64,000 nucleotides of DNA. Origin: Treponema sp. GTDB taxonomy: Bacteria > Spirochaetota > Spirochaetia > Treponematales > Treponemataceae. A program made the position numbers and the translations under genes. The stretch lies in NCBI GenBank assembly GCA_016287815.1, contig JAEEWW010000002.1, positions 18,234 to 82,233 of the forward strand. The letters run 5' to 3'. Positions 1 to 64,000 of this stretch are shown one piece after another (position 1 is the stretch's first letter; every line of letters starts with the position of its first letter). The notes under the pieces were generated by a model. That model saw only the letters and a program-made list of their open reading frames with translations, did not search any database and was not told the origin of the DNA.

Positions 1-1
1 A

Positions 2-1075
2 GCAGGCTACATTCTTTCTAAAAGCAGTGCAGGTAAAAGATTTGTTGAATTGTTTGATGCGCTGTTCGGCTGGTTTAAGGGCGGAACGGTTGTAGCTTCT
101 GTTTTAGTTATGGCATTCTTTTCAACTTTTACAGGGGTTTCCGGAGTTACGATTTTAGCCCTTGGTTCTTTGCTTTCATTTATACTTACGGGTTCCGGTT
201 ATAGTCAGGACAAGGCAGAATCCCTTGTTGTTTCATGTGGTGCGCTTGGTCTTCTTTTTCCACCGAGCGTAGCAATTATTGTTTTTGCAACTGTAAATTA
301 TTTTTCTGTTGATGTAATTCAGCTTTTTGTTGCTGCGCTTATCCCGGGACTTATAATGTCGCTTTCAATGATTTTATTTGGAATTTTCTATGATAAAAGA
401 AAAGTTCGTCCTGAGTTTTCGCTGAAAAAGATAATTCTTGCAGTAAAAAACAGTATCTGGGAACTTTTGCTTCCATGTATAATTTGTATCAGTTATTTTG
501 CAGGATTCTTTGATTTATTTCAGGTTGCCTCTTTTGCGGTTTTGTATTCTTTCTGTATTGCAACTTTTATAAGAAAAGATTTTACGTTCAGCGAAGCCTG
601 TACAATTATTGATGAAAGTGTTCCTGTTTCTGGCGGTGTTCTTTTTATCCTTGGTTCTGCCGTGGGGCTTTCTTATTTTATGCTGGATGCAGATGTCCCT
701 GGAACTTTAACAGCGATAATTACATCGTATGTAACTAATAAATTTGTTTTTCTTATGCTTGTAAATATCCTTCTGCTTATTGCAGGCTGCCTTATGGATA
801 TTTATTCTGCGATTCTAATAATTTCTCCGCTTCTTATTCCTCTGGCTGAATCATTTGGAATTTCTGCGGTTCAGACAGGTGTAATTTTCCTTATGAATCT
901 TTCAATAGGATTTTTAACCCCGCCGATTGGAATGGATTTGTTTATTGCTTCTTACACGTTTAAAAAGCCGGTCGGAAAAATTATTCATGGAGTTCTGCCT
1001 TTCCTTTTAGTACAGTTTGCAGTCCTTCTTTTGATTACATATGTTCCTTGGTTTACATCTGTTCTTTTGCATTAG
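2..1075 (+). CDS. TRAP transporter large permease (DctM-like), 5' end outside the window
   Basis: Frame is open from base 2 (AGYILSKSSAGKRF...) into the listed ORF; hydrophobic DctM-type sequence (GVSGVTILALGSLLSF, NLSIGFLTPPIGMDLF). Confidence 0.85.
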   Translation, partial: AGYILSKSSAGKRFVELFDALFGWFKGGTVVASVLVMAFFSTFTGVSGVTILALGSLLSFILTGSGYSQDKAESLVVSCGALGLLFPPSVAIIVFATVNYFSVDVIQLFVAALIPGLIMSLSMILFGIFYDKRKVRPEFSLKKIILAVKNSIWELLLPCIICISYFAGFFDLFQVASFAVLYSFCIATFIRKDFTFSEACTIIDESVPVSGGVLFILGSAVGLSYFMLDADVPGTLTAIITSYVTNKFVFLMLVNILLLIAGCLMDIYSAILIISPLLIPLAESFGISAVQTGVIFLMNLSIGFLTPPIGMDLFIASYTFKKPVGKIIHGVLPFLLVQFAVLLLITYVPWFTSVLLH

Positions 1076-1091
1076 GTATTTATAAAGAATT

Positions 1092-2453
1092 ATGATTAAA
1101 ACGCACATCAGGTATATCTTTGCTTTTACTCTGCTGATTTCTGTCTTTTGTTTTTTTTCGTGTACTTCTTCTGCGGAAAAAAAAATAAGTAGAAAAGAAA
1201 TTTTTACCAGAACTTCTGCAAGACTTGTTAATGATAAAATTCAGACAGAAAAAAAAGCACAGGAAAATGCCGTCCGTGATTACGTTAAAAATTTACCGGT
1301 TGACCAGAAAATTTCCCAGCTATTCCTTGTAAATATAGTTGGTTGCGATAGTTTTATGCCTGTTGAACATTCGGGTGCTCTGGAAGGAAACCCCGGCAAA
1401 GGCGAATATCTTGTTCCGGGCGGATGCCTGTTTTTTTCATATAATATTGCAGATACTCCTGAAAAGATGCTTTCCTTTAATAAATCCATACGGGATTTTT
1501 GTCTTAAGCATAATATTGTTCCTCCTTATCTCGCAGTTGATCAGGAAGGCGGAAATGTAAACCGTCTGCGGCAGATTGCAGGTCCACTGCCATCTTCTGA
1601 GAAAGTTGCACAAAATTTTACTGTAGAAGAAGCTTACAGCCTTTATATGCTTCAGGCTGAACAGATGAAGGCTTTGGGCTTTAATTTAAATCTTGCGCCT
1701 GTTGTTGAAGTAAAAACTTCAGAAAATGCGGCTTTTTTAGGAAACAGAAGTTTTGGAACGCTTTCTGAAGTATTAACTTATGCACGTGCTGCCGTTAACG
1801 GGTATGAAAATTCCGGAATTGGTACGGTGTTAAAACACTTCCCCGGAAATACAAATACAGATCCTCATACGGGGTTGCCGGAAATTTCCTGGAACGAAAA
1901 GCAGCTTGAAGAAAATGTAATGATTCCTTTTTTGGCTCTTTCGTCGATAAACAGTACAGGTATTTTGATGTCGCATGCGCGACTTTCATTAAAAGACAGT
2001 AATACACCTGCATGCCTTTCTTCATATTGGGTAGATGAGGTCTTGCGTAAGCAGTTTGGCTATGAAGGTTTGATTTTTTCTGATGATATTTTTATGGCCG
2101 CTTTACAGGAAAATGGTTTTCCTCCAGAAAAAGCCTGTATAATGGCAATAGATTCTGGTGTTGACTGTATCATGCTTTCAGAAAAACGCTTTGCACCTGT
2201 TGCAAGAATTCTTTTGGAAAAAGCCGGAAAAGATTCTTCTTTTGCAGAAAAAATAGAAAATGCCGTTTTTCGTATTATAAACTGGAAGATTAAACAGAAT
2301 ATTCTTGAACTTTATACGAAGGATTCAAAATGGCTTATTCGTCCTGTAAAGTATGAAAATGATGAACAATTGATGAATATGTATTCTGCGGCATTGTCAG
2401 AAAATATAGATTTGTACAGAAATGTTTTTAGTAAAATGCAGGCGGCAAACTGA
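1092..2453 (+). CDS. Glycoside hydrolase family 3 N-terminal domain lipoprotein (beta-N-acetylhexosaminidase-like)
   Basis: Lipobox signal (FCFFSC), GH3/NagZ-like motifs DQEGGNVNRLR, KHFPGNTNTDPHTGLP, FSDDIFMAAL. Confidence 0.85.
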   Translation: MIKTHIRYIFAFTLLISVFCFFSCTSSAEKKISRKEIFTRTSARLVNDKIQTEKKAQENAVRDYVKNLPVDQKISQLFLVNIVGCDSFMPVEHSGALEGNPGKGEYLVPGGCLFFSYNIADTPEKMLSFNKSIRDFCLKHNIVPPYLAVDQEGGNVNRLRQIAGPLPSSEKVAQNFTVEEAYSLYMLQAEQMKALGFNLNLAPVVEVKTSENAAFLGNRSFGTLSEVLTYARAAVNGYENSGIGTVLKHFPGNTNTDPHTGLPEISWNEKQLEENVMIPFLALSSINSTGILMSHARLSLKDSNTPACLSSYWVDEVLRKQFGYEGLIFSDDIFMAALQENGFPPEKACIMAIDSGVDCIMLSEKRFAPVARILLEKAGKDSSFAEKIENAVFRIINWKIKQNILELYTKDSKWLIRPVKYENDEQLMNMYSAALSENIDLYRNVFSKMQAAN

Positions 2454-3313
2454 TGGCAAAAACTGAAAAACTTCGCGGAAAAGAAGGCTTTGATAAATTT
2501 TATGAAAATCTGTTTGCCGGGCGCTGGGCTGATTTAAAAAAATCATTTTTTTCAGAAGTCTGCTATGCGCAATGGACTTGCGAAAATAAAAAGCCTTATT
2601 TTCTTGATACAGGAAGTGTTTTAGCTGCTTTAAATCTTCCTTTAAAAGGTGCAAAAAATATTCTGGATTTATGTGCTGCGCCTGGCGGCAAAACACTGAT
2701 TCTTGCTTCATTAATGGATGAAGATGCTATTTTAACTTCAAATGACCGTTCGCCAAATCGTAAACAAAGGCTTGTAAAAGTCTGCGATGAATCTCTTCCG
2801 CCTTCTGTACGCGAAAGGGTCACTGTTTCTTGCAGTGACGGTGCAAAATGGTGTACAAGACAGACTGAATGTTTCGACAGAATTCTTCTGGATGCACCAT
2901 GTTCTTCAGAACGCCATGTTGCATTGGATTCTAAGTATCTTGATGAATGGACTCCTTCACGTATTAAGTCACTTTCTATGGAGCAATGGGCTCTTCTTTC
3001 TTCCGCATACCGAATGCTTGTTCCTGGCGGTTATCTTTTGTATTCAACCTGCGCCTTATCTCCTGCGGAAAATGACGAAGTCGTTTCCAGACTGTTTAAG
3101 AAATTTGATGATGTAAATGCTGTTTTTGAACAGATGACTGAACTTCCTGCGCTTTTGCAGGAAACAGCCGATAAAATTTCAGGTTTTACAGGTGGAATGC
3201 TTCCGGCACAGCTCCCTGGTGCTGAAAAAACAAAATATGGTTTTCATGTTTTGCCGGACAAACAGAATGGGGCAGGACCTTTGTATTTTGCACTTATTCA
3301 AAAAAAACTGTAG
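2453..3313 (+). CDS. RsmB/NOP family SAM-dependent RNA methyltransferase
   Basis: Motifs LDLCAAPGGKTLILA, DAPCSSERHV, YSTCALSPAENDEVV. Confidence 0.85.
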   Translation: MAKTEKLRGKEGFDKFYENLFAGRWADLKKSFFSEVCYAQWTCENKKPYFLDTGSVLAALNLPLKGAKNILDLCAAPGGKTLILASLMDEDAILTSNDRSPNRKQRLVKVCDESLPPSVRERVTVSCSDGAKWCTRQTECFDRILLDAPCSSERHVALDSKYLDEWTPSRIKSLSMEQWALLSSAYRMLVPGGYLLYSTCALSPAENDEVVSRLFKKFDDVNAVFEQMTELPALLQETADKISGFTGGMLPAQLPGAEKTKYGFHVLPDKQNGAGPLYFALIQKKL

Positions 3314-3462
3314 CGGAGGAATGTGAAGATAAAACAAACAATAAAACAAAATGATAAAAACAACTAATAGAACCAAATCGCCTTTAGAACAATACGAATA
3401 TTATTTGATTTTATCAAAATAGCAATTGCCTTTTTTTATCTTGCACTATATATTTCTACTAT

Positions 3463-4695
3463 ATGAAAAAGTATTCATTACAAGAAAAGCTACAAAATGT
3501 TTTAGAAGTTGCCAGACAAATTTCCTGTATAAATGATCTTGATGCTTTATTGGAGCACCTTTTAACTGAAGCAAGAAGTATTTCAAATGCGGATGCCGGT
3601 TCTATTTATATTGTTAAAGATGATAAAGTATGCATTAAATATGCACAGAATGATACTATTGCCAGTAGAATTCGTGGCGGGAAGCTGCCTTATACCTTTT
3701 TTTCTTATGATATTGATGATAAATCTATGGCAGGATATGCGGCTCTTACCGGAAAATCGGTTAACATAGAAGACGCTTATAATCTTCCGCCTAGTGTTCC
3801 TTTTTCTTTTAATAAACAGACTGATGAAGCAACTTATTACAGAACAAAATCTGTATTTACTATGCCGTTAAAAGCGTATTCAGGCAGGGTACTGGGAGTT
3901 CTTCAGATAATAAATGCACAGGATGAAGACGGCAATGTAGTGCCGTTTGATTCGGATGCAGAAATGTTTCTGGAACAACTGGCTTCCAGTGCTACGCAGG
4001 TTTTTGAAAATGCCTATCTTTCTGACGAAATGATAAGCCGTATGCTTATGATGGCTGCGTTCCGGGATCCTAAAGAAACATATCCTCATATTGAACGTGT
4101 TGCGCGTTTTGCTGTTGAAATTTATGACCGTTGGGCAGAAGAACATGGAGTTTCTGCAGAAGAGCATTCTGCTTATCGTGATAATTTAAGAATTGCCGCT
4201 AAATTCCACGATGTCGGGAAGGTTGGAATTTCTGATTTAATCTTAAAAAAGACTTTTCCTCGTTTAGACGAAAATGAACGCGCAATTATGAAAGGACATA
4301 CTTTGATTGGTGCCCAGATGTTTATGAAAGGTACTACAGAAGCTGATAAAATGTCTTTTGATGTTGCTTTGCATCACCATGAACGCTGGGACGGTGGTTC
4401 CGGCGGTTATCCTGGAAAAGTTGATTTTTCTAAATTTGAACCTGGAATGCCGCTTCCGAAATTTGAAGCTTTAAAAGGCGAAGAAATTCCATTTTCAGCC
4501 CGAGTTGTGGCTGTTGCCGATGTTTTTGATGCATTATGCCATAGCCGCTCTTACAAAGCACCCTGGAAAGTTGAAGATGCTATTGAAGCTATAAAGGCTG
4601 ATGCAGGACATCATTTTGATCCGGAAGTTGTAAAGAACTTTTTAGATGTAAAGACACGAATTCTTGCAATTCTGCGCCTGCATAATGATGAATAA
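3463..4695 (+). CDS. GAF domain / HD-GYP-type phosphohydrolase
   Basis: GAF-like N-terminus followed by HD-GYP-type motifs (KFHDVGKVGISD, HHHERWDGGSGGYP, VAVADVFDALCHSRSYK). Confidence 0.85.
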   Translation: MKKYSLQEKLQNVLEVARQISCINDLDALLEHLLTEARSISNADAGSIYIVKDDKVCIKYAQNDTIASRIRGGKLPYTFFSYDIDDKSMAGYAALTGKSVNIEDAYNLPPSVPFSFNKQTDEATYYRTKSVFTMPLKAYSGRVLGVLQIINAQDEDGNVVPFDSDAEMFLEQLASSATQVFENAYLSDEMISRMLMMAAFRDPKETYPHIERVARFAVEIYDRWAEEHGVSAEEHSAYRDNLRIAAKFHDVGKVGISDLILKKTFPRLDENERAIMKGHTLIGAQMFMKGTTEADKMSFDVALHHHERWDGGSGGYPGKVDFSKFEPGMPLPKFEALKGEEIPFSARVVAVADVFDALCHSRSYKAPWKVEDAIEAIKADAGHHFDPEVVKNFLDVKTRILAILRLHNDE

Positions 4696-4701
4696 TTTTC
4701 G

Positions 4702-5178
4702 TCATTTATGTTTTAATGATTCGTTTCTTATAAGTGCATGTATCTGTTTATCAAAGCAGTTTGCAAATTCTGAAAATTCTTTTTTACCGTAATAACTTTT
4801 TTTTGTTCCGCAAAGACCAATCTGGGCAAGCTGTAAATTAAAATCCCTTTCAGAAAGCCGCTGTTTTATATTTTCTTTTGTATAAAGAGTACCGCGGTCA
4901 TTCATTACGCAAATATTTTTGTTTACAAGCCTGTCTGCAAGTGGAATATCCCTTGTTACAACCAAATCATTTTCTGAAACATTGTTTACGATGTAATCAT
5001 CTGCTGCCTGACTTTCTTTATTGCAGATAATCATTTTAAAATTACTGTGTTTTTCGTCCTGCGGGATTTCGTGATTTGCAACAAAAAATAGTTTTAGTGA
5101 AAGTTTTTCTGTATAAGAAACAAGGTACTGTCTTACGGTTTTCGGACAGGAATCTGCATCGATCCAGACTGTAATCAT
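4702..5178 (-). CDS. DUF188 / YaiI-YqxD family protein
   Basis: MITVWIDADSCPKTVRQ..., DLVVTRDIPLADRLV, typical of the family. Confidence 0.8.
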   Translation of the reverse strand: MITVWIDADSCPKTVRQYLVSYTEKLSLKLFFVANHEIPQDEKHSNFKMIICNKESQAADDYIVNNVSENDLVVTRDIPLADRLVNKNICVMNDRGTLYTKENIKQRLSERDFNLQLAQIGLCGTKKSYYGKKEFSEFANCFDKQIHALIRNESLKHK

Positions 5179-5477
5179 TGGCCTAATGCTTTGTCAATTT
5201 TTTGAATCATTTCAAGAGTAAGGCGTTCAGCTTCCTCATTTGAATCTATGTTTGTTTTTGTGTATTTTGCTATTTTAGATTTTTCTTTGTAAAGTTCGTC
5301 ACAAATCATAAGTCCTGTTAGGATTGCTGTCTGCAACGGATTTTTTAATCCGGAAGTATTTTCAATTTCATCGGAAATTTTTTTATAATAATTTAAAAGG
5401 CGCTTAAGGTATTCGTCATCTTCTTTTGCCTGAATTGCAAAAGATGTTCCTAATAAATCAATTTTTAATGCGCCCAT
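5175..5477 (-). CDS. zapA: Cell division protein ZapA
   Basis: 100 aa, KIDLLGTSFAIQAKEDDEYLKRLL...; overlaps the DUF188 ORF by 4 nt. Confidence 0.7.
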   Translation of the reverse strand: MGALKIDLLGTSFAIQAKEDDEYLKRLLNYYKKISDEIENTSGLKNPLQTAILTGLMICDELYKEKSKIAKYTKTNIDSNEEAERLTLEMIQKIDKALGQ

Positions 5478-5501
5478 AGTGAACTTCCTTAAAAAAAGTT
5501 T

Positions 5502-6062
5502 CTAGAAAATATAAAACTGACCGTTGTCTTTGTCAGACTTTTCAGTATTATTTGGCTCCTGGGATGAATTATCTTCAGAAATGTTATTTACAGCAGGTGC
5601 TGGCTGAGATTCAGGAATAACTGCTTCATTTACTGTGCTTTCAGTATTATTTTCTACTGTTTCCTGTGCTGCTGATGTTTGTAAATTGCCTGCAGGTGTT
5701 TCTGATGGAGCAGGGGAAAGTGAAGCAGAGACTTGTGCTGAAGGAGAAGCCTGTACGACACTTGTATTCTGACCTGCGTTTATGTTTGCAGCAGTAGTTT
5801 GAATCTGCTGGTTAAGAGCGGCTGCTTTAAGAACAGAATGTTCTACTGAATTCAGCCGCTCCAAAGCTTTTAATATTCCTTCCTCGATCTTGTTTTGATC
5901 AGAAGAGAATGAAGAAAGCTGCTCCGTTTTCTCGGAAAGTGCTTTTGTGAGCTCGGAACATTTCATGCGCAGAGCATCATTTTCCTGATTCAGCTGTGCA
6001 ATCTTCTGCACAGCGCTTTCAACCTTTTCTTCTAATAGTAAAACTTGATCGAGTGAAATCAT
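5502..6062 (-). CDS. Hypothetical coiled-coil protein with disordered tail (ZapB-like position)
   Basis: Heptad-rich N-terminus (VLLLEEKVESAVQKIAQLNQENDALRMK), Ser/Ala/Glu-rich C-terminus; lies between rplT and zapA. Confidence 0.6.
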   Translation of the reverse strand: MISLDQVLLLEEKVESAVQKIAQLNQENDALRMKCSELTKALSEKTEQLSSFSSDQNKIEEGILKALERLNSVEHSVLKAAALNQQIQTTAANINAGQNTSVVQASPSAQVSASLSPAPSETPAGNLQTSAAQETVENNTESTVNEAVIPESQPAPAVNNISEDNSSQEPNNTEKSDKDNGQFYIF

Positions 6063-6063
6063 A

Positions 6064-6423
6064 TTATGCCTTTAATGCTTTTTTTGCAGCGTCTACAACA
6101 GCTTTGAAAGCAACCGGGTCTTCAATAGCCATGTTTGACAATGCTTTGCGGTTAAGCAAAATACCAGCTTTGTTTAATCCGTCGATAAAACGTGAATAGC
6201 TCAAACCTTCATCGCGAACTGCAGCGTTGATACGTGCAATCCACAACTGGCGGAAATTAGCTTTCTTATCACGGCGGTCAACGTAAGCATGGTTCAAAGC
6301 TTTTGTAACAGCATCTTTTGCTGCTTTATAGTTTGTTGCGCGGCGTCCTCTAAAACCTGAAGCAAGTTTAAGAATCTTTACGCGGCGGTTCTTTCTTTTT
6401 GTTCCGTCTATTGCTCTTGACAT
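6064..6423 (-). CDS. rplT: 50S ribosomal protein L20
   Basis: [28 protein letters not shown]..., canonical L20. Confidence 0.97.
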
Positions 6424-6436
6424 TCTTTATACCTCA

Positions 6437-6637
6437 TCAACCGTATGGCAGTATCTGCTTGCGAATCTTTCTTGCATCAGCTTCTGCAAGAATTCCTGTT
6501 GCACGCAACTGTCTTTTGCGTTTTGGTGAACGCTTTGTCAAAATATGACGAAGGTTCATTTTCTTGTACTTTACTTTACCAGTACCTGTAAGTGAAAACC
6601 GTTTAGATCCGGATTTCTTTGTCTTCATCTTAGGCAT
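6437..6637 (-). CDS. rpmI: 50S ribosomal protein L35
   Basis: MPKMKTKKSGSKRFSLTGTGKVKYKKMNLRHIL... Confidence 0.97.
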   Translation of the reverse strand: MPKMKTKKSGSKRFSLTGTGKVKYKKMNLRHILTKRSPKRKRQLRATGILAEADARKIRKQILPYG

Positions 6638-6650
6638 CTTTCTACCTCAA

Positions 6651-7172
6651 TTAGTTTTTGGCTTTTCCTGAAATTGTCATTGACATAAACCTTCCGTCCA
6701 TTGCGGCCGGTTTTTCAACAACATACGCCGAAGTAAGCCTGTTCAAAACTTCTTTCAGGACATCAAAACCGAGTTCTGTATGGGCAAGTTCACGTCCGCG
6801 GAAACGGATTGTTACTTTTACCTTATTTCCCTCGTTTAAAAATTCCTGTATATGTTTGACTTTTGTATCAAGGTCGCCTGTGCCGATTTTTGGCTGCATG
6901 CGGATTTCCTTGATTTTTAATACCTTCTGGTTTTTCTTGGAATCACGGAGCTTTTTTTCCTGTTCAAACCGGTATTTGCCAAAATTAAGTATTTTACAAA
7001 CGGGCGGATTTGCCGTTGGTGCCACTTCAACAAGGTCAAGGTCTTTTTCCTTAGCCATTCTAAGCGCTTCCAAAGTAGGAACAATCCCTTTCTGGTTGCC
7101 CTCATCGTCTATTAATCTGACCTCTCTAATACGGATCATTTCATTAACCCGCAATCCTTTTGTGTCTGCCAA
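6651..7172 (-). CDS. infC: Translation initiation factor IF-3 (TTG start)
   Basis: [23 protein letters not shown]..., infC-rpmI-rplT order; start codon TTG preceded by GGAGG and an in-frame TAG. Confidence 0.95.
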
Positions 7173-7341
7173 CTATCCTCCTTGAGAGCCCTGTTCTTAC
7201 AGAACACTCGTAAAACACACATATAAAGCGTAGTTTCAAGTATAGCAGAAAATTAACTTGTGTGTAAAGATGATTGAAACGATTTCTGCGTGTTTAACAT
7301 GCGGCATTTAATGCGTTTGCACTTGCCTGTATGAAGCCGTT

Positions 7342-7980
7342 ATGGTAAAAATAATTATGTTTCTTTTTCATGTTTTGATTCTTCCGGGAATTCTTTTAAT
7401 TCCATGTTATTTTAGAAAATCGTATAAAGATATTGTTGTTCCTGCTTTTTTCGGTCTTTTTCTGGCCATTATTTCTGCTTTATTTTATCATTTTTTTATA
7501 TTTAAGCCTGAATATTTTGAATTTAATTTTTTAAAGATTATTCTTGGAATCTTTCTTAAAGGCTATGTTTTGCCTTTGGTTTTTACAGCTGCCGCTTACA
7601 TGGTTTTTGTTAAAGGCGAATTAAAGAAAAAAATTAACAGCCTTTTTCCGCTTTGGATTTCGTTCTATTCAATAATAATTCCGTTTTCGGTAATTTACGG
7701 CAAAACAGATTTTTCATTTTTTGAAGTTTTTCTAAGGCCGGTTCTTGCAGGTTGTCTTTTAATTCTTTTAAAAGGTTTTGCAATGATTATTGCCGCTTCT
7801 GGCTGTACTGAAAAAAAACGGATTGTTCTTGCCGGCTTTTTGATTTTTGCAAGCCTTTGCCTGTGTTCTCTTGTTGAAGCTTTATGGTTTGCAGGTTTTA
7901 TCTGGCTTGTCTGGGCTTTGCCTTTTGCATTTACAGTTTTTTCTTCAGTAGTGTCCGTTTTAAAAATTAAATCGTTGTAA
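7342..7980 (+). CDS. Hypothetical multi-pass membrane protein
   Basis: 212 aa ORF, mostly hydrophobic helices; no recognised family. Confidence 0.55.
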   Translation: MVKIIMFLFHVLILPGILLIPCYFRKSYKDIVVPAFFGLFLAIISALFYHFFIFKPEYFEFNFLKIILGIFLKGYVLPLVFTAAAYMVFVKGELKKKINSLFPLWISFYSIIIPFSVIYGKTDFSFFEVFLRPVLAGCLLILLKGFAMIIAASGCTEKKRIVLAGFLIFASLCLCSLVEALWFAGFIWLVWALPFAFTVFSSVVSVLKIKSL

Positions 7981-8009
7981 ATTTATTAAATCTTTGTAAG
8001 AGGTTTTTT

Positions 8010-9035
8010 ATGCTGTCTTTTGAAAGTGATTATATTGAAGGCGCTCATCCGAAAATCCTTGAAAAGCTTGTTTCAACTAACATGGAACAGCTTTCAGGTT
8101 ATGGTTCGGATAAATACTGCGAGAGCGCAAAACAGAGAATAAAAACAGCATGTGCGTGCCCGGATGCCGATGTCTGGTTTATTACCGGGGGAACTCAGAC
8201 AAATCAGATTGTAATTGATTCAGTCCTTGCGCCTTACGAAGGAGTGGTTGCGGCTTTTACAGGTCATGTTGCAGCACATGAAGCTGGCGCAATCGAATAC
8301 ACAGGTCATAAAGTTCTTACAATTCCTGCTCATAATGGCAAAATGAATGCTGAAGAACTTGATAAATATATCGAAACCTTTTATGCCGACGGAAATCATG
8401 AGCACATGGTTTTCCCTGGAATGGCATATATTTCTTTTCCGACTGAATACGGAACTTTATATTCTAAAAAAGAGCTGGAAGATATTCACAATGTCTGTCA
8501 GAAATACAAAATTCCGCTTTTTATTGACGGTGCGCGTTTAGGCTACGGTCTTGAAAGCAGTGAATGTGACATAACTTTACCGGAACTTGCAAAGTTTTGC
8601 GAAGTATTTTATATCGGCGGAACAAAGGTTGGTGCTTTATGCGGCGAAGCTGTTGTGTTTACTAAGAAAAATACACCGAAGCACTTTTTAAATCTTATTA
8701 AAAAACATGGGGCTTTGCTTGCAAAAGGCCGCCTTCTTGGAATTCAGTTTGACACGCTTTTTACGGATAATCTTTATTTTGAAATCAGCCGTCATGCAAT
8801 CAAAATGGCAGAAAAATTAAAAAAAGGATTTGCTGAGCGTGGTTATAAATTCTTTCTTGATTCGCCTACAAACCAGCAGTTCATTGTATTAGACAATTCA
8901 CAGATGGAAAAAATTGGAAAATCCGTACGCTTTGGCTTCTGGGAAAAATACGATGAAACACATACGGTTGTGCGCTTTGCTACAAGCTGGGCAACTACCG
9001 AGCAGGCAATAAATACCCTGTTTGATTTATTGTAA
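8010..9035 (+). CDS. Threonine aldolase / beta-eliminating lyase family PLP enzyme
   Basis: FITGGTQTNQIVIDSVL, IPLFIDGARLGYGL, FYIGGTKVGALCGEAVVF. Confidence 0.85.
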   Translation: MLSFESDYIEGAHPKILEKLVSTNMEQLSGYGSDKYCESAKQRIKTACACPDADVWFITGGTQTNQIVIDSVLAPYEGVVAAFTGHVAAHEAGAIEYTGHKVLTIPAHNGKMNAEELDKYIETFYADGNHEHMVFPGMAYISFPTEYGTLYSKKELEDIHNVCQKYKIPLFIDGARLGYGLESSECDITLPELAKFCEVFYIGGTKVGALCGEAVVFTKKNTPKHFLNLIKKHGALLAKGRLLGIQFDTLFTDNLYFEISRHAIKMAEKLKKGFAERGYKFFLDSPTNQQFIVLDNSQMEKIGKSVRFGFWEKYDETHTVVRFATSWATTEQAINTLFDLL

Positions 9036-9046
9036 TTAATTCGCTC

Positions 9047-9075
9047 TTGACTGTTATTCACGATAGGACTATATT
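9047..9075 (+). promoter_or_regulatory. Sigma70-like promoter upstream of ilvD
   Basis: TTGACT - 17 nt - TATATT. Confidence 0.6.
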
Positions 9076-9207
9076 ATTGTCTTAATAAATACTGTTTTAA
9101 CTTTAGTAATGCTAAAGAATTGTGATTCACCTGAATGTTTAATCACAATCAATTTACTATATCAGCTGTAAAAATAAGCTGTTAAATTACGGTTTTCGGG
9201 GGTAACT

Positions 9208-10887
9208 ATGAAAAGTGACAACGCAAAAAAGGGAGTTGCTCGTGCTCCTCATCGTTCATTATTTTACGCATCAGGCTACACTGATGAAGAACTGGCTCAG
9301 CCTTTAGTCGGCATTATCTGTGCAAAAAATGAATTGATTCCAGGTCATATAGAACTTGACCGTATTTCTGAAGCCGTAAAAGCGGGTGTGCGCATGTGCG
9401 GCGGAACTCCAATTGAATTCCCTGCAATCGGTGTTTGTGACGGAATTGCCATGGGACACGAAGGAATGAAATATTCTCTTGTTACCCGCGAACTTATTGC
9501 AGACAGCGTTGAATGTGTTGCAAAAGCCCATCAGTTTGACGCCCTTGTTATGATTCCAAATTGTGACAAAATTGTTCCTGGTATGCTTATGGCAGCTGCC
9601 CGCCTGGATTTGCCTACAGTTTTTGTTTCAGGCGGTCCTATGATGCCTGGTCATGTAATGGATCGGACTAATCCTTATTATGGAAAAGAGCTTTCTCTTT
9701 CTGATATGTTTGAGGCTGTAGGAACTTTTGCCGTAGGAAAGATTACAGAAGAGCAACTTAAAGAAATGGAACACTCTGCCTGCCCTGGCTGCGGAGCATG
9801 TTCAGGTATGTTCACTGCAAATTCCATGAACTGTCTTACAGAAGTTTTAGGTCTTGGTCTTCCTGGTAACGGTACAATTCCTGCTGTAACAGGGGAGCGT
9901 ATTGCGCTTGCAAAACATGCCGGTATGGCTGTAATGAATATGTATAAAAAAGGAATTACTGCGCGTCAGATGATGACTGCAGAAAATTTCCGCAACGGTC
10001 TTGCCGCAGACATGGCTTTGGGCTGTTCTTCAAATACAATGCTTCATCTTCCGGCAATTGCCCATGAAGCCGGCATAGAAATTGATCTGCATGAAGTAAA
10101 CGAAATTTCTGAGCGTACACCGAATCTTTGCCACCTTGCTCCGGCCGGTCACACCTTTATGTGTGAATTAAATGATGCCGGCGGTGTTCAGGCAGTTCTT
10201 GCAGAACTTGCAAAGAAAAACTTAATCAATACTTCTTTAATTACGGCAACAGGCAAAACTATTGCAGAAAACATTAAAAATGTACGCAATAAAAATCCTG
10301 AAGTTTTGCGACCGATTGAAAATCCTTATTCTGATAACGGCGGAATTGCAATCCTCTTCGGAAACCTTGCACCAAACGGAACTGTCGTAAAACGTTCAGC
10401 CTGTGCAAAAGAGCTGATGAAGCATACAGGTCCTGCACGCGTATTCAACGATGAAAGTGAAGCAATGGAAGCCGTTCAGGCAAGAAAAATCAATCCTGGT
10501 GATGTAGTTGTAATCCGCTACGAAGGTCCTAAAGGCGGTCCTGGTATGCGCGAAATGCTTGCCGTTACTGCCGCTCTTGCAGGTCAGGGACTTGATAAGC
10601 AGGTTGCATTGATTACAGACGGAAGATTCAGTGGTGCTACACGCGGTGCTTCATTGGGACATTGCAGCCCTGAAGCTGCTAACGGTGGTCCGATTGCCCT
10701 TGTTGAAGAAGGCGATAAAATTACTCTTGATATTAACGCATACAAAATTACGCTTGAAGTAAGCGATGAAGAACTCAGCCGTCGCCGTGCTGCATGGAAA
10801 TGTCCTGAACCAAAGGTAAAAACAGGATACCTTGCCCGCTATGCAAAGTTAGTCAGCTCTGCTGATAAAGGCGCGATATTAGAATAG
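9208..10887 (+). CDS. ilvD: Dihydroxy-acid dehydratase
   Basis: 559 aa; [49 protein letters not shown]. Confidence 0.96.
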
Positions 10888-10895
10888 TAGCGGGG

Positions 10896-10919
10896 CGGGT
10901 TTTGCATTTGCAAAGCCCG
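10896..10919 (+). other. Hairpin in the ilvD-ilvB spacer
   Basis: CGGGTTTTGC attt GCAAAGCCCG, 10-bp stem including one G-U. Confidence 0.5.
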
Positions 10920-10972
10920 GAAATTTCGCGAAGCGACCGACCTATATTGGAATAGACTAGAGGCTTATCGTA

Positions 10973-12685
10973 ATGAAAATTAGTGGATCACGTGTTGTAA
11001 TAGAATGTCTGGTTGAACAGGGAGTTGATACCGTTTTCGGCTATCCTGGTGGTGCAATACTTAATATTTATGATGAACTATATAAAAATGAAGACCGCAT
11101 CCGCCACATTCTTACTGCTCATGAACAGGGCGCTGCTCATGCTGCTGACGGTTATGCACGTTCAACAGGAAAAGTTGGCGTTGTAATGGCAACCAGCGGT
11201 CCTGGTGCTACAAACCTTGTTACAGGCATTGCTACAGCATACATGGATTCAATTCCTATGGTAGCGATTACATGTAATGTTATTATTCCGCAGCTTGGAA
11301 AAGACAGCTTTCAGGAAATTGACATTACAGGCGTTACAATGCCGATTACAAAGCATAATTACATAGTACGCGATCCTAAAAAACTTGCCGAAACAATCCG
11401 CGAAGCTTTTGTCATTGCAAAAACCGGTCGTCCGGGGCCTGTTTTAATTGATATTCCGAAGGATATTACTTCTGCAGAAATTGATTTTGAACCGGCTTCA
11501 AAAGAAGAATTGGAAAAGACTGCCGAAAATGCCGACAGGGTAAACCTTAAGCGGATTATGCATGTAAAATCTGTTTCTGATAAGGAAATAGAAAATGCCG
11601 CTAGATTGATTAATAAGGCAAAAAAGCCTGTAATTTATGCAGGCGGCGGAATAATCATTTCTGATGCTTTCAGCGAATTAAAAGCCCTTGCCGAAAAAGC
11701 CGACATTCCTGTTTCCATGAGTCTTATGGGAAAATCAGCCTTTCCTAATAAGCATGCACTTGCTCTTGGTATGATCGGCATGCACGGAACAAAGGCTGCA
11801 AACATGGCTGCTAATCAGTGCGATTTACTTATTGCCATTGGAACACGATTCAGCGACCGTGTAATTGGTGATCCTGAAAAATTTGCAGGAAGGGCAAAGG
11901 TCTTGCAGATTGATATTGACCCGGCAGAAGTAAACAAGAATATCCGCGTATTTTCTGCGATTGTAGGAAATATAAAAAATGTGCTTTCACGCATTGTTCC
12001 GCTTGTTGAAGAGCGAAAAAATGTTGAATGGCATGAACAGATTTCTCAATGGAAAAAAGAAATTCCTCCGAGCTGGAATAAAAAAGAAAGCCTTGCGCCA
12101 AAGTTTATTTATGAATATGTAAATTCTAAAGTTCCGGAAGATACTGTAATAACCACGGAAGTCGGGCAGCATCAGATGTGGGCAGCTCAGTTCTACGATT
12201 TTACTGTTCCGCGTACCTTCTTGACTTCAGGCGGTCTTGGAACAATGGGCTTTGGAACAGGAGCTGCAATCGGCGCGCAGATTGCAAATCCAAACCGTAA
12301 AGTTGTGCATTTTGCAGGCGACGGTTCGTTCCGCATGAACTGCAACGAGCTTGCAACAATCGATCATTACAAATTGCCTCTAATAATTGTAGTAATAAAT
12401 AACGGTGCCTTAGGAAATGTCCGCATGTGGCAGACTCTTTTTTACGAAAAACGCTATAGCCAGACAACGCTTGATTTTGGTCCGGATTTTGTAAAGCTTG
12501 CAGAAGCGTACGGAATTTCAGGTTACAGGGCAACAACGGAAGAAGAATTTAAATCTGTTTTTGATAAGGCTTTAGCTTCTGGTAAAGCTGCCGTTATTGA
12601 CGCTCACATTGAAATGGATGAAATGGTATTCCCGATGATTCCGCCTGGAAAGCCGGTAGAAAATCTGCTTCTGGATTTGAAATAG
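10973..12685 (+). CDS. ilvB: Acetolactate synthase large subunit
   Basis: VFGYPGGAILNIYDEL, GDGSFRMNCNELATIDHYKLPLIIVVINNGALGNVRMWQ. Confidence 0.95.
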   Translation: MKISGSRVVIECLVEQGVDTVFGYPGGAILNIYDELYKNEDRIRHILTAHEQGAAHAADGYARSTGKVGVVMATSGPGATNLVTGIATAYMDSIPMVAITCNVIIPQLGKDSFQEIDITGVTMPITKHNYIVRDPKKLAETIREAFVIAKTGRPGPVLIDIPKDITSAEIDFEPASKEELEKTAENADRVNLKRIMHVKSVSDKEIENAARLINKAKKPVIYAGGGIIISDAFSELKALAEKADIPVSMSLMGKSAFPNKHALALGMIGMHGTKAANMAANQCDLLIAIGTRFSDRVIGDPEKFAGRAKVLQIDIDPAEVNKNIRVFSAIVGNIKNVLSRIVPLVEERKNVEWHEQISQWKKEIPPSWNKKESLAPKFIYEYVNSKVPEDTVITTEVGQHQMWAAQFYDFTVPRTFLTSGGLGTMGFGTGAAIGAQIANPNRKVVHFAGDGSFRMNCNELATIDHYKLPLIIVVINNGALGNVRMWQTLFYEKRYSQTTLDFGPDFVKLAEAYGISGYRATTEEEFKSVFDKALASGKAAVIDAHIEMDEMVFPMIPPGKPVENLLLDLK

Positions 12686-12812
12686 ATAGAAAGAATGCTT
12701 TCGTCGCAATCAGCATTTTATCGCGGAAGCTTGAAGTGTGGAAAGCGCGCTGTGCGTTGCGCCTGCATAGGCGCAACATTCTTCTTAGAAAAAGAACCCT
12801 TTTATGGTTTTA

Positions 12813-12839
12813 TTGACAAAATGGAGCTTTTGATATAAC
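12813..12839 (+). promoter_or_regulatory. Candidate promoter upstream of rho
   Basis: TTGACA with TATAAC 15 nt downstream; the short spacer lowers confidence. Confidence 0.4.
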
Positions 12840-12993
12840 ATAAATTATATAAATAATAATTATTTAGTTCTTTTTTTGAAATTTTCCAGAACATTTTTGA
12901 TTTTGTGTTTATAAGGGAATCACTAAGAACTTCAGTTTTTAGAGGTAACTTTGAAATATTTTAATACCATTATGCCATTAGGAGTAATTTTAA

Positions 12994-14853
12994 ATGGGAC
13001 CATTCCAGAGACGTCGTGCAACCGATGCATCGGAAGATCTTTCGCGGCAAAATGAAAGTCAGCCGCAATTGGATCTTGACGCAACAAACGCTTCACTCGA
13101 AGCTCCTTCCTCTTCTGAATCAGAAAATCAATCAGACAACACAGAAAAAAATGATGAAACAGCTACGGCAAAAATTATTGTCCGTCCGAAAAGACGCCGC
13201 GTAGTAAAGGCAAAAACAGATAATTCTGAAAGCGGCGAAAATACAGAAAATACTTCAACTTCATCTACTACAGTAGAACAGAATGTTTCAGAATCCTCAG
13301 ATGCCGGTGCCGCATCTGCAAATACAGCATCAGCTGCTGCAAGTGCTTCTCAGGAAAATACTTTGAATACTTCAAATTTTGCGAATGCTCCGACTGAATA
13401 TATTCCGGATGTTCCTGTTCGCGAAAAAAATAAGTGGGGCGGTGCAATGCCTAATTTTTCCGGCGGAAGAAAGTTTTCCCGCAACGGATATCACAGAACT
13501 TCTGCTACCCGTGAAGCCCGCGATGCAGAAGTTCGTGCAGCCCAGATTATAGAAAATCCTGAAGAATATGAATCAAAACCACGTCTTTTGATAAATGACC
13601 TTACAAAAATGGGTATGCATGAACTTCGCGATCTGGCAACCCAGTATGGTTTTTCAAGTGACGACCTTGCTCCTATGAAAAAACAGGAGCTTATCTTTGT
13701 AATTTTGAAGGCTCATACAGAGCACGGCGGAATTATTTTTGCTTCCGGTGCTTTGGAAATCCTTCCTGACGGTTATGGTTTCCTTCGTTCTCCGCAGAAC
13801 AGTTATTTACCTGGCCCTGATGATATTTATATTTCTCCAAGTCAGATTCGTCTTTTCAATTTGAAAACAGGTGATACAGTTTATGGTCAGACACGTTCGC
13901 CAAAAGAAGGAGAACGCTTCTTTGCTTTGCTCCGTATTGAATCTGTAAACTTTGACGAACCTCGTGTAGCTCAGACACGTATTCCGTTTGAAAATTTAAC
14001 TCCACTTTATCCTAATGAAAAGCTTCATCTTGAAACTGTTTCTACAGAACTTTCTACACGTATTGTTGATTTGTTCAGCCCGATTGGAAAAGGTCAGCGT
14101 CTTTTGATTGTTGCTCCTCCAAAAGCAGGAAAAACAATTTTGATGCAGAAGGTTGCTAATGCAATTACTGCAAATCATCCGGAAGTTTATCTTATCGTAT
14201 TGTTAATTGATGAACGTCCTGAAGAAGTTACCGAAATGGAACGTTCTATAAAGGCAGAAGTTATTTCTTCTACTTTTGATGAGCAGGCTACACGTCACGT
14301 TCAGGTTGCTGAAATGGTTCTTGAAAAGGCTAAGCGCCTTGTAGAACACAAACGCGATGTTGTAATTTTCCTTGATTCTATTACACGTCTTGCACGTGCC
14401 TACAACCAGACTGTTCCAACTTCCGGTAAAGTTCTTTCCGGTGGTGTTGATTCAAACGCACTTCATAAGCCGAAGAGATTCTTTGGTGCAGCCCGCAATG
14501 TTGAAGAAGGCGGAAGCCTTACAATTATTTCTACCGCATTGATTGAAACCGGCAGCCGCATGGATGAAGTTATCTTTGAAGAATTCAAAGGAACTGGAAA
14601 CAGTGAAATTGACCTTGACAGAAAACTTGCCGAGCGTCGTCTGTTCCCGGCAATCAATATCAAAAAATCCGGTACAAGAAAGGAAGAGCTTTTGCTTACA
14701 GAAAACGAACTTCAGAAGCTTTGGGTTCTGCGCAAAGTTCTTAACCCGATGGAAGATACAGAAATCCTTGAACTTTTGCTTGACCGCATGAAGAAATCTA
14801 AGGATAACGATGCATTCCTTGCTTCTATGAATACTGGAACTGCAGGAATGTAA
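12994..14853 (+). CDS. rho: Transcription termination factor Rho with long acidic/Ser-rich N-terminal extension
   Basis: [64 protein letters not shown]. Confidence 0.97.
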
Positions 14854-14994
14854 AATCTCTAGCCGGCTATTGATTAAGTTTGCTAAATTTTGTATATTCT
14901 TAAAACATTATTTTGAATTTGCTGATTTTGTGGCAATGGCTTGAACGTAGTTCCGCATTGCAGGGCAAAATCTGTAGATATATTGGAGGTTGTT

Positions 14995-15204
14995 ATGAAA
15001 AAGGGTATTCATCCTGACTATAATCTGACAAAGATTACCTGCGTTTGTGGAAACGTAATTGAAACACGTTCAACAGCAAAGGACATCCACGTTGAAATTT
15101 GTTCTGCCTGCCACCCGTTCTATACTGGCAAGCAGAAACTTGTTGATACAGCAGGACGTATCGAACGCTTTAACAAACGTTACGGCATTAAAGACGCAAA
15201 ATAA
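14995..15204 (+). CDS. rpmE: 50S ribosomal protein L31
   Basis: [27 protein letters not shown]...; ATG at 14995 preceded by TTGGAGG, so the ORF-track start at 14941 is too far upstream. Confidence 0.95.
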
Positions 15205-15230
15205 TTACTTAATTGTGTCTGTTATAGAAG

Positions 15231-15268
15231 ACTGCCTTGCAGGGAAATCCCGCGGGCAGTTTTTTTTT
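15231..15268 (+). terminator. Intrinsic terminator after rpmE
   Basis: ACTGCC...GGCAGT stem with inner GCaGGG/CCCgC, then T8. Confidence 0.85.
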
Positions 15269-15459
15269 GCCTGGTGATTTTTAGCGGTGTTGATTCTGCT
15301 CTTGATGTTAGCCATGTTAGAGCCGGCTATTCTGATTTTTAGCGTCTTGGCCGCATGTTAGCGGTTAAAAAAAACTTTAATAAGTCTAAATTGTTTTTTT
15401 ATTACAGATGGATAGTCACTAAAATTATAAAAGAAGTCAAAAATGTCAAATGTTTTTTA

Positions 15460-15487
15460 TTGACAAAATTTCGGAAAGTGTTAAAAT
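15460..15487 (+). promoter_or_regulatory. Sigma70-like promoter
   Basis: TTGACA - 16 nt - TAAAAT just upstream of the lipoprotein ORF. Confidence 0.5.
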
Positions 15488-15496
15488 CGCTGTCCT

Positions 15497-16750
15497 ATGT
15501 TAAAAAAGATTTTAATAATAAATATAAGTATAATTACGATTTTATTAAGTTCATGTCGTTTTGTAATTGGAAATCCTGACGAAGGCGAAACAGCTGCCGG
15601 GGTTAATCTTTCTGGCGGATCTGAAAAGGCAGAGACATATAATACATCTACGGATATTTCTGTTTCTGGTGGTACAGGTTCTTCTGAAAACACTGGCAAA
15701 ACAGAAATCTCTGGGGGGGCGAGCGAAGAATCATCTGCTTCCGGTAATTCAGAAAATTCTGGGGAAATACAAGGCGCTGGCGACTCTCAAGGTTCTGGTG
15801 AATCACAGGAAGCAGGCAGCTCAGAAAATTCTGGTGAAGGTTCTGCAGGTTTTGAACCTTCCAGAGGTTCTTCAAGATCTTCTGAAAAATCGGCAGAAGA
15901 TACCACAGCTGAAACTTCATCTGATGTAACAGGTAATGCTGAGGTAGCTTCAGGTTCAGAACAGGTTTCTTCTGAAGTTTCTGATTCTTCGGCTCAGAGC
16001 GGTCAGACTGCTGACAATAATGCAGGAAACATTTCAGACGGTGCTAACCAGTCGGTAAATGAATCGTCGGCTGAACAGACTGCTGATGAAAGTTCGGCTG
16101 AAGAAACTGCCCGTGCTGCAGCCGAGGCCGCACAGAAAGCTGCTGAAGAAGAAGCAGAACGTGCTGCAGCTGAAGCTGCACAGAAAGCTGCTGAAGAAGA
16201 AGCTAAGCAGTATGCTGAACAGGCAAGGGAAGCTGCTGAAAAAGCTTCTAATGCATCAAACGCAAAAGAAGCATCTGAATATGCAAATCAGGCTGCAGAA
16301 GCCAGCCGCAAAGCCAAAGAGGCCGCAGAAAAAGCCGGAACTGATTCTGCAAAAGAAGCCGCAGAAACTGCTTCTGATTACAAGAATAATTCTGAGTCTG
16401 CAGCATTAGACAAGCAGGCTTCTGAACAGGATGACAAACACGGAATTCCTGATGAAATTATTTATATTCAGCCGGAACCTGAAAAATATAAGTTCAAATT
16501 AGGAAGCTGGCAATACTCTGTAACTTTTAAGGAAAATGATGTTGTAGATGTTGATGTCCGTGAATCTTTTACAGGATTAAACTATAAGAAAACGTACTTT
16601 AAAAAAGGCGGACGCTGCTATAAGCGGGTTAGCATAGGTTTTATACATTATGAAATTCATTCTATTGTTTTGGATTGCCTTGTAGACGGCGACCTTCAGC
16701 CATTCTTTAAGTCAATAGTTCAGGATAATAAAATTCAGCAGACATTCTGA
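15497..16750 (+). CDS. Putative lipoprotein: Ser/Gly/Glu-rich stalk, Ala/Glu TolA-like helical repeats, small C-terminal domain
   Basis: Signal plus lipobox ILLSSC; low-complexity region; 16-aa repeats (RAAAEAAQKAAEEEAE). Confidence 0.7.
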   Translation: MLKKILIINISIITILLSSCRFVIGNPDEGETAAGVNLSGGSEKAETYNTSTDISVSGGTGSSENTGKTEISGGASEESSASGNSENSGEIQGAGDSQGSGESQEAGSSENSGEGSAGFEPSRGSSRSSEKSAEDTTAETSSDVTGNAEVASGSEQVSSEVSDSSAQSGQTADNNAGNISDGANQSVNESSAEQTADESSAEETARAAAEAAQKAAEEEAERAAAEAAQKAAEEEAKQYAEQAREAAEKASNASNAKEASEYANQAAEASRKAKEAAEKAGTDSAKEAAETASDYKNNSESAALDKQASEQDDKHGIPDEIIYIQPEPEKYKFKLGSWQYSVTFKENDVVDVDVRESFTGLNYKKTYFKKGGRCYKRVSIGFIHYEIHSIVLDCLVDGDLQPFFKSIVQDNKIQQTF

Positions 16751-16759
16751 TAAGTATAA

Positions 16760-16795
16760 AAAAGGCTATCCCGGATTAAGGAACAGCCTTTTTTC
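16760..16795. terminator. Bidirectional terminator between convergent genes
   Basis: AAAAGGCT...AGCCTTTT stem with flanking A and T runs. Confidence 0.75.
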
Positions 16796-16798
16796 TTT

Positions 16799-17197
16799 CT
16801 ATAAGTTTATAACTTTAGGTGAATCTGTAAAACTTGAAATTGTTGCAACAGCATTCTTGAAATATAGTACTTCAGTATTGTCATCATCGGCAGAATACAT
16901 GCTCTTTAAGTCCGGATAGTGTTCAAGCATGTCAGCTTTAGGCTCGCGTCTTTCATCGCGAACAAGTTCTCCTGCAAGGCGCAGCCACTTACCGCTGGAA
17001 GTATCAAAACAGCAAAGCTCAACTTTCGGATTTTTCTGAATCTGTTTTGAAACATCTTTAACTTTTCCTGTCTGAATGTAAAGTTTGCCTTCAAAAAGGT
17101 TTATTGTTCCGAAAGGTCTGTTTCTTGGCTGACCGTCTTCTACAGTAGCTAAAAAATAAGTACCGCATTTTTTGATAAAATTAAAAACCTCATCCAT
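16799..17197 (-). CDS. Pyridoxamine 5'-phosphate oxidase family (FMN-binding split-barrel) protein
   Basis: TYFLATVEDGQPRNRPFGTINLFEGKLYIQTGKVKDVSKQI. Confidence 0.8.
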   Translation of the reverse strand: MDEVFNFIKKCGTYFLATVEDGQPRNRPFGTINLFEGKLYIQTGKVKDVSKQIQKNPKVELCCFDTSSGKWLRLAGELVRDERREPKADMLEHYPDLKSMYSADDDNTEVLYFKNAVATISSFTDSPKVINL

Positions 17198-17360
17198 TGT
17201 TTACTCCTATTAACTTGGTTGGTTATAATATAAAATAACTTCGGGTAATCTAATCGTCAATAAAATAATGTTATTTATTAAAATTTTTTATTGATGGCTT
17301 TAAATAGTTTATATGCTGTGTTATTTTTTTAAATAGCTGAATTTTTAGGAAGGTAAACCT

Positions 17361-19430
17361 ATGAAAAAAATAGTAAAATACTTAATCATTCTTGCATCAC
17401 TTTGCGTTTTCATTGCTGCGGATTTTTTTATTGTAAATAAAATAGCACGAAATTCATTTTCAGAAGCTGCAAATGATGAAATGAATCTTCATGCACAGCT
17501 TAGAACTGTTGAGTTTGAAGCAAGCATGAATGAACAGCTTACCTTAGTCCGGCAGATGGTAAAAACACCTTCTATCGTTCAGTTTCTAAAAAATCCTAAA
17601 AATCAGGAAATAAGAAAGGTTGCTTTTGAAGAATTTGAATCCTATCAAAAATCTTTTTTAAGTAAATCCGTATTCTGGACAAGTGATTTAGATAAGGAAT
17701 TCTGGAGTGATATGAAATATTCATATACGGTAAATCCAGATTCTCCTAACGATTACTGGTATAATATGACTCTTTATGAGACTGAAGAATACAATTTCAA
17801 CATTAACTATAACGAAGCACTCAATGCAACAATGCTTTGGGTAAATGCTGTAGTCCGCAATGAAAGCGGTAAGCCTATTGGTATGGCCGGAACGGGAATT
17901 CCTTTGCAGAGTTTTATTGATACAATGTTTAACGGGTTGTCAGAGTCTACTACTATGTATCTTTTTAATGATAAGGATGAAATTACCGGTGCTCTTGATT
18001 CTTCTATATTGAAGGATAAACTGAATATCTTTGATACGTTCCCGTATCTTAAAGAAATTGAATCAAAGCCTACAGAGCTTACAACAATACGAACACCAGA
18101 AGGAGATTACCTTCTTTCTCCTTTAAATCTTGTAAAATGGCATATGGCTTTGTTTACACCGTATACATTAAAGGATCATCTGCACTATGCAACATTACCG
18201 CTTATTCTAAGTATAGGAATTATAGTAATAGTCATAGCACTTGTTACAACAATCTTAAGTATTATTAACAGACTTAAAGTTCTTAAAAGCGCAATTCAGG
18301 AACTTTCAAGTGGAAATGCAGATTTAACAAAACGTGTAATTGTAAAAGGACATTCAACTTTTAAAGTATTTGATGAACTTGTAACAGAAGTAAACCGTTT
18401 TATTATAAAATTCCAGGAAATAATCGGCACGGTTAAAGAATCTGAAAAGAAACTTACAGTGGTTGGAGCTGATATGTCTTCAACTATGGAAAATACATCA
18501 AGTTCAATTAATGGAATTATTTCAAATATAGAAAGTGTACATTCTCAGATTGAGCGTCAGGCAGAGAATGTTCAGAATACGGCAACTGTTGTAAGTGAAA
18601 TTGCAAATAATATAGAAAATCTTGAAAGAATGATTCAGGGGCAGTCAGGAGGAGTTTCTTCGGCCTCAAGTGCTGTAGAAGAAATGGTTGCAAACATAAA
18701 GAGCGTAAACAAATCTGTGGACAGTATGGCAGACTCGTTCACTTCACTTGAAACTGAGTCGCAGCTTGGCCAGCAGAAGCAGAAAGCCGTAAATGAAAAG
18801 ATTCAGCAGATTGAAGAAAAGTCAATTATGCTTCAGGAAGCTAATACTGCAATTGCAAGCATTGCAAGTCAGACAAATCTTCTTGCCATGAATGCGGCAA
18901 TCGAAGCTGCCCACGCAGGCGAAGCCGGAAAAGGTTTTGCCGTTGTTGCTGACGAAATCCGTAAACTTTCAGAAACGTCTTCAACTCAGTCAAAGACAAT
19001 CGGAGAACAGCTTAAAAGCATACAGACTTCCATTATTGAAGTTGTTACTGCATCTCAGGAATCAAGTAAAAGTTTCAATGCAGTCTCAAGCGAAATTGCA
19101 CGTACTAATGACCTTGTAAAGCAGATAAAAATTGCAATGGAAGAGCAGAATGAAGGCAGTAAGCAGGTAATGGAAACGCTCCATACAATGAATGAAAGTA
19201 CGGAAGCAGTAAGTGAAGCAGCTCTGAAAATGACAGAAGGAAGTAAAGTAATTCTTTCTAATATAGATGGTCTGCAGGATTCAAGCCGTATGATTAAAGA
19301 AAGTATGGACGGTATGGCTTCCGGGGCAGATAAAATCAGTTCTTCAAGTTCAGAACTTTCTGCGGTTTCAGAAAGAATGAAAGGTTCTATTGCTGAAATC
19401 GGCGGTCAGATGGATCAGTTTACGGTATAG
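17361..19430 (+). CDS. Methyl-accepting chemotaxis protein
   Basis: N-terminal TM plus Cache-like ectodomain, second TM, signalling tip [33 protein letters not shown]. Confidence 0.93.
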
Positions 19431-19443
19431 TAACTCAATCATC

Positions 19444-19494
19444 TGCGCTAAAATCTGCGCGCGTATCCGCGCTTATGCGGCAGATTTTAGCGCA
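19444..19494. other. Large perfect inverted repeat overlapping the stop codon of the minus-strand methyltransferase
   Basis: TGCGCTAAAATCTGC / GCAGATTTTAGCGCA, 15-bp stem with inner GCGCG/CGCGC. Confidence 0.75.
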
Positions 19495-20659
19495 CATTCT
19501 CATTTATGCGGCAAATCTTCCAGCAGCGGTGCGGTTTTGCATTCTTGTAATCTTCAGGAATTGTCTGTGCGGTTATGTCATGGACAGTAACTTCTGAGTC
19601 TATTCCGTTTATAAGGCTTTCATCAAAACTTAAGCGGCGGCTATTGGTTGAAAAATACAAAATTCCTTTTGGCGTAAGAAGAGAAACACATTTATTTACA
19701 AGTTCGCTCCAGTCGCGGTTAATGTCGAGTGTGTTTCGTGTTTTTTTAGAATTGCTGAAAGTCGGCGGATCTAAAATGATTATGTCAAAGCGGTTTGTGC
19801 CGTCTACTTTCCCGCTTGCCGTAAGGCTTGGAACTTCCGCATTTTTCTGATTTAAAAAGCCTGTTACGTCAGCGCGTGTAAAAACGTATTTGCTTTCGTT
19901 TGAAATGTCAAAGCCGTTTAACTGCATGTTCTGTTTTGCCCTTTCAAGATATGTGTTGCTTAAATCAACCGATTCAACGCGCTTTGCTTTTCCTTCCGCG
20001 GCATAAACAGAAAAAGAAGCCGTATAACAGAAAAGATTTAAAACTGATTTTCCGCTGCATGTTTCGCGGATTGTATTTCTTAAAGGCCGATGGTCAAAAA
20101 ATAAGCCTGAATCAAGATAATCAGAAAGATTTACGGTAAAAATCTGTCCCTGTTCCTGTACAATGCCTGAAACTGTTTTTTCAGGTGAAAAATAAGTTTT
20201 TACGCCGTTTTCTTCTGCCTTTCCATACTGGCTTCCGCCTTTGGCATGGCATCTTGCCTTTACGATTATGTGATTTTCGTCTAAGTGAAGAACGTCGCTG
20301 GCAGCTTTTGTCATAGTTAAAAGCCATTGTTTTTCTTCTTCTTCGGATTTTTCGTAAGGGCGTTCATATAAAAAAATGGTAAGATACTGGCGGCTTTGCG
20401 CTTCTTTTATTGCCGTCTGGTCATTTGCAGATTCTGCTTCCCGCTGGTTGTTCATAAACATTGCGCAGGAAACGGTGTCCGTTATGTCGGACGGAAGAAA
20501 CTCATATAAATCGCAGGCTAAAGGAATCTCCGGGATGTCGCGGTCGTAAAGACGGAAACAGGTTACGCGCTGTTTTCGTGCCCATTTACGCAAAAGCCGG
20601 TATTTTTTTGAAAGCCGGTTTGAAAAAAGTTCCGCCTGATATGTATTTGAATTGTTCAT
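19487..20659 (-). CDS. Class I SAM-dependent rRNA methyltransferase (RlmI/RlmK-like)
   Basis: VLNLFCYTASFSVYAAEGKAKRVESVDLS, FDIIILDPPTFSNSK; likely start MNNSNTYQ at 20659 rather than 20713. Confidence 0.8.
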   Translation of the reverse strand: MNNSNTYQAELFSNRLSKKYRLLRKWARKQRVTCFRLYDRDIPEIPLACDLYEFLPSDITDTVSCAMFMNNQREAESANDQTAIKEAQSRQYLTIFLYERPYEKSEEEEKQWLLTMTKAASDVLHLDENHIIVKARCHAKGGSQYGKAEENGVKTYFSPEKTVSGIVQEQGQIFTVNLSDYLDSGLFFDHRPLRNTIRETCSGKSVLNLFCYTASFSVYAAEGKAKRVESVDLSNTYLERAKQNMQLNGFDISNESKYVFTRADVTGFLNQKNAEVPSLTASGKVDGTNRFDIIILDPPTFSNSKKTRNTLDINRDWSELVNKCVSLLTPKGILYFSTNSRRLSFDESLINGIDSEVTVHDITAQTIPEDYKNAKPHRCWKICRINENVR

Positions 20660-20927
20660 TAAAAGCTCCGGGATATTTAGAATAACCTCATTATAACGAA
20701 TCTTTCTGTACAATTTTGTGTACTATCACAAAAGCCCGTGACACATGTCACAAGAGAACCGGTGTCGTTGGTTTGCAAGCATGTTTTTCTTAATTTAATT
20801 CCGGTTCTATTGTGCATGGTCACTGTCTTTTGTTTTCGTACCCAAAATCTCTGCGACAGTTGGTTATAATGCGTTTATACTCGTATACTATACATAAATC
20901 CATATAAAGTATATACTTTGCGACTAT

Positions 20928-22625
20928 ATGGATTTCTTAGAATTTTCCCTGCATGAGGATTTACAGAAAGGCATAACTGCTGCAGGTTATGTTTCATGCA
21001 CTCCTGTTCAGGAACAGGTTTTAAAGACAGCGTCAGACGGTGCCGACTTGTATGTTCAGTCCCAGACCGGCACAGGGAAAACTGCAGCGTATCTTATTTC
21101 AGTTTCGCAGGAAATGCTTGCAAAAGAAGAAAATGCAGGAAAGAAACTGTTGATTTTGGTTCCTACCCGTGAACTTGCCGTTCAGGTTGAGGAAGAAGCA
21201 AAAACTCTGTTAGGTGCAACAAAACTTAAGGCCTATAGTTTTTACGGTGGAGTAGGTTACGAAAAACAGGTTGCCGCATTAAAAAGAGATGTAGACATTA
21301 TTATCGGTACACCTGGCCGTGTAATTGATTTAATCGAAGGCGGACAGATGTCACTTGAAAAAGTCGGCTTCCTTGTAGTTGATGAAGCAGACCGTATGTT
21401 CGATATGGGCTTTTATCCGGATTTAAGAAAACTTTTAAAGCATTTGCCGGAAGCCGAAAACCGTCAGACAATGCTTTTTTCTGCCACACTCAATTCTTAC
21501 GTAAAAAATCTTGCATGGGAATATACCCGTGATGCAAAAGAAATTACTATTGAAGCAGAAAATATTGTTGTTTCAGAAATTGATCAGGAACTTCTTCATG
21601 TTTCAAGCGATGAAAAAGTAAAGCTTTTAATCGGAATTATGAACAGGGAAAAGCCTGTAAGCTGTATTATCTTCTGTAATACAAAGCGGGGCTGCGAAGT
21701 TCTTGGAAAGCGCCTAAAAATTAACGGAATTGAAAGTGACTATTTAATCGGTGATATGCCGCAGTCTAAACGTCTTAAGGTTCTTGAAAATTTCAAAGAA
21801 GGGAAGGTTCCTGTTCTTGTTGCAACTGATGTCGCAGCGCGCGGAATCGACGTTTCTGACCTTCAGATGGTAGTTAATTACGATTTGCCTAATGAAGCAG
21901 AAAATTATGTTCACCGCATCGGTCGTACAGCCAGAGCAGGAAAATCCGGCAAAGCCTATACATTCTGCAGTGAACAGGATGTTTACAATCTTCCAGCAAT
22001 TGAACGTTTTATTGACATGCAGATTCCTGCAAATGTTGCAGATCCTGCCTTGCTTGGTGAAGATAAAAGCGAAGGCATTTATATTAAAACCGAAAACTGG
22101 CATGAAGATTCCTATGATGAAGATTCACGCTATGGTGCAAGAGGCCGCAGAGGCCGCTCAGATTCTGCCAGAGGTGGAAGACGTGGACGCGATTCTGAAC
22201 GTGCAGGAAGAAGTGACCGCCGCTCAAGCCGCTTAAGCCGTGATGAAAAAATGGCAGGCCGCAGAACCCGTTCCGGCGATGAAAAGAATAATGATCGCAG
22301 GCAGAGCCGCCGCATGACATCTCCTGAAGAGCTTAAAGCACTTGAAAACCTTTCTTTTGAAGAGCGCATGAAGCTCTATAAAGAAAAATACGCATCAAAA
22401 TCTTCTGAAGCAGAATCAGGAAATGCAAAATCCGGCAAGGCTCGATATGATAAAAATTCAAGCCGTAAGCGTCCGGATAAAAAATATGCAGACAAAAATT
22501 ACCGGTTCGATAGAAACGGAACAAACCGCAACGGACAAAATCGAAATGGACAGAAATCTGCCCGTGGTCTTGATTCACGCAAAGGCTTGTTTTCAAAAAT
22601 TCTTTCATTTTTTAAGGGAAAGTAG
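20928..22625 (+). CDS. DEAD-box RNA helicase with Arg/Gly-rich C-terminal tail
   Basis: TGTGKTAAYL, VVDEADRMFDMGF, SATL, HRIGRTARAGKSG; basic RGG/RS-like tail. Confidence 0.93.
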   Translation: MDFLEFSLHEDLQKGITAAGYVSCTPVQEQVLKTASDGADLYVQSQTGTGKTAAYLISVSQEMLAKEENAGKKLLILVPTRELAVQVEEEAKTLLGATKLKAYSFYGGVGYEKQVAALKRDVDIIIGTPGRVIDLIEGGQMSLEKVGFLVVDEADRMFDMGFYPDLRKLLKHLPEAENRQTMLFSATLNSYVKNLAWEYTRDAKEITIEAENIVVSEIDQELLHVSSDEKVKLLIGIMNREKPVSCIIFCNTKRGCEVLGKRLKINGIESDYLIGDMPQSKRLKVLENFKEGKVPVLVATDVAARGIDVSDLQMVVNYDLPNEAENYVHRIGRTARAGKSGKAYTFCSEQDVYNLPAIERFIDMQIPANVADPALLGEDKSEGIYIKTENWHEDSYDEDSRYGARGRRGRSDSARGGRRGRDSERAGRSDRRSSRLSRDEKMAGRRTRSGDEKNNDRRQSRRMTSPEELKALENLSFEERMKLYKEKYASKSSEAESGNAKSGKARYDKNSSRKRPDKKYADKNYRFDRNGTNRNGQNRNGQKSARGLDSRKGLFSKILSFFKGK

Positions 22626-22711
22626 CCTTTATGCAATTCTGTACTGCCTGCAACAAACCTCGCTAGAAACTTGCGAATGCGGGCGCGCGGATTCTTTATA
22701 GGAGAAATTAA

Positions 22712-24364
22712 TTGATTACAGTTTCAGACGTTAGTGTACACTTTAGCGAAAAACCGCTTTTCAAAGACGTAAACTTAAAATTTACCAACGGTAACTGTTA
22801 TGGAATTACAGGTGCCAATGGAGCCGGAAAATCAACTTTTTTGAAGGTGCTTTCAGGTGAACTTGAGCATGATTCTGGTACTATCAACATAACTACCGGC
22901 GAGCGCATGGCTGTATTAAAGCAGGATCACTTTGCTTACGACAAATATTCTGTAAAAGATACAGTAATGATGGGCTTCCCGAAACTTTATGAGCTTACCA
23001 AAGCCATTGATGAAATTTATGCAAAGCCTGATTTTTCTGACGAAGACGGAATGAAAGCCGCTGACATGCAGGCAGAATTCGGTGAGCTCGGCGGATACGA
23101 AGCAGAAAATCAGATTGAACAGATGCTTTCAGGCCTTGGTCTGGAAGAAGAATTCCATGACAAGATGATGAGCGACCTTGATGAATCTCAGAAGGTTCGT
23201 GTATTGCTTGCACAGGCAATTTTCGGAAATCCTGACATTCTTTTATTGGATGAACCTACAAACGGTCTTGATATTGAATCTATCACCTGGCTTGAAAACT
23301 TCCTTCTGGAATTTGAAAATACGGTAATCGTTGTAAGCCACGACCGCCACTTCTTGAATACGGTTTGTACATTTATCTGCGATATCGACTACGGAAAAAT
23401 TACTCAGTTTGCCGGAAACTATGATTTCTGGTATCAGATGACTCAGGTATTGCAGCGTCAGGCAAAAGAAGCTCAGAAAAAAGCTGAAGACAAGATGAAG
23501 GACTTAAAGGAATTTATCCTCCGGTTCAGTTCAAATGCTGCAAAATCAAAGCAGGCCACAAGCCGCAAAAAGATTTACGATAAAATTGCTCAGTCAATTG
23601 AAGACTTGCCTGTTTCTACGCGCAAATTCCCTTATGTAAACTTTAAGGCAGACCGTGAAATTGGTAACAATGTTCTTGAAATCCGTAACCTTAATTATAA
23701 GGATGAAGAAGGAACTCAGCTTTTAAAGGATTTCAGCCTTACGGTTCAGCGTACAGACAAAATTGCTTTTGTTGGAATTGAACATAATTCAATTTCTGCT
23801 TTGTTCGATATTATTAACGAAGTTAAAAAGCCTGAATCAGGTGAATTTTTCTGGGGACAGACAACAAGCCATACTTATTTGCCGCGTGATAATTCTTCAT
23901 ATTTTGCAAATGATTACAATATTACGGACTGGCTTAAACAGTATTCAAAAGAACAGGATGATGCTTACGTTCGCGGCTTCCTTGGCCGAATGCTTTTTTC
24001 CGGTGATGAATCACTTAAAAAGGTAAAGGTTCTTTCCGGTGGTGAAAAAGTGCGCTGTATGCTTTCTAAGCTCATGTTGAGCGGAGCCAACGTAATCACT
24101 TTGGATGACCCGACAAACCATCTTGACCTTGAAGCAATTCAGTCTTTGAACGAAGCCTTAACTGATTTTTCCGGCGTTGTATTGTTTGAAAGCCACGACC
24201 ATGAATTTATTCAGTCGATTGCAAATAGAATCGTTGAAATTACACCGAACGGTATAATTGACCGTATGATGAGTTTTGATGATTATATTAAAGATGAGCA
24301 GGTTCTTGAACTCCGAAAGAAACTTTACGAAGGAACCGGCAAAAAGCTGAAATTCAGAATTTAG
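22712..24364 (+). CDS. ABC-F family ATPase (YbiT-like), TTG start
   Basis: GANGAGKSTFLKVLSGEL, LLLDEPTNGLDIE, SANASKSRQATSR-like linker (SSNAAKSKQATSRKK); AGGAG upstream of TTG. Confidence 0.88.
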   Translation: MITVSDVSVHFSEKPLFKDVNLKFTNGNCYGITGANGAGKSTFLKVLSGELEHDSGTINITTGERMAVLKQDHFAYDKYSVKDTVMMGFPKLYELTKAIDEIYAKPDFSDEDGMKAADMQAEFGELGGYEAENQIEQMLSGLGLEEEFHDKMMSDLDESQKVRVLLAQAIFGNPDILLLDEPTNGLDIESITWLENFLLEFENTVIVVSHDRHFLNTVCTFICDIDYGKITQFAGNYDFWYQMTQVLQRQAKEAQKKAEDKMKDLKEFILRFSSNAAKSKQATSRKKIYDKIAQSIEDLPVSTRKFPYVNFKADREIGNNVLEIRNLNYKDEEGTQLLKDFSLTVQRTDKIAFVGIEHNSISALFDIINEVKKPESGEFFWGQTTSHTYLPRDNSSYFANDYNITDWLKQYSKEQDDAYVRGFLGRMLFSGDESLKKVKVLSGGEKVRCMLSKLMLSGANVITLDDPTNHLDLEAIQSLNEALTDFSGVVLFESHDHEFIQSIANRIVEITPNGIIDRMMSFDDYIKDEQVLELRKKLYEGTGKKLKFRI

Positions 24365-24377
24365 TTTTTGGAAAAAA

Positions 24378-25295
24378 ATGGCAAAATCATATTTATTTTT
24401 TGACATTGAATGTGCCAACATGTTTGACGGTGTCGGCAAAATGTGCTCTTTCGGTTATGTTCTCACTGACGAGGAATTCAATATTTTGGATTCTGACGAT
24501 GTTGTAATGAACCCCGAAACAGAGTTTGACTGGTATCTTTTTTCGCCAAAAAATAAATGTCCGCTTGCCTATTCAAAAGATTATTTCCGTTCAAAGCCAA
24601 GTTTCCCGGCTTTTTACAAGCCTATAAAAAATCTTATGGAAGCTCCAGGAAGAAAAATCATAGGTTTTGGTTCTGCCGGCGACTTAGGTTTCGTTGTAAG
24701 TGCCTGCGAGCGTTACGGACTTCCTGACATAAATTTTTCTGTTTACGATATTGCGACGATTGTAAATCAGGCTAAAAATGACAAAAAAGGTCTTGTTGAC
24801 TGGTGTGCTGCTTACAACGTTGATGTTTCAAAATTAACGGCACATAAAAGCAGTGACGATGCCATGATGACAATGCTTCTGGCAAAGGCTTTTTGTGCTG
24901 AACAGAATCTTACAATGGAAGAAGTTCTTGAACAAAACAAAGGCATAAAACTTTCTGTAGAAAAGTATCTGGAACAGAGAGAATATAAACTTTACGTTGA
25001 CGATTTAACTAAAAAAATAAATGAGCTTTACGGCAAAAAAAGCCGTGCTCCGCTTACTCACCGTTTAAAAGGCGAATACGCATTCGGTTTTAAGGTGAAA
25101 TCTGAAATTGACGAAGCATTCAGGCTTGCAAACCTTGTTTACAAGCACGGCGGAATGCTTATGAAAAACCTTAAAAAATCAGGCACAGTTATAATGAAGG
25201 ATGATTCTTTGGACGAAGTAATTTCCGGCATGAAAAAGCGCGGCCTTTCTGTTCTTACGATTTCAGAATTTGATGAACTTGTAAGAATGGAATAG
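24378..25295 (+). CDS. 3'-5' exonuclease (DnaQ-fold) domain protein
   Basis: FFDIECANMFDG, HKSSDDAMMTMLLAKAF, exonuclease-like acidic motifs. Confidence 0.65.
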   Translation: MAKSYLFFDIECANMFDGVGKMCSFGYVLTDEEFNILDSDDVVMNPETEFDWYLFSPKNKCPLAYSKDYFRSKPSFPAFYKPIKNLMEAPGRKIIGFGSAGDLGFVVSACERYGLPDINFSVYDIATIVNQAKNDKKGLVDWCAAYNVDVSKLTAHKSSDDAMMTMLLAKAFCAEQNLTMEEVLEQNKGIKLSVEKYLEQREYKLYVDDLTKKINELYGKKSRAPLTHRLKGEYAFGFKVKSEIDEAFRLANLVYKHGGMLMKNLKKSGTVIMKDDSLDEVISGMKKRGLSVLTISEFDELVRME

Positions 25296-25331
25296 GGCAG
25301 TTTCCCCTGTCACCCCGCACTTGCCTGTCCT

Positions 25332-25393
25332 CCGGATTCGCAACGAAGTTTCTAGCGCTTGATCCGGGGTTTCATAATGACTTCATCCAACCT
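25332..25393 (+). repeat. Intergenic palindromic repeat, copy 1
   Basis: CCGGATTCGCAACGAAGTTTCTAGCGCTTGATCCGG...CAACCT; 57/62 identical to copy 2. Confidence 0.85.
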
Positions 25394-25403
25394 AAATCAG
25401 GAG

Positions 25404-25424
25404 ATGCTGAATCAAGTTCAGCAT
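25404..25424 (+). repeat. ATGCTGAA/TTCAGCAT hairpin repeat
   Basis: ATGCTGAA tcaag TTCAGCAT; same family as the inner repeat at 42664-42690. Confidence 0.7.
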
Positions 25425-25440
25425 GACGCCCTCTGTCACC

Positions 25441-25502
25441 CCGGATTCGCAACGAAGTTTCTAGCGCTTGATCCGGAATCTCCTAATGACTTCATTCAAC
25501 CT
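25441..25502 (+). repeat. Intergenic palindromic repeat, copy 2
   Basis: Second 62-bp copy, 5 mismatches to copy 1. Confidence 0.85.
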
Positions 25503-25584
25503 ATAAAAAATACAAAGCCCTTTTTTTTGCAAAAATAAAAATAGTGTTATAATTATTAACAGGAATTATTCAGGAGAACTCAGA

Positions 25585-28050
25585 TTGGCTAGCATGATTC
25601 TAAAAATGTCCGGAGTAACTATGCTGTATATCGTACTTACAGCATCCATTTGGCTCTGGGCTAAAGATCAGAAATTGTCAGGATTTAAGCAAACCATTAT
25701 TGGAATCATCTTTGGCCTTAGTTCTGTTTTATCTACACATTTTGGTGTTCCTTATGAACACATGGTAATCAATGTACGCGATATTGGACCACTTGCTGCC
25801 GGGCTGTTTTTTTCTCCGGCTTCCGGTGTTATTGCAGGGCTTATTGGCGGTATTGAACGGTATATCGTAGGTACATATTTTGGCATAGGTTCATATACAA
25901 GAATAGCCTGTAGCGTTTCTACGTGCCTTGCAGGATTTGTTGCCCTTATTATGCGTACAAAAATATTTAAGGGCAGAAAGCCTTCTCCGTTTTATGCATT
26001 TTTTATGGGTTCAGTTATGGAAGTTTTCCATATGAACACTGTGTTTATCACTCATCAAGCTGATATGAGGATGGCTTTTTCCGTTGTAAGTATATCTTCA
26101 ATTCCTATGATAATATTTACCGGAATAGGGCTGGCGCTTTCTTCACTTTTATTGCAGGTTCTTACAGGTGAGTGGAATAATCCTTTAAGAAAGCAAAGGG
26201 AAGAAGAAGTTTCTTTATCACAGAAATTCCAGAGATGGCTTTTTATAATAACTTCAATCGTAATTCTTGGAAATTTTATATTTTCGTTTATGGTACAAAG
26301 CCGTTCTGCCTATCAGAATGGAAAAGTCCTTCTTGAAGAAAATTCTAAAAATATAAAAGCCGGTTATTTAAATGGTGAAAAAATTATAAGTGCGGACAGC
26401 AATATTATCTATGCAATTATTTCTGAAGACGGCACGGTTATTAAAGGAAATAATCCACGTATAAGTGCAGTTTTTGATGATTATAAAAATATAGAAAAAG
26501 ATGCGGGAACGACAAAAAATACGGTATTGTGGGGAGTAAAATCTCTGGTTTATATAAACAAACTTGATGATAATTCCCTGATAATAACTTCAATTGATAA
26601 AAGCGAAGCTTACTGGTACAGAGATGCTCAGGCATATGAAACTGCATTTGCTGATATTCTGCTCTTTACGGTAATTTACGTGCTTATAGCTTATCTTGTA
26701 AATCAGATTGTCGTTAATAATATTCAGCTTATAAATGCTTCTCTTTCAAAGATTACAAACGGAAATTTGAACGAAGTCGTTACTGTAAGGAATTCTTCGG
26801 AGTTTGCGTCTTTATCAGATGATATAAATCAGACTGTTGTAACTTTAAAAGGATATATCGAGGCAGCTGAAAAACGAATAGAACAGGAACTTTTGCTTGC
26901 GCGGACGATTCAACTTTCTGCTCTTCCGCAGAATTTTAATTTCCCTGAAAGAAATGAATTTGAATTGTATGCGACCATGAAGCCTGCCAAAGAAGTTGGC
27001 GGTGACTTTTATGATTTTTTCTTTGTAAAACGTGATAAGATTGCGCTTGTAATTGCGGATGTTTCAGACAAAGGAATTCCTGCGGCTTTATTTATGATGC
27101 GCAGTAAAACTGCAATAAGAAGTTTTGCAGAAGGCGGCGGGACTCTTGAAGATGTAATGACAAGGGTGAATAAAGCCTTGTATGAAGGTAACGATGCAGA
27201 AATGTTTGTTACCGCCTGGATTGGAATATTGGATTTAAAGACCGGTATAATGCAGTGTGCCAATGCTGGTCATGAGTATCCTGCAATTATGCGTTCAAAC
27301 GGCCGGTATGAACTTTTCAAGGATAAGCACGGTATTCCGCTTGCCGCAATGGATGAAATAAAAGTAAAAACCTACGAACTTCAGCTTTATCCCGGAGACA
27401 GATTATTTGTTTATACGGACGGAGTTCCTGAAGCCATAAATGAAAATAAAGAACAGTATGGTACGGACAGAATGATAGAAGCTTTAAACCGTACAACCGA
27501 TAAAACTGTTTCTGAAACCTTAGCTGCTGTGGCAGAAGACATAAATAATTATAAAGGAAAAGCTGATCAGTTTGATGATATAACTATGCTTGGATTTGAT
27601 TTTATAAGATTTGCAAAATTTATACGCAGCGGAGAAAAATATAAAAAGCAGCTTACTATAGAAGCTTCAACCGATAATCTTCAGAAGGTTATGGACTTTA
27701 TAGGTTCAAATCTGAATGAAATAAGGTGTGATGCAAAAAATAAAACAAAAATTGAAGTTTCCGTTGAAGAATTGTTTGTAAATATTGCAAGTTACGCTTA
27801 TTCTAATAAGGAAGGAAGTGCAGAAATTTCTTTTGATTTTGATGCAGCTTCAAGAACTGTTTCGATAGTTTTTGCAGACAGCGGTATCCGCTATAATCCG
27901 CTTGAAAAAGAAGATCCTGATATAACTCTTTCTGCTGAAGAGAGACAAATCGGAGGTCTTGGAATATTTATGGTTAAAAAATATATGGATGAAGTCCTGT
28001 ATGATTTTGTGGAAAACAAAAACATCGTGACTATCATCAAAAAAATATGA
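25585..28050 (+). CDS. Membrane SpoIIE/RsbU-type PP2C phosphatase with C-terminal HATPase (anti-sigma kinase-like) domain
   Basis: LytS-like 5TM N-terminus, HAMP-like linker, EVGGDFYDFFFV...IADVSDKGIPAALFM...FVYTDGVPEA, then HATPase-like VSVEELFVNIASYAYSN / GGLGIFMVKKYMDEV. Confidence 0.88.
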   Translation: MASMILKMSGVTMLYIVLTASIWLWAKDQKLSGFKQTIIGIIFGLSSVLSTHFGVPYEHMVINVRDIGPLAAGLFFSPASGVIAGLIGGIERYIVGTYFGIGSYTRIACSVSTCLAGFVALIMRTKIFKGRKPSPFYAFFMGSVMEVFHMNTVFITHQADMRMAFSVVSISSIPMIIFTGIGLALSSLLLQVLTGEWNNPLRKQREEEVSLSQKFQRWLFIITSIVILGNFIFSFMVQSRSAYQNGKVLLEENSKNIKAGYLNGEKIISADSNIIYAIISEDGTVIKGNNPRISAVFDDYKNIEKDAGTTKNTVLWGVKSLVYINKLDDNSLIITSIDKSEAYWYRDAQAYETAFADILLFTVIYVLIAYLVNQIVVNNIQLINASLSKITNGNLNEVVTVRNSSEFASLSDDINQTVVTLKGYIEAAEKRIEQELLLARTIQLSALPQNFNFPERNEFELYATMKPAKEVGGDFYDFFFVKRDKIALVIADVSDKGIPAALFMMRSKTAIRSFAEGGGTLEDVMTRVNKALYEGNDAEMFVTAWIGILDLKTGIMQCANAGHEYPAIMRSNGRYELFKDKHGIPLAAMDEIKVKTYELQLYPGDRLFVYTDGVPEAINENKEQYGTDRMIEALNRTTDKTVSETLAAVAEDINNYKGKADQFDDITMLGFDFIRFAKFIRSGEKYKKQLTIEASTDNLQKVMDFIGSNLNEIRCDAKNKTKIEVSVEELFVNIASYAYSNKEGSAEISFDFDAASRTVSIVFADSGIRYNPLEKEDPDITLSAEERQIGGLGIFMVKKYMDEVLYDFVENKNIVTIIKKI

Positions 28051-28065
28051 TGGAGGAAAAAATCT

Positions 28066-28365
28066 ATGTTAAACATCACAAAGGAAACTAATGATGGCAA
28101 TTTGAAATTTGTTCTGGAAGGCAGACTTGATACAACTACTGCCCCTCAGCTTGAAGAAGCTGTTAATTCCAGCATTACGGGAATTACAAATCTTTGCTTT
28201 GATTTTGCAAAACTTGAATATATTTCAAGTGCGGGATTACGTGTTCTTCTTTCTACTCAGAAAAAAATGAATACGCAGGGAAAAATGAATATAGTAAATG
28301 TTCCTGAATCGATTGTAGAAGTTTTTGAAGTTACAGGTTTTGCGGATATTCTTAATATCCAATAA
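28066..28365 (+). CDS. STAS domain anti-sigma factor antagonist
   Basis: EGRLDTTTAPQLEEAV..., LEYISSAGLRVLLSTQK. Confidence 0.9.
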   Translation: MLNITKETNDGNLKFVLEGRLDTTTAPQLEEAVNSSITGITNLCFDFAKLEYISSAGLRVLLSTQKKMNTQGKMNIVNVPESIVEVFEVTGFADILNIQ

Positions 28366-28391
28366 GATTTATAAGGAACTTTTTAACGCAC

Positions 28392-29486
28392 ATGGCAGGA
28401 AGACTTGGAATAATCGCGCTGGAATCTGCTAAAGAAGCGGGAGCGAAAATTGACTCCATTCTTTCAGAATGGAGAGGAGGCGAGCATTTTCTTTTGCACG
28501 CTCAGTGTCCGCGTTTTGGAAGTGGGGAAGCAAAAGGAATTATAAAAGAAAGTGTACGTGACCGGGATTTGTATATAATTGTTGATGTGTGCAATCCCTC
28601 GGTTACATACATGATGGACGGTAGTGAAAACCGCATGTCGCCTGATGATCATTATCAGGATTTAAAGCGGGTAATTGCCGCTGCCAACGGCAAAGCCGAC
28701 AGGATTACGGTTGTCATGCCGTTTTTATACGAAAGCCGCCAGCATCGCCGTACGGGGCGCGAAAGCCTGGACTGTGCACTCATGCTTCGTGAATTGGAAA
28801 ACATGGGGGTACATGACATCATTACTTTTGATGCCCATGATCCAAGGGTTCAGAATTCAATTCCGTTGAGCGGATTTGAAGATGTTTCTCCTGCGTTACA
28901 GTTTGCCCAGGCTCTTTTAACGGAATATGAGGATTTACAGATAGATCCCGAACATATGATGTTTATTTCGCCTGATGAAGGGGCCATGCAAAGAGTTGTT
29001 TTTATGGCATCTTTGTTTGGCGTAAACATCGGAATGTTTTACAAAAGACGTGATTACGCCACGATTGTAAACGGTGTAAATCCTATTGTAGCCCATGATT
29101 TCTGCGGTGAATCTGTAGAAGGCAAGGATGTTATTGTAATTGATGACATGATTGCATCCGGCGGCAGCATGGTTGATACAGCCACAAAGCTAAAATCAAT
29201 GGGCGCAAACCGTGTATTTGTTTTTTCTACGTTTGGACTTTTTACGCATGGCTTTAAGAAATTTGATGAAGCATACAGTAAAGGTATGTTTGACCGTATT
29301 TTTACTACAAATTTGATTTACCAGAAAAGTGAACTTCTGGAAAAGCCATGGTATTTTTCTGTAGGTCTGAACCGTTATATAGCAGCCATTATAGACACGC
29401 TTAATAAAGGCAACAGTCTTGAAGAACTTATTCGTCCTGCAAAGCGCATAAAGGAAATGGTGGAAGTTTATAGGAAAAAGAAATGA
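28392..29486 (+). CDS. prs: Ribose-phosphate pyrophosphokinase
   Basis: PFLYESRQHRRTGRESLDC, DAHDPRVQNSIP, VIVIDDMIASGGSMVDTA PRPP loop. Confidence 0.88.
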   Translation: MAGRLGIIALESAKEAGAKIDSILSEWRGGEHFLLHAQCPRFGSGEAKGIIKESVRDRDLYIIVDVCNPSVTYMMDGSENRMSPDDHYQDLKRVIAAANGKADRITVVMPFLYESRQHRRTGRESLDCALMLRELENMGVHDIITFDAHDPRVQNSIPLSGFEDVSPALQFAQALLTEYEDLQIDPEHMMFISPDEGAMQRVVFMASLFGVNIGMFYKRRDYATIVNGVNPIVAHDFCGESVEGKDVIVIDDMIASGGSMVDTATKLKSMGANRVFVFSTFGLFTHGFKKFDEAYSKGMFDRIFTTNLIYQKSELLEKPWYFSVGLNRYIAAIIDTLNKGNSLEELIRPAKRIKEMVEVYRKKK

Positions 29487-29492
29487 AGTATT

Positions 29493-29524
29493 GCGGCATT
29501 TATGTTTTTATGCATAACTGCCGC
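29493..29524. terminator. Hairpin between convergent genes (possible terminator)
   Basis: GCGGCA tt TATG tttttatg CATA ac TGCCGC. Confidence 0.5.
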
Positions 29525-29532
29525 GTTTAAAC

Positions 29533-29979
29533 TTATTCTGCTGAACCTTCGGCTGTGCGCTCTGCAGCACCCTTTGTAAATTCAGAGATTTTTTCTGCTG
29601 CAGAACTGCCTGCTTTTTTAATTTTTTTACCGGCACTTTTCATGCTTTTCTTAAATTTGCCGTCTTCTTTTTTTTCTGATTTTTTATCAGCTTCTTCGGA
29701 ATCTTTTTCATCACTCGCTTTTTCTGATTTATCAGTTTTTTCGTTTTCGGATTTTTCGTCTGCAGATTTTACGGATTCCTTTTTATCAGACTCCGTACTT
29801 TCTGCTTCGGTGCTGCTTTCCGAATGATCACCTTCTTTTGTGCGTTCAACAACCTGAGATGTTTTAGACTTTATTTTAGTAAATAAACCTTCTTTTTTTT
29901 CTGCTTCTTCTTTTGCAAAGCATAAAGAAAGGGCAGCAAATAATAACATTGCAATAGAAATAATATTTTTCGTTTTCAT
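29533..29979 (-). CDS. Hypothetical exported Lys/Glu/Ser-rich protein
   Basis: Signal peptide-like N-terminus (IAMLLFAALSLCFA), low-complexity charged remainder. Confidence 0.6.
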   Translation of the reverse strand: MKTKNIISIAMLLFAALSLCFAKEEAEKKEGLFTKIKSKTSQVVERTKEGDHSESSTEAESTESDKKESVKSADEKSENEKTDKSEKASDEKDSEEADKKSEKKEDGKFKKSMKSAGKKIKKAGSSAAEKISEFTKGAAERTAEGSAE

Positions 29980-30046
29980 GCTGATAGTATAGACCTAAGG
30001 CATAAAAAAATCTATTGATTCCATACTATGCCCCAGAGTTTTAGTA

Positions 30047-30276
30047 CGAGCACACAAAAGTCAATTTTACGGCCGTATAAAAGTTAATTTACGGTCGTAC
30101 AAAAGTTAATTTACGACCGTACCAGAGTTAATTTACGACCGTACAAAAGTTAATTTACGGCCGTGCAAAAGTTAATTTCCGACCGTACATGAGATAATTT
30201 ACGGCCGTGCAAAAGTTAATTTACGACCGTATAAAAGTTAATTTACGACCGTACATGAGATAATTTCCGACCGTAA
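30047..30276. repeat. Tandem array, exact 22-bp period, palindromic ACGRYCGT core
   Basis: Cores start at 30069, 30091, 30113, 30135, 30157, 30179, 30201, 30223, 30245, 30267; consensus ACGRCCGTRYAAAAGTTAATTT. Confidence 0.95.
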
Positions 30277-30399
30277 GCAAAGCGTTATTTTGTGTACTGG
30301 AATAAAAGCCAGTGTCTATGAAAGTACACAAATGGTATATCGTACTTCTTTCAGATTGCATTGCATGGAATCTTCCTTTTCTGATAAAATCGCCTTAAT

Positions 30400-31590
30400 A
30401 TGAATAAACTATCATCTATTTTTAAAGAATCATCAAAGTACAAAATGCTTTTTCTTTCTATCTTTATGATGGCAATCGGTTATGGGCTTCATAAAGGAAT
30501 TCTGGACAACTATCTTGCTGAAGTTGTTAAAATGAACGGCATGGATCGTGGCATTACAGAGTTTTTCCGCGAAATACCGGGCTTTCTTTTAATTTTTATT
30601 CTTGCCATTCTATATAAGTTTTCCGCAGAAAACATTTATAAAATCGGCGGAGTTTTTATGGTTATAGGAATGGCTTTACTGGCTTTTATTGCTCCTGTAA
30701 AAACGCTCATTATCCTTTCAATCTGTATCTATTCTACCGGCGAACACATTCAGCTTGGAATGAAAAACACGCTTACGCTGGAATATTCAAAGGAAGGTTC
30801 AGGCGGAAGAGGACTCGGCTGGCAAAATGCAATTCACCAGATTGGAACTTTAATCGGATACATTGCAATAATAATTGTCTTTTCTGCAATAACTGCTAAC
30901 AAGCCGTACAAGAGCGTTTATATTGTTTCCACAGTATTTATGATTTTTGCCCTGATTTTTGGTCTGCATCTTACAGCTAACAGTAAAACGGACAAATCTA
31001 AAAACCGCTTTTATTTTAGAAAGAAATTTACAAAGTATTACATGCTCGAAGTTTTCTACGGGGCACGCAAACAGGTTTTCTTTACCTTTGGACCTTACGT
31101 ACTTATTCTGTTTTACGGCGCAAAAGCTTCTGTTATAAGCCTTCTTTTTGCAGTTTCTGCAATTTCGTGCTTTTTGATTTCTCCGCTGATTGGAAAAATC
31201 ATTGATAAAATAGGCTACAAAACCGTAATGATAAGTGACACATTGATTTTAGTTATAGTCTGCTTTTTCTACGGCTTTGCGCATCATATTTTTCCAAAAA
31301 ACATTGCGTTTATCGTCTGCTGCGTAAACTACGTACTTGATTCAATTATTTCGCTTGCAGCAATGGCTTCCAATGTTTACGTTCAGGATATTTCAGACAG
31401 CGCAGAAGAAATCCGTGCTACAATTTCTACAGGAATAAGCGTTAACCATGCAATTACAATTTTGATTGCGCTTTTTGGCGGATGGATATGGCAGAGATTG
31501 GGAATTGAAACATTGTTTGTAATTTCGGCCGTTCTTGGTCTTTGCAACAGCGCTTACGCTGCTTCTATAAAATTGCCGAAGCAAAGCTGA
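30400..31590 (+). CDS. MFS-type transporter
   Basis: 12-TM pattern, IGKIIDKIGYKTVMI loop typical of MFS. Confidence 0.8.
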   Translation: MNKLSSIFKESSKYKMLFLSIFMMAIGYGLHKGILDNYLAEVVKMNGMDRGITEFFREIPGFLLIFILAILYKFSAENIYKIGGVFMVIGMALLAFIAPVKTLIILSICIYSTGEHIQLGMKNTLTLEYSKEGSGGRGLGWQNAIHQIGTLIGYIAIIIVFSAITANKPYKSVYIVSTVFMIFALIFGLHLTANSKTDKSKNRFYFRKKFTKYYMLEVFYGARKQVFFTFGPYVLILFYGAKASVISLLFAVSAISCFLISPLIGKIIDKIGYKTVMISDTLILVIVCFFYGFAHHIFPKNIAFIVCCVNYVLDSIISLAAMASNVYVQDISDSAEEIRATISTGISVNHAITILIALFGGWIWQRLGIETLFVISAVLGLCNSAYAASIKLPKQS

Positions 31591-31631
31591 TTTTATACTG
31601 ATTTTTATAAAAAAAATACCAGAGGTGAAAA

Positions 31632-32777
31632 ATGAAAGCAAAAAATAAAATGATTTACATTACGGCTATTATTGCAGTTCTTGCAGCAGCGGCTTATTTT
31701 GCATTTGATTATTTTTCACCGAAGGCAGAATTTGTAACCTATGCAGATTTCTATAAAAAAGTTGAAAACGGTGACATAGCATCGGTAAAAATTAGCGGCG
31801 AAAAAATCAATTATTTAACAAAGGACAGTGAAGTCCTGTTTGAAACAGAAAATCCTGATTCACCTTTTTTGAAAGAATTTTTAATGCGGAACGGTGTAAA
31901 GGTTTCTATAGAAAAAGATGTTTCTGATATTATTTCGCTCGTTCTTGATTCTGTGTTTTATCTGTTTTTCTTTTCTGTATTTTTCTTTGTTTTCAGAAAA
32001 TTTATCAGTCCGAATACTTTTAAAGTGGTTCATAAAACTGGTGTAAAATTTGATGACGTTGTAGGCATGGAAAGCCTTAAAAAAGACATGCAGACCGTTA
32101 TGGAAATTATGAAAAATCCTCTGTTCTATGCAAAAAAAGGAATCCGCATGCCGAAAGGAATTTTACTTGAAGGTGAACCAGGAAACGGAAAAACCCTTTT
32201 TGCAAAAGCACTGGCAGGCGAAGCAAAGGTTAATTTTATTCCTGCAAAAGCTACGGATTTTGAAAGCATGTTCATGGCAATCGGGCCGATGAAAGTTAAG
32301 CTGCTTTTTAGAAAAGCCCGTCGCCGCGCTCCATGCATTGTTTTTATAGACGAATTTGACGGAATCGGGACAAGACGGAATTATTCAGGCTCTGCAATAG
32401 AAACAGAAAATACAAGAATTGTTACGGCGCTGCTTAACGAGCTTGACGGTTTTGAAGCAACAAATGGAGTTCTTGTTCTTGCTGCAACAAACAGTATTCA
32501 GGCTTTAGACCCGGCTCTAATCCGCCCGGGACGTTTTGATGCAAGATTTAAAGTACCTTATCCGGATGAAAAAGACCGAATCCTTTTATGTAAAATGTAT
32601 CTGCGCGGAAAAAGCCCTGCATCAGATTGTACTCCGGAAAATCTTGCAAAACTGTTTAACGGTTTCAGCTGTGCAAAAATAGAAAGCACGCTAAACAGGG
32701 CAAGCCTTTTAAGCATTCAAAACGGAAAAGACAGTTTTTCTATAGAAGATGTAAAAACTGCCGCCCGCGAAGTCTAG
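31632..32777 (+). CDS. FtsH-like membrane AAA+ ATPase lacking the M41 peptidase domain
   Basis: N-terminal TM, FtsH-ext-like domain, TM, KFDDVVGMESLKKDMQ, EGEPGNGKTLFAKALAGEA, VFIDEFDGIG; ends after the AAA lid with no HEXXH. Confidence 0.88.
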   Translation: MKAKNKMIYITAIIAVLAAAAYFAFDYFSPKAEFVTYADFYKKVENGDIASVKISGEKINYLTKDSEVLFETENPDSPFLKEFLMRNGVKVSIEKDVSDIISLVLDSVFYLFFFSVFFFVFRKFISPNTFKVVHKTGVKFDDVVGMESLKKDMQTVMEIMKNPLFYAKKGIRMPKGILLEGEPGNGKTLFAKALAGEAKVNFIPAKATDFESMFMAIGPMKVKLLFRKARRRAPCIVFIDEFDGIGTRRNYSGSAIETENTRIVTALLNELDGFEATNGVLVLAATNSIQALDPALIRPGRFDARFKVPYPDEKDRILLCKMYLRGKSPASDCTPENLAKLFNGFSCAKIESTLNRASLLSIQNGKDSFSIEDVKTAAREV

Positions 32778-32785
32778 CTTTTCTG

Positions 32786-33769
32786 TCAGTTTGCGGCTTT
32801 TTTGAATTTTCCTGCAAGCTGTGAAACTATGATTGCAAAAAACATTATTGCGCAGCCTGTAATTTCGCGGGCGGAAAGAGTTTCGTGAATATAGATTGCC
32901 CCTGAAATTGCTGCAAAAACAGATTCCATGCACATCAAAAGCGAAGCAATTGTTGCTTCGCAGTATTTTTGGCCTATAACCTGCATTGTGTAGGCAAAGC
33001 CGCAGCTTAGTATACCCGAATACAAAATAGGAAAAATAGCAGAACGAATCTGTTCGATTTTTGGTTCTTCAAAAATAAACATTAAAACTGTAGAAATTAT
33101 TCCGCATGTAAAAAACTGAACGCATGAAAGTTTTACTCCGTCGCAGTCTGGTGCCCAGCGTTCTATTGCTAGAATCTGAAAAGAAAAGAAAACAGCACAT
33201 ACCAATGCAAGAAAATCTCCTTTACCTGTGAACGAAACGGAAGATTTTTCAAAACACAAAAAATAAAGTCCGATAAACCCAAGTGCTATACAAAGCCATG
33301 TTAAAACAGGAATTCTTTTGTTCAGTATAAATAAGCCGAGAATCGGAACAAAGAACATGTACATTGCCGTTATAAAGGCAATCTTTCCTGCTGTCATTCC
33401 CGGTTCATAAAATGCAAACTGCTGAAGGTTTGTGGCGATGCACAAAAATATTCCTATTATAATTCCGTGCTTTATTGTCTTTCTGTTTTTTATACGGTTT
33501 TCCCTGCGTTCTGATTCATTCATTCTGGAAGTAAGATATCTTTCCTGAATAAAAATAAATGGCATAAGAAAAATAGAGCCTATAAGCGTTCTGCAGCCCA
33601 TAAAGGTAAATGCCTGTACTGAATTGCTTCCAAGACTTTGTGAAACAAAAGAAGTACCCCAGATAAATGCGGTTGCAAGAAGCATTATTACGCCTTTTGT
33701 CTGAGTTTTGATTTTTAGTTCTGCCTGATTTGTTGAAAATGGGCTTTGTTCTTTATCGATTTTATTCAT
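32786..33769 (-). CDS. DMT/EamA family transporter
   Basis: GVIMLLATAFIWGTSFVSQS, two EamA repeats. Confidence 0.85.
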   Translation of the reverse strand: MNKIDKEQSPFSTNQAELKIKTQTKGVIMLLATAFIWGTSFVSQSLGSNSVQAFTFMGCRTLIGSIFLMPFIFIQERYLTSRMNESERRENRIKNRKTIKHGIIIGIFLCIATNLQQFAFYEPGMTAGKIAFITAMYMFFVPILGLFILNKRIPVLTWLCIALGFIGLYFLCFEKSSVSFTGKGDFLALVCAVFFSFQILAIERWAPDCDGVKLSCVQFFTCGIISTVLMFIFEEPKIEQIRSAIFPILYSGILSCGFAYTMQVIGQKYCEATIASLLMCMESVFAAISGAIYIHETLSAREITGCAIMFFAIIVSQLAGKFKKAAN

Positions 33770-33932
33770 GTCTACGGATAATAAAATCTTGCCGTAAAAA
33801 ATTCAATCATTTATGTGCTTGAGCTATTTATATATTTGACCAGGCGGGAGCTGCGATTTATACTAAACCAATATTTTATTCTTAAATTTGTTTTAAGAAA
33901 TACGATTATGCGTTATAATGGTTTAACATAAC

Positions 33933-36900
33933 ATGGCAAAAGCAAAGCAAGCAGACTTAGAAAAAATTGAAGACATTTTATCTAATCCGATTCTCGCAGC
34001 AGTTAAAAATATATGGAATTCTGCATTTCTGTTTGATTTAGAAACTTCTGAATATGAAGTTTATTTTGCGCCAGAATATTACAACAAGCTAGCAACACAG
34101 TTTAAAACACCGGCACAGTATTTTGAAGCATTCGCTTCCATCATGTCTTCTCAGTTTCAGAACAGGGTAAGTGATTTTCTTGATTTTTCAACAATGGAAG
34201 ACAGGCTAAAAGGAAAACCCTACATTTCTACTGAAGCAAGAACTGAAAAACTTGGCTGGATTCGTATTTTCTTAATTCCGCTAAATCCGGTTAGCCGGAA
34301 GAAAATAAAAAAAATCCTTTTTGCAACGCAAAGCATCAATGAAGAAGTTCAAAAGCAGGCGGATATTCAAAACCGCGGTATTGAATATCTTCGTATAATG
34401 GCAAATTTAAGTGCTGAATATGAAGATGTTTATCTTGTAGATTTAGATAACGACACTTTTGAAACAATGGCTTTCAGCAATATAATCCAGTATGAAAACA
34501 ATGATATTGTTATGCACACTAAGTATTCTTCTCAGCATGATGAATATATAAATAATTTTGTTCTGCCGGAATACAGGAAGCCTGTGCTTGAGGCCGTAAA
34601 ACTTGAAAATCTGAGGGAATATTTTAAAACAAAAAAAGACCTTTTTGTCCGCTATAAGGTTTATGCTGGACCAAACGGGCAGACTAACTATGAAATTCAC
34701 ATGGTAAAAGTAGACCACATGTCCGGTAATTTCATGGTTATGGGATTCCGCTGTATAGACGAAATTATTGCCAGAGAAGCAGAAATCCAAAGGCAGTTAA
34801 AACAGTCTCCTGCAAAAAAAGAACATCTTCTATCCCAGCTTACTAGGCTTCTTTACGGATTCAACCTTTCAATAGATATGGAAAGCGGAACTTTTACCCT
34901 GATTGAAGGTTCCGGTATGGAAAAGACTGTTGAATATTTAAAAACACAAACTTCGTATCAGAAAATTCAAAAAAATGCCATGCGAACGCTTCATCCTTCC
35001 TACAGGGAACTGTTCATGGTTCTTACAGATTTAGAAATCCTCAGGAACCGCAAGGAAATGCCTGGTATTATAGGTTCCCTGCGCTATCAGGTTATTCAGG
35101 AAGAAGAGCAGAAATACGAATGGCATGAAATAAATGTATTTTCCGGGATTGATGAAAATGAGCGCTGGGTTGTAAATATTCTTTGCCGTGACATTACAGA
35201 AAGCCATGAACGCCATAAACGGCATGAACGGGAACTGCGTGTTGCTTCCGAAAAAAACTTAATTCTTTCAGAACTTACACGCATGCTGTTCAGCTATAAT
35301 ATTTCTGTAAATCTGAATACAGGTAAATATAACGTTATAATCGGCAATGATGAAAATTCGCTTTATTCGTTTGTAAAAGAAACTGACGATTATGTTTCTA
35401 CGCTTGAGCGCAAGGCAGGATATGTTTTACCGGAATATAGAAAAGATTATCTTACGCTTTTAAATCTTGATTCTCTTAGAGTGCGAAGAAACATTGCAGG
35501 TTTTATAGGCTCTCTTGAATATGCGACAAATTCCGGCAATGGAATTGAATGGCGCGAAATAAATGTATTTATTACTATCGATGAATTTGGAAATTCCTTT
35601 GCAAATATTTTAGGAAAGGACATTACCGAAGTTCATAAGCAGAAAGAGCGGAAGATTCTTGAACAGCAGGCAGCCATTGCCCATGACCAGTTACTTTCAG
35701 GCATTACAAAAATGATTTACGGTCTTAATGCTACCGTTAATCTGGTTTCATGGAAGTACAGCCTGATTGTCGGAACAGGCATGGAACCTGTTGTTGAAAT
35801 TATTTCAAAAACCGATGACTACATAATTACTCTGGCAAAAGTAAAAAATCTTATTGTAAAAGAGTATCTGGATGACTTTGAAAATCTTTTTGGCATAGAT
35901 TCCCTGCTTAGCGTTAAAAACTCAGTAGGTTTTATAGGCTCTGTAATCACGGCTGCTTATCGCGAAAATAAAATCCGCTGGCAGGAAACAAGCCTTTTTA
36001 TGGGAAAGAATGAAAGCGGCGAGCCAGTTGCAAATATTCTTAGCCGCGACATTACCGAAAAACATGAGCAGCAGGAGCGCCGAGAACGGGAATTAAAGGC
36101 TTCCATGGCAAAGGATCAGCTTCTTTCCGGTGTTACAAAGCTTCTTTACGGCTACAACCTTACTGTTGATTTGCAGACAATGGAAGCAAACCTGATTGAA
36201 GGTTCTCCAAAGATGAAGTCTGCGATTAACTTCTTTGACGACTGCAAGAATTATTATCAGCTATATGAAAAAGCCCTGTCGATTGTAGACAAAGAAGATG
36301 AAGCAAAGCTTAAAGAGTTTCTGTCGCCCGAAAAACTTCTTACACACACAGGAAAAAGCGGTTTTATAAATACAATAGAAATCCGCTGTAAGCTTTATGG
36401 CCTTTTATTCTGGGAAGAAGTAAATATTTTTGCAGGCTTTAATGAAAAAGGCGAAAGCATAATAAACATGCTGGGCCGTAACACGTCCGAAGCCCATGAA
36501 AAAGAAGAAACTGAACGCCGCCTTTCAATTGAAAAAGCCACAAATGAAGCAAAGTCTCAGTTCCTTTCTAAAATTTCGCATGATATACGTACGCCTATTA
36601 ACGGAATAATGGGTATGCTGACCATCGCAAGAAACTACAGCCATGATAAAGAGCGTGTAGATGAATGTTTTAAAAAGATTGACATTTCTTCAAACTATCT
36701 TCTTGAACTGATTGATGATGTTCTGGATTTGGGCAAACTTGAAAGCGGAAAAATGGTTCTTTCTTCTGAGCCTATTGATATAAAAGAAAGCCTGGAACAG
36801 TTGAGTACGATTATTATTTCAATGGCAAAGGATCTGGGAATACAGTTGATTCAAAATAAGCCTGAAATACAGCATAGGTATGTTTTGGGCAGTTCCCTGC

Positions 36901-37676
36901 ATATAAGGCGAATCCTTATCAACATCATCACAAATGCAATTAAGTATAATAAAAAAGACGGTTCTGTTTCTCTTTCATTAAAAGAAATAAAATCTGATTC
37001 AGAATATGCAACCTATCAGTTTATTATAAGCGATACCGGTATAGGAATGTCCGAAGAATTTCAGGCAACTATGTTTGATTCTTTTGTGCAGGAACGCCGT
37101 AAAAATGTAGATAAATATCGAAGTTCAGGGCTTGGTCTTGCAATCGTAAAGCATCTTGTAGATTTAATGAACGGTACGATAAACGTAAAAAGCAAAATCG
37201 GTGAAGGTTCGGAATTTATTATAGAGTTACCATTGAAGATAGACAGAAATCCTAAACCTAAGAAGAAAAATGAAAAAATAGAAATCAACCTGAAGGGAAT
37301 GAAAATTCTTCTGGTTGAAGATATAGAAATAAACATGGAAATTGCCAGAATTCTTCTTACAGATGCCGGATGTAATGTTGTAACGGCTGAAAACGGAAAA
37401 ATAGCGGTTGACCTGTTCAGTAAATCAAAGCCAAATGAATTTGACGTTATTTTAATGGACGTTATGATGCCGGTGATGGACGGTTATCAGGCAACTTCGG
37501 CAATCCGTGCACTAAAACGCAGCGATTCTGATGTTCCTATAATTGCAATGACGGCAAACGCCTTTGCGGATGATATTCAAAAATGCCTGAGTTCCGGAAT
37601 GAACGGACATGTTGCAAAGCCGTTTAAAATCGAAAATCTTGTTGCAGAATTAGTAAAATATAAATCAGCCGAATAG
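33933..37676 (+). CDS. Hybrid sensor histidine kinase with tandem PAS-like modules and a C-terminal receiver
   Basis: FLSKISHDIRTPINGIMGML H-box, SDTGIGMSEEF, SGLGLAIVKHLVDLMNG, receiver KILLVEDIEINM...ILMDVMMPVMDGY. Confidence 0.93.
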   Translation: MAKAKQADLEKIEDILSNPILAAVKNIWNSAFLFDLETSEYEVYFAPEYYNKLATQFKTPAQYFEAFASIMSSQFQNRVSDFLDFSTMEDRLKGKPYISTEARTEKLGWIRIFLIPLNPVSRKKIKKILFATQSINEEVQKQADIQNRGIEYLRIMANLSAEYEDVYLVDLDNDTFETMAFSNIIQYENNDIVMHTKYSSQHDEYINNFVLPEYRKPVLEAVKLENLREYFKTKKDLFVRYKVYAGPNGQTNYEIHMVKVDHMSGNFMVMGFRCIDEIIAREAEIQRQLKQSPAKKEHLLSQLTRLLYGFNLSIDMESGTFTLIEGSGMEKTVEYLKTQTSYQKIQKNAMRTLHPSYRELFMVLTDLEILRNRKEMPGIIGSLRYQVIQEEEQKYEWHEINVFSGIDENERWVVNILCRDITESHERHKRHERELRVASEKNLILSELTRMLFSYNISVNLNTGKYNVIIGNDENSLYSFVKETDDYVSTLERKAGYVLPEYRKDYLTLLNLDSLRVRRNIAGFIGSLEYATNSGNGIEWREINVFITIDEFGNSFANILGKDITEVHKQKERKILEQQAAIAHDQLLSGITKMIYGLNATVNLVSWKYSLIVGTGMEPVVEIISKTDDYIITLAKVKNLIVKEYLDDFENLFGIDSLLSVKNSVGFIGSVITAAYRENKIRWQETSLFMGKNESGEPVANILSRDITEKHEQQERRERELKASMAKDQLLSGVTKLLYGYNLTVDLQTMEANLIEGSPKMKSAINFFDDCKNYYQLYEKALSIVDKEDEAKLKEFLSPEKLLTHTGKSGFINTIEIRCKLYGLLFWEEVNIFAGFNEKGESIINMLGRNTSEAHEKEETERRLSIEKATNEAKSQFLSKISHDIRTPINGIMGMLTIARNYSHDKERVDECFKKIDISSNYLLELIDDVLDLGKLESGKMVLSSEPIDIKESLEQLSTIIISMAKDLGIQLIQNKPEIQHRYVLGSSLHIRRILINIITNAIKYNKKDGSVSLSLKEIKSDSEYATYQFIISDTGIGMSEEFQATMFDSFVQERRKNVDKYRSSGLGLAIVKHLVDLMNGTINVKSKIGEGSEFIIELPLKIDRNPKPKKKNEKIEINLKGMKILLVEDIEINMEIARILLTDAGCNVVTAENGKIAVDLFSKSKPNEFDVILMDVMMPVMDGYQATSAIRALKRSDSDVPIIAMTANAFADDIQKCLSSGMNGHVAKPFKIENLVAELVKYKSAE

Positions 37677-37746
37677 ACGGATAGCCGGATAATTGCAAAA
37701 AAATCAGTAAAATTACACTGTTTCTATAAAAAGATACAAATTTTGC

Positions 37747-37775
37747 TTGACTTATTTTTTCCCCTGCGGTATAAA
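37747..37775 (+). promoter_or_regulatory. Sigma70-like promoter of the ABC transporter operon
   Basis: TTGACT - 17 nt - TATAAA. Confidence 0.65.
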
Positions 37776-37810
37776 ATAAATATAACGTTTCTATTTGGAG
37801 ATACAGAGAT

Positions 37811-38803
37811 ATGAAAAAAGCAGTTGTAACATTATTTGCCGCAGTTTTTGCAGCATCGGTTTTTGCAGGCGGCGCAAAAGATTCTAACAATGGAAAAGTA
37901 AAGATTGGTATTGCAAAAATTGTACAGCATGTTGCGCTTGATGAAGTAGAGAAGGGTATTATTGATTCAATTGAAGCAGCTGGAATTGAAGCTGATTTTG
38001 ACCTTCAGAATGCTAACGGCGATGTAAATACTGCAGCACAGATAGCAAATAAATATAAAGCAGAAAAAGTTGATGTTGCAGTTGGTATTGCAACACCGGT
38101 TGCAATGGCTCTTGCAAATGCAATAAAAGATAAGCCTGTTGTATTCGGCACAGTTACTGATCCTCTTGCTGCAGGTCTTGTTACAACTCTTGACCATGGC
38201 GAAGGCAATGTTACCGGAATGTCTGACGCAATTCCGACAGGCGAGCACATTAAACTATTTAAGAAAATTGCAGGAATTAAAACTTTAGGGTATATTTATA
38301 CAAGCAACGAAGCAAACTCTGTTTCTTCGCTCAAACTTGTAGAAGATGCATGTAAAGAAAACGGAATGTCACTTGTAACTCAGTCAATTACAACTTCTGC
38401 AGAAGTTAAACAGGCTGCTGAAGCAATTATCAACAGAGTAGACGGTATTTACCTTACAACTGACAACACAGTATTTTCAGCTCTTCCGGCACTTGTAAGC
38501 GTTTTTGAAAACGCAAAAAAGCCTGTTTTCTCCGGCGACGTAACAGGAGCACTTTCTGGCGGATGTTTTATGGCTTCAGGCTTTAACTATTACAAGGCAG
38601 GACGCGCAACAGGCGATATGGTTGTTTCAATTTTGAAAGGTGCAAAACCTGCTGAAATTCCGGTAAGGTTTATGACAGAACCTTCTGATTCTGACCTTTT
38701 GTTTGACCTTGACGCTGCTAAAAACTGCGGAATTAAGATTCCGGAAGAATATCTTAAAGCTGCAAACTATATCTTTGAAAACGGAAAATTAACAAAGAAA
38801 TAG
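37811..38803 (+). CDS. ABC transporter substrate-binding protein (TrpX/ABC_sub_bind type)
   Basis: Signal peptide, VKIGIAKIVQHVALDEVEKGI, VFGTVTDPLAAGLV. Confidence 0.88.
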   Translation: MKKAVVTLFAAVFAASVFAGGAKDSNNGKVKIGIAKIVQHVALDEVEKGIIDSIEAAGIEADFDLQNANGDVNTAAQIANKYKAEKVDVAVGIATPVAMALANAIKDKPVVFGTVTDPLAAGLVTTLDHGEGNVTGMSDAIPTGEHIKLFKKIAGIKTLGYIYTSNEANSVSSLKLVEDACKENGMSLVTQSITTSAEVKQAAEAIINRVDGIYLTTDNTVFSALPALVSVFENAKKPVFSGDVTGALSGGCFMASGFNYYKAGRATGDMVVSILKGAKPAEIPVRFMTEPSDSDLLFDLDAAKNCGIKIPEEYLKAANYIFENGKLTKK

Positions 38804-38875
38804 GCTGACTTTATTAAGATTAACTCTATTAAATAGATTGATTAACAAATTATAAGGAGAACCTTAAAAATACAA

Positions 38876-38904
38876 TGCCGCGGTACGGGAAACGCATCGC
38901 GGCA
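38876..38904 (+). other. Hairpin between binding-protein and permease genes
   Basis: TGCCGCG gtacgggaaacgcat CGCGGCA, perfect 7-bp stem. Confidence 0.6.
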
Positions 38905-38926
38905 AAACTATTTTTTAAGCGGAAAA

Positions 38927-39892
38927 ATGATTGAAGGTATTTTAATAGAAGGTTTGATTTACGGCCTTATGGTAATGGGGCTTTTCATCACCTTCCGTGT
39001 ATTGAATTTCTGTGACATGACTGTTGACGGTACTTTCCCGATGGGCGGTGCCGTCATGGCGTCTTTACTGATTAAAGGCGTAAATCCTGTTCTGGCGTTG
39101 CTTGCAGCATTTTTCTTTGGAATGCTTGCAGGCCTTGTAACGGCAATAATCCACAATAAGTTTAAATTGCCGGATTTGCTTTCCGGTATTTTAACAATGA
39201 CAATGCTTTACTCTGTAAATCTCCGCATAATGTCTAACCGTGCAAACATCCAGCTGCTTCGCGTAAATACACTTTTTACAGGAATTACGGCACGTTTTTC
39301 AGGCGTTTTAAGCCATGAAGCTTCAATCCTTGTTTTTATGGTAATTTTTGCCATTGTACTGAAATTCATTCTTGATGTTTTTTTTCATACGGATTTCGGA
39401 CTTTCGATGGGAGTTCTTGGAAGCAATGTTCAGCTTATAATTTCTCAGGGAATGAACCCTGCTGTAATTAAAACAATAGGAATCTGCCTTGGCAACGGCC
39501 TTACAGCAGTTGCCGGTGCTCTTGGCGCAATGTATCAGGGATTTGCCGATGTCGGTTCTGGAACAGGAATTATAGTTTCGGGGCTTGCATCTTTAATGCT
39601 AGGCGAATTTATTGTCCGTTCAAATAAAATTGAATTGCAGACTTTCCGCGTGCTTTTAGGTTCTATCGTTTACCGTACGTTAATGTATCTTGCACGAAGT
39701 TACGGTTACGTAATCGGAATGACAGCAAACGATTTAAAACTTATTACGGGGCTTTTAATAATCATCTGTCTTTTGCTTTCTAAAACGGATATTGCCGCAA
39801 AAATAAGAATCGGGCAGAGCCGACTGGAACGCCGTCGGGACATGGGGGCGGACAGCAATTCAGCTTCCGGAAAGCAAGGAGTTCAGCAATGA
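38927..39892 (+). CDS. ABC transporter permease
   Basis: Partner of the TrpX-like binding protein; FRVLNFCDMTVDGTFPMGGA. Confidence 0.88.
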   Translation: MIEGILIEGLIYGLMVMGLFITFRVLNFCDMTVDGTFPMGGAVMASLLIKGVNPVLALLAAFFFGMLAGLVTAIIHNKFKLPDLLSGILTMTMLYSVNLRIMSNRANIQLLRVNTLFTGITARFSGVLSHEASILVFMVIFAIVLKFILDVFFHTDFGLSMGVLGSNVQLIISQGMNPAVIKTIGICLGNGLTAVAGALGAMYQGFADVGSGTGIIVSGLASLMLGEFIVRSNKIELQTFRVLLGSIVYRTLMYLARSYGYVIGMTANDLKLITGLLIIICLLLSKTDIAAKIRIGQSRLERRRDMGADSNSASGKQGVQQ

Positions 39893-40677
39893 TTGAATTA
39901 AAAAATATAGGAATTGTTTTTAATGAAGGGACTCCTGACGAAAATATTGCCTTGCGCGATATAAACCTTACTATAAATAAAGGTGATTTTATCACTGTAA
40001 TCGGCTCTAACGGAGCCGGAAAATCAACTTTATATAATATAATAGCAGGAACTTTGCATCCGACTTCAGGTTCAATCACTTTAGACGGAAAAAATATTAC
40101 GCATGTTCCTGAATACAAAAGGGCAAATTACATTGGACGCATTTTCCAGAATCCGCTGTTGGGAACGGCCGGCAAAATGTCGCTCGAAGACAATATGATT
40201 ATCTGCGAAAAAAAAGGCTACAAGGCTTTAAAAATCAGCCTTAACCGCAAAAAACGCGAGCAGTTTAAAAGTCAGCTTTCTGTTCTTGGCATGGGGCTTG
40301 AAGACCGGCTTAGCGATAACGTTGAACAGTTTTCCGGCGGACAGCGGCAGGCACTTACGCTTTTAATGGCCGTTATGTCACATCCGGATTTGCTTCTGCT
40401 TGATGAACACACGGCAGCTCTTGATCCTGCCAATGCCGAAACAATTATGGAACTTACCAAAAAGTTTGCAGAAGAATACAACCTTACTGTAATGATGGTA
40501 ACTCATAACATGAGCCATGCGCTTTCTTACGGAAACCGTCTTTTAATGATGGACGGAGGAAAAATCATTTCGGATTTATCCGGCGAAGAAAAGCAGGAAC
40601 TTACGTTTGATTCAATCGTTGAACGTTTCAGACAGATAAAAAACGGAACTTTGAGCGACGGACTGTTATTGCACTGA
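39889..40677 (+). CDS. ABC transporter ATP-binding protein
   Basis: GSNGAGKSTLYNIIAG, FSGGQRQALTLLMAV, LLLLDEHTAALDP. Confidence 0.95.
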   Translation: MIELKNIGIVFNEGTPDENIALRDINLTINKGDFITVIGSNGAGKSTLYNIIAGTLHPTSGSITLDGKNITHVPEYKRANYIGRIFQNPLLGTAGKMSLEDNMIICEKKGYKALKISLNRKKREQFKSQLSVLGMGLEDRLSDNVEQFSGGQRQALTLLMAVMSHPDLLLLDEHTAALDPANAETIMELTKKFAEEYNLTVMMVTHNMSHALSYGNRLLMMDGGKIISDLSGEEKQELTFDSIVERFRQIKNGTLSDGLLLH

Positions 40678-40679
40678 TA

Positions 40680-42608
40680 TTAAATCTGGTGGAAAACAAC
40701 TGCCAGGTTTACAATGTCAATTTTGCCGACGGTTACGGTAATTTCTTCGTTTAAGGCAACTTCTTTTGCAGGCGCCATAAGAGTTTCCTGTGCAATTTCA
40801 GGAATAAGGAAAACAGCCTGCTTGCCTTTCTTTTCTACACAAACAGCTTTTCCCTGCCATTCAGGATTCTGCAAAAGATAAACGAGTGTCCAGTGCATGT
40901 TGCTGTTCCGCTCAGCTTTTTTACATGCAGAAAAAGCCGCGTCGCCTGCGCTGATTCGCTCAAGCATTGTATCTTTGTCTAAAAGTTCACGGCCGGCTAA
41001 AAAGGCGCGCAGCTGCTGGTGTGCAACAAGGTCACTGTAGCGGCGCAACGGGCTTGTAACCTGAGAATACATGCTTATTCCAAGACCTGCATGAGGAGCA
41101 GGGGTTATGCCTACGCTTCGTTTTCTCATGCAGCGGCGTAACCTGTACTGTCCTGCAAGAGCTTCCGGCAAATCGGAAGGAATATCAGGTTTTTCCTGAC
41201 TTACATAAGGGAAGGCTATATTGTTTTTGAATGCAAACTTTGCAGATCCTTCGCCTGCTAAAAGCATTGCTTCGCGAACGACTTCGTTGCTTTCAAGCAT
41301 CTGCTCCGGTGTAATGCTTACTTTTTTTGTTTCTTTATCAACGCTTATGTGAACTTCCGGCAGCGAAATTGAAACAGCGCCTGCATTTGTCCTTCTTGCA
41401 GCGTTTCTGCGTGCAATTTCAAAAAGAGGCTTTAATTCAGGACTTTCCTTTAATTCTTCTGCTTTTTTATAGGAAAGCCGTTTTACTTCGACAAGAGTTT
41501 TTAAAACCGTACAGTCTTTTATGGAACCGTTTTCATCAAATTCTATTTTAAAAGAAAGGGCACGGCTAATTTCTGAAAGTCCAAGTGCATAATCAGCAAG
41601 AGAAGATTCTGAAAGCATGCGGCTTGCACCTTCCGGAATGTAAAGAGTTGCTCCACGGGAACGTGCGTTTTTGTCTATTGAACTGTCCGGCAAAACCGTG
41701 GAAGCAGGGTCTGCAATATGTACCCAAAGATATTTTCCGTCCCAGGCAATTGCATCATCCGGGTCGGTAGAAAATTCGCTGTCTATTGCATAAGAAATGC
41801 CGGGCACTTTATAGCGTTCTTCTTCAGGCGGACAGGAAAGTCCTTCGCTTGCAGACTGCATGGAAAGTCCCCAGCGTACAGGATAAGGGTTTCTTGTAAC
41901 TTCCCAGATTCCTGTTTCTAAAAGAATTTTGTGTGCGTTTTCCGGGGTCTGGGCAATTTTTGCATCCTGCAATGTTTTTGATTTATCAGTTTTGCCAAGT
42001 GCAAGAGCTTCTACATCAACCATGAATTTTGCATCTTCCGGCAGATTAAGTTTTTTCTGTTTCAGGCGTTTTAAGAATTCTTCGCGGATTGCACCGGCTT
42101 TTTCTTTTTCTTCGGATTTTTTCTTTAATTCTTCTATGGATTCAAGTGAGCGGGGGATAAAAACAATGTTTCCCTGCTTGAACTCTTCTTCGTCTAATGA
42201 AAATTCAAGGCAGCCTGTTAAAACCGAATACAAAAGCCAGAGTTTGTCCGCCTGAACTGAAGAATCAATTAAATCAATTAAATCCTTAAAGGAAACTGGA
42301 GCACCCGCGGTTTCGTCGTCAGAAAGCAAAAGCTCGTGGGTTTCTTTTATCTGGGCTTTCAGGCCTGCTAAAGTTGAGCCGTCACTAAGTATTTTTTCTG
42401 TTGCTTCAAGTACATTTTGAATGGAAGTCACTTTGTCGGATAAAAGTACAATATCCTTACTTCGCACTTTCTGCGTTGCGTACTGGGCTTTTTTGCCTGT
42501 GCTGGTAGCCGGTACAGAACAGTATTCGATTACGAATTTTTCCCCTTCAATTTCTGTAACTACGGCAGGCTGTTTTTTATAAAGTACAAGTGAATTCTTT
42601 CCAATCAT
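40680..42608 (-). CDS. RNB-domain (RNase II/R-like) exoribonuclease
   Basis: YAIDSEFSTDPDDAIAWDG, YSQVTSPLRRYSDLVAHQQL. Confidence 0.85.
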   Translation of the reverse strand: MIGKNSLVLYKKQPAVVTEIEGEKFVIEYCSVPATSTGKKAQYATQKVRSKDIVLLSDKVTSIQNVLEATEKILSDGSTLAGLKAQIKETHELLLSDDETAGAPVSFKDLIDLIDSSVQADKLWLLYSVLTGCLEFSLDEEEFKQGNIVFIPRSLESIEELKKKSEEKEKAGAIREEFLKRLKQKKLNLPEDAKFMVDVEALALGKTDKSKTLQDAKIAQTPENAHKILLETGIWEVTRNPYPVRWGLSMQSASEGLSCPPEEERYKVPGISYAIDSEFSTDPDDAIAWDGKYLWVHIADPASTVLPDSSIDKNARSRGATLYIPEGASRMLSESSLADYALGLSEISRALSFKIEFDENGSIKDCTVLKTLVEVKRLSYKKAEELKESPELKPLFEIARRNAARRTNAGAVSISLPEVHISVDKETKKVSITPEQMLESNEVVREAMLLAGEGSAKFAFKNNIAFPYVSQEKPDIPSDLPEALAGQYRLRRCMRKRSVGITPAPHAGLGISMYSQVTSPLRRYSDLVAHQQLRAFLAGRELLDKDTMLERISAGDAAFSACKKAERNSNMHWTLVYLLQNPEWQGKAVCVEKKGKQAVFLIPEIAQETLMAPAKEVALNEEITVTVGKIDIVNLAVVFHQI

Positions 42609-42645
42609 AGGCGAATAATAGCTTTAAACTTATGGCTTTTTCAAT

Positions 42646-42718
42646 ATGCCGCGGCTTCCTGTGTCATGCTGACGAAAGACAGCATCTCCTGTCCTGGTTG
42701 TGTCCAATAACGCGGCAT
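42646..42718. repeat. Nested palindromic element
   Basis: Outer ATGCCGCG/CGCGGCAT enclosing ATGCTG acgaaaga CAGCAT. Confidence 0.7.
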
Positions 42719-42918
42719 GTCCACGACTATTTAATACGGCGTTTCAAACTACAGAACGCTTTGTCTAATTTTAAGCAGGTGTATTGAAACTGAATGCCTG
42801 ATTCTTTATAATAGAAGTAATCGGCTTTTTTCTGAAAGCTGAGGTTATTTGTGTAAAAGAAGGTTTTTTAAGTGATGAATCTAAAAAGCCTGATGAAATT
42901 ATACCTTTAGGGGGGCAT

Positions 42919-43152
42919 ATGACAATTATAGAAATGCTGGGACAGAGTGCTATTCTTACTGTTCTCGGTATCGGTGTTGTGTTCTTTTTCCTGATAGTCA
43001 TGATTATTTGTATGAATATTCTGCACGCAGTTCTTCATGCATTAAAACTTGATGAAGAAAAGAAAGAAGTTGTTCAGAACCAGGTACAGCCTGCAGGTTC
43101 AAATGGTTCAGTTATAGCTGCAATTGCTGCGGCTCTTCATGATAAGCAATAA
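42919..43152 (+). CDS. Sodium pump decarboxylase gamma subunit (OadG family)
   Basis: Small single-TM protein directly upstream of the OadA ORF (GIGVVFFFLIVMIICMNILHAV). Confidence 0.7.
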   Translation: MTIIEMLGQSAILTVLGIGVVFFFLIVMIICMNILHAVLHALKLDEEKKEVVQNQVQPAGSNGSVIAAIAAALHDKQ

Positions 43153-43169
43153 TTTACAGGAGAGAATAA

Positions 43170-45215
43170 ATGGCTAACAAAGTTCAGATTTCAGAACTGG
43201 TATTGCGCGATGCTCACCAGTCACTTCATGCAACACGCATGACAACAGCAGATATGCTTCCAATCGCTTCAAAGCTCGATAAAATCGGTTATTTTGCAGC
43301 AGAAGCCTGGGGTGGAGCAACTTATGACAGTTGTATCCGCTTCTTGAACGAAGATCCGTGGGAACGCCTTCGCAAACTTCATGCAGCTATGCCGAATACA
43401 AAACTTATGATGCTTCTTCGTGGTCAGAACCTTTTAGGTTATCGCCACTACGCAGATGATGTTGTTGATAAGTTTGTTGAATATGCTGCAAAGAACGGAA
43501 TTGATGTTTTCCGTATTTTCGATGCCTGCAACGACCCGCGCAACCTTGAACGTGCTACAAAAGCTGCTAAAAAAACCGGCAAACATGTTCAGATGGCTAT
43601 TTCTTATGCCGTAACCCCATATCACACAATTGAAAAATATGCAGACCTTGCAAAAACTTATGCAGACTTTGGTGCAGATTCAATCTGTATTAAAGATATG
43701 TCTGGTTTGCTTAAACCATATGCTGCTTATGATTTGGTAAAAGCAATCAAAGCAAAAGTTGACCTTCCTGTAGAAATTCATACACATGCTACAACAGGTC
43801 TTTCTGTTGCAACATTGCTCAAATCTGCTGAAGCAGGTGCAGATATTCTTGATACAGCTATTTCTTCAATGGCTATGGGAACTTCTCATTCTCCAACAGA
43901 AACAGTTGTAGAAATGCTCAAAGGCACAGAATATGATACAGGCCTTGATATTTCTGCCCTTCTTGAAATTGCAGCTTACTTCCGCGAAGTTCGCAAACAC
44001 TATGCTTCCCTTGAATCAAAATTCCTTGGAGCTGATACACGTATCCTTAAATCACAGGTTCCGGGCGGTATGCTTTCTAACCTTGAAAGCCAGCTTAAAC
44101 AGCAGGGTGCTGCAGACAAGATGGATGACGTTCTTAAAGAACTTGAAGGAGTTCACAAGGATGTTGGTTATGTTCCTCTTGTTACACCAACTTCTCAGAT
44201 TGTTGGTACACAGGCAGTATTCAATGTATTGTTCGGCCGCTATGAACGTATGACAGGAGAATTCTGTGACCTTCTTACAGGTAAATACGGCAAACTTCCT
44301 GCTGAACCAAACAAAGACCTTGTTAAAAAAGCTCTTGAACAGAACAAGATGGAAGAAGCTATTACCTGCCGTCCTGCAGACAAGATTGCTCCGGAATGGG
44401 ACAAAATGGTTGCAGAAGCAAAAGAAAACGGCGGTAACGGTTCTGTAGAAGATGTTCTTACATATGCTATGTTCCCGAAAGTTGCAAAGAACTTCTTTGA
44501 AACACGTGCAAACGGTCCTGTTAATGCTGAAGAAAAATTCGGAATCAAAGAAGCTCCAAAGGCAGCTGCTAACGGCGCTTATACAGTTACAGTTAACGGA
44601 CAGGCTTATCAGGTTACAACAAACGGTTCTAACATCACTGTTGATGGAACTGCTTACAATGTAACATTCGGTGCAGCAGGTTCAGCTCCTGCAGCTGCTC
44701 CGGCTGCAACTGTTTCTGGCGGAGAAGATATTAAGGCTCCTGTTGCAGGTACATTGCTCAAACACGTTGTTCCGGCTGGTTCAAAAGTAACAAAAGGCCA
44801 GACAATCATCATGGTTGAATCTATGAAGATGGAACTTGAAGTTAAAGCTCCTTGCGACGGAACAGTAAATTACACAGTACAGCCTGGTACACAGATTACA
44901 GCCGGTATGGTACTTGGTAACATCGGCGGTGTTGTACAGGCAGCTCCAGTTGCAGCCGCTCCGGCAGCTCCTGCCGCTGCTCCGGCACCTGCAGCTTCAG
45001 CAGGCGGTAAGGCTGTAAATGCTCCTGTTGCAGGTACATTGCTTAAATATGTAGTTGCAGAAGGTGCTTCAGTTAAAGCTGATACAACAATCATTATGAT
45101 TGAATCAATGAAGATGGAACTTGAAATTAAGGCAGGAGCTGCCGGTTCAGTTCACTTTATCGTACCAACAGGAACTCAGGTAAATGCCGGACAGGCAGTT
45201 GCTGAAATTAAATAG
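43170..45215 (+). CDS. oadA: Oxaloacetate decarboxylase alpha subunit with two biotinyl domains
   Basis: [33 protein letters not shown]-like [15 protein letters not shown], two copies of ESMKMELE. Confidence 0.93.
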
Positions 45216-45225
45216 GAATATACTG

Positions 45226-46638
45226 ATGAATAGTTTGACAAACAAAAAAGGTACACAGGTTATGAAGGCCTGTCTGGTTCTTTTTGGAATTTCATTGGCT
45301 TTGTCTTTTGCAGGAACTGTCTTTGCTGCTGATTCAAATAGTCAGAGTGGAGTAGGTTCAAAAATTATCAAAGGCTCAGAAAATATCCCGGATGTTTCTG
45401 TTTCTAAGTTTTTGAAAAATATCGGTAAAAGTACCGGTATTTACAAAATCATTCATACAGAAACACCTGAAGAAGTAGCTCAGGCAAAGGCAGATGAAGA
45501 AGCAAAACTTGCTGCAGAAGCTTATGACCCGTTTGCAGGAATTATTGTTCCTGGCTGGCAGAAGCTTTTGATGATGGCTGTAGGTTTCCTCATCGTTTAC
45601 CTTGCCGTTGTAAAAGGTTTTGAACCTCTTCTTCTTATTCCGATTGGATTCGGTACAATTCTTGTAAACGTTCCTGGCGCCGGCATGGCCGATGCTCCTC
45701 ACGGAATGCTTCATATTATCTACAGCGCAGGTGTAGGAAACGAATTCTTCCCTATGCTTATCTTTATGGGAATCGGTGCAATGACAGACTTTGGTCCGCT
45801 TATTGCTAATCCGAAAACTGCATTGCTCGGCGGTGCTGCTCAGTTTGGTGTATTCTTTACATTGTTCGGTGTAGCACTTATGAACTTCATCCCTGGCGTT
45901 GACTACAACCTTAAACAGGCTTGTGCAATCGCAATCATCGGTGGTGCAGACGGTCCGACATCCATCTACGTTTCTGGTAAGCTTGCTCCGGAATTGATGG
46001 CTGTTATCGCTGTTGCAGCATATTCTTACATGGCTCTTGTACCGATGATTCAGCCTCCGATTATGAAGGCTCTTACAACTAAGAAAGAAAGAGCAATCAA
46101 AATGGCACAGGCTCGTCCTGTTTCTCAGATTGAAAAGACATTGTTCCCGTTGCTTTTGATTGTAATTACAGCATTGCTTTTACCGCCTGCAGCTCCTCTT
46201 ATCGGTATGCTTGCATTCGGTAACTTTGTAAAACAGTGCGGAGTTGTACAGCGTCTTTCCAAGACAATGGAAAACGAATTGATGAACATTGTTTCAATTC
46301 TTCTTTCTTTGGGCGTAGGTTCACAGATGACTCCGGAAAAGATTATCAACATGAACTCAATTGGTATCATCATCCTTGGTCTTGTAGCATTTGCCGTTGC
46401 AACAGCTTCAGGTCTTATGATGGCTAAGTTCATGAACCTTTTCCTTAAAGAAAAAATCAATCCGCTTATTGGTTCAGCAGGTGTTTCTGCCGTTCCAATG
46501 GCTGCCCGTGTTTCAAACAAGGTTGGTCAGGAATACGATCCTATGAACTTCCTTTTGATGCACGCTATGGGTCCGAATGTTTCAGGTGTTATCGGAACTG
46601 CAATTGCAGCCGGTGTATTCATCGCAACATTCGGTTAA
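45226..46638 (+). CDS. oadB: Sodium ion-translocating decarboxylase beta subunit
   Basis: [47 protein letters not shown]; likely ATG at 45226. Confidence 0.92.
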
Positions 46639-46669
46639 TTTCCGATTGAAAATGGTTTTCAATCGGAAA
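46639..46669 (+). other. Perfect hairpin immediately after the oadB stop codon
   Basis: TTTCCGATTGAAAA tgg TTTTCAATCGGAAA, 14-bp stem. Confidence 0.85.
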
Positions 46670-46670
46670 A

Positions 46671-46715
46671 ACGGCTGAGTCAAGGCTTTAAGCGAAGCGT
46701 GCCTTTACCAGCCGT
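46671..46715 (+). repeat. 45-nt hairpin element, copy A
   Basis: ACGGCTGAGTCAAGGCTTTAAGCGAAGCGTGCCTTTACCAGCCGT; 39/45 identical to the complement of 58825-58869. Confidence 0.9.
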
Positions 46716-46738
46716 ATAAGCCGCAGCCAAATAAAAAG

Positions 46739-46770
46739 AGACTGCCCGTTGGTTGGGCAGTCTTTTTTTT
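46739..46770 (+). terminator. Intrinsic terminator after oadB
   Basis: AGACTGCCC gttggtt GGGCAGTCT followed by a T run. Confidence 0.92.
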
Positions 46771-46778
46771 GTCTTGGC

Positions 46779-48896
46779 TTATAAAAAGTAAGTTTTCATC
46801 AGACCTTTTCCCTTTACATCGATTTCAGCGCTTTCGCTGTACTGTAAAGATTTTTCCGTCTGGGCTTTTGTAGATTCTGTAACATGGATTCTCATAGGAA
46901 TTCCTGTGCTTTCCATACGGCTTGCCATGTTTACTGTATCGCCCCAGATATCATAAATAAACTTTGTTTTTCCAATTACACCTGCAACGAGCGGACCGGA
47001 GTTGATTCCGAGCCTGATTTGAAGTTTTATAGGAGAACTGGTGTTGAAAGAATTAACATCGTCTAAAAGCCCTTGTGCAAACTTGAGCATTTTTTCAGCT
47101 CCGCCATTTTCTTTTCGTTGTGAAAGGCCGGTTGCAGCCATGTAAGCATCTCCAATTGTTTTGATTTTTTCAATTCCTTCGCGGTTAGCCCGGTCGTCAA
47201 ACATAGAAAAGATTTTGTTCAGCATGGTAACAACTTCTTTTGCACGCATTTCTCCGCTGACTTTTGTAAAGCCTACAATGTCTGTAAAAAGAACGGTAAC
47301 GTTCGGATATTCTTTGGCTATTGTGCTTTTTGGATTTGCCGTAAGTTCTTTTGCAATTTCTTTAGGAAGAATATTTAATAAAAGTCTTTCTGAACGGCTT
47401 TTTTCTGCTGCAAGCTGTTTTGTTCGTTCCTTTACGGTGTTTTCAAGTTTTCTGTTTTCTTCTTCAATATGAATAAGCTTCCCTTCGAAAAGCATGATTG
47501 TCGTTGAAATAATGAAGATTACAAAAAGCAGTCCGAGGAAAACATCAAAAAGAGCATTTGTGAGCGGCTTTAAAATGCAGGAATAGGTGAACAAGATTTT
47601 TTGTGAAAGCGGATCATAGTTATGCGGCGTATACATGATGCAGCCAAAGCCAAGTGTTTTTAGCGGTGTTATAGTATAAAAGTTTTCTCCGTGAATGTTT
47701 TCTTTGTCACCTTCATGCGGTTTTTTTACATTCAGTTTTCCGTCTGAAAGTGTGAAAGTTCCGTTCCATGGCCCCGGGTCTACAGAGCAGTTTTCTTTCG
47801 GAACTAGAATTGAAAAATTCCAGTCAGTGATGATTGTGCTTCTCATGTTGTTAAAAATAACGCCGTCGTACTGAGCTCCGGTTCTGTCAGGATCTGCTTC
47901 GTCTACCCAGTGTTTTTCTGCATTTCGTGCAAAGGTTACGCAAACAGATTTTGTAGAATCGTTTTCTGTATAAGGCTTTTCAAGTGCTAAAGTTTTTTCC
48001 GGAAGAGTAATGCCTTTAATTGAAACGATTAAAAGAACTAAAATGATTCCGCCTAAGCTTACAGAAAGAGTCTGCCAGAAATGATTTCTTTTAACCCGTT
48101 TTCGATTTTCAGGAGCTGAAATAATTGCTTTATAAACCGGACTTATAATTGTCTCTGAGCGGTCTCCTGAATAAAACTCAAGTTCCATTAATTTAATCGA
48201 AGAAAAGAAAAGGTGCAGGGCTCCAAGCCCGAGCGAAACATTCAGCCAGGAAAATCCGTATTCAAGAAGAATCAAAATTATGCCGCTTAATGGAAGGAAA
48301 AAATAAATCAAAAGGGAAATAAACACATTTTTTGAAAGTTTCTTTCGGTTTTGAAGAAGCATTGTAAGAGTTATAAGAGTTGGTAAAAGTCCTAAGCCAA
48401 CGCTCAACGGATAAAACGTACTTCTGTGGTAAATATTATTTTCATCAAAATAATAGAAAAGATTTGTAAACTGGCTCACTATAGTAAGCAGAATTCCTGT
48501 TATGCAGAAAAAGAAGACTATAAAAAGCTGGACAGGTATTCCTTCTTTTAAGGCAGATTTTGGTTTAGAAAGAAGAGTAAAACTTAATCGGCTCTGCTTT
48601 ATGAATTCACATGTATAGAAACAAAAGAAAAAGGTTGCAGAAAAATTGCAGATAAAAACTAAAAAATTGGAAAGACGCACCATGTACCAGCCTGTGTGGC
48701 TGGTGTTTCCGCGGTAGTAATAGGCAAGGGCATCAAAAAGCAGCAGAAAGCCTGTAAAGAATTCAATAAAAATGAGAGTCCTTCTTCCGTTTTGCTTTAT
48801 ATTGTGACCTGAAAACAAAAATATTCCTGTCTGGAAGCAAAAGAAAAAAAGGAAAAAAAGTGAAGAAATACTGATAACTCTTGTAAGTTCTGTCAT
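46779..48896 (-). CDS. Membrane class III adenylate/guanylate cyclase
   Basis: Multi-TM N-terminus, then NVTVLFTDIVGFTKVSGEM, IKTIGDAYMAATGL, KFIYDIWGDTVNMASRMESTG. Confidence 0.93.
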   Translation of the reverse strand: MTELTRVISISSLFFLFFFCFQTGIFLFSGHNIKQNGRRTLIFIEFFTGFLLLFDALAYYYRGNTSHTGWYMVRLSNFLVFICNFSATFFFCFYTCEFIKQSRLSFTLLSKPKSALKEGIPVQLFIVFFFCITGILLTIVSQFTNLFYYFDENNIYHRSTFYPLSVGLGLLPTLITLTMLLQNRKKLSKNVFISLLIYFFLPLSGIILILLEYGFSWLNVSLGLGALHLFFSSIKLMELEFYSGDRSETIISPVYKAIISAPENRKRVKRNHFWQTLSVSLGGIILVLLIVSIKGITLPEKTLALEKPYTENDSTKSVCVTFARNAEKHWVDEADPDRTGAQYDGVIFNNMRSTIITDWNFSILVPKENCSVDPGPWNGTFTLSDGKLNVKKPHEGDKENIHGENFYTITPLKTLGFGCIMYTPHNYDPLSQKILFTYSCILKPLTNALFDVFLGLLFVIFIISTTIMLFEGKLIHIEEENRKLENTVKERTKQLAAEKSRSERLLLNILPKEIAKELTANPKSTIAKEYPNVTVLFTDIVGFTKVSGEMRAKEVVTMLNKIFSMFDDRANREGIEKIKTIGDAYMAATGLSQRKENGGAEKMLKFAQGLLDDVNSFNTSSPIKLQIRLGINSGPLVAGVIGKTKFIYDIWGDTVNMASRMESTGIPMRIHVTESTKAQTEKSLQYSESAEIDVKGKGLMKTYFL

Positions 48897-49133
48897 TTAA
48901 TAGTTTCCCTGGAAAAGTGGTTATATTTAATATGATAGCACTGAAAAGAAAATTTACATAACTAAACTTTCCTTTACACATACTTCAAAATTCAAAAAAT
49001 ACTAAAGTTTTTGTGTTTCTCTATAGAATATCATTTTTATATATGATATATTCATTTTGTGCATAAATATGCAAAAACGATGTAAAAATCAATTATAAAT
49101 CATAAGATTTTTTCATTGATTTTGGAGGTATAA

Positions 49134-50153
49134 ATGAAAAAAGCAAGTTTAATAATCGCAGCTGCATGTGCAGCAATGTCGGTATTTGCTGCCGGACAGA
49201 AAGAAGTTGCTTATCCGCAGAAAGCAATTACTATGATTATTCCTTATGGAGCAGGCGGTACAACTGATATTCACGGTCGTCAGTTTGCCATTCAGCTGCA
49301 GAAGCAGCTTGGAAAGCCTGTTACAGTTGTAAATCAGGGTGGAGCTTCGGGTTCAAAAGGCTGTAAATCAGTTCTTGATGCAGCTCCGGACGGATACACA
49401 GTTTTGTTTACAGCAGAATCTTTGGGAACTCAGCGTGTTGTTGGTCTTTCAGAAATGAGCTATGATGATTTTGCTCCGATTATGGCTGTTACAAACGATC
49501 CTAAAGTTATCGTTGTCGGAAAAGATTCAAAATATAACAAACTTCAGGACTTACTCGATGATATGAAAGCTAATCCTGGAAAAATCAAGATGTCTTACAC
49601 AGGTCCTGGCGGATCTGGACACGTTCAGGCTTTGATTATGGAAAAGCTTGGTTATAAGGCTGCCCTTACAGCCTATACAGGTGGAGCTGACTGTCTTCTG
49701 GCTGTAATGTCAAAGCAGGTTGATTTTACTAATTCTAACTATTCTACAATCGTTGGCTATCTTAAAAGCGGAGACTTAAAAGTTCTTGCCGTTTCAGGTT
49801 CTACACGTCTTCCTGCAAATCCGGATGTTCCAACCTTTGGCGAAGTTGATAAAAATGCCGTTCCTTACATGAAAAACGCATTTACACCGCTTAACTTCCT
49901 TGTTTCAAAAGATGTTCCGGCAGATGTTCAGAAAATCTTACGTGATGCAGCTCTTAAAGCCGTAAAAGATCCTGAATGGGTAAAATTTGTAAACGATAAC
50001 TGCTCAGAAAAGCTTTACGAAGCTTATCCGAAGATTGAAGATATTAAAAAATACTACAAAGACTGGGAATCAATGGTAAGCTGGATGCTTTATGATGCAG
50101 GCGTTGCCAAGTATTCTCCTGAAAAATTCGGTATTGCAAAACCTGCAAACTAA
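49134..50153 (+). CDS. tctC: Tripartite tricarboxylate transporter substrate-binding protein
   Basis: Signal peptide, YPQKAITMIIPYGAGGTTDIHGR, VNQGGASGSKG. Confidence 0.9.
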   Translation: MKKASLIIAAACAAMSVFAAGQKEVAYPQKAITMIIPYGAGGTTDIHGRQFAIQLQKQLGKPVTVVNQGGASGSKGCKSVLDAAPDGYTVLFTAESLGTQRVVGLSEMSYDDFAPIMAVTNDPKVIVVGKDSKYNKLQDLLDDMKANPGKIKMSYTGPGGSGHVQALIMEKLGYKAALTAYTGGADCLLAVMSKQVDFTNSNYSTIVGYLKSGDLKVLAVSGSTRLPANPDVPTFGEVDKNAVPYMKNAFTPLNFLVSKDVPADVQKILRDAALKAVKDPEWVKFVNDNCSEKLYEAYPKIEDIKKYYKDWESMVSWMLYDAGVAKYSPEKFGIAKPAN

Positions 50154-50278
50154 TGCCGTAAATTAAGCTGTCGTCATGTGATTATGTTGCCCATGTGCGG
50201 CAGCTATGCTCACATGTCGACTAATCATTTTTTTGCCGTTTAATTATAATCATTAAAAATAAAGGGTTAAAAATTATT

Positions 50279-50749
50279 ATGAAAAATATTGTTAAAGAAG
50301 GAATTTTCTTTTTTATCTGCGGAATTGCACTTCTTGCTTATTCATTGATTAATCATTATTCAACAACTATTGCATGGAGTTTATCTCCTTATCTTTTTCC
50401 GCTGGTTGTTTCTTTATTTTTTATTGTTTTATCCTGTACTTTATTTTTCAGTGCCTTTTCATCTGGTACAAAAAAATCAGGCACTGCCGAAAAATCTTCT
50501 TCCGGCACTTCTGCTGCCGGTTCTTCTAAGATTTTATGGAAACCTGTTCTGATTTTTATTGCCGCTGTTTCTGTATACTATGTGATAATGCCGTTTATCG
50601 GCTTTATTGCTTCAAATATAATTCTTCTTGCTTTTCTTTTTGTTTTGCTCGGCGAAAGAGTATGGTGGAAAATCCTTTGCCTTTCTGCAGTAACGACTTT
50701 AGTAATTTATTATTTTTTCCATACATTCCTTCATGTAATGCTTCCGTAA
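50279..50749 (+). CDS. tctB: Tripartite tricarboxylate transporter small permease (TctB-like)
   Basis: 156 aa, four hydrophobic helices, between tctC and tctA. Confidence 0.8.
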   Translation: MKNIVKEGIFFFICGIALLAYSLINHYSTTIAWSLSPYLFPLVVSLFFIVLSCTLFFSAFSSGTKKSGTAEKSSSGTSAAGSSKILWKPVLIFIAAVSVYYVIMPFIGFIASNIILLAFLFVLLGERVWWKILCLSAVTTLVIYYFFHTFLHVMLP

Positions 50750-50856
50750 CAATGTGCTCGTTGCAGGCAAAGAGAGCGCTATGAGCAATATGAGCAATGT
50801 GCGGTTTGGCAAATTGCAAGGCTTAGTAAAAAGGCATTTTAACAAGGCAGGTTTTT

Positions 50857-52344
50857 ATGATTAATTCATTTTTTCATTATTTTGCAAATATTCAGTTTAT
50901 CTTTTTAACATTTTTAGGTGCCGTTCTGGGACTTTTTGTAGGTTCAATTCCAGGACTTTCTGTAACGATGGCTACTGCGCTTTTAGTTTCTGTAACGTAC
51001 ACCTGGCAGACTGCAAACGCAATGGCAACCGTAATGGGACTGTACGTTGTAGGTGTTTTTTCGGGCGCGCTTTCTGCAATTTTAATTAACATTCCGGGAG
51101 CTCCTTCTTCTGTTGTAACGACTTTTGACGGCTATCCTCTGGCAAAAAAAGGTGAAAGCTACAAGGCATTAAAATATGCAACTTTCTATTCTTTTATTGG
51201 AAGCGTTTTCGGTCTTGCTGTATTATGGATAATGGCGCGCCCGGTTTCCCGCCTGGCCCTTAACTTTCAGCCGATGGACTATTTTCTTTTAACCTTGTTC
51301 GGACTTACAACGGTAGGCTCTTTAACTTCTGATAATTTTTCAAAAGGAATGATAAGTGCCATGCTCGGCCTTTTTGTAAGCATGATAGGTCTTGATTCTG
51401 TAATGGGAACACCGCGCCTTACATTCGGCATAATGGAACTTTCTTCCGGAGTGCCTACCGTACCGGCTCTTGTAGGCTTGTTCGGATTTTCTGAAGTTCT
51501 TGTTTCGCTTGCTTCAGGAGATTTAGGTGCTCAGGTTTCTGAAATAAAGAAATCTGCCGTTAGATTTACAGATTTAATTAAGCATCTTGCTCATTCTCTA
51601 TGGTATGCGGTAATCGGAACTTTTGTAGGAGCCTTGCCGGGAGCCGGCGGGCCTGTTGCTTCTTTCCTTGCATACAGCTCGGCTAAAAAGATTGTAAAAA
51701 ATCCAGAGGTGCCGCTGGGGCAGGGGGCTGTAGAAGGAATTGTTGCAAGCGAAACTTCAAACAATGCCTGCATCGGAGGTGCTTTAATTCCAATGCTTAC
51801 GCTTGCAGTTCCGGGTGATGCAGTAACTGCAATTATTCTTTCGGTATTCTATGTTCACGGGCTTCAGCCGGGACCTATGTTTATTACGATACAGAGCGAT
51901 ATGTTTGCCGCAATTTTAGCAGGCGGATTTTTAGGCTGTATTTTCCTTTTGATTTTAGGGCTTGTTGCTGCTCCAAAGCTCAGCAAAATCCTTTTAATAC
52001 CAAAATCGATTCTGCTGCCGATTGTAACGGTTTTGTGCGTAATCGGTGCTTTTGCCTGCAACAATACTATGTTTGATATTCTTTTGATGTTTATTTTCGG
52101 CTTATTAGGATTTTTTATGCGCCGTCACGGCTATCCTGTAGCTCCGATGACACTTGGAATTGTTCTCGGCGGAATGATGGATTCAAACTTCCGCCGTGCA
52201 GTTTCTCTTGCAGCGTCAGAAGAAAATAAGATTGCAGCCTTGTTCGGACGCCCTATAACAATTATACTTTTAACGCTGACAGTCGCAACTCTTATAATGA
52301 ATATTCCGGCTGTAAAACGATTATTTAACCACAGTAAAAAGTAG
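50857..52344 (+). CDS. tctA: Tripartite tricarboxylate transporter large permease
   Basis: GLFVGSIPGLSVTMATALL, GALPGAGGPVASFLAY, VASETSNNACIGGALIPMLTLAVPGD. Confidence 0.95.
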   Translation: MINSFFHYFANIQFIFLTFLGAVLGLFVGSIPGLSVTMATALLVSVTYTWQTANAMATVMGLYVVGVFSGALSAILINIPGAPSSVVTTFDGYPLAKKGESYKALKYATFYSFIGSVFGLAVLWIMARPVSRLALNFQPMDYFLLTLFGLTTVGSLTSDNFSKGMISAMLGLFVSMIGLDSVMGTPRLTFGIMELSSGVPTVPALVGLFGFSEVLVSLASGDLGAQVSEIKKSAVRFTDLIKHLAHSLWYAVIGTFVGALPGAGGPVASFLAYSSAKKIVKNPEVPLGQGAVEGIVASETSNNACIGGALIPMLTLAVPGDAVTAIILSVFYVHGLQPGPMFITIQSDMFAAILAGGFLGCIFLLILGLVAAPKLSKILLIPKSILLPIVTVLCVIGAFACNNTMFDILLMFIFGLLGFFMRRHGYPVAPMTLGIVLGGMMDSNFRRAVSLAASEENKIAALFGRPITIILLTLTVATLIMNIPAVKRLFNHSKK

Positions 52345-52353
52345 ACCGCTGAC

Positions 52354-52386
52354 AAATAAAAAAGGGCTGCTCAAAACGGGCAGCCC
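52354..52386 (-). terminator. Intrinsic terminator of the minus-strand chemoreceptor transcript
   Basis: GGGCTGC...GCAGCCC stem with a T-rich tract on the minus strand (TTTTTTATTT). Confidence 0.75.
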
Positions 52387-52400
52387 AATAAAGAAATGGT

Positions 52401-52564
52401 TTCCGCGGCACGGATGCCGCGCATTCAACCAATGTGACAGGTTTTGAACAAAACTGTCTATTTATAAAAAATACGGATGTTTTTCCGCGGCACGGATGCC
52501 GCGCATTTTACCAATATGGCAGTTTTGGAACAAAACTGCCCATTACCAAAAAACAGGGATGTTT
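52401..52564. repeat. Tandem duplication of an 82-bp double-hairpin unit
   Basis: Units at 52401-52482 and 52483-52564, each with CGCGGCAcggaTGCCGCG and a CAG-TTTTG/CAAAA-CTG hairpin. Confidence 0.92.
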
Positions 52565-52575
52565 TTTGGTAATAA

Positions 52576-54396
52576 TTAGACCTTAAATGAATCTACCTGA
52601 TTACCAATCTTACCGATAGATGATTCAAGAGCTGTAGAAAGGTTTTCCAATGCTGAACCTGACTTTTCAATGCTTGCAACCCCTGTATTGAGTTCTTCCA
52701 TAGCACCTTTCATTGTTGAAGTTGTATCCTGCAATGTTTTAATTTCTGCAAGAATTGTCTTACTTCCTTCAGCCATTTCAACAGAAGATGATTTAACTTC
52801 ATAGGTACTGTCATTCATCTGCTTTAATGCTTCCCGAATCTGTTCAGAACCTTGTGTCTGTTCTTCCATTGCATTCTTAATCTGAACAACAATACTTCCT
52901 GTATTGTTAATGTCAGCAGCAACGTGAGTAAATGCGCTTCCTGCATCTTTTGAAGAATTAAGCATTGTTTCAATACTTTCTGTAATCGTTGAAAGCTGTT
53001 CTCCGATTGTCTTTGACTGACCGGAAGATGTTTCAGAAAGTTTACGGATTTCATCGGCAACAACGCTAAAGCCTTTTCCTGCTTCACCTGCATGGGCTGC
53101 TTCAATTGCCGCATTCATGGCAAGAAGGTTAGTCTGGGCTGCGATATTAGAAATAACGGCATTGGCTTCTTTAAGTGCAAGAGATTCAGTATGGATTGTA
53201 TCAATCTGAGAGTTAACGGCTTCCTGCTTTTTAACTCCGTCTGCAACCTGCTTTTCAAGCACGTCAAATGAATTTGCCATCTTATTTACAGAATCATTTA
53301 CAGAAGCGATGTTGCTTACCATTTCCTCAACTGCGCTTGATGCTTCTACAACAAATGAAGTCTGAGATTCAATCATAGAGTTCAAAGATTCTATATTTGA
53401 AGAAATCTGATTAACGGCACCTGCTGTCTGAGCAACGCAGTTACCCTGGTTTTCAATATTATTCTGAACATTCTTAATAAGGTTCATAACAACAGGAATT
53501 TCTTCCGCTGTCTTTTGAGAACAGTTTGTAAGGTTGTTGCCGGAATCGTAAAGTTCTTCTTTAGATTCTTTAAGGGCAATAACCAAAGTCTGAAGTTTTT
53601 CTATAACCTTGTTGCAGGCATTGGCCAAAGCACCAAGTTCATTCTGTTTAGTTACAGGAATTCTTATTGTTAAATCGCCTTCTCCTGTTGCAATATTGTT
53701 CATTGATTTTACAACATGATTTATCCTTTCAAAGAATTTCAACAGAATAAACAAAACGGCAGCCATAGCCAGTATCATGCCGATTACAGAAATTATAATT
53801 ATCTTAAGTCGTGATGAAATAATTTCTTCGCGAAGCTTCGTTGCATCAAAATCTACACAGATAAAACCGATTGCTTTATTTGCTTTATCAGTAATAGGGT
53901 AGTACATGGAAATTACCCAGCCCCATTCTTCTTCATAGGTTATTTCGGAAGTTGTAATCTGCTTTGTTTCCATACAGTCTAAAGGAGCTGAACCGTAGCT
54001 TGTTATATCTTCCTTTGCGCCTAGGTCAGAGAACAGCTTTTTATCAATCGGTACTGAACTTCCGTCTATAACATACATGAATTCTTTTCCTGCAACCTGA
54101 ACCATAGAATACAGGAATTTACAGCCTGAAATTTCTTTAATTTCAAGCCATTTTGCACACATTTCTACATAATAGGGATCTTTTGCATCAAGTGATTTTG
54201 TAAGTTTAAGGAACTTGTTTTTGTCCATATACTTTTGGGCACTTGTTAAAACATGTGTTCCGTTTTCCAGAAATGCCTGCAATGAAGTTTTGGAAATACC
54301 GTCAACAGCAGTTTTTGTGATTATTACTGTTGTCAGTACTATGAATGCCATAGTTACAAAAATAATTTTGAATTTGTATGATGAAATAAATTTCAT
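52576..54396 (-). CDS. Methyl-accepting chemotaxis protein
   Basis: Cache-like ectodomain, [37 protein letters not shown]. Confidence 0.93.
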
Positions 54397-54555
54397 TCTT
54401 TTTCTCCTTTCTTAAGAATGTTTTTTCCCTTCATTCATATTTGATTATATATTCTATATCTTAATTCTGCAAATATATATATAAGAAAAATCTATCTATA
54501 ATGTACATATATAAGGATATCGCTTTTTTTTTCTTTTTCAATTATATTTTCACCT

Positions 54556-55449
54556 ATGCTTTGGATATCATTGGTTCTTTTTTACGGCCTTTTAAAAGGC
54601 GGAAGAGAAATATTAAAAAAACTTGCAATGAACAGGAACACCGTTATGGAAGTTCTTGTTACCTATACAGTGCTTTCCTTTATTTTTGTTCTGCCTCAGC
54701 TTCCACAGGCAGGCGGAATGGAAATAAAGTTTTATTTTTATATTGCCTTAAAATCTTTTGCGATTTTTCTTGCATGGATGTTTGGCTTCCGCTCAATAAA
54801 ATACCTTCCGGTAAGCCTGTTTGGCATTCTAGACCTTTCGCGCGTCCTTTTTTCAACTTTTTCCGGAGTTGTTTTTTTAGGTGAAACAATAAGTTTTATG
54901 CGTGGCGCAGGTCTTGCCGTTGTGTGCTTCGGGCTGATTTTATTAAAGTTTTCTCCAGAACGTAAGACGCTCCAGACGCTGAAAAATAATAAGTCGAATA
55001 ATACGCCAACGGATGCCAAAATAAAAACTTTCTATATAATTCTTGCCTTGTTTTCATGCCTATTAAATGCGTGTTCAGGACTTATGGATAAAGTCCTTAT
55101 GAAGTCTGTTACAAGCTCTCAGCTGCAATTCTGGTACATGCTTTTTCTTGTAATTTACTATTTGATTTATGTGCTTGCCGTCAGACAGAATTTTTCATTC
55201 AGCGTTATAAAAAATAAATGGGTGTGGATTCTTGCAATATCTTTTGTAATAGGCGACAAGGCTTTATTTATTGCGAACGGCATGCCTGAAAGCAAAGTTA
55301 CCGTAATGACTCTTATAAAGCAAAGCGGCAGCCTTGTTACGATTTTAGGCGGAAAGTTTGTGTTTAAAGAAAAAAATATCGGTTACAGGCTTTTCTGTGC
55401 TGCCGTCATCATTGCCGGAATCCTGTTGGGAACGCTTGGCGGAAAATAA
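54556..55449 (+). CDS. EamA/DMT-family transporter
   Basis: About 10 TM helices; YLPVSLFGILDLSRVLFSTFSGVVFLGE. Confidence 0.75.
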   Translation: MLWISLVLFYGLLKGGREILKKLAMNRNTVMEVLVTYTVLSFIFVLPQLPQAGGMEIKFYFYIALKSFAIFLAWMFGFRSIKYLPVSLFGILDLSRVLFSTFSGVVFLGETISFMRGAGLAVVCFGLILLKFSPERKTLQTLKNNKSNNTPTDAKIKTFYIILALFSCLLNACSGLMDKVLMKSVTSSQLQFWYMLFLVIYYLIYVLAVRQNFSFSVIKNKWVWILAISFVIGDKALFIANGMPESKVTVMTLIKQSGSLVTILGGKFVFKEKNIGYRLFCAAVIIAGILLGTLGGK

Positions 55450-55487
55450 TTTCTGCCAGGCGTTATCTAAAGGAGGCTTGTTTTGTT

Positions 55488-56003
55488 TTATTGCTGTACT
55501 ACAAGAATATGCCTGGCTTCTGCTGTTTTTGTTTCCGTATTGAATTTTTTTACTGCAACCCAGTTTCCGGTCTTTACATCTTTAAGATTAATTCCTGCAT
55601 CTTCAAGACATGGCAGATCACGTCTTTTATCTGCTGTATCTGCTGTTCTTTCAGCAGGCTTTTCAAACTGAACAAGGCGGGTAAATGGATTAACGTGAAC
55701 CTTTGTTTCATTTCCGTCTGCATCTTTAACCGTAATCAGCTGCTTGTTGTCATCAATTGAAGTAACGGTTCCAAGAATGTCTGCGCCGTGCATCGGGTTA
55801 AACATAGAAAATCCGTTCACAGGCAGTCTGTGATTCATTCTTCCATTTTCAGAATGATGATATTCAAAACCTTTTTCTGAATCTGGTCCCATCGGATGAT
55901 TATACGGGTTTACATTTTTGTTACTTCTTGCAAAAACAGAAGCCGTTCCAAATCCTGCAATAATTGCAGATACTGCGATGGTTTTGATAAGTGTCTTTTT
56001 CAT
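55488..56003 (-). CDS. Exported His/Met-rich protein with OB-like C-terminal segment
   Basis: Signal peptide; NPYNHPMGPD..EYHHSENGRMNHR; GTVTSIDDNKQLITVKDADGNETKVHV. Confidence 0.65.
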   Translation of the reverse strand: MKKTLIKTIAVSAIIAGFGTASVFARSNKNVNPYNHPMGPDSEKGFEYHHSENGRMNHRLPVNGFSMFNPMHGADILGTVTSIDDNKQLITVKDADGNETKVHVNPFTRLVQFEKPAERTADTADKRRDLPCLEDAGINLKDVKTGNWVAVKKFNTETKTAEARHILVVQQ

Positions 56004-56203
56004 AAAATCTCCTTGTATGAGCCGGTGCCTGGTAGTCAGCGCCGGTGGTTTTCTATCAGCTGTTATTCAGCTTACATTGTGGAGTTTAGTGTATGCGCGA
56101 TTCAAAAGCATTAAAGGAACATTAATCAAAGATGAAAAAACTTTCAGAAACTTTCCTGTAAAATTCAGACAAAATAAATGTTCTATATGATATACTTTTT
56201 TCT

Positions 56204-56836
56204 ATGCAGAAGAAAAAATATTTTATTTTTCTTGCTTTTCTGATTATCTCTTTTTTTATAAATGCCGCAAACATTTTTGCTCAGAATTATAATGATTCTA
56301 TGCCTGCTATTCCTGAAAATAGGCCAATGATGCCCCACAGACATGATGAAATAATGAACATAAACGGAAGGCACATGCGCCGGCACGGTCTTTTTTTTGA
56401 CATAATCGGTTTAAAAATCAGTGATGCCGAAGATGAACTTTCTGTTTCTGTTTATTTTAATGATTCTGTAGATGCTGATTCTGTTTCTTCGGATAAAATT
56501 TTAATTGATGATGATTTAATTTCTCCGAAGACAGATTTTCTGTTTAGCAAAACCCGCAGAATGTTACGCTTTAATATTGCCAGAAAAAATAATTTTTCTA
56601 TAAAGATGAATTCTATAAAGTCTTTTGACGGAAGGCTTATTCCGCCGTTTGAAGAAAAGAATCTGAATTCAGGCGATTTTGTAAAGTATCCTTCAAGAAA
56701 CGTTCAGCCGGATGCTAATCCGGAAATTGTTCCGCAAGGGAAAAATCCGCCGGAAAGTTTTCCTCCAGGTTATTTTTTGCAGCCGCCACTTCCCCGGGAA
56801 AATCATATAAAAGAAAATCATCAGGATGAAATATGA
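56204..56836 (+). CDS. Exported hypothetical protein with His/Met-rich N-terminus
   Basis: Signal peptide; MMPHRHDEIMNINGRHMRRHG; stop overlaps the response-regulator start (ATGA). Confidence 0.65.
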   Translation: MQKKKYFIFLAFLIISFFINAANIFAQNYNDSMPAIPENRPMMPHRHDEIMNINGRHMRRHGLFFDIIGLKISDAEDELSVSVYFNDSVDADSVSSDKILIDDDLISPKTDFLFSKTRRMLRFNIARKNNFSIKMNSIKSFDGRLIPPFEEKNLNSGDFVKYPSRNVQPDANPEIVPQGKNPPESFPPGYFLQPPLPRENHIKENHQDEI

Positions 56837-57525
56837 CTAAGATTTTAATAATAGAAGATGACCAGGAACTTTCTAATATAATTCAACTTGAACTTTCCCA
56901 TGAAGGCTTTGTTACAGCCGCTGCTTTTGACGGAAGGACAGGACTTGAAAAAATCCAGAGCGACAAGCCTGATCTGGTATTGCTGGACGTAATGCTTCCT
57001 AAATTAAGTGGGCTTGAAGTGCTTAGAAAAGTCCGTAACGAGCTTAATTCCGGCATTCCAATAATCCTTGTAACGGCCAGAAGTGAAACTATAGATAAGG
57101 TTGACGGGCTTAACAGCGGTGCAGACGATTACATTTGCAAGCCTTTTAAAATAGAAGAAATGCTTGCGCGGATTAATGCCATTTTACGGCGCACTCAGAA
57201 AGCCGGCGCAAATCAAAATGATTTAGTCTTAAAAAACGGAAAGATAAAGATGATTGCGTCGCAAATGAAAGTTTATTTTGCAGGCAGTGAAACTGAGCTT
57301 TCTAAAAATGAATTTCTGCTTTTAAAATATTTTCTGGAAAATGTTTCTAAAATACTAACCCGTGATGAAATTATTAAAAATGTCTGGGGCGAAGATTATT
57401 ATATAGAAGAAAACAGCGTGGATGTTTATGTTCGTCATTTACGTTCAAAGTTCGGTGATGATTTAATAAAAACTGTCCGCGGAATGGGCTATATAATGCA
57501 GGAATATTCTGAAAATCAGGGTTAA
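56833..57525 (+). CDS. OmpR/PhoB-family response regulator
   Basis: ILIIEDDQELSNII, LVLLDVMLPKLSGLEVL, winged helix SVDVYVRHLRSKFGDDLIKTVRGMGY. Confidence 0.95.
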   Translation: MTKILIIEDDQELSNIIQLELSHEGFVTAAAFDGRTGLEKIQSDKPDLVLLDVMLPKLSGLEVLRKVRNELNSGIPIILVTARSETIDKVDGLNSGADDYICKPFKIEEMLARINAILRRTQKAGANQNDLVLKNGKIKMIASQMKVYFAGSETELSKNEFLLLKYFLENVSKILTRDEIIKNVWGEDYYIEENSVDVYVRHLRSKFGDDLIKTVRGMGYIMQEYSENQG

Positions 57526-57537
57526 GGCGATAATATA

Positions 57538-58809
57538 ATGCGTAAAAATAAAAACAAAGCAGTTTCAGTTTCTCTTGCATTTCGCTTTATGGCAATCCTT
57601 GCTTTTGCAATGCTCTGCCTTTCGTTCATTTTTGTCTTTGCGCTGCGCCTGCTGGTAATTAATCATCATAAGTCGGAACTCGAAACTTGTGTTTCGCATA
57701 TAGTTCGGACAATAAGCCTTGAAGGAACGCAGGAATTACCTTTTGTTGAACTTCCGTATTACATTACATATACGGTGTATGAAAGCGAATCAGAAAATGT
57801 TCTTTCTACAAATGACAGTCTGCTTCCTCTGCTGAATTCTTCTGGAAAAACAAAGACCTGCTTTGTAAAGGATTTTTTTACCGACAGTGACCTTAATATC
57901 CGCTATCTTACAAAAGAAACTGAAATATCCGGGAAAAAAATAATAGTTGAATGTGCACTGGATATTTCTAATGACACTGCAACGAAGATGTTAAAAACTC
58001 TTCCGTATCTTGCTTTAATTTTATTGCTTCCTGTGCTTTTAGTTTCATTTGTACTTTCTTATATGATTTCTAAAAGCACGATTTCAGCATTTAAAAAATT
58101 ACAGGCTGACTATGACCGGGAAAAAGAGTTTACTTCCAATGTAAGCCACGAACTGAAAACTCCGATTGCTATAATTTCAGGACACGCCAATCTTTTGAAA
58201 CGCTGGGGAAAAAACGACCCGATTCAGCTTGAAAAATCAATAGATTCTATTTTAAAAGAAAGCGAAAATATGAATCACATTGTAACTACCTTGCTTGATA
58301 TGAGCCGGCTGGAACGTGGAAAGATTGAAGTTGTAAAAACAAAGTTTTTTGCGACCAATTTTTTTGCAAAACTTAAAGAAGAATTTACTTCGCTTTATCC
58401 GCAGATGAAATTTGAAATTATAGATGAAGATTTTATTGAACTTTATACCGACGAGCAGAAGCTTCATCAGATATTTACGGTAATTTTATCTAACAGCGTA
58501 AAGTTTGCAGGAGAGAAGTGCAGAATAATTCTTTGTGCAAAAAGAAGTACCGTTAAGACTGGTGGTGTTAAATCTGGCGGTCAAATTGAACTTTCGGTAC
58601 AGGATAATGGAACTGGATTTGACGAAAAAATCCTTCCGCATGTATTTGAAAGGTTTTTCAAAGGCGACAGTTCGCATGACAGAAATGTTAGCGGCTCAGG
58701 GCTTGGCCTTGCAATTGCAAAATCCTTGACAGAATCTTTGGGCGGGTCTATAAAAGCAAAAAATGCCCCTCAGGGAGGGGCATTAATCAGCATTGCTATT
58801 TCAAATTAA
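57538..58809 (+). CDS. Sensor histidine kinase
   Basis: FTSNVSHELKTPIAIISGHANLL, VQDNGTGFDEKILPHVFERFFKGD, GSGLGLAIAKSL. Confidence 0.95.
   Translation: MRKNKNKAVSVSLAFRFMAILAFAMLCLSFIFVFALRLLVINHHKSELETCVSHIVRTISLEGTQELPFVELPYYITYTVYESESENVLSTNDSLLPLLNSSGKTKTCFVKDFFTDSDLNIRYLTKETEISGKKIIVECALDISNDTATKMLKTLPYLALILLLPVLLVSFVLSYMISKSTISAFKKLQADYDREKEFTSNVSHELKTPIAIISGHANLLKRWGKNDPIQLEKSIDSILKESENMNHIVTTLLDMSRLERGKIEVVKTKFFATNFFAKLKEEFTSLYPQMKFEIIDEDFIELYTDEQKLHQIFTVILSNSVKFAGEKCRIILCAKRSTVKTGGVKSGGQIELSVQDNGTGFDEKILPHVFERFFKGDSSHDRNVSGSGLGLAIAKSLTESLGGSIKAKNAPQGGALISIAISN
58762..58784 (-). terminator. Intrinsic terminator (minus strand) inside the 3' end of the histidine kinase ORF
   Basis: Minus strand: AATGCCCCT ccctg AGGGGCATT TTTT. 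Confidence 0.8.
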
Positions 58810-58825
58810 TCATTGATTTATCATA
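58796..58825 (-). repeat. Remnant duplicate of the gpmI 3' end
   Basis: Minus strand encodes YDKSMINLK-stop, as does gpmI at 58919-58948, with only synonymous differences. Confidence 0.85.
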
Positions 58826-58869
58826 CGAATGGTCAAGGCACGCTGCGCTTAAAGCCTTGACTCATTCGT
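58825..58869 (-). repeat. 45-nt hairpin element, copy B
   Basis: Minus strand ACGAATGAGTCAAGGCTTTAAGCGCAGCGTGCCTTGACCATTCGT. Confidence 0.9.
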
Positions 58870-58871
58870 TT

Positions 58872-58900
58872 AGCGGGGGTCTTAAAATAATACCCCCGCT
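58872..58900 (-). other. Perfect hairpin downstream of gpmI
   Basis: AGCGGGGGT...ACCCCCGCT, 9-bp stem. Confidence 0.8.
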
Positions 58901-58918
58901 ATAATCAGTTGGCGGAAC

Positions 58919-60583
58919 CTATTTTAAGTTAATCATTGATTTGTCGTAATCAGATGGAGCTACATAACCCATAAGGTTCATCAATGTTGCCGGCCAGCTT
59001 GAAATTCCAAGACCGTCGTTGAGTTTTGTATTGTCGTACTCGCCCTTGTATTCCGGGTCGTAGATAATACCTGGAACCGGGTTCAGTGAGTGCGAAGTTT
59101 TAGCCTTTGGCTCGCCGCTCTTGTCCATCTTAACGCTGCCGTCTTTTGCATGCTCGTACATGTCATCGCTGTTTCCGTGGTCAGCTGTAAGACACAGGAT
59201 ACCGCCTGCTTCATCGATTGCAGCCTTTAAGCGGCCAAGCTGTAAGTCCATGCCTTCCATAGAACATACAACAGCGTTAAAAACTCCTGTGTGTCCAACC
59301 ATGTCTCCGTTCGGGAAGTTAAGGCGGATGTGGTCATATTTGCCGGATTTAATTGCTTCAATAACTTTATCAGTGATTTCTGCACATTTCATCCATGGGC
59401 GCTGTTCAAATGGAACAACATCAGACGGAACTTCAACATAGTCTTCAAGTTTTTCGTCAAACTTACCCTGTTTGTTTCCGTTGAAGAAGTAGGTAACGTG
59501 TCCGTATTTCTGAGTTTCAGAAATGGCAAGAAGTTTAACGCCTGTTTTTGTAAGGTATTCACCCATTGTGCGGTCAATGCTCGGCGGGTTTACAAGATAC
59601 TGAGCCGGAACGTGAGCGTCTCCGTCGTATTCCATCATTCCTGCATATTCAACTGCCGGTACGCGCTTACGGTCAAACGGAAGTTCTCCGCCTTTTGGTG
59701 TTTCAAAGGCGCGTGTCATTTCAAGGGCGCGGTCGCCGCGGAAGTTAAAATAGATAACGCTGTCGCCGTCTTCAATAGTGCCGACAGGCTTTCCTGATTT
59801 TGCAATTACAAACTCGTGCATGTCCTGATCAAGAATGCCGGGGATTTCAGCGCGGTATGTTTCAATTGCCTTTGTAGCTGAATCAAACATGCGGCCTTCG
59901 CCAAGAACATGTGCTTTCCATCCGCGTTCTACCATAGACCAGTCTGCATTGTAGCGGTCCATAGTCATGTACATACGTCCGCCGCCTGAAGCAATCTGGT
60001 AGTCAACACCGGCAAAGCCTGCTAAGAATTCTTCAAGTGGAGTGATGTAATTTAAAGCAGAAGTAGGATCAACATCGCGGCCGTCAAGTAAAGCGTGAAC
60101 ACGAAGTTTTTTAACTCCGTCCTTAGAAGCCTGTGTAATCATTGCCTTAAGGTGGTCAATGTGGCTGTGAACGTTTCCGTCAGAAACAAGACCGATAAAG
60201 TGAAGGGTAGAGTTTTTGTCGTTTACGTTTTTAACAAGCTTTTTCCATGTGTCAGCTGCAAACATAGAACCGTTTGCAATTGATTCTCCAACAAGCTTTG
60301 CACCCTGAGCAAATACACGGCCACAGCCCATGGCGTTGTGGCCAACTTCACTGTTACCCATATCATCATCGCTTGGAAGACCAACGGCTGTTCCGTGTGC
60401 CTTTAATTTTGTATGAGGACAGTTAGCAGTAAACCAGTCCAGATACTTCATGCGGCTAGCTTTTACAGCATCGCCTTCTTCATATTTTCCATATCCAACG
60501 CCGTCCATAATAACAAGGACAACAGGACCACGACGACCTTTCCAGTTTGGATTCTTTTCCAAAGCGTGCATAGTGTCTGACAT
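58919..60583 (-). CDS. gpmI: 2,3-bisphosphoglycerate-independent phosphoglycerate mutase
   Basis: VVLVIMDGVGYGKYEEGDAV, DDMGNSEVGHNAMGCGRVFAQGAKLV, LTADHGNSDDMYEH; start MSDTMHALEKNPNW after AGGAG. Confidence 0.95.
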   Translation of the reverse strand: MSDTMHALEKNPNWKGRRGPVVLVIMDGVGYGKYEEGDAVKASRMKYLDWFTANCPHTKLKAHGTAVGLPSDDDMGNSEVGHNAMGCGRVFAQGAKLVGESIANGSMFAADTWKKLVKNVNDKNSTLHFIGLVSDGNVHSHIDHLKAMITQASKDGVKKLRVHALLDGRDVDPTSALNYITPLEEFLAGFAGVDYQIASGGGRMYMTMDRYNADWSMVERGWKAHVLGEGRMFDSATKAIETYRAEIPGILDQDMHEFVIAKSGKPVGTIEDGDSVIYFNFRGDRALEMTRAFETPKGGELPFDRKRVPAVEYAGMMEYDGDAHVPAQYLVNPPSIDRTMGEYLTKTGVKLLAISETQKYGHVTYFFNGNKQGKFDEKLEDYVEVPSDVVPFEQRPWMKCAEITDKVIEAIKSGKYDHIRLNFPNGDMVGHTGVFNAVVCSMEGMDLQLGRLKAAIDEAGGILCLTADHGNSDDMYEHAKDGSVKMDKSGEPKAKTSHSLNPVPGIIYDPEYKGEYDNTKLNDGLGISSWPATLMNLMGYVAPSDYDKSMINLK

Positions 60584-60695
60584 ATATACTCCTGAATTTG
60601 TCATTATCGTGCAGTAAAACATGCCCGGATAATGTTCTTAATATACTATTTCTTCTATTACTATAATGAATTACGGAAGGTTTTACAATGCGCAT

Positions 60696-60808
60696 CCTCC
60701 GCCGTCGGCAACACCTGACGATGACGCTCGTCAACACCCGACGACGGCGGTCGTCAACACCTGACGACGGCGGTCGTCAACACCTGACGACGGCGGTCGT
60801 CAACACCT
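60696..60808. repeat. GC-rich tandem array, 23-bp period, palindromic units
   Basis: Unit GACGACGGCGGTCGTCAACACCT at 60717, 60740, 60763, 60786 plus a degenerate upstream unit. Confidence 0.95.
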
Positions 60809-60968
60809 GCCCACCCCAGAGAGCAGGCTACTATTATAGTTTTAATATCAAAACAGGGAAAAATACAAAAAAAAGTGAAAAAAATTAATTTTTTTTTCAA
60901 AATAATTGCATGTTTTTCTTAGTGTACCCCTATATATATAGTGATCTTCAGTGATTGAGGTCAAAAAA

Positions 60969-61095
60969 AAGTCTGAAAACAGTTGCATGTTATGTAACAG
61001 ACAGCGGCTTCCAGACTTAGCTGAATCAATAATGATTCCAAACGTGACTGTTTGATTTTATCATTACTGCTTTTCCGCTTTCAAGAGCCGCTGTC
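60969..61095 (+). promoter_or_regulatory. Structured 5' leader of the HU-like gene
   Basis: AAGTCTG/CAGACTT encloses one arm of GACAGCGGCT/AGCCGCTGTC. Confidence 0.55.
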
Positions 61096-61118
61096 ACAAT
61101 TTCACTAAAGAGGTGCCT

Positions 61119-61889
61119 ATGGCAACTAATCAAAACTTAATGGATTCAATCAAGAATCCAAATGGGCGTGTAGCTGTAAAATTACAGCCTAACACTTTTT
61201 CTAAAGATTCTTCTGATAAATACGTCGGAAGAGCAGTACGAAACACCCACACAGTGGGAAATGTTATCCAGCTTGTGGCAAATAAAGTACCACAACTGGA
61301 CATTGGAACAGTGTATTCAGTTTGCGATGCACTTGAAAAAGTTATTTCGGAATCTTTAGCAAGGGGAAATTCCGTAAAGTGTCTTAACCTTGGCATGTTT
61401 TACATTGCATGCAAAGGCGTAAGTGACGGGAAAAATACTGTACCGGGACTTACTGTAAAATTCATTCCGTCAGAGATGGCAAAAGCTGCAATTGAAAAAA
61501 TTGCTGTTGATCAGGATTCTTATGCAGAACCTGAGGCAACAATCAGCAGCATCACTGATGTTGATACCGGTACTTCTGACGGCAGTCTTTCTTTAAAAGG
61601 CTCTGTTCAGATTTCCGGTAAAAAGCTTTTAATTGGCGGAGAAGAAAGCGGAATCTGGTTTGCCCCTGCAAAAGGAGAAAACGAGTCAATTGACGAAAGC
61701 GGGGCAGACTGGACTAAGGTAGAAGCAAAGCTTACGGTAAACAAACCGGGAACTTTACTTTTTCCTCTTCCAAAGAGTCTTGAAGGCGGCAAATACAAAA
61801 TTGTGCTTAAAACACGCTCTCCTTCACATCCAAGTCAGATCCGCAAAAACTTGATTACAACTTACTCTGATGCTGTTTTAATCGGTTGA
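61119..61889 (+). CDS. HU-like DNA-binding domain protein with C-terminal DUF4469/Ig-like domain
   Basis: GRAVRNTHTVGNVIQLVANKVPQLDIGTVYSVCDALEKVISESLARGNSVKCLNLGMFYIA; ATG at 61119 after AAAGAGGTG. Confidence 0.75.
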   Translation: MATNQNLMDSIKNPNGRVAVKLQPNTFSKDSSDKYVGRAVRNTHTVGNVIQLVANKVPQLDIGTVYSVCDALEKVISESLARGNSVKCLNLGMFYIACKGVSDGKNTVPGLTVKFIPSEMAKAAIEKIAVDQDSYAEPEATISSITDVDTGTSDGSLSLKGSVQISGKKLLIGGEESGIWFAPAKGENESIDESGADWTKVEAKLTVNKPGTLLFPLPKSLEGGKYKIVLKTRSPSHPSQIRKNLITTYSDAVLIG

Positions 61890-61905
61890 TGTACAGCTAG
61901 CATTT

Positions 61906-61938
61906 TGGGGCATCCTTTACGGGATGCCCCATTTTTTA
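61906..61938 (+). terminator. Intrinsic terminator
   Basis: TGGGGCATCC...GGATGCCCCA then T6. Confidence 0.92.
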
Positions 61939-61973
61939 GTTATAATGTTTAAAAAGTATTGTATAATATCGTT

Positions 61974-63113
61974 ATGAAAAAACTAATTTTTATTATTATT
62001 CCCCTTATCTTTTCAACTGCATTGTATTCACAGGATCTTAACATGATAAAAGTTACGGGTGGTGCTTTTAAACGTGGTATTGAAAATGGGAAAAATAATC
62101 CTCCTCAAATAATAAGAGTTGCCGATTTTGAAATTTCTGATAAAGAGGTAACTATAGGTTTATTAAGGAAATTTCTTAAGGAAAAATTCCCGGATGATGT
62201 TCTGGCAGATGATCAGTATTACAGAGAAAATATAGGGTTCGGTAGGGATTTTAAGGTACCTTCTGAATGGCCTGTTTTTTATTGTACTTTTTGGAAAGCC
62301 TGCGAATTTTGCAACTGGCTGAGTGAAAAAGAAAACCTGGAACCCGCCTATAATATATCAAAAGAGTATTATGACAGAGGAGCTCCAACACCCGCAATAC
62401 GTTACCTTTCTGTATCATGGGATGTAACCAAAAACGGTTACCGTCTTCCTACAGAAGCTGAATGGGAATTTGCAGCAAACTGTGCTGGTACATTTGAATA
62501 CAAAAACGTTTTTGATTATGCATGGTTTGAAGAGGAATCAAAGTTAAAACCTAATGCGGTAGGCACAAAGAAACCTAATCCGTTTGGTCTTTATGATATG
62601 CTGGGAAGTGTAGCAGAATGGTGCTGGGATTTATATGACAAGGATTTTTATAAAAAAAATGACTGGAATAATCCTATTGGACCTTCAGTTGGTTATAATC
62701 CAGATTCTAGACCTGAAAGATTTGATACAGATATTATTACGACAGACCGCGTTGTAAGGGGCGGCAGTTTTTATGAGCTTGAAGAAAAGACTTATTCCAG
62801 AATGCCGATGTTTCCAGAGATGGCATCTTTATCTCACATAGGTTTCAGGGTTGCAAAAAATACAGATACACCTTCAAGAAAAGTAATTGGTGTTGGAGAA
62901 TTAAATGATGATCGGGTTCGTCTTAGAAAAGAATCTGGACTTAATGGCGAAAAGATAAGGCTTTTACAAAAAGGTGAATGTGTTGAAGTTTTAGATATTT
63001 CACAAAAAAAAGAAAAAATAGAAGGAAAAGAATACCCCTGGATAAAGATAAGAACAAATAAGGATGAAATTGGCTATGTTTATGGAGAATATCTGAATAT
63101 TTGTTCAGATTAA
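61974..63113 (+). CDS. Exported SUMF1/formylglycine-generating-enzyme-like protein with C-terminal SH3-like domain
   Basis: Signal peptide, RLPTEAEWEFAA, GLYDMLGSVAEWCWDLYD, RVVRGGSFYE, then RVRLRKESGLNGEKIRLL...IGYVYGEYL. Confidence 0.85.
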   Translation: MKKLIFIIIPLIFSTALYSQDLNMIKVTGGAFKRGIENGKNNPPQIIRVADFEISDKEVTIGLLRKFLKEKFPDDVLADDQYYRENIGFGRDFKVPSEWPVFYCTFWKACEFCNWLSEKENLEPAYNISKEYYDRGAPTPAIRYLSVSWDVTKNGYRLPTEAEWEFAANCAGTFEYKNVFDYAWFEEESKLKPNAVGTKKPNPFGLYDMLGSVAEWCWDLYDKDFYKKNDWNNPIGPSVGYNPDSRPERFDTDIITTDRVVRGGSFYELEEKTYSRMPMFPEMASLSHIGFRVAKNTDTPSRKVIGVGELNDDRVRLRKESGLNGEKIRLLQKGECVEVLDISQKKEKIEGKEYPWIKIRTNKDEIGYVYGEYLNICSD

Positions 63114-63123
63114 TGGTGTAAGT

Positions 63124-63291
63124 ATGATATCTAATGCGTTTAAAGAAAAGGAACAGGATCCTATTGTTTTTCGGTTTTGGGAGAGCTGTTTGTTGAGTAG
63201 TCTGTATCAGGATTTTTGGAAAGCCCTTCAAGAAGACAAACAAGGAAATAGTACAAATGGAAATGAAGGGGAAAACCAAAATGACCAATAA
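63124..63291 (+). CDS. Small hypothetical ORF overlapping the next start
   Basis: MISNAFKEKEQDPIVFRFWESCLLSSLYQDFWKALQEDKQGNSTNGNEGENQNDQ; overlaps ATGACCAATAA. Confidence 0.4.
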   Translation: MISNAFKEKEQDPIVFRFWESCLLSSLYQDFWKALQEDKQGNSTNGNEGENQNDQ

Positions 63292-63739
63292 ACGATTTTA
63301 TAAATGTGTTTTATCAAAAATTATACCATTTATGTTTTTTATTATATTTTTTTTTAATGGTTTATATGTTTTGTTAAAATATAAACCTAATTTTAGACTA
63401 ATGATAGAATATTGTTTTTTCTCTATTTCAATGATTCTGATTATTGAAATAATTACCTCGTTTTTCATAACAATATCACTTTTAAATAAAGCACAAATAG
63501 AAAATAAGCAACGAGTAAGATTTTATTTGCTTATTATTCCATATATACCATCAATAATTTCTACATTTCTATATATTTTCTTATTGTATTTGACAAAAGA
63601 AATTACCAATTATAAAAGAATATTTATTATATGTTTTGGTTTGACGTCTAGTATAAATTTCCTTTTTTCAATGATTTTAAATTCTAGACTGAAAATTTTT
63701 GATTTAATAAATGATGACAATATTGCTTGGAGTAAATAG
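63281..63739 (+). CDS. Hypothetical four-helix membrane protein (possible immunity protein)
   Basis: MTNKRFYKCVLSKIIPFMFFIIFFF...; start at 63281 fits the overlap better than the track start at 63257. Confidence 0.5.
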   Translation: MTNKRFYKCVLSKIIPFMFFIIFFFNGLYVLLKYKPNFRLMIEYCFFSISMILIIEIITSFFITISLLNKAQIENKQRVRFYLLIIPYIPSIISTFLYIFLLYLTKEITNYKRIFIICFGLTSSINFLFSMILNSRLKIFDLINDDNIAWSK

Positions 63740-64000
63740 TGGAAAATGACTGGACTTCTGGATATTCACGCAGCTGGAAGACAGATACTGAATATTACAA
63801 CACGGACATACTCGGTTCTGTAATGATGCCAAGCAATGAAGCAGGCCTTATGACAAACCGCCGCTATGCTTATTGTAACAATGATCCTGTTAATTTCTTT
63901 GATTTATGGGGACTGGAAATGAAATGGAAACAAGGAGAAAACGCGACAGCTAAAGATGTTGAAGACGCTAAAAAAATGGCAGAAAACATTGCTTCTTCTG
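63739..64000 (+). CDS. Rhs-type core/tip fragment, 3' end beyond the window
   Basis: GTG start overlapping TAGTG; EYYNTDILGSVMMPSNEAGLMTNRRYAYCNNDPVNFFDLWGLEMKW resembles Rhs core end. Not in the supplied ORF track. Confidence 0.7.
   Translation, partial: MENDWTSGYSRSWKTDTEYYNTDILGSVMMPSNEAGLMTNRRYAYCNNDPVNFFDLWGLEMKWKQGENATAKDVEDAKKMAENIASS

Follow-up and report, generated by a model that had tools for sequence, protein, structure and literature searches.

A probably mobile two-hairpin element of gut and rumen Treponema that may also carry gene 3′ ends

Two similar hairpins follow the genes oadB and gpmI in the window, the 64,000-nucleotide stretch of Treponema DNA that was analysed. The locus raises the question of whether they belong to the transcripts of these genes or are copies of something that moves; the initial annotation had allowed for both, naming a structured 3′-UTR RNA and a mobile REP-like hairpin. 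We consider that they are very probably copies of a non-autonomous mobile two-hairpin element of gut and rumen Treponema, a view drawn from sequence comparison. Our best explanation as a whole, to which we give a probability of roughly two in three, is that this element sometimes also moves gene-end cassettes through a recombinase or transposase acting in trans.

The first copy follows an intact oadB, encoding the sodium ion-translocating decarboxylase subunit beta (45184–46638, plus strand; TIGR01109; the predicted start is that of the longest ORF). The second follows an intact gpmI, encoding 2,3-bisphosphoglycerate-independent phosphoglycerate mutase (58919–60622, minus strand; TIGR01307). 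The two 45-mers first described (46671–46715, and 58869–58825 on the minus strand) are indeed identical at 39 of 45 positions, with two compensated pairs in the outer stem among their differences, and the palindromes said to precede them and the terminators said to follow them are present. The 45-nt hairpin is thus real, but as an object it is too small, being the 3′ half of a 78-nt unit in which palindrome and hairpin are joined with exact ends (46640–46717, plus; 58900–58823, minus).

In the first copy the 29-nt palindrome, here called hp1 (46640–46668, plus), begins immediately 3′ of the AT behind the oadB stop codon; it is assigned from the sequence, from DNA and RNA folds and from exact junctions in other copies. 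The hairpin hp2 (46669–46717, plus) runs from AAACG to CGTAT with a bulged A and a GCGAAGC apex, includes the 45-mer and matches the covariance model at 4.1e-19. In the second copy hp1 is the 29-nt palindrome AGCGGGGG...CCCCCGCT (58872–58900, minus), assigned from sequence and fold, and hp2 (58823–58871, minus), with the other 45-mer inside it, matches at 9.3e-20. The core pattern has exactly two matches in the window and none in 100 dinucleotide shuffles. Compared with shuffled sequence, the two copies fold with z-scores of −8.2 and −10.3 as DNA and of −7.3 and −8.3 as RNA.

The intrinsic terminators, recognized from their sequence, lie outside the element: that of oadB 3′ of the unit (46739–46770, plus) and that of gpmI (58784–58762, minus) 3′ of a second gene end described below. 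Most other copies of the unit have no terminator at the position seen behind the oadB unit. At 58762–58809 the 3′ end of a convergent histidine kinase ORF (57538–58809, plus) overlaps the gpmI terminator and a portion of this second gene end.

Other copies share a single layout, in which AT is followed by hp1 and hp1 by AAACG-hp2-CGTAT, with hp1 starting right after the AT and stopping right before AAACG. The short form of the element measures about 73–80 bp (78 bp in both window copies). The base at −2 is A in 122 of 132 copies and that at −1 is T in 116 of 132. In hp1 the sequence is variable and the pairing conserved: the stem reaches at least 7 in 133 of 192 non-redundant copies compared with 2 of 192 shuffled ones, and 113 distinct stems occur. 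In hp2 the core is conserved and the foot is variable but covarying; a nearly invariant inner stem, GTCAAGGC paired with GCCTTGAC, carries a bulged A and an apex of GCGNAGC or GCGNNAGC. The sequence d(GCGNAGC) forms an unusually stable DNA hairpin. The apical part is enlarged by an extra small hairpin or a longer loop at nine loci (L006, L007, L008, L293, L307, L319, L340, L344 and L347), so that the tip of hp2 appears to be without length constraint.

A covariance-model search, the check proposed at the outset, recovered units in 68 of 98 genomes of the genus, with one to at least 54 in each; up to 61 candidates per genome were scored with the model, and high copy numbers are lower bounds. 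This genome holds about 12, some ten of them beyond the window pair. The named hosts are gut and rumen Treponema, among them T. bryantii, T. porcinum, T. ruminis and strains JC4 and C6A8, together with many MAGs. A BLAST query found no unit in 15 sampled genomes from other genera of the same order. Among the phages, plasmids and viral contigs searched, one viral contig carries the hp2 core only and the remaining matches are weak and partial. In that contig (IMGVR_UViG_3300025146_000011 of IMG/VR; locus L262) the core GTCAAGGCTTTAAGCGAAGCGTGCCTTGAC lies within a different outer palindrome, ACCACCTG...CAGGTGGT. A literature search confined to open-access text found no description of this element.

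The suggestion of a mobile, REP-like hairpin gains support from the dispersal of the copies, their exact junctions, empty sites, nesting and tandem copies. In one genome (G001) many units occupy a single fixed position of another repeat, 23 copies of which are empty at that point; the matching empty site reads GGCAATCTCTTGTAT/TGTAATTAAAT, with one mismatch allowed and the slash marking the junction. Two unit types share this insertion position and also occur as head-to-tail neighbours (L099, L118). Units are nested within a second repeat type in another genome (G107). Empty sites, nesting, the shared position and tandem units argue for insertion and against vertical evolution of a 3′-UTR. AT both precedes the unit and ends it, and a target duplication of 0–3 bp is indistinguishable from the terminal TAT.

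The repeat that is entered in G001, GTCATTGCC...AATGAC (L098–L131), is itself palindromic and dispersed and looks like the CGTC-type REPs. The same genome contains three hybrid units (L101, L127 and L128) with mismatched arms from different unit types, which are probably deletions between tandem copies.

The surroundings of the gpmI unit suggest that more than the two hairpins may move. The 27 nt after the unit (58796–58822, minus) encode a second gpmI C-terminus, DKSMINLK and a stop codon, in the frame in which the unit's terminal TAT reads as Tyr. Over its nine codons this end shows three synonymous and no nonsynonymous differences from the functional one. Between the functional stop codon and the unit lie 18 nt (58901–58918, minus), the last 12 of which (CCAACTGATTAT) are similar to the gpmI codons that immediately precede the point of insertion (CCATCTGATTAC).

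The arrangement recurs at xylB in two species, at pgi and at aspS, where the unit again lies inside a second, diverged gene 3′ end behind an intact gene. The order is in each case the gene with its stop codon, about 10–20 nt resembling the pre-insertion sequence, the unit and the second end. Only about 100–200 bp separate the two gene ends at such loci, and no integrase is encoded between them. All insertion points seen in the four genes are NAT/G codon boundaries. Synonymous and other codon differences in the other gene-end pairs number 7 and 4, 7 and 3, 14 and 8, and 9 and 1; since they are mainly synonymous, they suggest that the two ends were coding sequences evolving in different lineages. 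We had also considered an in-frame protein insertion of the kind made by Rickettsia palindromic elements, and dropped it, as the unit lies beyond the end of the intact gene and, at xylB and gpmI, stop codons interrupt the frame through the unit.

The clearest series comes from aspS; reading its 3′ ends in most of the sampled genomes of the genus gave 63 usable loci. A second C-terminus is present at 10 of 10 loci with a unit and at 1 of 53 without (p = 9e-11, not corrected for relatedness), the weakest of the ten scoring 49 against a shuffled maximum of 30. Three loci (L293, L347 and L310) have further C-terminal pieces, and arrays with two extra C-termini exist. The hp1 sequences are alike among aspS units, and likewise among xylB units. 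The units of two loci (L050 and L151) are almost alike, and the order of the two C-terminus types is reversed between these loci. The nearest relative matches the downstream C-terminus better than the gene-attached one at L347, L344 and L172; L151 shows the reverse, L331 and L307 show it slightly, and several loci tie. In this genome a decayed hp1 follows GATGGAT behind aspS (L343, on contig C115 of G000), which is likely to be the relic of a former cassette.

These features can be accommodated by a mechanism in which a recombinase or transposase supplied in trans would recognize the folded single strand. The right end would be set by hp2-CGTAT and the left end by an AT that usually abuts hp1. 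Sometimes, however, the AT used may be that of the homologous codon within the gene upstream, and a cassette of C-terminus, stop codon, short flank and unit would then move. Inserted at the same codon in the gene of another species, such a cassette would replace the functional C-terminus, push the native one downstream and leave the recipient with a working gene. That gene ends travel with the unit as cassettes has, in our judgement, slightly better than even odds. A single-strand chemistry of the peel-and-paste kind is put forward more tentatively. With similar reserve we propose a new class of mobile mini-element, built on a structure-recognized two-hairpin site that would move alone or with the 3′ end of a housekeeping gene, home to the same codon of orthologues in other species, replace the functional C-terminus there and build up arrays of spare C-termini.

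Two alternatives are unlikely in our view and still carry some weight. According to the first, the unit, a simple mobile repeat, is a bystander, and the second ends arose separately by homologous recombination with the DNA of related species or by tandem duplication from it. Most of the units examined carry no gene end, and for that reason homologous recombination may have given rise to the cassette form as a by-product; moreover, the spare ends resemble alleles from other species, and the swapped order at L050 and L151 fits recombination as well. Against this stand the near-exclusive presence of second aspS ends at loci with a unit, a junction that always falls exactly at the end of the unit and the recurrence of one layout at four unrelated genes.

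The second holds that the unit is a REP-type repeat moved by a RAYT or another Y1 transposase of the IS200/IS605 type, since lost from most genomes, hp1 being the hairpin of its left end and hp2 that of its right. Such a transposase would suit an element with a pair of hairpins and oriented ends that has no inverted terminal repeats and sits 3′ of a short motif. Units are present in all seven genomes with a RAYT-like Y1 protein of 250 aa and are more numerous there (p = 0.005 over 59 genomes, with no correction for relatedness); the protein resembles the NCBIfam family REP_Tyr_transpos, with a score below its cut-off. The link to RAYT suggested in the initial annotation nevertheless fails as a general explanation, as Y1 is absent from most of the high-copy genomes whose status is known (G001, G049, G059, G062, G064, G069 and G043). 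Our genome-wide work rests on searches and fetched regions, and many of the genomes are draft MAGs, so that the absence of a gene from any single genome is weak evidence. The flanking regions fetched for the Y1 genes examined contain no unit, the RAYT-like subset is not linked to units and the sequence of the left hairpin is not conserved. We regard this alternative as doubtful.

Comparison with known repeats points both ways. The REP and BIME sequences with their RAYTs (the GTAG and CGTC superfamilies) are, like the unit, short, imperfectly palindromic, dispersed between genes in many copies, sometimes in tandem, and variable in number between species; the unit therefore falls within the broad description of a REP as a short palindrome repeated many times at scattered extragenic sites. 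A RAYT gene flanked by the repeats, as in the GTAG type, was not found, and some REP superfamilies have no known transposase (PMC3733652, PMC2817692). The unpaired GTAG or CGTC tag is also absent from the unit, which ends in AAACG and CGTAT with a CGT/ACG pair in the foot and variable bases next to it. Further differences are the two unlike hairpins, one of them sequence-variable, the gene 3′ ends at some loci and the lack of a linked RAYT.

Palindrome-associated elements (PATE) and IS608-like ends derive from IS200/IS605, with a hairpin at each end and insertion 3′ of a short motif. The unit shares the paired hairpins, the placing 3′ of a short motif, the fixed orientation and the lack of inverted terminal repeats, but most high-copy genomes have no matching Y1 gene and its left hairpin varies in sequence. 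Five candidate systems (Y1/RAYT, TnpB, IntI, DUF3800 and IS110) were searched for across the genus, and none of them tracks the number of units. TnpB/Cas12f-like proteins gave strong matches in two genomes only. DUF3800, prompted by a sub-threshold Rfam match, showed no association, and no unit lies near its genes; IS110 is missing from many high-copy genomes.

The covariation noted between the two window copies proved real and strong across further copies. In an alignment of 87 distinct hp2 rows, fitted to the covariance model, 95.5% of cells pair and both sides have changed in 154 cells compared with 43.6 in shuffles; none of 500 shuffles matched the covariation score. An independent MAFFT alignment of 27 copies gave the same hp2 covariation on a smaller scale. 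Template switching during replication, a known mutational process at quasi-palindromes, would offer an explanation by arm-to-arm correction instead of structural selection, and hp1 stems that are so diverse and yet so well paired are what it would produce. We consider this improbable. The bulged A10 is kept in most copies and the adjacent foot positions (columns 6/46) fail to pair in 20 of 27, and correction from arm to arm would remove both; the apical GCGNAGC or GCGNNAGC is likewise retained.

More improbable again is an integron-like system, in which the unit would be a diverged attC and the C-terminus plus unit a gene cassette moved by IntI. The cassette-like order, the last-in-first arrays at aspS, a folded imperfect hairpin with an extrahelical base and the occurrence of IntI in 35 of 98 genomes of the genus are in its favour, and the chromosomal integrons of Treponema also have an imperfect hairpin at the cassette 3′ end and the newest cassette beside the insertion point (PMC3607928). 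However, the RYYYAAC and GTTRRRY boxes are absent from the unit and present in genuine attC sites of the genus (G056). The presence of IntI is unrelated to that of units (Fisher p = 0.36), and unit number is if anything lower with it (p = 0.11; neither value is corrected for relatedness); IntI is missing from G107, G089, G049, G064 and G013. In contrast to integron cassettes, the units have no attI or array platform, are scattered over the genome and have as cargo a gene fragment homologous to the target. The genuine array just mentioned (L272, at 675000–694999 of contig C1 in G056) belongs to a member of the genus without units. This genome has an integron integrase gene fragment with an internal TGA (1207–1488 of contig C147), and therefore a decayed integron.

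The position of the units relative to genes was counted with gene calls from a simple longest-ORF heuristic. Sites after stop codons are favoured, with 75 units in convergent gaps and 21 in divergent ones, as the view of the elements as 3′ features would predict; their orientation does not follow, for in gaps between codirectional genes 54 units run along the genes and 41 against them (p = 0.22; 192 non-redundant copies). Copies scattered irrespective of gene orientation and free of covariation had been taken in advance as the mark of a simple mobile repeat; the scatter and the nearly random orientation are there, but so is strong covariation. Despite the strongly conserved and covarying fold, the preference for sites after stop codons and the placing of both window copies between stop codon and terminator, a structured 3′-UTR RNA that would work in the upstream gene's transcripts as mRNA stabilizer, terminator partner or small RNA is very improbable, given the nearly even codirectional counts, the dispersal with empty sites, the occurrence of both orientations (including antisense at dnaK leaders) and the Rfam search, which gave no match at gathering score in the window and only sub-threshold matches around the units.

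The preferred reading, a mobile two-hairpin element with occasional gene-end cassettes, also invites comparison with systems that restore the gene they enter. The prophage e14 in icd is one such element. Others are Tn5253 in rbgA (PMC8571831) and SGI1 in trmE (PMC8409611). All three are of kilobase scale, carry an integrase and insert into a conserved housekeeping gene, where they use one fixed position in orthologues from several species and restore the frame with a brought-in or duplicated end. A second end of the target gene at the far junction, with the frame restored, is what we find at aspS, xylB, pgi and gpmI; the inserted DNA is here about 100–200 bp and has no further coding content. 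The prokaryotic MITEs, with Rickettsia palindromic elements among them (PMC10969869), are also non-autonomous, small and dispersed. The unit differs from them in having no flanking terminal inverted repeats and in not forming an in-frame protein insertion.

If the cassette model is true, a DNA element of less than 200 bp would enter essential genes harmlessly by supplying the gene end that it displaces, and core enzymes would have a route for exchanging C-termini between species. To our knowledge the strategy of supplying a gene end is otherwise confined to large integrase-encoding islands and prophages. The family is in any case a large natural set of variants for studies of structure-specific DNA recognition, with 87 distinct hp2 rows in one alignment. 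Even as a plain repeat it would account for a common repeat of gut Treponema that could mislead the prediction of terminators and small RNAs.

A last observation concerns dnaK. Upstream of this gene in two species (L051 in G023 and L059 in G010) an antisense unit has the dnaK ribosome-binding sequence in its loop. These loci led us to consider hp1 as a copy of the target sequence, an idea that was rejected as hp1 elsewhere is unlike the empty site. The arms of hp1 differ between the two species and yet pair within each, and the two units could form a folded dnaK leader.
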